In this document: positions 1-11,282 of the stretch, piece by piece
Numbering within the stretch: position 1 is the stretch's first letter
How the letters are laid out: each line of letters starts with the position of its first letter
NCBI RefSeq assembly: GCF_000330505.1
Contig: NW_004443520.1
Coordinates: 86,569 to 97,850 of the forward strand
From: Entamoeba invadens IP1
Lineage: Eukaryota > Evosea > Mastigamoebida > Endamoebidae
DNA: 11,282 nucleotides
Reading direction: 5' to 3'
Notes under the pieces: generated by a model
What the model saw: the letters and a program-made list of their open reading frames with translations, nothing else
Databases searched by the model: none
What the model was told of the DNA's origin: nothing
Position numbers and translations under genes: made by a program

Positions 1-1
1 A

Positions 2-97
2 AAAAATCCATCCCAATTGTTTCGGTTTAATGGTTTACCTAATGCCCGATGTTTAGACAAAATTAAAACTATTTTTTGTCCACCAGATAACTTTTGA
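2..97 (+). CDS. Possible 3' end of a gene cut by the window edge
   Basis: An open frame enters from the left edge and runs 31 codons to TGA at 95-97. Its residues are mixed and soluble-looking (for example NGLPNARC and DKIKTIFCPP), and its base composition is less AT-rich than the DNA that follows. The minus strand is also open from 123 down to 1 (41 codons after a TAG at 124-126) and includes an LSGGQ string, so the coding strand is uncertain. I do not recognise either product. LSGGQ resembles the ABC-transporter signature, but nothing around it supports that reading. Confidence 0.22.
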   Translation, partial: KNPSQLFRFNGLPNARCLDKIKTIFCPPDNF

Positions 98-108
98 GAC
101 CAGATAAC
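82..108. repeat. Tandem pair of ACCAGATAAC
   Basis: Two exact copies of the 10-mer ACCAGATAAC lie at 82-91 and 99-108, 17 bases apart start to start. A similar pair, ACCAAATAAT, lies at 11157-11166 and 11175-11184 with an 18-base offset. The function is unknown. Confidence 0.5.
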
Positions 109-1400
109 GTTAAAAGACTGACTCTAGTATAATACTTTTTTAATTAAGTCATTGCGTCGTCATCCACAATTATTATACAGCAACTTTTTGTTAATAATAT
201 ATACAATTGTTATCAATTTATTATTTTATTTTTACTTGCTTATCATGATATTTTTTCATCTCACAACACACAAAATCAAACCATTGTATTTCTATAACAT
301 TACAACAATTATGATTGTTGTTATTTTAAAGAAATACATTACAACAAAAGCAAAATAAAGACTAATTTGATTGTTACTTGTTGATGATTTTATAAAAATT
401 CAAAAAATTTACTGTTTATTTTAAACTTCTATTAAAAATATAATACAATTTAAATAAAACATTAAAACTTTTAAACTTTTAAATGTGTAACTACATACTA
501 ACAACGAAAAGAATTCCACCAAATTAAATAATATGTATTTGTTTAGGCATAATAGAATTTTGGATTGAAATTAAAACAGATATATACATTAAATATATTA
601 AATTTGTTGTCCAATAGTTTATGACAAAATTGTACAACAACTCAAATCAATTTAATTTAAAATTAAAAATGTAAATTTTGTCAAATTTTTAATACTGATG
701 TTTTGGATACTATTTGTACCAAATAAATTTTTTCTTTACCATTTATTTCATTTTCTTTTTTCAGGTATTATGAATATAGTTAATTATGGTTTATTTTTAT
801 AATAATTTTTACAACCTTTATATAGTTGTTAAACTATGGATATACTAAACATAATTTTTTAAATGAGTATAGTTTGTTTTATAGTAAAACGACGAATATT
901 TAATTTTAAATAGTTAAAGTGAGTTACTTTATGCCAAGGTGAGTTAATAGCCAATACTGATAAATATTTTTTGTCGTTTTAATTATAAAAAGATATACAA
1001 TATTATTATTTATAACTTATAAAATAATTTAAGATTATAATAGTTTGATAATAAATAAACAATTTATATCGAAACCAAGATAAATTCATGTTATACGTTA
1101 AAAAAATAATATCGATATTTTGTTAAGCCAATTATAAAGAATGTATTATAAACAATATTATTTTAATTGAAAATATTAATACAATAATCATTATTTATTT
1201 ATTTCGAATATATTCATGGTGTTATAAAACCCTTATTAAATTTGATTTATTATTAACAAAAAATTAATTATTATAAAATATAGTATATTATCTGTAGTTT
1301 AAAAAAACGACAACCACAATCTTTCAATTGTTATTAAAATAATTTATTTTCATTAAATAAATATTAAGATAACACAATCTAAATAAATCAAATATTGTTT
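98..1400. other. AT-rich intergenic region and upstream region of the receptor kinase gene
   Basis: I see no convincing gene here. Stops are dense in all frames, and the 68-codon open stretch at 152-358 lacks an ATG at its start and is low-complexity (Ile/Leu/Tyr/Phe from AT-rich DNA). A direct repeat GTGAGTTA occurs at 919-926 and 939-946. The bases just before the kinase ATG include a TTAAATAAATATT stretch near 1353 and AAATCA at 1385-1390, which could serve as a weak TATA-like element and initiator, but neither is a clean match to the Entamoeba consensus. No tRNA or rRNA was recognised. Confidence 0.6.
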
Positions 1401-4400
1401 ATGGTTTATATCAATTTCCCACTATTTTTGATTTTATGTTTATTAAATAGAACTTTGTCCGTGGTGTGTAATTCTGGGCAGTATCAATCTGGCAATTCAT
1501 GTTTTCCGTGTTCTCCTGGTACATTTTCAACTGGTTCAGTTACTAAATGCACTCCATGTAGTATGGGCTACTACAGCCGATATTCTGGTTCTGCTGTGTG
1601 TACACCTTGTCAAAGTGGGACTTATTCTTCAAGTAGTGGATCAATGACTTGTTCATCATGTAATGCTGGATATTACTCGGGCTCGGCTTCATCTTCTTGT
1701 AGACAATGTTCTGAGGGTACTTATTCGTCATATGGAGCGTCGACGTGCACCAGTTGTAGTGCTGGGACTTATTCTAGTTCTTCGGGCTCTTCTGTTTGTA
1801 AGAATTGTGACGCTGGTTCTTACTCAAGAAGTGGAGCTACGTCATGTTCCTTATGCCAACCGGGGACTTACTCAACTGGTGGATCTGTATCTTGTTCATA
1901 TTGTCCTTCTGGATATTATTCTGCTTATTCTGGTTCGATTAGATGTGATGCATGTGAAGGTGGGACTTATTCAGCATACGGTGGATCAAACTCATGCACA
2001 ACATGTCGTGCAGGGACATATTCAAATAAAGGAGCCTCCTCTTGTTCCCAATGTCCAACAGGGTCTTATTCTCCAGAAAGTAGTTCTCGGTGTATTTATT
2101 GTCCCCCAGGAACATATACAGACAAAGCCGGAAGTTCAACATGTTACGATTGTAAAGTCGGTTCTTATTCACAAGAAGGATTTTCTGTATGTCGAAATTG
2201 CACTTCGAATAGTTGTCAGACGTGTTCGTCAACTACTGGCGATTGCACCGGATGCAATCCTGGATTTTCATACGACGCTACAAATTATAAATGCACGGTC
2301 TGTCCCGCTTCTTATTACTCAATAGGAGGGAAATCAAAATGCTCAAAATGCCAAACAAATTATTACTCCATAATAGGATCTTCTGTGTGTCTGATGTGCC
2401 CAAGTACATGTGAAACGTGTGATCAAACCAATGGAAATTGTCTTACATGTTTAAATGGATTCACTTTAAAAGATGGAAAATGTGATACATGTGAGGCTGG
2501 CACATATTCATATAACGGCATTTGTTTATCATGTCCAGATTTGACTTATTCTGTGATGGGAAGTATTGAATGTGCAATTTGTGACTCTTCTTGCAAAAGT
2601 TGTGATAAAACAAATGGGTATTGCACTTCTTGTGAATCAGGAATGGGTATTTCGGATAAAAAATGTGCGAATTGCCCAGCCGGGTCTTTTAGTAATTCAA
2701 GTTTTCTATGCGAAGAATGTCCAATTGGGGCTTATTCATCAACTCAAAAAAGTTCAACTTGCATTTCATGCTCCGATGGTACTTATTCCAATATAAAAGG
2801 ATCACAAAAATGTCAAAAATGTAATTTACTTTGTCGAAGTGCTTGTGATAAGTTGACTGGATATTGTACAAATTGTATAGATGGTACAGTGTTATCAAAT
2901 GGCATTTGTATTGAATGCAAGGCTGGCACAAAATCGAACCAAACGACAAATGTATGTGAAACATGTCCTTCAGGTACTTATTCATTGGATCGCTCAACAG
3001 ATTGTAAAAGTTGTGAAGAGATGAAATATTCCCTTTCGGGTGCTTCTTCTTGTTCAAGTTGTGATTCAAAATGTGACGGATGTACAGTCACAACTGGCGA
3101 TTGCATCAATTGTATATCTGGATATGGTTTGTCTTCTGGAAAATGCACCATCTGTCCAGTGGGTACTTATTATCTTGATTCCTCATGTAAAAGTTGTGAA
3201 GCAATGAAGTACCAAAATACTGAAGGCCAAACTACTTGTACAAACTGTGACATTTCTTGTAAAAGTTGTGATGCAAAAAGTGGATATTGTTTAACATGTT
3301 TTGCTGGTTATGGGTTTAACAGTGGCATTTGTACACAATGTAATGACCTTACTTACTCTATTGGAGGAACTTCAAAGTGTTTGGACTGTTCCGATGAATG
3401 CAAAAGTTGTGACCCAATCAATGGCGCTTGCACTTCTTGTGAGCCGGGTAACAAAAAAGTTGGAGAGAGTTGCATCTCGTGTTCTTCAACAGGCAATTGC
3501 AATTCTTGTACCAATGAGACTTCTGATGGTGTTTGTACTTTATGTAAAGAAGGAACATTTTTGGATGAAAATCACAATTGTTTGCCTTGCAGTGATATCC
3601 ATCTTAAATGTTCGACGTGTTCAAAAATGTCAAAGGAGTGTTTTTCCTGTTCAGATAATTTGATAACAAATGGAGAGATGTGTATTTCTTGTGAAGAAGG
3701 AAAAGTCAAAAGCACAGAAACAACATGTGTATATTCATATGAAGCGATTTCAAGGTGTCAAATAGCCGATTATATAAATAATGAACAAATCTGTTTAAAA
3801 TGTTTTGCACCATATTGTGTATCAGAAAATAAAAAGATGTGCAATTTGGCGTATACAAATACAACATATTATAATAATGAATTATTTAACACTTCTATTA
3901 ACATGAATGGATGCATTAATCAAATTGGAGAATTGTGTTACTTGTGTAAATGGGCGTATGTATTGATTGAAAATAAATGTCATAACTACAGTATTCCATG
4001 CATGAAATATTCTCATAATGGTTGTGACAAATGTTTATTTGATATTATTACAACAACTGGAGTGTGTACAAATGCAAAAGATTGCAAATATACATACAAC
4101 AATAAAAACGAAACTACGTGTTTGTATTGTGATGATGACATTTTATGCGGCGAATCAAAAGAAAATTGTGTTGTGTCAAATAACAAATATTGTTATAAAA
4201 GTGTAAATAATTTTTACTCAACTTTAAGCGGTGATATTAAAGATTGTGTAAATTCAATTTGTGTGTTTTCAAATAGTATTTTAACAAATTTAAAATGTTC
4301 TGCTGACTATATTTTAAGTAATAATATTTGTGTACCAGATGTTGAATGTTTGAATATTACTGGAAGTACTTGTATTCATTGTTCAAAAAATCACCACATA

Positions 4401-6797
4401 ACAGATGGAATATGTACATTGAATGATATTAATTGTGTAACTCAAAATGGTAATATTTGTATTACATGTGAAAATTCGATCAACATAAACGGGAAATGTG
4501 TTGATATTTCAACATTACAATGTTCTAATTTTGACAAAATATGTATTGAGTGTAAGTTTGGGTATTATAAAGATGTTGACGGCTGTAAAGAAAAGAGTTT
4601 GATATATTTGAATTGTGAAATTGTATCTTCATTAAATTCTAAGTGTCTTGAATGTGAAACTGGATTCATACTCAATAATAATTCCTGTGTAAAACAAGAA
4701 GAATCAAATCAAACAGAACTCAATTTTTCATATCCAAATTTATTAACTAAAAGTATATCAAAAAGTGAAGAACCGACTTATAGTAATTATTGTGAAGAAA
4801 TTACTTCAAAAGGGTGTATTCGTTGTATGACAGGATATTATCTTTCAAATGGCAATTGCAAAGTCTGTGAATATCCGTGTGTTTTCTGTTCAAATCAGAC
4901 GTATTGCACCAAATGTGATTCATATTCATATGCAGATAACAAAGGTGTTTGCACTGAAATTAATGTACTTGTATCTGTTTGTGAAGTATTGATGTCCACA
5001 TATCGAGGGTGTGTAGTCTGCAAAGATGGGTTCATGAGGAACATAGATGGGACGTCGTGTATACCATGTGATGTTTCTTGTAAGACATGTACAAATGATG
5101 GAAATTGTATTCTTTGTAATGATTCATATTATCGAACTTCATCCACTTCATCAAAATATTGTTCTCCCCAAAGTGAGTTAATTGGATGTATAAATAAAAC
5201 AACTGAAGGGTGTACGCAATGTGAAACTGGGTATTATTTATCATCGAATTTATGTTTAAATTGTGAGAGCAATTGTACACATTGTGAAGGAAAAAATGAG
5301 TGTATTTCATGTATAGATACAAATGTTTTGATAACAGGAAATTGTTTTCACTATTCTTATATTGACAATTGTGTTAAGTCTTTAGATAGCAAATGTTCAA
5401 AATGTAATGACCAGTTTAAATTGAGTGAAGACAAATTAAGTTGTATAGACTCAACCAATTATGGTGTTATCATAGGAATTCCAATTACTGTAGTTATTAT
5501 TGTTATTATATTTATTATAATAATAATTATAGTAACAATAACTATTGTAATTAATCTCAAAGAAACTAAAAAGATGAAGAACGTCTGTGTATTTAAAATT
5601 AATCGTTCTAATATTTCAATGAGTGTTTTGGAAAACAATATTTTGACAAACAAACAGTCTCTAACATTCACAGATATTTCAGATACACTTCCAGTTGGAT
5701 CTGAAAGTCGTGAATTGTTATGTCTTGGTAACAAAGGAAAAGGTATTTTAAAAATTCAAATGACAACACGTGGCGGGTGTGACAAATATTCGATACGAAC
5801 AGAGCCGCAGTTAGTTACACTCAAAAAGGGTGAAGCGTGCGAATTTGAAGTCTTTTTAACACCATTTTGCACTATGAAATTGCACGATGAAATAATGATA
5901 GTGGCTATGGATATTGAAAAGGGTGAAATGTCATCAGTCCCAATTTCAATTACACTGACCACAGAGAACTCAACACGACTGGATTACGACGAGTTGATTG
6001 AAAATATTAAATTAGGAGAAGGATCTTTTGGAATCGTTTTCAAAGGGACTTATAGAGGAAATACAGTTGCTATTAAAAAGATGAAGCAAGCAACTTTAGA
6101 CAAAGAAGAGAAAGCAAAACAAGAGTTTGAGAATGAAGTTTCTATGTTAGACAAATTTAGGAGTGATCACATCGTCCACTTCTATGGTGCCGTTTTTATA
6201 CCAAATAAGATATGTATGGTCACCGAATTTGCTCAATTTGGAAGTATTGCAGATTTAATGAAAAAGAAGAGGAGTGAGCTCCCAAGAATGAAGACAAGAA
6301 CTAAATTTATTTCAGAGTGTGCTAAAGGAATATTGTATTTACACTCAAATGGGATTTTACACAGAGATATTAAGCCAGATAATATTCTCGTATTCTCATT
6401 GGATTTAAATGAAAAAGTAAATGCTAAATTGACTGATTTTGGAAGTAGTAGAAACATCAACTTGTTGATGACTAACATGACCTTCACTAAAGGTATTGGA
6501 ACTCCAGTCTATATGGCACCTGAAGTGTTACAAAAAGAAAAATATACTAAAGCGGCTGATATATACTCACTTGCTATCACCATGTATGAAGTATTTAGTT
6601 GGAAAGAAGCTTATAATAAAACTGAATTTAAGTTTCCTTGGAAAATAGCAGAGTTTGTTATTGGAAAAAATAGATTAAAAATAGCCGAGCCAATTCAAGA
6701 AGACCAATTTCTGCTTATTGAAAAATGTTGGTGCCACAACCACAAAAGTCGACCCAATGCCGAGAGTGTTGTACAACAGCTTGAAAATATAATGTAA
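1401..6797 (+). CDS. Cys-rich transmembrane receptor kinase (Entamoeba TMK type, TKL-like)
   Basis: This is a predicted surface receptor that passes an outside signal to a cytoplasmic protein kinase; the ligand is unknown. It has 1798 residues and no intron. The ATG at 1401 is chosen because TAA at 1380-1382 is in frame upstream with no ATG between; the TTG at 1395 is not a plausible eukaryotic start. Residues 1 to about 20 form a signal peptide. Residues 23-267 are short tandem Cys repeats. Residues 268-776 hold furin/EGF-like CxxC modules, and 777 to about 1350 hold looser Cys modules. A single membrane helix spans about 1356-1384. Residues about 1430-1522 form a beta-rich cytoplasmic domain. 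The kinase covers about 1536-1796: GEGSFG loop 1539-1544, VAIK Lys1559, probable alpha-C Glu1579, HRDIKPDN with Asp1656, DFG with Asp1679, APE 1706-1708, and a late CW...RP motif. All catalytic residues are present. HRDIKPDN and the CW...RP motif suggest a TKL Ser/Thr kinase rather than a true tyrosine kinase. It ends in tandem stops TAA TAA. Large families of such kinases are known in Entamoeba; the exact subgroup is not assigned. Confidence 0.93.
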   Translation: MVYINFPLFLILCLLNRTLSVVCNSGQYQSGNSCFPCSPGTFSTGSVTKCTPCSMGYYSRYSGSAVCTPCQSGTYSSSSGSMTCSSCNAGYYSGSASSSCRQCSEGTYSSYGASTCTSCSAGTYSSSSGSSVCKNCDAGSYSRSGATSCSLCQPGTYSTGGSVSCSYCPSGYYSAYSGSIRCDACEGGTYSAYGGSNSCTTCRAGTYSNKGASSCSQCPTGSYSPESSSRCIYCPPGTYTDKAGSSTCYDCKVGSYSQEGFSVCRNCTSNSCQTCSSTTGDCTGCNPGFSYDATNYKCTVCPASYYSIGGKSKCSKCQTNYYSIIGSSVCLMCPSTCETCDQTNGNCLTCLNGFTLKDGKCDTCEAGTYSYNGICLSCPDLTYSVMGSIECAICDSSCKSCDKTNGYCTSCESGMGISDKKCANCPAGSFSNSSFLCEECPIGAYSSTQKSSTCISCSDGTYSNIKGSQKCQKCNLLCRSACDKLTGYCTNCIDGTVLSNGICIECKAGTKSNQTTNVCETCPSGTYSLDRSTDCKSCEEMKYSLSGASSCSSCDSKCDGCTVTTGDCINCISGYGLSSGKCTICPVGTYYLDSSCKSCEAMKYQNTEGQTTCTNCDISCKSCDAKSGYCLTCFAGYGFNSGICTQCNDLTYSIGGTSKCLDCSDECKSCDPINGACTSCEPGNKKVGESCISCSSTGNCNSCTNETSDGVCTLCKEGTFLDENHNCLPCSDIHLKCSTCSKMSKECFSCSDNLITNGEMCISCEEGKVKSTETTCVYSYEAISRCQIADYINNEQICLKCFAPYCVSENKKMCNLAYTNTTYYNNELFNTSINMNGCINQIGELCYLCKWAYVLIENKCHNYSIPCMKYSHNGCDKCLFDIITTTGVCTNAKDCKYTYNNKNETTCLYCDDDILCGESKENCVVSNNKYCYKSVNNFYSTLSGDIKDCVNSICVFSNSILTNLKCSADYILSNNICVPDVECLNITGSTCIHCSKNHHITDGICTLNDINCVTQNGNICITCENSININGKCVDISTLQCSNFDKICIECKFGYYKDVDGCKEKSLIYLNCEIVSSLNSKCLECETGFILNNNSCVKQEESNQTELNFSYPNLLTKSISKSEEPTYSNYCEEITSKGCIRCMTGYYLSNGNCKVCEYPCVFCSNQTYCTKCDSYSYADNKGVCTEINVLVSVCEVLMSTYRGCVVCKDGFMRNIDGTSCIPCDVSCKTCTNDGNCILCNDSYYRTSSTSSKYCSPQSELIGCINKTTEGCTQCETGYYLSSNLCLNCESNCTHCEGKNECISCIDTNVLITGNCFHYSYIDNCVKSLDSKCSKCNDQFKLSEDKLSCIDSTNYGVIIGIPITVVIIVIIFIIIIIIVTITIVINLKETKKMKNVCVFKINRSNISMSVLENNILTNKQSLTFTDISDTLPVGSESRELLCLGNKGKGILKIQMTTRGGCDKYSIRTEPQLVTLKKGEACEFEVFLTPFCTMKLHDEIMIVAMDIEKGEMSSVPISITLTTENSTRLDYDELIENIKLGEGSFGIVFKGTYRGNTVAIKKMKQATLDKEEKAKQEFENEVSMLDKFRSDHIVHFYGAVFIPNKICMVTEFAQFGSIADLMKKKRSELPRMKTRTKFISECAKGILYLHSNGILHRDIKPDNILVFSLDLNEKVNAKLTDFGSSRNINLLMTNMTFTKGIGTPVYMAPEVLQKEKYTKAADIYSLAITMYEVFSWKEAYNKTEFKFPWKIAEFVIGKNRLKIAEPIQEDQFLLIEKCWCHNHKSRPNAESVVQQLENIM
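1467..2201 (+). repeat. Coding tandem array of 14 Cys-x-x-Cys-x-x-Gly-Thr-Tyr-Ser units
   Basis: These bases encode residues 23-267 of the receptor kinase. After one partial unit, 14 units of about 16-17 residues follow the pattern CxxCxxG[TYS][YF]S, then a Ser/Gly-rich stretch, then the next Cys pair. The pattern resembles the GCC2/GCC3 (ephrin-receptor-like) and TNFR-like short Cys repeats. At DNA level, variants of GGGACTTATTC recur near 1617, 1765, 1863 and 1963. A second forward frame stays open for 220 codons across the array only because the units repeat. Confidence 0.85.
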
Positions 6798-7287
6798 TAA
6801 TATATTTTTGTTTGATATATTTTAAAGTTTTTTGATTTTTTGTTGATGGTTAAAAAATGAGTGTTAAACTCAAATTACACAAATGTGGATTTAACTCGAG
6901 AACCAGTTTAACTTTATTTAAAACTGTATCTACTTTTAAATAGGGCATATTCCCTGTTTATAACGTTCTGAATAATATTTGCTGAAAGAGTTAAATAAAA
7001 TATTTGCAAAATATCAACTCAATTACTTATTTTATTAAAAAGATTTTTATAAACAATTAAATTATATAAATAATTGTTAGTGTGTTATGATTGTTGTTTT
7101 TAATTATAATATTATTACTTGTGACATATAAACAAAATAAAGTTAAACGTGTTTAATTAAAAAATTTATGGTAATTTTTTAAATTATAATTGTTTGTATT
7201 ACTAGTTAGAATAATTATAAACTAATTTTTTATTTTTTTTAAAAGATAAAAACAACATTTAGATCAGAAAAATCCAAAACATATTAT
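6798..7287. other. Convergent intergenic region (3' ends of two genes)
   Basis: The kinase gene (+) and the small secreted-protein gene (-) converge here. The kinase stop is followed at once by a second TAA and by TAATATATTTTTG, a plausible AT-rich 3' processing region. No open frame of coding quality and no RNA gene is visible. The middle (about 6880-7020) is slightly less AT-rich, but I recognise nothing in it. Confidence 0.55.
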
Positions 7288-7719
7288 TTAATTGGGATTA
7301 AATGGGGCTTGGAAAAAATATTGTTGATTGTTTCCATTATTTCCAAAAACCGAATTGGCTCCAAGTTTATATGTGAACTCCTTTGGAAATTTGGATCTAG
7401 CTACATCCACTCCAAGTTTGTAAGTACCTGCTCTTAAAAAATTTTCTTTTTCTCTTTTAAAACCTTTGACAAAATCAATAGTCCCATAGTTTTCAAATCC
7501 TTCATAAAATTCACCTATAAATTTTTTACCTCCAAACTCGATTTCCGCTTTTGTGTAATTGTAATCCGCGGTCATCTTGAATAAAAACCGGATCGAATCA
7601 TCATACAGATCAAATCCAGAGTTATCAATTCTAAACCCAATTGGGCAATCTTCAAGGAGTAAGTCATATTCAATTTCCTGAGATAATATTTCAAATACAA
7701 ATAATGACAACAGTAACAT
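7288..7719 (-). CDS. Small secreted protein, unknown family
   Basis: The product has 143 residues. Residues 1 to about 13 are a short hydrophobic leader (MLLLSLFVFEILS), followed by an acidic start of the mature chain, so it probably enters the secretory pathway. A TAA codon lies directly before the ATG in frame, so the start is firm. The mature part alternates short beta-type stretches with charged turns. It has one Cys (25), a likely N-glycosylation sequon at Asn54 (NYT), and a C-terminal Asn/Gln/Gly-rich tail with no membrane anchor or KDEL-like signal. It is transcribed away from the next gene, with 533 bases between the starts. The stretch DF...AGTY...F.Y..KL lines up loosely with the same region of that neighbour, which suggests but does not prove a distant paralogue. 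I do not recognise the family; a GOLD-like or other beta-sandwich fold is conceivable. Confidence 0.7.
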   Translation of the reverse strand: MLLLSLFVFEILSQEIEYDLLLEDCPIGFRIDNSGFDLYDDSIRFLFKMTADYNYTKAEIEFGGKKFIGEFYEGFENYGTIDFVKGFKREKENFLRAGTYKLGVDVARSKFPKEFTYKLGANSVFGNNGNNQQYFFQAPFNPN

Positions 7720-8252
7720 TTAATAAATATCTGAGTTTTTAAGAGTTGATATATCAAATTAGATGTTAAATTGTTTTGTCAAAAAATAAAATTGATAGCT
7801 TGTTCAATAGAAATAACAATTTGAATTTAACAAAAAAACAAGATATTGGTACGTAAGTGTTATATTTTTTCATTGTTATAAAATATTAATTAAAATATTT
7901 TGTACAATTTTGTTTTCATAAAAACAATAACAACTTTTCAACTTGTTATTTCGACATCTTGTTGTTTTTATGTTTCTTTATTTTTTTATAAAAACTTTTG
8001 TTTATTATTTAATTTTACGTATTTTTGTTCATTTAATAATAACAACAACACGAAAATCACCATTTCTTTTGACCAATTTAAAAAACGTGTTATTCTCTAA
8101 TTTGTTCGTTTGTATTATAATGAAGACAAAAATTTGAAAATGTTATTTTTACAATTTGTTTTTAAAACATGACAATTTAATTTTTAATTGTTTCATTTTT
8201 CAACTTATTAATCTTGTTATTTAAACCTCATTAGAACAAGCATTTCATTCAA
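7720..8252. other. Divergent intergenic region between the two small secreted-protein genes
   Basis: This 533-base region must carry both promoters of the divergent pair. The right-hand promoter is clear and listed separately. On the minus strand the bases before the 7719 ATG read ATATTTATTAA, with no clean GAAC or initiator element. The T-rich open frames at 7900-8137 are low-complexity Phe/Leu/Asn strings that arise from base composition, and I do not call them genes. Confidence 0.5.
8218..8251 (+). promoter_or_regulatory. Three-part Entamoeba-type core promoter
   Basis: TATTTAAAC at 8218-8226 matches the Entamoeba TATA-like consensus (G)TATTTAAA(G/C). GAAC lies at 8234-8237 and an ATTCA initiator at 8247-8251. 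The TATA-to-initiator distance is 29 bases, as expected for Entamoeba protein-coding genes. The ATG at 8253 follows the initiator almost directly, which implies a 5' UTR of only a few bases, typical of the genus. Confidence 0.72.
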
Positions 8253-8651
8253 ATGGTTGTTTATTTTTTATTTTTTGCTGTTACTTATGCGATAGTAACA
8301 CCCCTGAATTTTACTGTGTCTCAAAAAGGAGCTTGGGTTCAAAAAGCCAAAATTAAAAAATTGGTTCTTAATTACAATTTCACTTCAATACTTGAAGTTA
8401 TTAATCCAAATGTATATGCTGCAAAATTGAACGTTACAGCAGAAAGATATGTTGGAGGTGAAAAACAAGACTCTCAATTGCTTGATCATTCTGATGTTGA
8501 TTTTTCAAAAGAACCATATCAAAAAGTATTTCAAGTTGGTCCAACATACATTAATAAAGAAGGTACTTTTATCATTTATTACAATCTTCAGTATTTTTCT
8601 GGATCAACTTTTGACTATACCTGCAAAATGGCTTCTTATATTCCAAAATAA
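8253..8651 (+). CDS. Small secreted protein with LEA_2/TMEM106-like beta-sandwich features
   Basis: The product has 132 residues. Residues 1 to about 14 are a hydrophobic leader (MVVYFLFFAVTYAI). The start is fixed by the promoter just upstream and by an in-frame TAG at 8232-8234. The mature chain has three N-glycosylation sequons (Asn19, Asn42, Asn60) and one Cys (124). Residues about 46-70 read as a beta strand, then Asn-Pro-Asn, then a strand ending in a Val-Gly-Gly turn. That arrangement is typical of the LEA_2/WHy domain, and a later Tyr-Phe-x-Gly followed by an aromatic strand and Cys recalls the TMEM106 luminal end. The family call is my pattern reading, not a search result. There is no second membrane segment, so the protein is probably luminal or secreted. 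Its role is unknown. It is divergent from the gene at 7288-7719 and may be its distant relative. An AT-rich TAATTG/TAATTC stretch follows the stop. Confidence 0.75.
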   Translation: MVVYFLFFAVTYAIVTPLNFTVSQKGAWVQKAKIKKLVLNYNFTSILEVINPNVYAAKLNVTAERYVGGEKQDSQLLDHSDVDFSKEPYQKVFQVGPTYINKEGTFIIYYNLQYFSGSTFDYTCKMASYIPK

Positions 8652-9232
8652 TTGAATAATTCAGTGTTCGTTTTAATTTACAACAAGTTACTGTTCTCAT
8701 TATAAATGTTAATAATACAGGGTGTTGTTTTTTTATTAATAATACAATTTTCAAATGAATTTAAACCCTTTTATATATAAAAATAATATTATTACATATT
8801 TAAACAGTGTAAAATCACTTTCAATAACAAAAGAGAAAAAACAATATTCACAATTACAATTTAAACTGAAATATATTTTTTTGTAATTTAAATTCGTTTG
8901 TTAATCTAGTGTGTAGTAGATTAAATTAAAACTGTTTTTTTTAAAAAAATATTTAAGAATTTTAATTTTTAATGAATATAACTATAAATTGTTTGTTTTT
9001 TCTATTCAAGTTAATTATTTGAGTGTAATTACATTATGAAAAATTGATCATTTTTTCAATAAAAATGCATTTAAATCCAAAAAATATACTTATATGACAT
9101 TAAATAATTTTAAATAATGAAAAACTACAAGCATATTCCTTCAAAAACAAGTTAAAATGAAAGACAAAAATATCAAAAAAACAATACAATACACACATAT
9201 AAAAATGAATTTAATGAACTTCCTAATAATAA
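8652..9232. other. AT-rich intergenic region upstream of the BAR-like gene
   Basis: No gene is supported here. One perfect inverted repeat stands out: TTAATCTA at 8901-8908 and TAGATTAA at 8917-8924, with an 8-base spacer GTGTGTAG. Runs of A and T are frequent. The last 35 bases carry the promoter elements of the next gene. Confidence 0.55.
9198..9220 (+). promoter_or_regulatory. Likely core promoter: TATA box plus GAAC element
   Basis: TATAAAAA at 9198-9205 is followed by AATGAACT at 9213-9220, a close match to the Entamoeba GAAC element as I recall it. Transcription would start just downstream, within about 12 bases of the ATG at 9233. Two other ATGs at 9205 and 9214 open a short frame that ends at TGA 9253-9255, but they lie inside the promoter elements and are probably not in the transcript. 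Confidence 0.5.
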
Positions 9233-10738
9233 ATGAAAGGAACCAAACCAACTGACATTAAGACTTCCGAAGAAATGGCCGAAGTTGAAAAGTGCACTAC
9301 TGAAACGTTTTTCATCTTGCACAAAATGGTTCCAAATTATAAAACTCTGAACAGTGCATTAGAACAATATTACAAATCCCAATCCGCCATGATAAAATCA
9401 ACAGACATATTGACATCTGCACTTGAGAATATGTCTGATTTAGTCACACCAAGTGGTGAAACAATTCACCAAGACCTTTCCATTGGTGTGAAGAACATTT
9501 GTGAAGTCTTTAAGTTGTGGAAGACCAATTTAAAAGAGATCAACGACGTCTTCAAAGAGTCGATGTCGATCATCAAATGTGACATGAGTGGGTTTTCCAA
9601 AGAAGTTGACACTTGTGAGAAAGAAGCTAAGACAACAAAGTCCGACCGTTTAAAAGAGTGTTTAAAAACAGAGAAGAAGCTCGAGGACTTTTCCAAGCAC
9701 CCTAAATTAGTCGCAGACGATCCAAAAGGCTTTGCTGAGTCTGTTAAAAACGTTTCGATCACCAAGTCAGAACTTCAAAAGGTGCAGATGGCAAGTCTAA
9801 AGAAATCCATCACAATACTAAGAGAGACATACGGACAACTCTTTGATTGCTTTAAAAAGGTCTTTACTAAGAAGGATGAGTGCGACGACAAGTCTAAAGA
9901 GATTATCAGTGAACAAATGGACTCAATGAGGAAGCTTATTAGTACCTCAAAAATCATGCCCAAGAAATACAGAAATTTGATTTCTATGAAGAAGCAAATT
10001 TTAATTAATACGACGTGGTTGTCCCCAAAACTCAAATCAATTTTAAAGGCTGCAAAGGTCAAACCAAGATTTTTGGCAGAACCAGAAGTCCTCGAGGCTC
10101 TTTTGGTGACGGTCAGAGAAGCAGCAGCACAAGGAAAAATATCAAAGGAGTCTCTCGAGTCACTTGAAGCTTCTATGGCTAACAAAGAAGACAAAGCTAT
10201 TACTGCAGTCAGTGCAAATAAATTGACAAAAAGTACTTTAAAGAGAAGACAATCGATGAGATATTTAAAGGAGGGACTTGACAAAGATATGTTACAAAAA
10301 GAAATTGAAAGAAGAAAATCGATTACAGAGAAAGATAAACCTACTGGAACTCCACAAGTCATTGAAACAGTAAAAGAAGAGACTAAACCAATAAATTCAG
10401 ATGAAGAAAAGACGCAACTTAAAGTTAAAAATGTTGATAAGAAGACTGAAAAATTGGAAGATAATACAGAAGAAAAACCAATAGAGAAAATCGTTGAGGA
10501 TGTTGCAGATAAAGTAAAAGCAAAAGTTGATGAAGTAAAAATAGAAAAACAAAATGAAGTAATAAATGAAGTAAAACCAAAAACTGTTGTTGTTCAAAAC
10601 GAAGTCAAAAATGAAACAAATAATGAAGTACGAAATGAAATAAAAAATGAAGCGAAAATCGAAGAACCAAAAGTTGAAGAAAAAGTCAACGAAAGTGCTA
10701 CCGTTAAAACAGAACATGTACATATTGAAAAGAAATAA
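9233..10738 (+). CDS. BAR/I-BAR (IMD)-like protein with charged linker; N-terminal half of a putative Arp2/3 activator
   Basis: The frame codes for 501 residues up to TAA at 10736-10738. An in-frame stop just before the ATG fixes the start. Residues about 15-235 are almost wholly helical, with basic and acidic faces and a spacing of Phe, Tyr-Tyr, Ala-Leu and Met that resembles the IRSp53/MIM (IMD) or BAR fold. Such domains dimerise and bind curved membrane. Residues about 245-300 are Lys-rich, and about 285-330 are again helical (EALL...REAAAQGK). Two basophilic phosphosite motifs follow: RRQS (Ser341) and RRKS (Ser363). Residues about 370-501 are a Glu/Lys/Val-rich, low-complexity linker with NE[VTIA][KR] repeats. 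The same frame continues past the TAA into polyproline and a VCA module, so this is probably one gene with an unusual stop. The membrane-domain call is by pattern only and could instead be a plain coiled coil. Confidence 0.78.
   Translation: MKGTKPTDIKTSEEMAEVEKCTTETFFILHKMVPNYKTLNSALEQYYKSQSAMIKSTDILTSALENMSDLVTPSGETIHQDLSIGVKNICEVFKLWKTNLKEINDVFKESMSIIKCDMSGFSKEVDTCEKEAKTTKSDRLKECLKTEKKLEDFSKHPKLVADDPKGFAESVKNVSITKSELQKVQMASLKKSITILRETYGQLFDCFKKVFTKKDECDDKSKEIISEQMDSMRKLISTSKIMPKKYRNLISMKKQILINTTWLSPKLKSILKAAKVKPRFLAEPEVLEALLVTVREAAAQGKISKESLESLEASMANKEDKAITAVSANKLTKSTLKRRQSMRYLKEGLDKDMLQKEIERRKSITEKDKPTGTPQVIETVKEETKPINSDEEKTQLKVKNVDKKTEKLEDNTEEKPIEKIVEDVADKVKAKVDEVKIEKQNEVINEVKPKTVVVQNEVKNETNNEVRNEIKNEAKIEEPKVEEKVNESATVKTEHVHIEKK
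10553..10654 (+). repeat. Coding low-complexity repeat (Asn-Glu-Val-Lys type)
   Basis: Units of AATGAAGTA-like sequence recur in frame at 10553, 10565, 10598, 10610, 10622, 10634 and 10646. They encode Asn-Glu followed by Val, Thr, Ile or Ala and often Lys or Arg. The array is a flexible charged linker and a likely site of replication slippage. It ends about 80 bases before the in-frame TAA. Confidence 0.7.
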
Positions 10739-11101
10739 GAAAACGTTTTACCACCACTTGAATTGTTACCACCACCCGGGTTATTACCTCCACCTATTTG
10801 TCCACAACAACAAATCGAAAAAACAACAAAACCGATAAGTAATAAAAAGGCAGTGGTTTTAAATGTAAAAATAGAAGAAGTTAAACCAAAAAAAGATAAT
10901 AACAACAGCGAAAACATTTTGGATCAAATTAAAAAAGGATTCAAACTTAAAAAAGTCGACCAGACTGTACAAAAACAACCAAAAGAAGAAGATAAAAACG
11001 ACGTCGTGCAGATGCTTGTGAAAGCTATGAACATGAGAAGAGTTGATATTCAAAACGACTCGTCTGAAGATGGAGAAGAAGAGTCTGATTGGAGTGCTTA
11101 G
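10739..11101 (+). CDS. Polyproline-WH2-central-acidic (VCA) module, in frame with the upstream BAR-like gene
   Basis: This stretch has 120 codons with no ATG near its beginning and is in the same frame as the 9233 gene, directly after its TAA. Numbered from the 9233 ATG, residues 507-524 are proline-rich (three Pro clusters, a profilin- or SH3-binding type). Residues 559-576 are a WH2 actin-binding motif: Leu563, Ile566, Gly569 and Leu572 followed by LysLysVal. Residues 590-607 form an amphipathic central segment ending in ArgArg, and 609-622 are acidic with the near-terminal Asp-Trp (Trp620) that contacts Arp2/3. This is the WASP/SCAR VCA arrangement, which delivers an actin monomer and activates Arp2/3. 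It ends in TAG followed by TAA. Its intact order argues for ongoing selection. It may be expressed by stop readthrough, by a splice I cannot see, or from an internal Met; otherwise the TAA is a sequencing error or a recent null mutation. Confidence 0.72.
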   Translation, partial: ENVLPPLELLPPPGLLPPPICPQQQIEKTTKPISNKKAVVLNVKIEEVKPKKDNNNSENILDQIKKGFKLKKVDQTVQKQPKEEDKNDVVQMLVKAMNMRRVDIQNDSSEDGEEESDWSA

Positions 11102-11156
11102 TAAATTATTCAAATTATTTTATTTTTATTACCAAACCATAGGAGTATTACAGTTG

Positions 11157-11184
11157 ACCAAATAATAGTCAGAGACCAAATAAT
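11157..11184. repeat. Tandem pair of ACCAAATAAT
   Basis: Exact copies lie at 11157-11166 and 11175-11184, 18 bases apart start to start. The pair and its spacing resemble the pair at 82-108. It lies between the VCA module and a possible minus-strand gene, so it may belong to a 3' region. Its function is unknown. Confidence 0.5.
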
Positions 11185-11219
11185 TGTAAGAAGTAAAATA
11201 AATGGTTTCAAAATATTAA

Positions 11220-11282
11220 TCAAGAACTATTTTTAAAAATAGAAATGGGTTTCTTAACATTATTTGGTGTACCTTTTTTCAC
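11220..11282 (-). CDS. Possible C-terminal end of a gene cut by the window edge
   Basis: On the minus strand an open frame enters from the right edge and runs 20 codons to TGA (TCA at 11220-11222 on the plus strand). The tail is Lys/Pro/Ser-rich (GTPNNVKKPISIFKNSS), plausible for a protein C-terminus. It would be convergent with the BAR/VCA gene, 118 bases away, a usual spacing here. The stretch is too short to identify and could be chance. Confidence 0.25.
   Translation of the reverse strand: MKKGTPNNVKKPISIFKNSS

Follow-up and report, generated by a model that had tools for sequence, protein, structure and literature searches.

A probable WAML gene of Entamoeba invadens carries an in-frame TAA just before its proline-rich region

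A locus within an 11,282-nucleotide stretch of DNA from Entamoeba invadens IP1 (hereafter the window) raises the question whether an I-BAR/BAR-like domain and a WASP-family VCA module are joined there in one polypeptide, as a preliminary description had claimed. The elements on which that reading was built, a long helical N-terminal domain, a charged linker, proline clusters, the WH2 motif ILDQIKKGFKLKKV, the central segment VVQMLVKAMNMRRVDI and the acidic tail EEESDW, are all present in frame from the ATG at 9233 to the TAG at 11099-11101. The same reading frame is indeed kept throughout, but it comprises two open frames of 501 amino acids and 120 codons: codon 502 is a TAA (10736-10738), behind which reading resumes open over 10739-11101. 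This TAA splits the two halves, and the single chain is not encoded by the window copy; the earlier residue numbers (555-622 of 622) had counted the TAA as residue 502. The matched 622-codon frame contains this one TAA internally, and everything from the proline clusters through WH2 and the central segment to the acidic tail lies 3' of it (Table 1).

The architecture as such had already been described in Entamoeba, which answers a question that the preliminary description had left open. Kollmar et al. 2012 (PMC3298513) named proteins combining I-BAR and VCA in one chain WAML (WASP and MIM like) and, in the part of that paper considered here, proposed, like the preliminary description, that membrane deformation and Arp2/3 activation are united in these proteins. 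The locus is very probably an E. invadens WAML gene, a duplicate closest to EIN_495710, whose frame is broken by a TAA shortly ahead of the proline region. By descent it is a WAML locus; the proline region and the VCA share the frame of the I-BAR domain but follow the TAA, so that it encodes an incomplete WAML protein as read.

Table 1. Features of the WAML locus, in window positions
Feature	Position	Strand	Remarks
ORF of 501 aa: I-BAR, putative WAID, charged linker	9233..10738	+	terminates in TAA; start aligns with the starts of relatives
I-BAR/IMD domain, about residues 10-255	9260..9997	+	
Segment at the position of Kollmar's WAID (WASP autoinhibitory domain), residues 253-321	9989..10195	+	conserved in the family; marginal WASP GBD profile match
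Linker rich in Lys/Glu/Asn/Val	10196..10735	+	none seen in EIN_495710 (alignment); GC by codon position
TAA stop, in frame, dividing the two halves	10736..10738	+	
Proline-rich region, short, downstream of the TAA	10748..10795	+	
WH2 motif ILDQIKKGFKLKKV	10916..10957	+	Pfam score below cut-off, regular expression, alignment with relatives
Central (C) segment VVQMLVKAMNMRRVDI	11003..11050	+	alignment with relatives, regular expression
Acidic tail EEESDW (Asp-Trp near the terminus) and TAG stop	11051..11101	+	

The post-stop segment is more than a chance open frame, because its codons matched the EIN_495710 locus at E 1.4e-15 and because such openness was rare when the segment was simulated with a first-order Markov model: of 20,000 runs, 9 kept the fixed frame open for 120 codons, and 17 did so for any of the three frames. 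A separate VCA gene beginning 3' of the TAA was rejected, since the first ATG of the post-stop frame already sits within the central segment. The linker preceding the TAA showed a GC content by codon position of 0.48/0.23/0.16, compared with 0.39/0.32/0.44 in the core. Read as sequenced, the window copy would yield only the 501-residue I-BAR membrane half, with the nucleator part missing; as its VCA would stay untranslated, this product could not activate Arp2/3.

The I-BAR/BAR identity proposed for the N-terminal half was borne out by profile and fold comparisons. A monomer model revealed a three-helix I-BAR fold, both kinds of comparison indicated likeness to IRSp53/BAIAP2, MIM/MTSS1 and Dictyostelium IBARa, and the 50 matches listed in a fold search with the AlphaFold model of EIN_495710 are without exception BAR-type folds. 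These fold results support the 2012 assignment of an IMD in WAMLs. Pfam IMD was not among the matches of the window protein, and the bit scores of the ORF at C153 and of EIN_495710 (18.9 and 21.1) both fell short of the cut-off of 26.2; sub-threshold Pfam matches of the window pieces include Rv1893 and TMP_3. As a single-sequence phmmer search of the 501 residues against PDB gave only one, unrelated match (E 0.04), a profile was needed for this comparison. Profile matches to the designed proteins 8g8i (E 6.4e-8; 1e-14) and 8eoz (0.0013) were judged helical-repeat likenesses and set aside.

The putative WAID segment is conserved in the family, and its profile matches to the WASP GBD were marginal (2k42, E 0.13; 1ej5, E 0.25): two designed proteins ranked above them, and one further unrelated protein ranked alongside. 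A CRIB motif (PF00786) was not found at E up to 1 in the two Pfam-searched pieces of the window copy; the positive control, an exon of a WAWH-like gene at C175 (L025), was detected. In this gene the PBD/CRIB exon (L025:770-1231, Pfam E 4.2e-8) is followed by a second open frame (L025:1444-1878) with a proline region and a VCA-like end, and the separating stretch starts near a GTTTGT site. The AlphaFold model of EIN_495710 is of low confidence at residues 333-397, 399-461 and 478-489, a short helix (464-479) being the one exception in the VCA part. Because of this low confidence the full-length model does not show autoinhibition, and it was dropped as a view of it.

The WASP-family VCA identity of the C-terminal half was likewise sustained, here by profile matches to N-WASP and WAVE1. 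The window VCA alone matched WAVE1 (3p8c) in PDB at E 0.018 over residues 60-118 and the whole chain of N-WASP (3m3n) at E 5.2e-6, with no individual stretch of the latter significant. A profile built from four VCA segments of E. invadens, one of them from the window, reached 2e-10 with N-WASP and 3e-7 with WAVE1, and a ten-sequence family profile, in which the row of the window copy stops at the TAA, matched WAVE1 at E 1.1e-8. The Pfam WH2 model scored 18.4 bits on the window copy (E 0.0018), below its cut-off of 23.1. Regular expressions applied to seven sequences (the window copy and P0001-P0006) found the central pattern in all seven, the C-terminal acidic-Trp pattern in six (P0005 ends before that region) and the WH2 pattern in four, the three misses beginning WH2 with Phe; all three motifs are retained in the post-stop segment of the window copy. 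Elsewhere in the genome, a 644-codon ORF at C164 (71344-72783, minus strand) contains three WH2 motifs, each above the Pfam cut-off.

The same domain order, I-BAR followed by VCA, was found uninterrupted in related Entamoeba proteins, as the preliminary description had suggested looking for. Six related proteins were obtained from the protein database, among them one of E. invadens, one of E. histolytica and two of E. marina; the E. marina relatives fall beyond the three species surveyed in 2012. The E. invadens IP1 protein EIN_495710 (P0001) shares 494 of 494 residues with a portion of the ORF at C153 of the window's genome, which marks this genome as E. invadens or as one that cannot be told from it at this gene. 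In a tree of ten core sequences the window copy pairs with EIN_495710 (support 98/99), and its terminal branch is four times longer (0.6 versus 0.14). One-sided changes numbered 58 in the window copy and 20 in EIN_495710 over 306 core columns, and 13 and 5 over 63 VCA columns; the faster rate hits both parts, so that the VCA is not singled out. dN was 0.64 after and 0.35 before the stop with dS saturated in both; as this leaves no usable dN/dS, selection after the stop was unmeasurable and dating of the TAA by this ratio was abandoned. The window copy is an ordinary member of the WAML family, sister to EIN_495710 and fast-evolving.

Protein searches, in which candidates were limited to 0.55-1.75 times the query length, returned one protein with the 501 residues (best identity 55%) and three with residues 1-325 (best 57%); both returned EIN_495710, and none of the candidates was identical to the window gene. 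In the searched assembly (34.98 Mb in 233 contigs, compared with 40.9 Mb in the published one) we found six candidate WAML loci: C58, C153, C6, C55, C172 and C114. The locus at C6 encodes a WAML of 419 residues without VCA (best match of the VCA query in the stretch examined there, E 0.97). The one at C114 (202118-202660, L035) is only partly alike, with 30% identity over residues 3-187 of the query; it is a diverged WAML-like I-BAR segment (30% identity to the C172 WAML over 185 residues) and showed no clear VCA match in the stretch examined (best E 0.07). With six loci found, one partly alike and one VCA-less, Kollmar's seven E. invadens WAMLs could not be paired with them one to one. A nucleotide-level search within this genome, by a tool that ignores simple repeats and very frequent words, found the locus itself and, at C153, 364 bases at 71% identity, and nothing else; a collapsed repeat as cause of the TAA was rejected, as no near-identical second copy appeared.

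Upstream in the window, an ORF of 1800 codons (1395-6797, plus strand) encodes Cys-rich repeats like those of ephrin receptors (E 4.2e-13) together with a hydrophobic stretch and a Pkinase domain (E 3.8e-53), and is a transmembrane kinase of the Entamoeba type. Two small ORFs, 7288-7719 (minus strand, 143 aa) and 8253-8651 (plus strand, 132 aa), have hydrophobic N-termini and no Pfam match at E 0.01. Beside the window at C58, both flanks (L026:252-3155 and L027:1-8569) read N.

True truncation and a base error are about equally likely explanations of the TAA. A real TAA, which we credit with close to an even chance, would mean that a relaxed duplicate has lately acquired a nonsense mutation. 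What remains would be a short I-BAR/WAID product, or else a pseudogene, and downstream of it the remnant of a VCA. The faster evolution of the window copy relative to EIN_495710, its shorter proline region and extra linker, the absence of an identical entry among the proteins searched, as if IP1 had no such protein model, and the VCA-less WAML at C6 agree with this, although the 120 post-stop codons contain no second stop, the WH2, C and DW motifs survive, the speed-up touches core and VCA alike, and the higher dN after the stop is uninformative. If instead low assembly coverage has let in a wrong base at the TAA, for which the chance seems somewhat below even, the product would be a complete WAML some 622 residues long. 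Against this, the frame is kept, so that a substitution error would be needed; in its favour, the remainder of the gene looks intact, and the TAA lies 544 bases from the right end of the window with N beyond, N runs not necessarily being gaps. The published IP-1 assembly, if the present one derives from it, comprises 40.9 Mb assembled from 160,419 paired-end Sanger reads, and in the part of their report consulted its authors mention low sequence coverage. Table 1 of Kollmar et al. marks each of its 17 WAMLs as complete and lists none as a pseudogene (PMC3298513), but the window gene is not necessarily in that set. The good preservation of the VCA half suggests that the TAA is either recent or a base error.

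That the TAA is removed with an intron, leaving an open mature mRNA, is most improbable. Introns exist in this genome, and by inspection the frame of the WAWH-like gene at C175 is broken near its GTTTGT site; in the window, 138 frame-keeping GT/GC..AG pairs 20-700 bases apart span the TAA, and three of them, one of 45 bases, keep the proline region. However, neither GTTTGT nor any of five near variants occurs in 9233-11101, the best of the 138 donors shares four of the six bases of GTTTGT, the three that keep the proline region share two or three, and the other 135 remove it. RNA-confirmed E. invadens introns bear GTTTGT, according to the portion of PMC4053983 considered. Readthrough of the TAA, giving short and long forms, is only slightly less improbable. 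It would account for halves conserved on both sides of one stop; none of the six related proteins carries such a stop, which a protein database could hardly reveal, and the RNA fold of 121 bases around it reached -7.4 kcal/mol, a value without shuffled control. Against it, other stop codons and contexts are the ones that favour readthrough. It is also unlikely that the TAA is genuine and used, either with a short I-BAR/WAID form restraining full WAMLs beside a readthrough full-length activator or as a full WAML turning short.

For full WAMLs, we infer membrane binding, WAID autoinhibition and Arp2/3 activation. An I-BAR dimer would bind the curved, acidic plasma membrane, and the WAID might hold the central helix until released; WH2 could then deliver actin while the central-acidic segment would activate Arp2/3. 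The 501-residue window product would resemble the short WAML subclass, which lacks the proline region and VCA (PMC3298513), and could compete with full WAMLs for the membrane or bind their VCA. Entamoeba is said to be without WASP and SCAR/WAVE in the consulted parts of PMC5461030 and PMC3298513, and WAMLs are candidate Arp2/3 activators of this genus. Caution on the Arp2/3 step is advisable because PMC4672914, in the part considered, credits the kinase EhAK1 with recruiting Arp2/3 to phagocytic cups in E. histolytica and describes EhARPC1 as being without the arm that binds WASP in yeast. The same source mentions a MIM homolog bearing a VCA domain in E. histolytica, and Arp2/3 activation by WAML was proposed in 2012 only as something that 'might' occur (PMC3298513). 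WAML, WAWH and IMD do not appear in the text of PMC8847673, and PMC3531509 has nothing on WAML and IRSp53 in a reference only. In the open-access titles and abstract starts searched, which mostly exclude subscription journals, no biochemical test of a WAML was found.

Among known systems, the VCA order WH2, central, acidic is shared with N-WASP and WAVE1. The N-terminal regulatory domains of these proteins are different from those of WAML, for WASP according to PMC3298513. The I-BAR fold is held in common with IRSp53/BAIAP2, MIM/MTSS1 and Dictyostelium IBARa, none of which, to our knowledge, carries a fused VCA. MIM has proline-rich regions and, in one splice form, a WH2 (PMC3298513). The closest system is WAML itself, with five genes in E. 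histolytica, five in E. dispar and seven in E. invadens according to the consulted part of the same source: it has the same N-terminal IMD, WAID position, proline region and VCA, and no CRIB. EIN_495710, the nearest relative (57% identity over the IMD and WAID core, 39% over the proline-VCA segment), differs in its single uninterrupted frame without K/E linker, whereas in the window copy a TAA precedes the proline region, which is short, and the linker is long and K/E-rich. The architecture is already known and the window copy is very probably a WAML gene; the TAA, as read, is the only new point, an annotation warning rather than a discovery.
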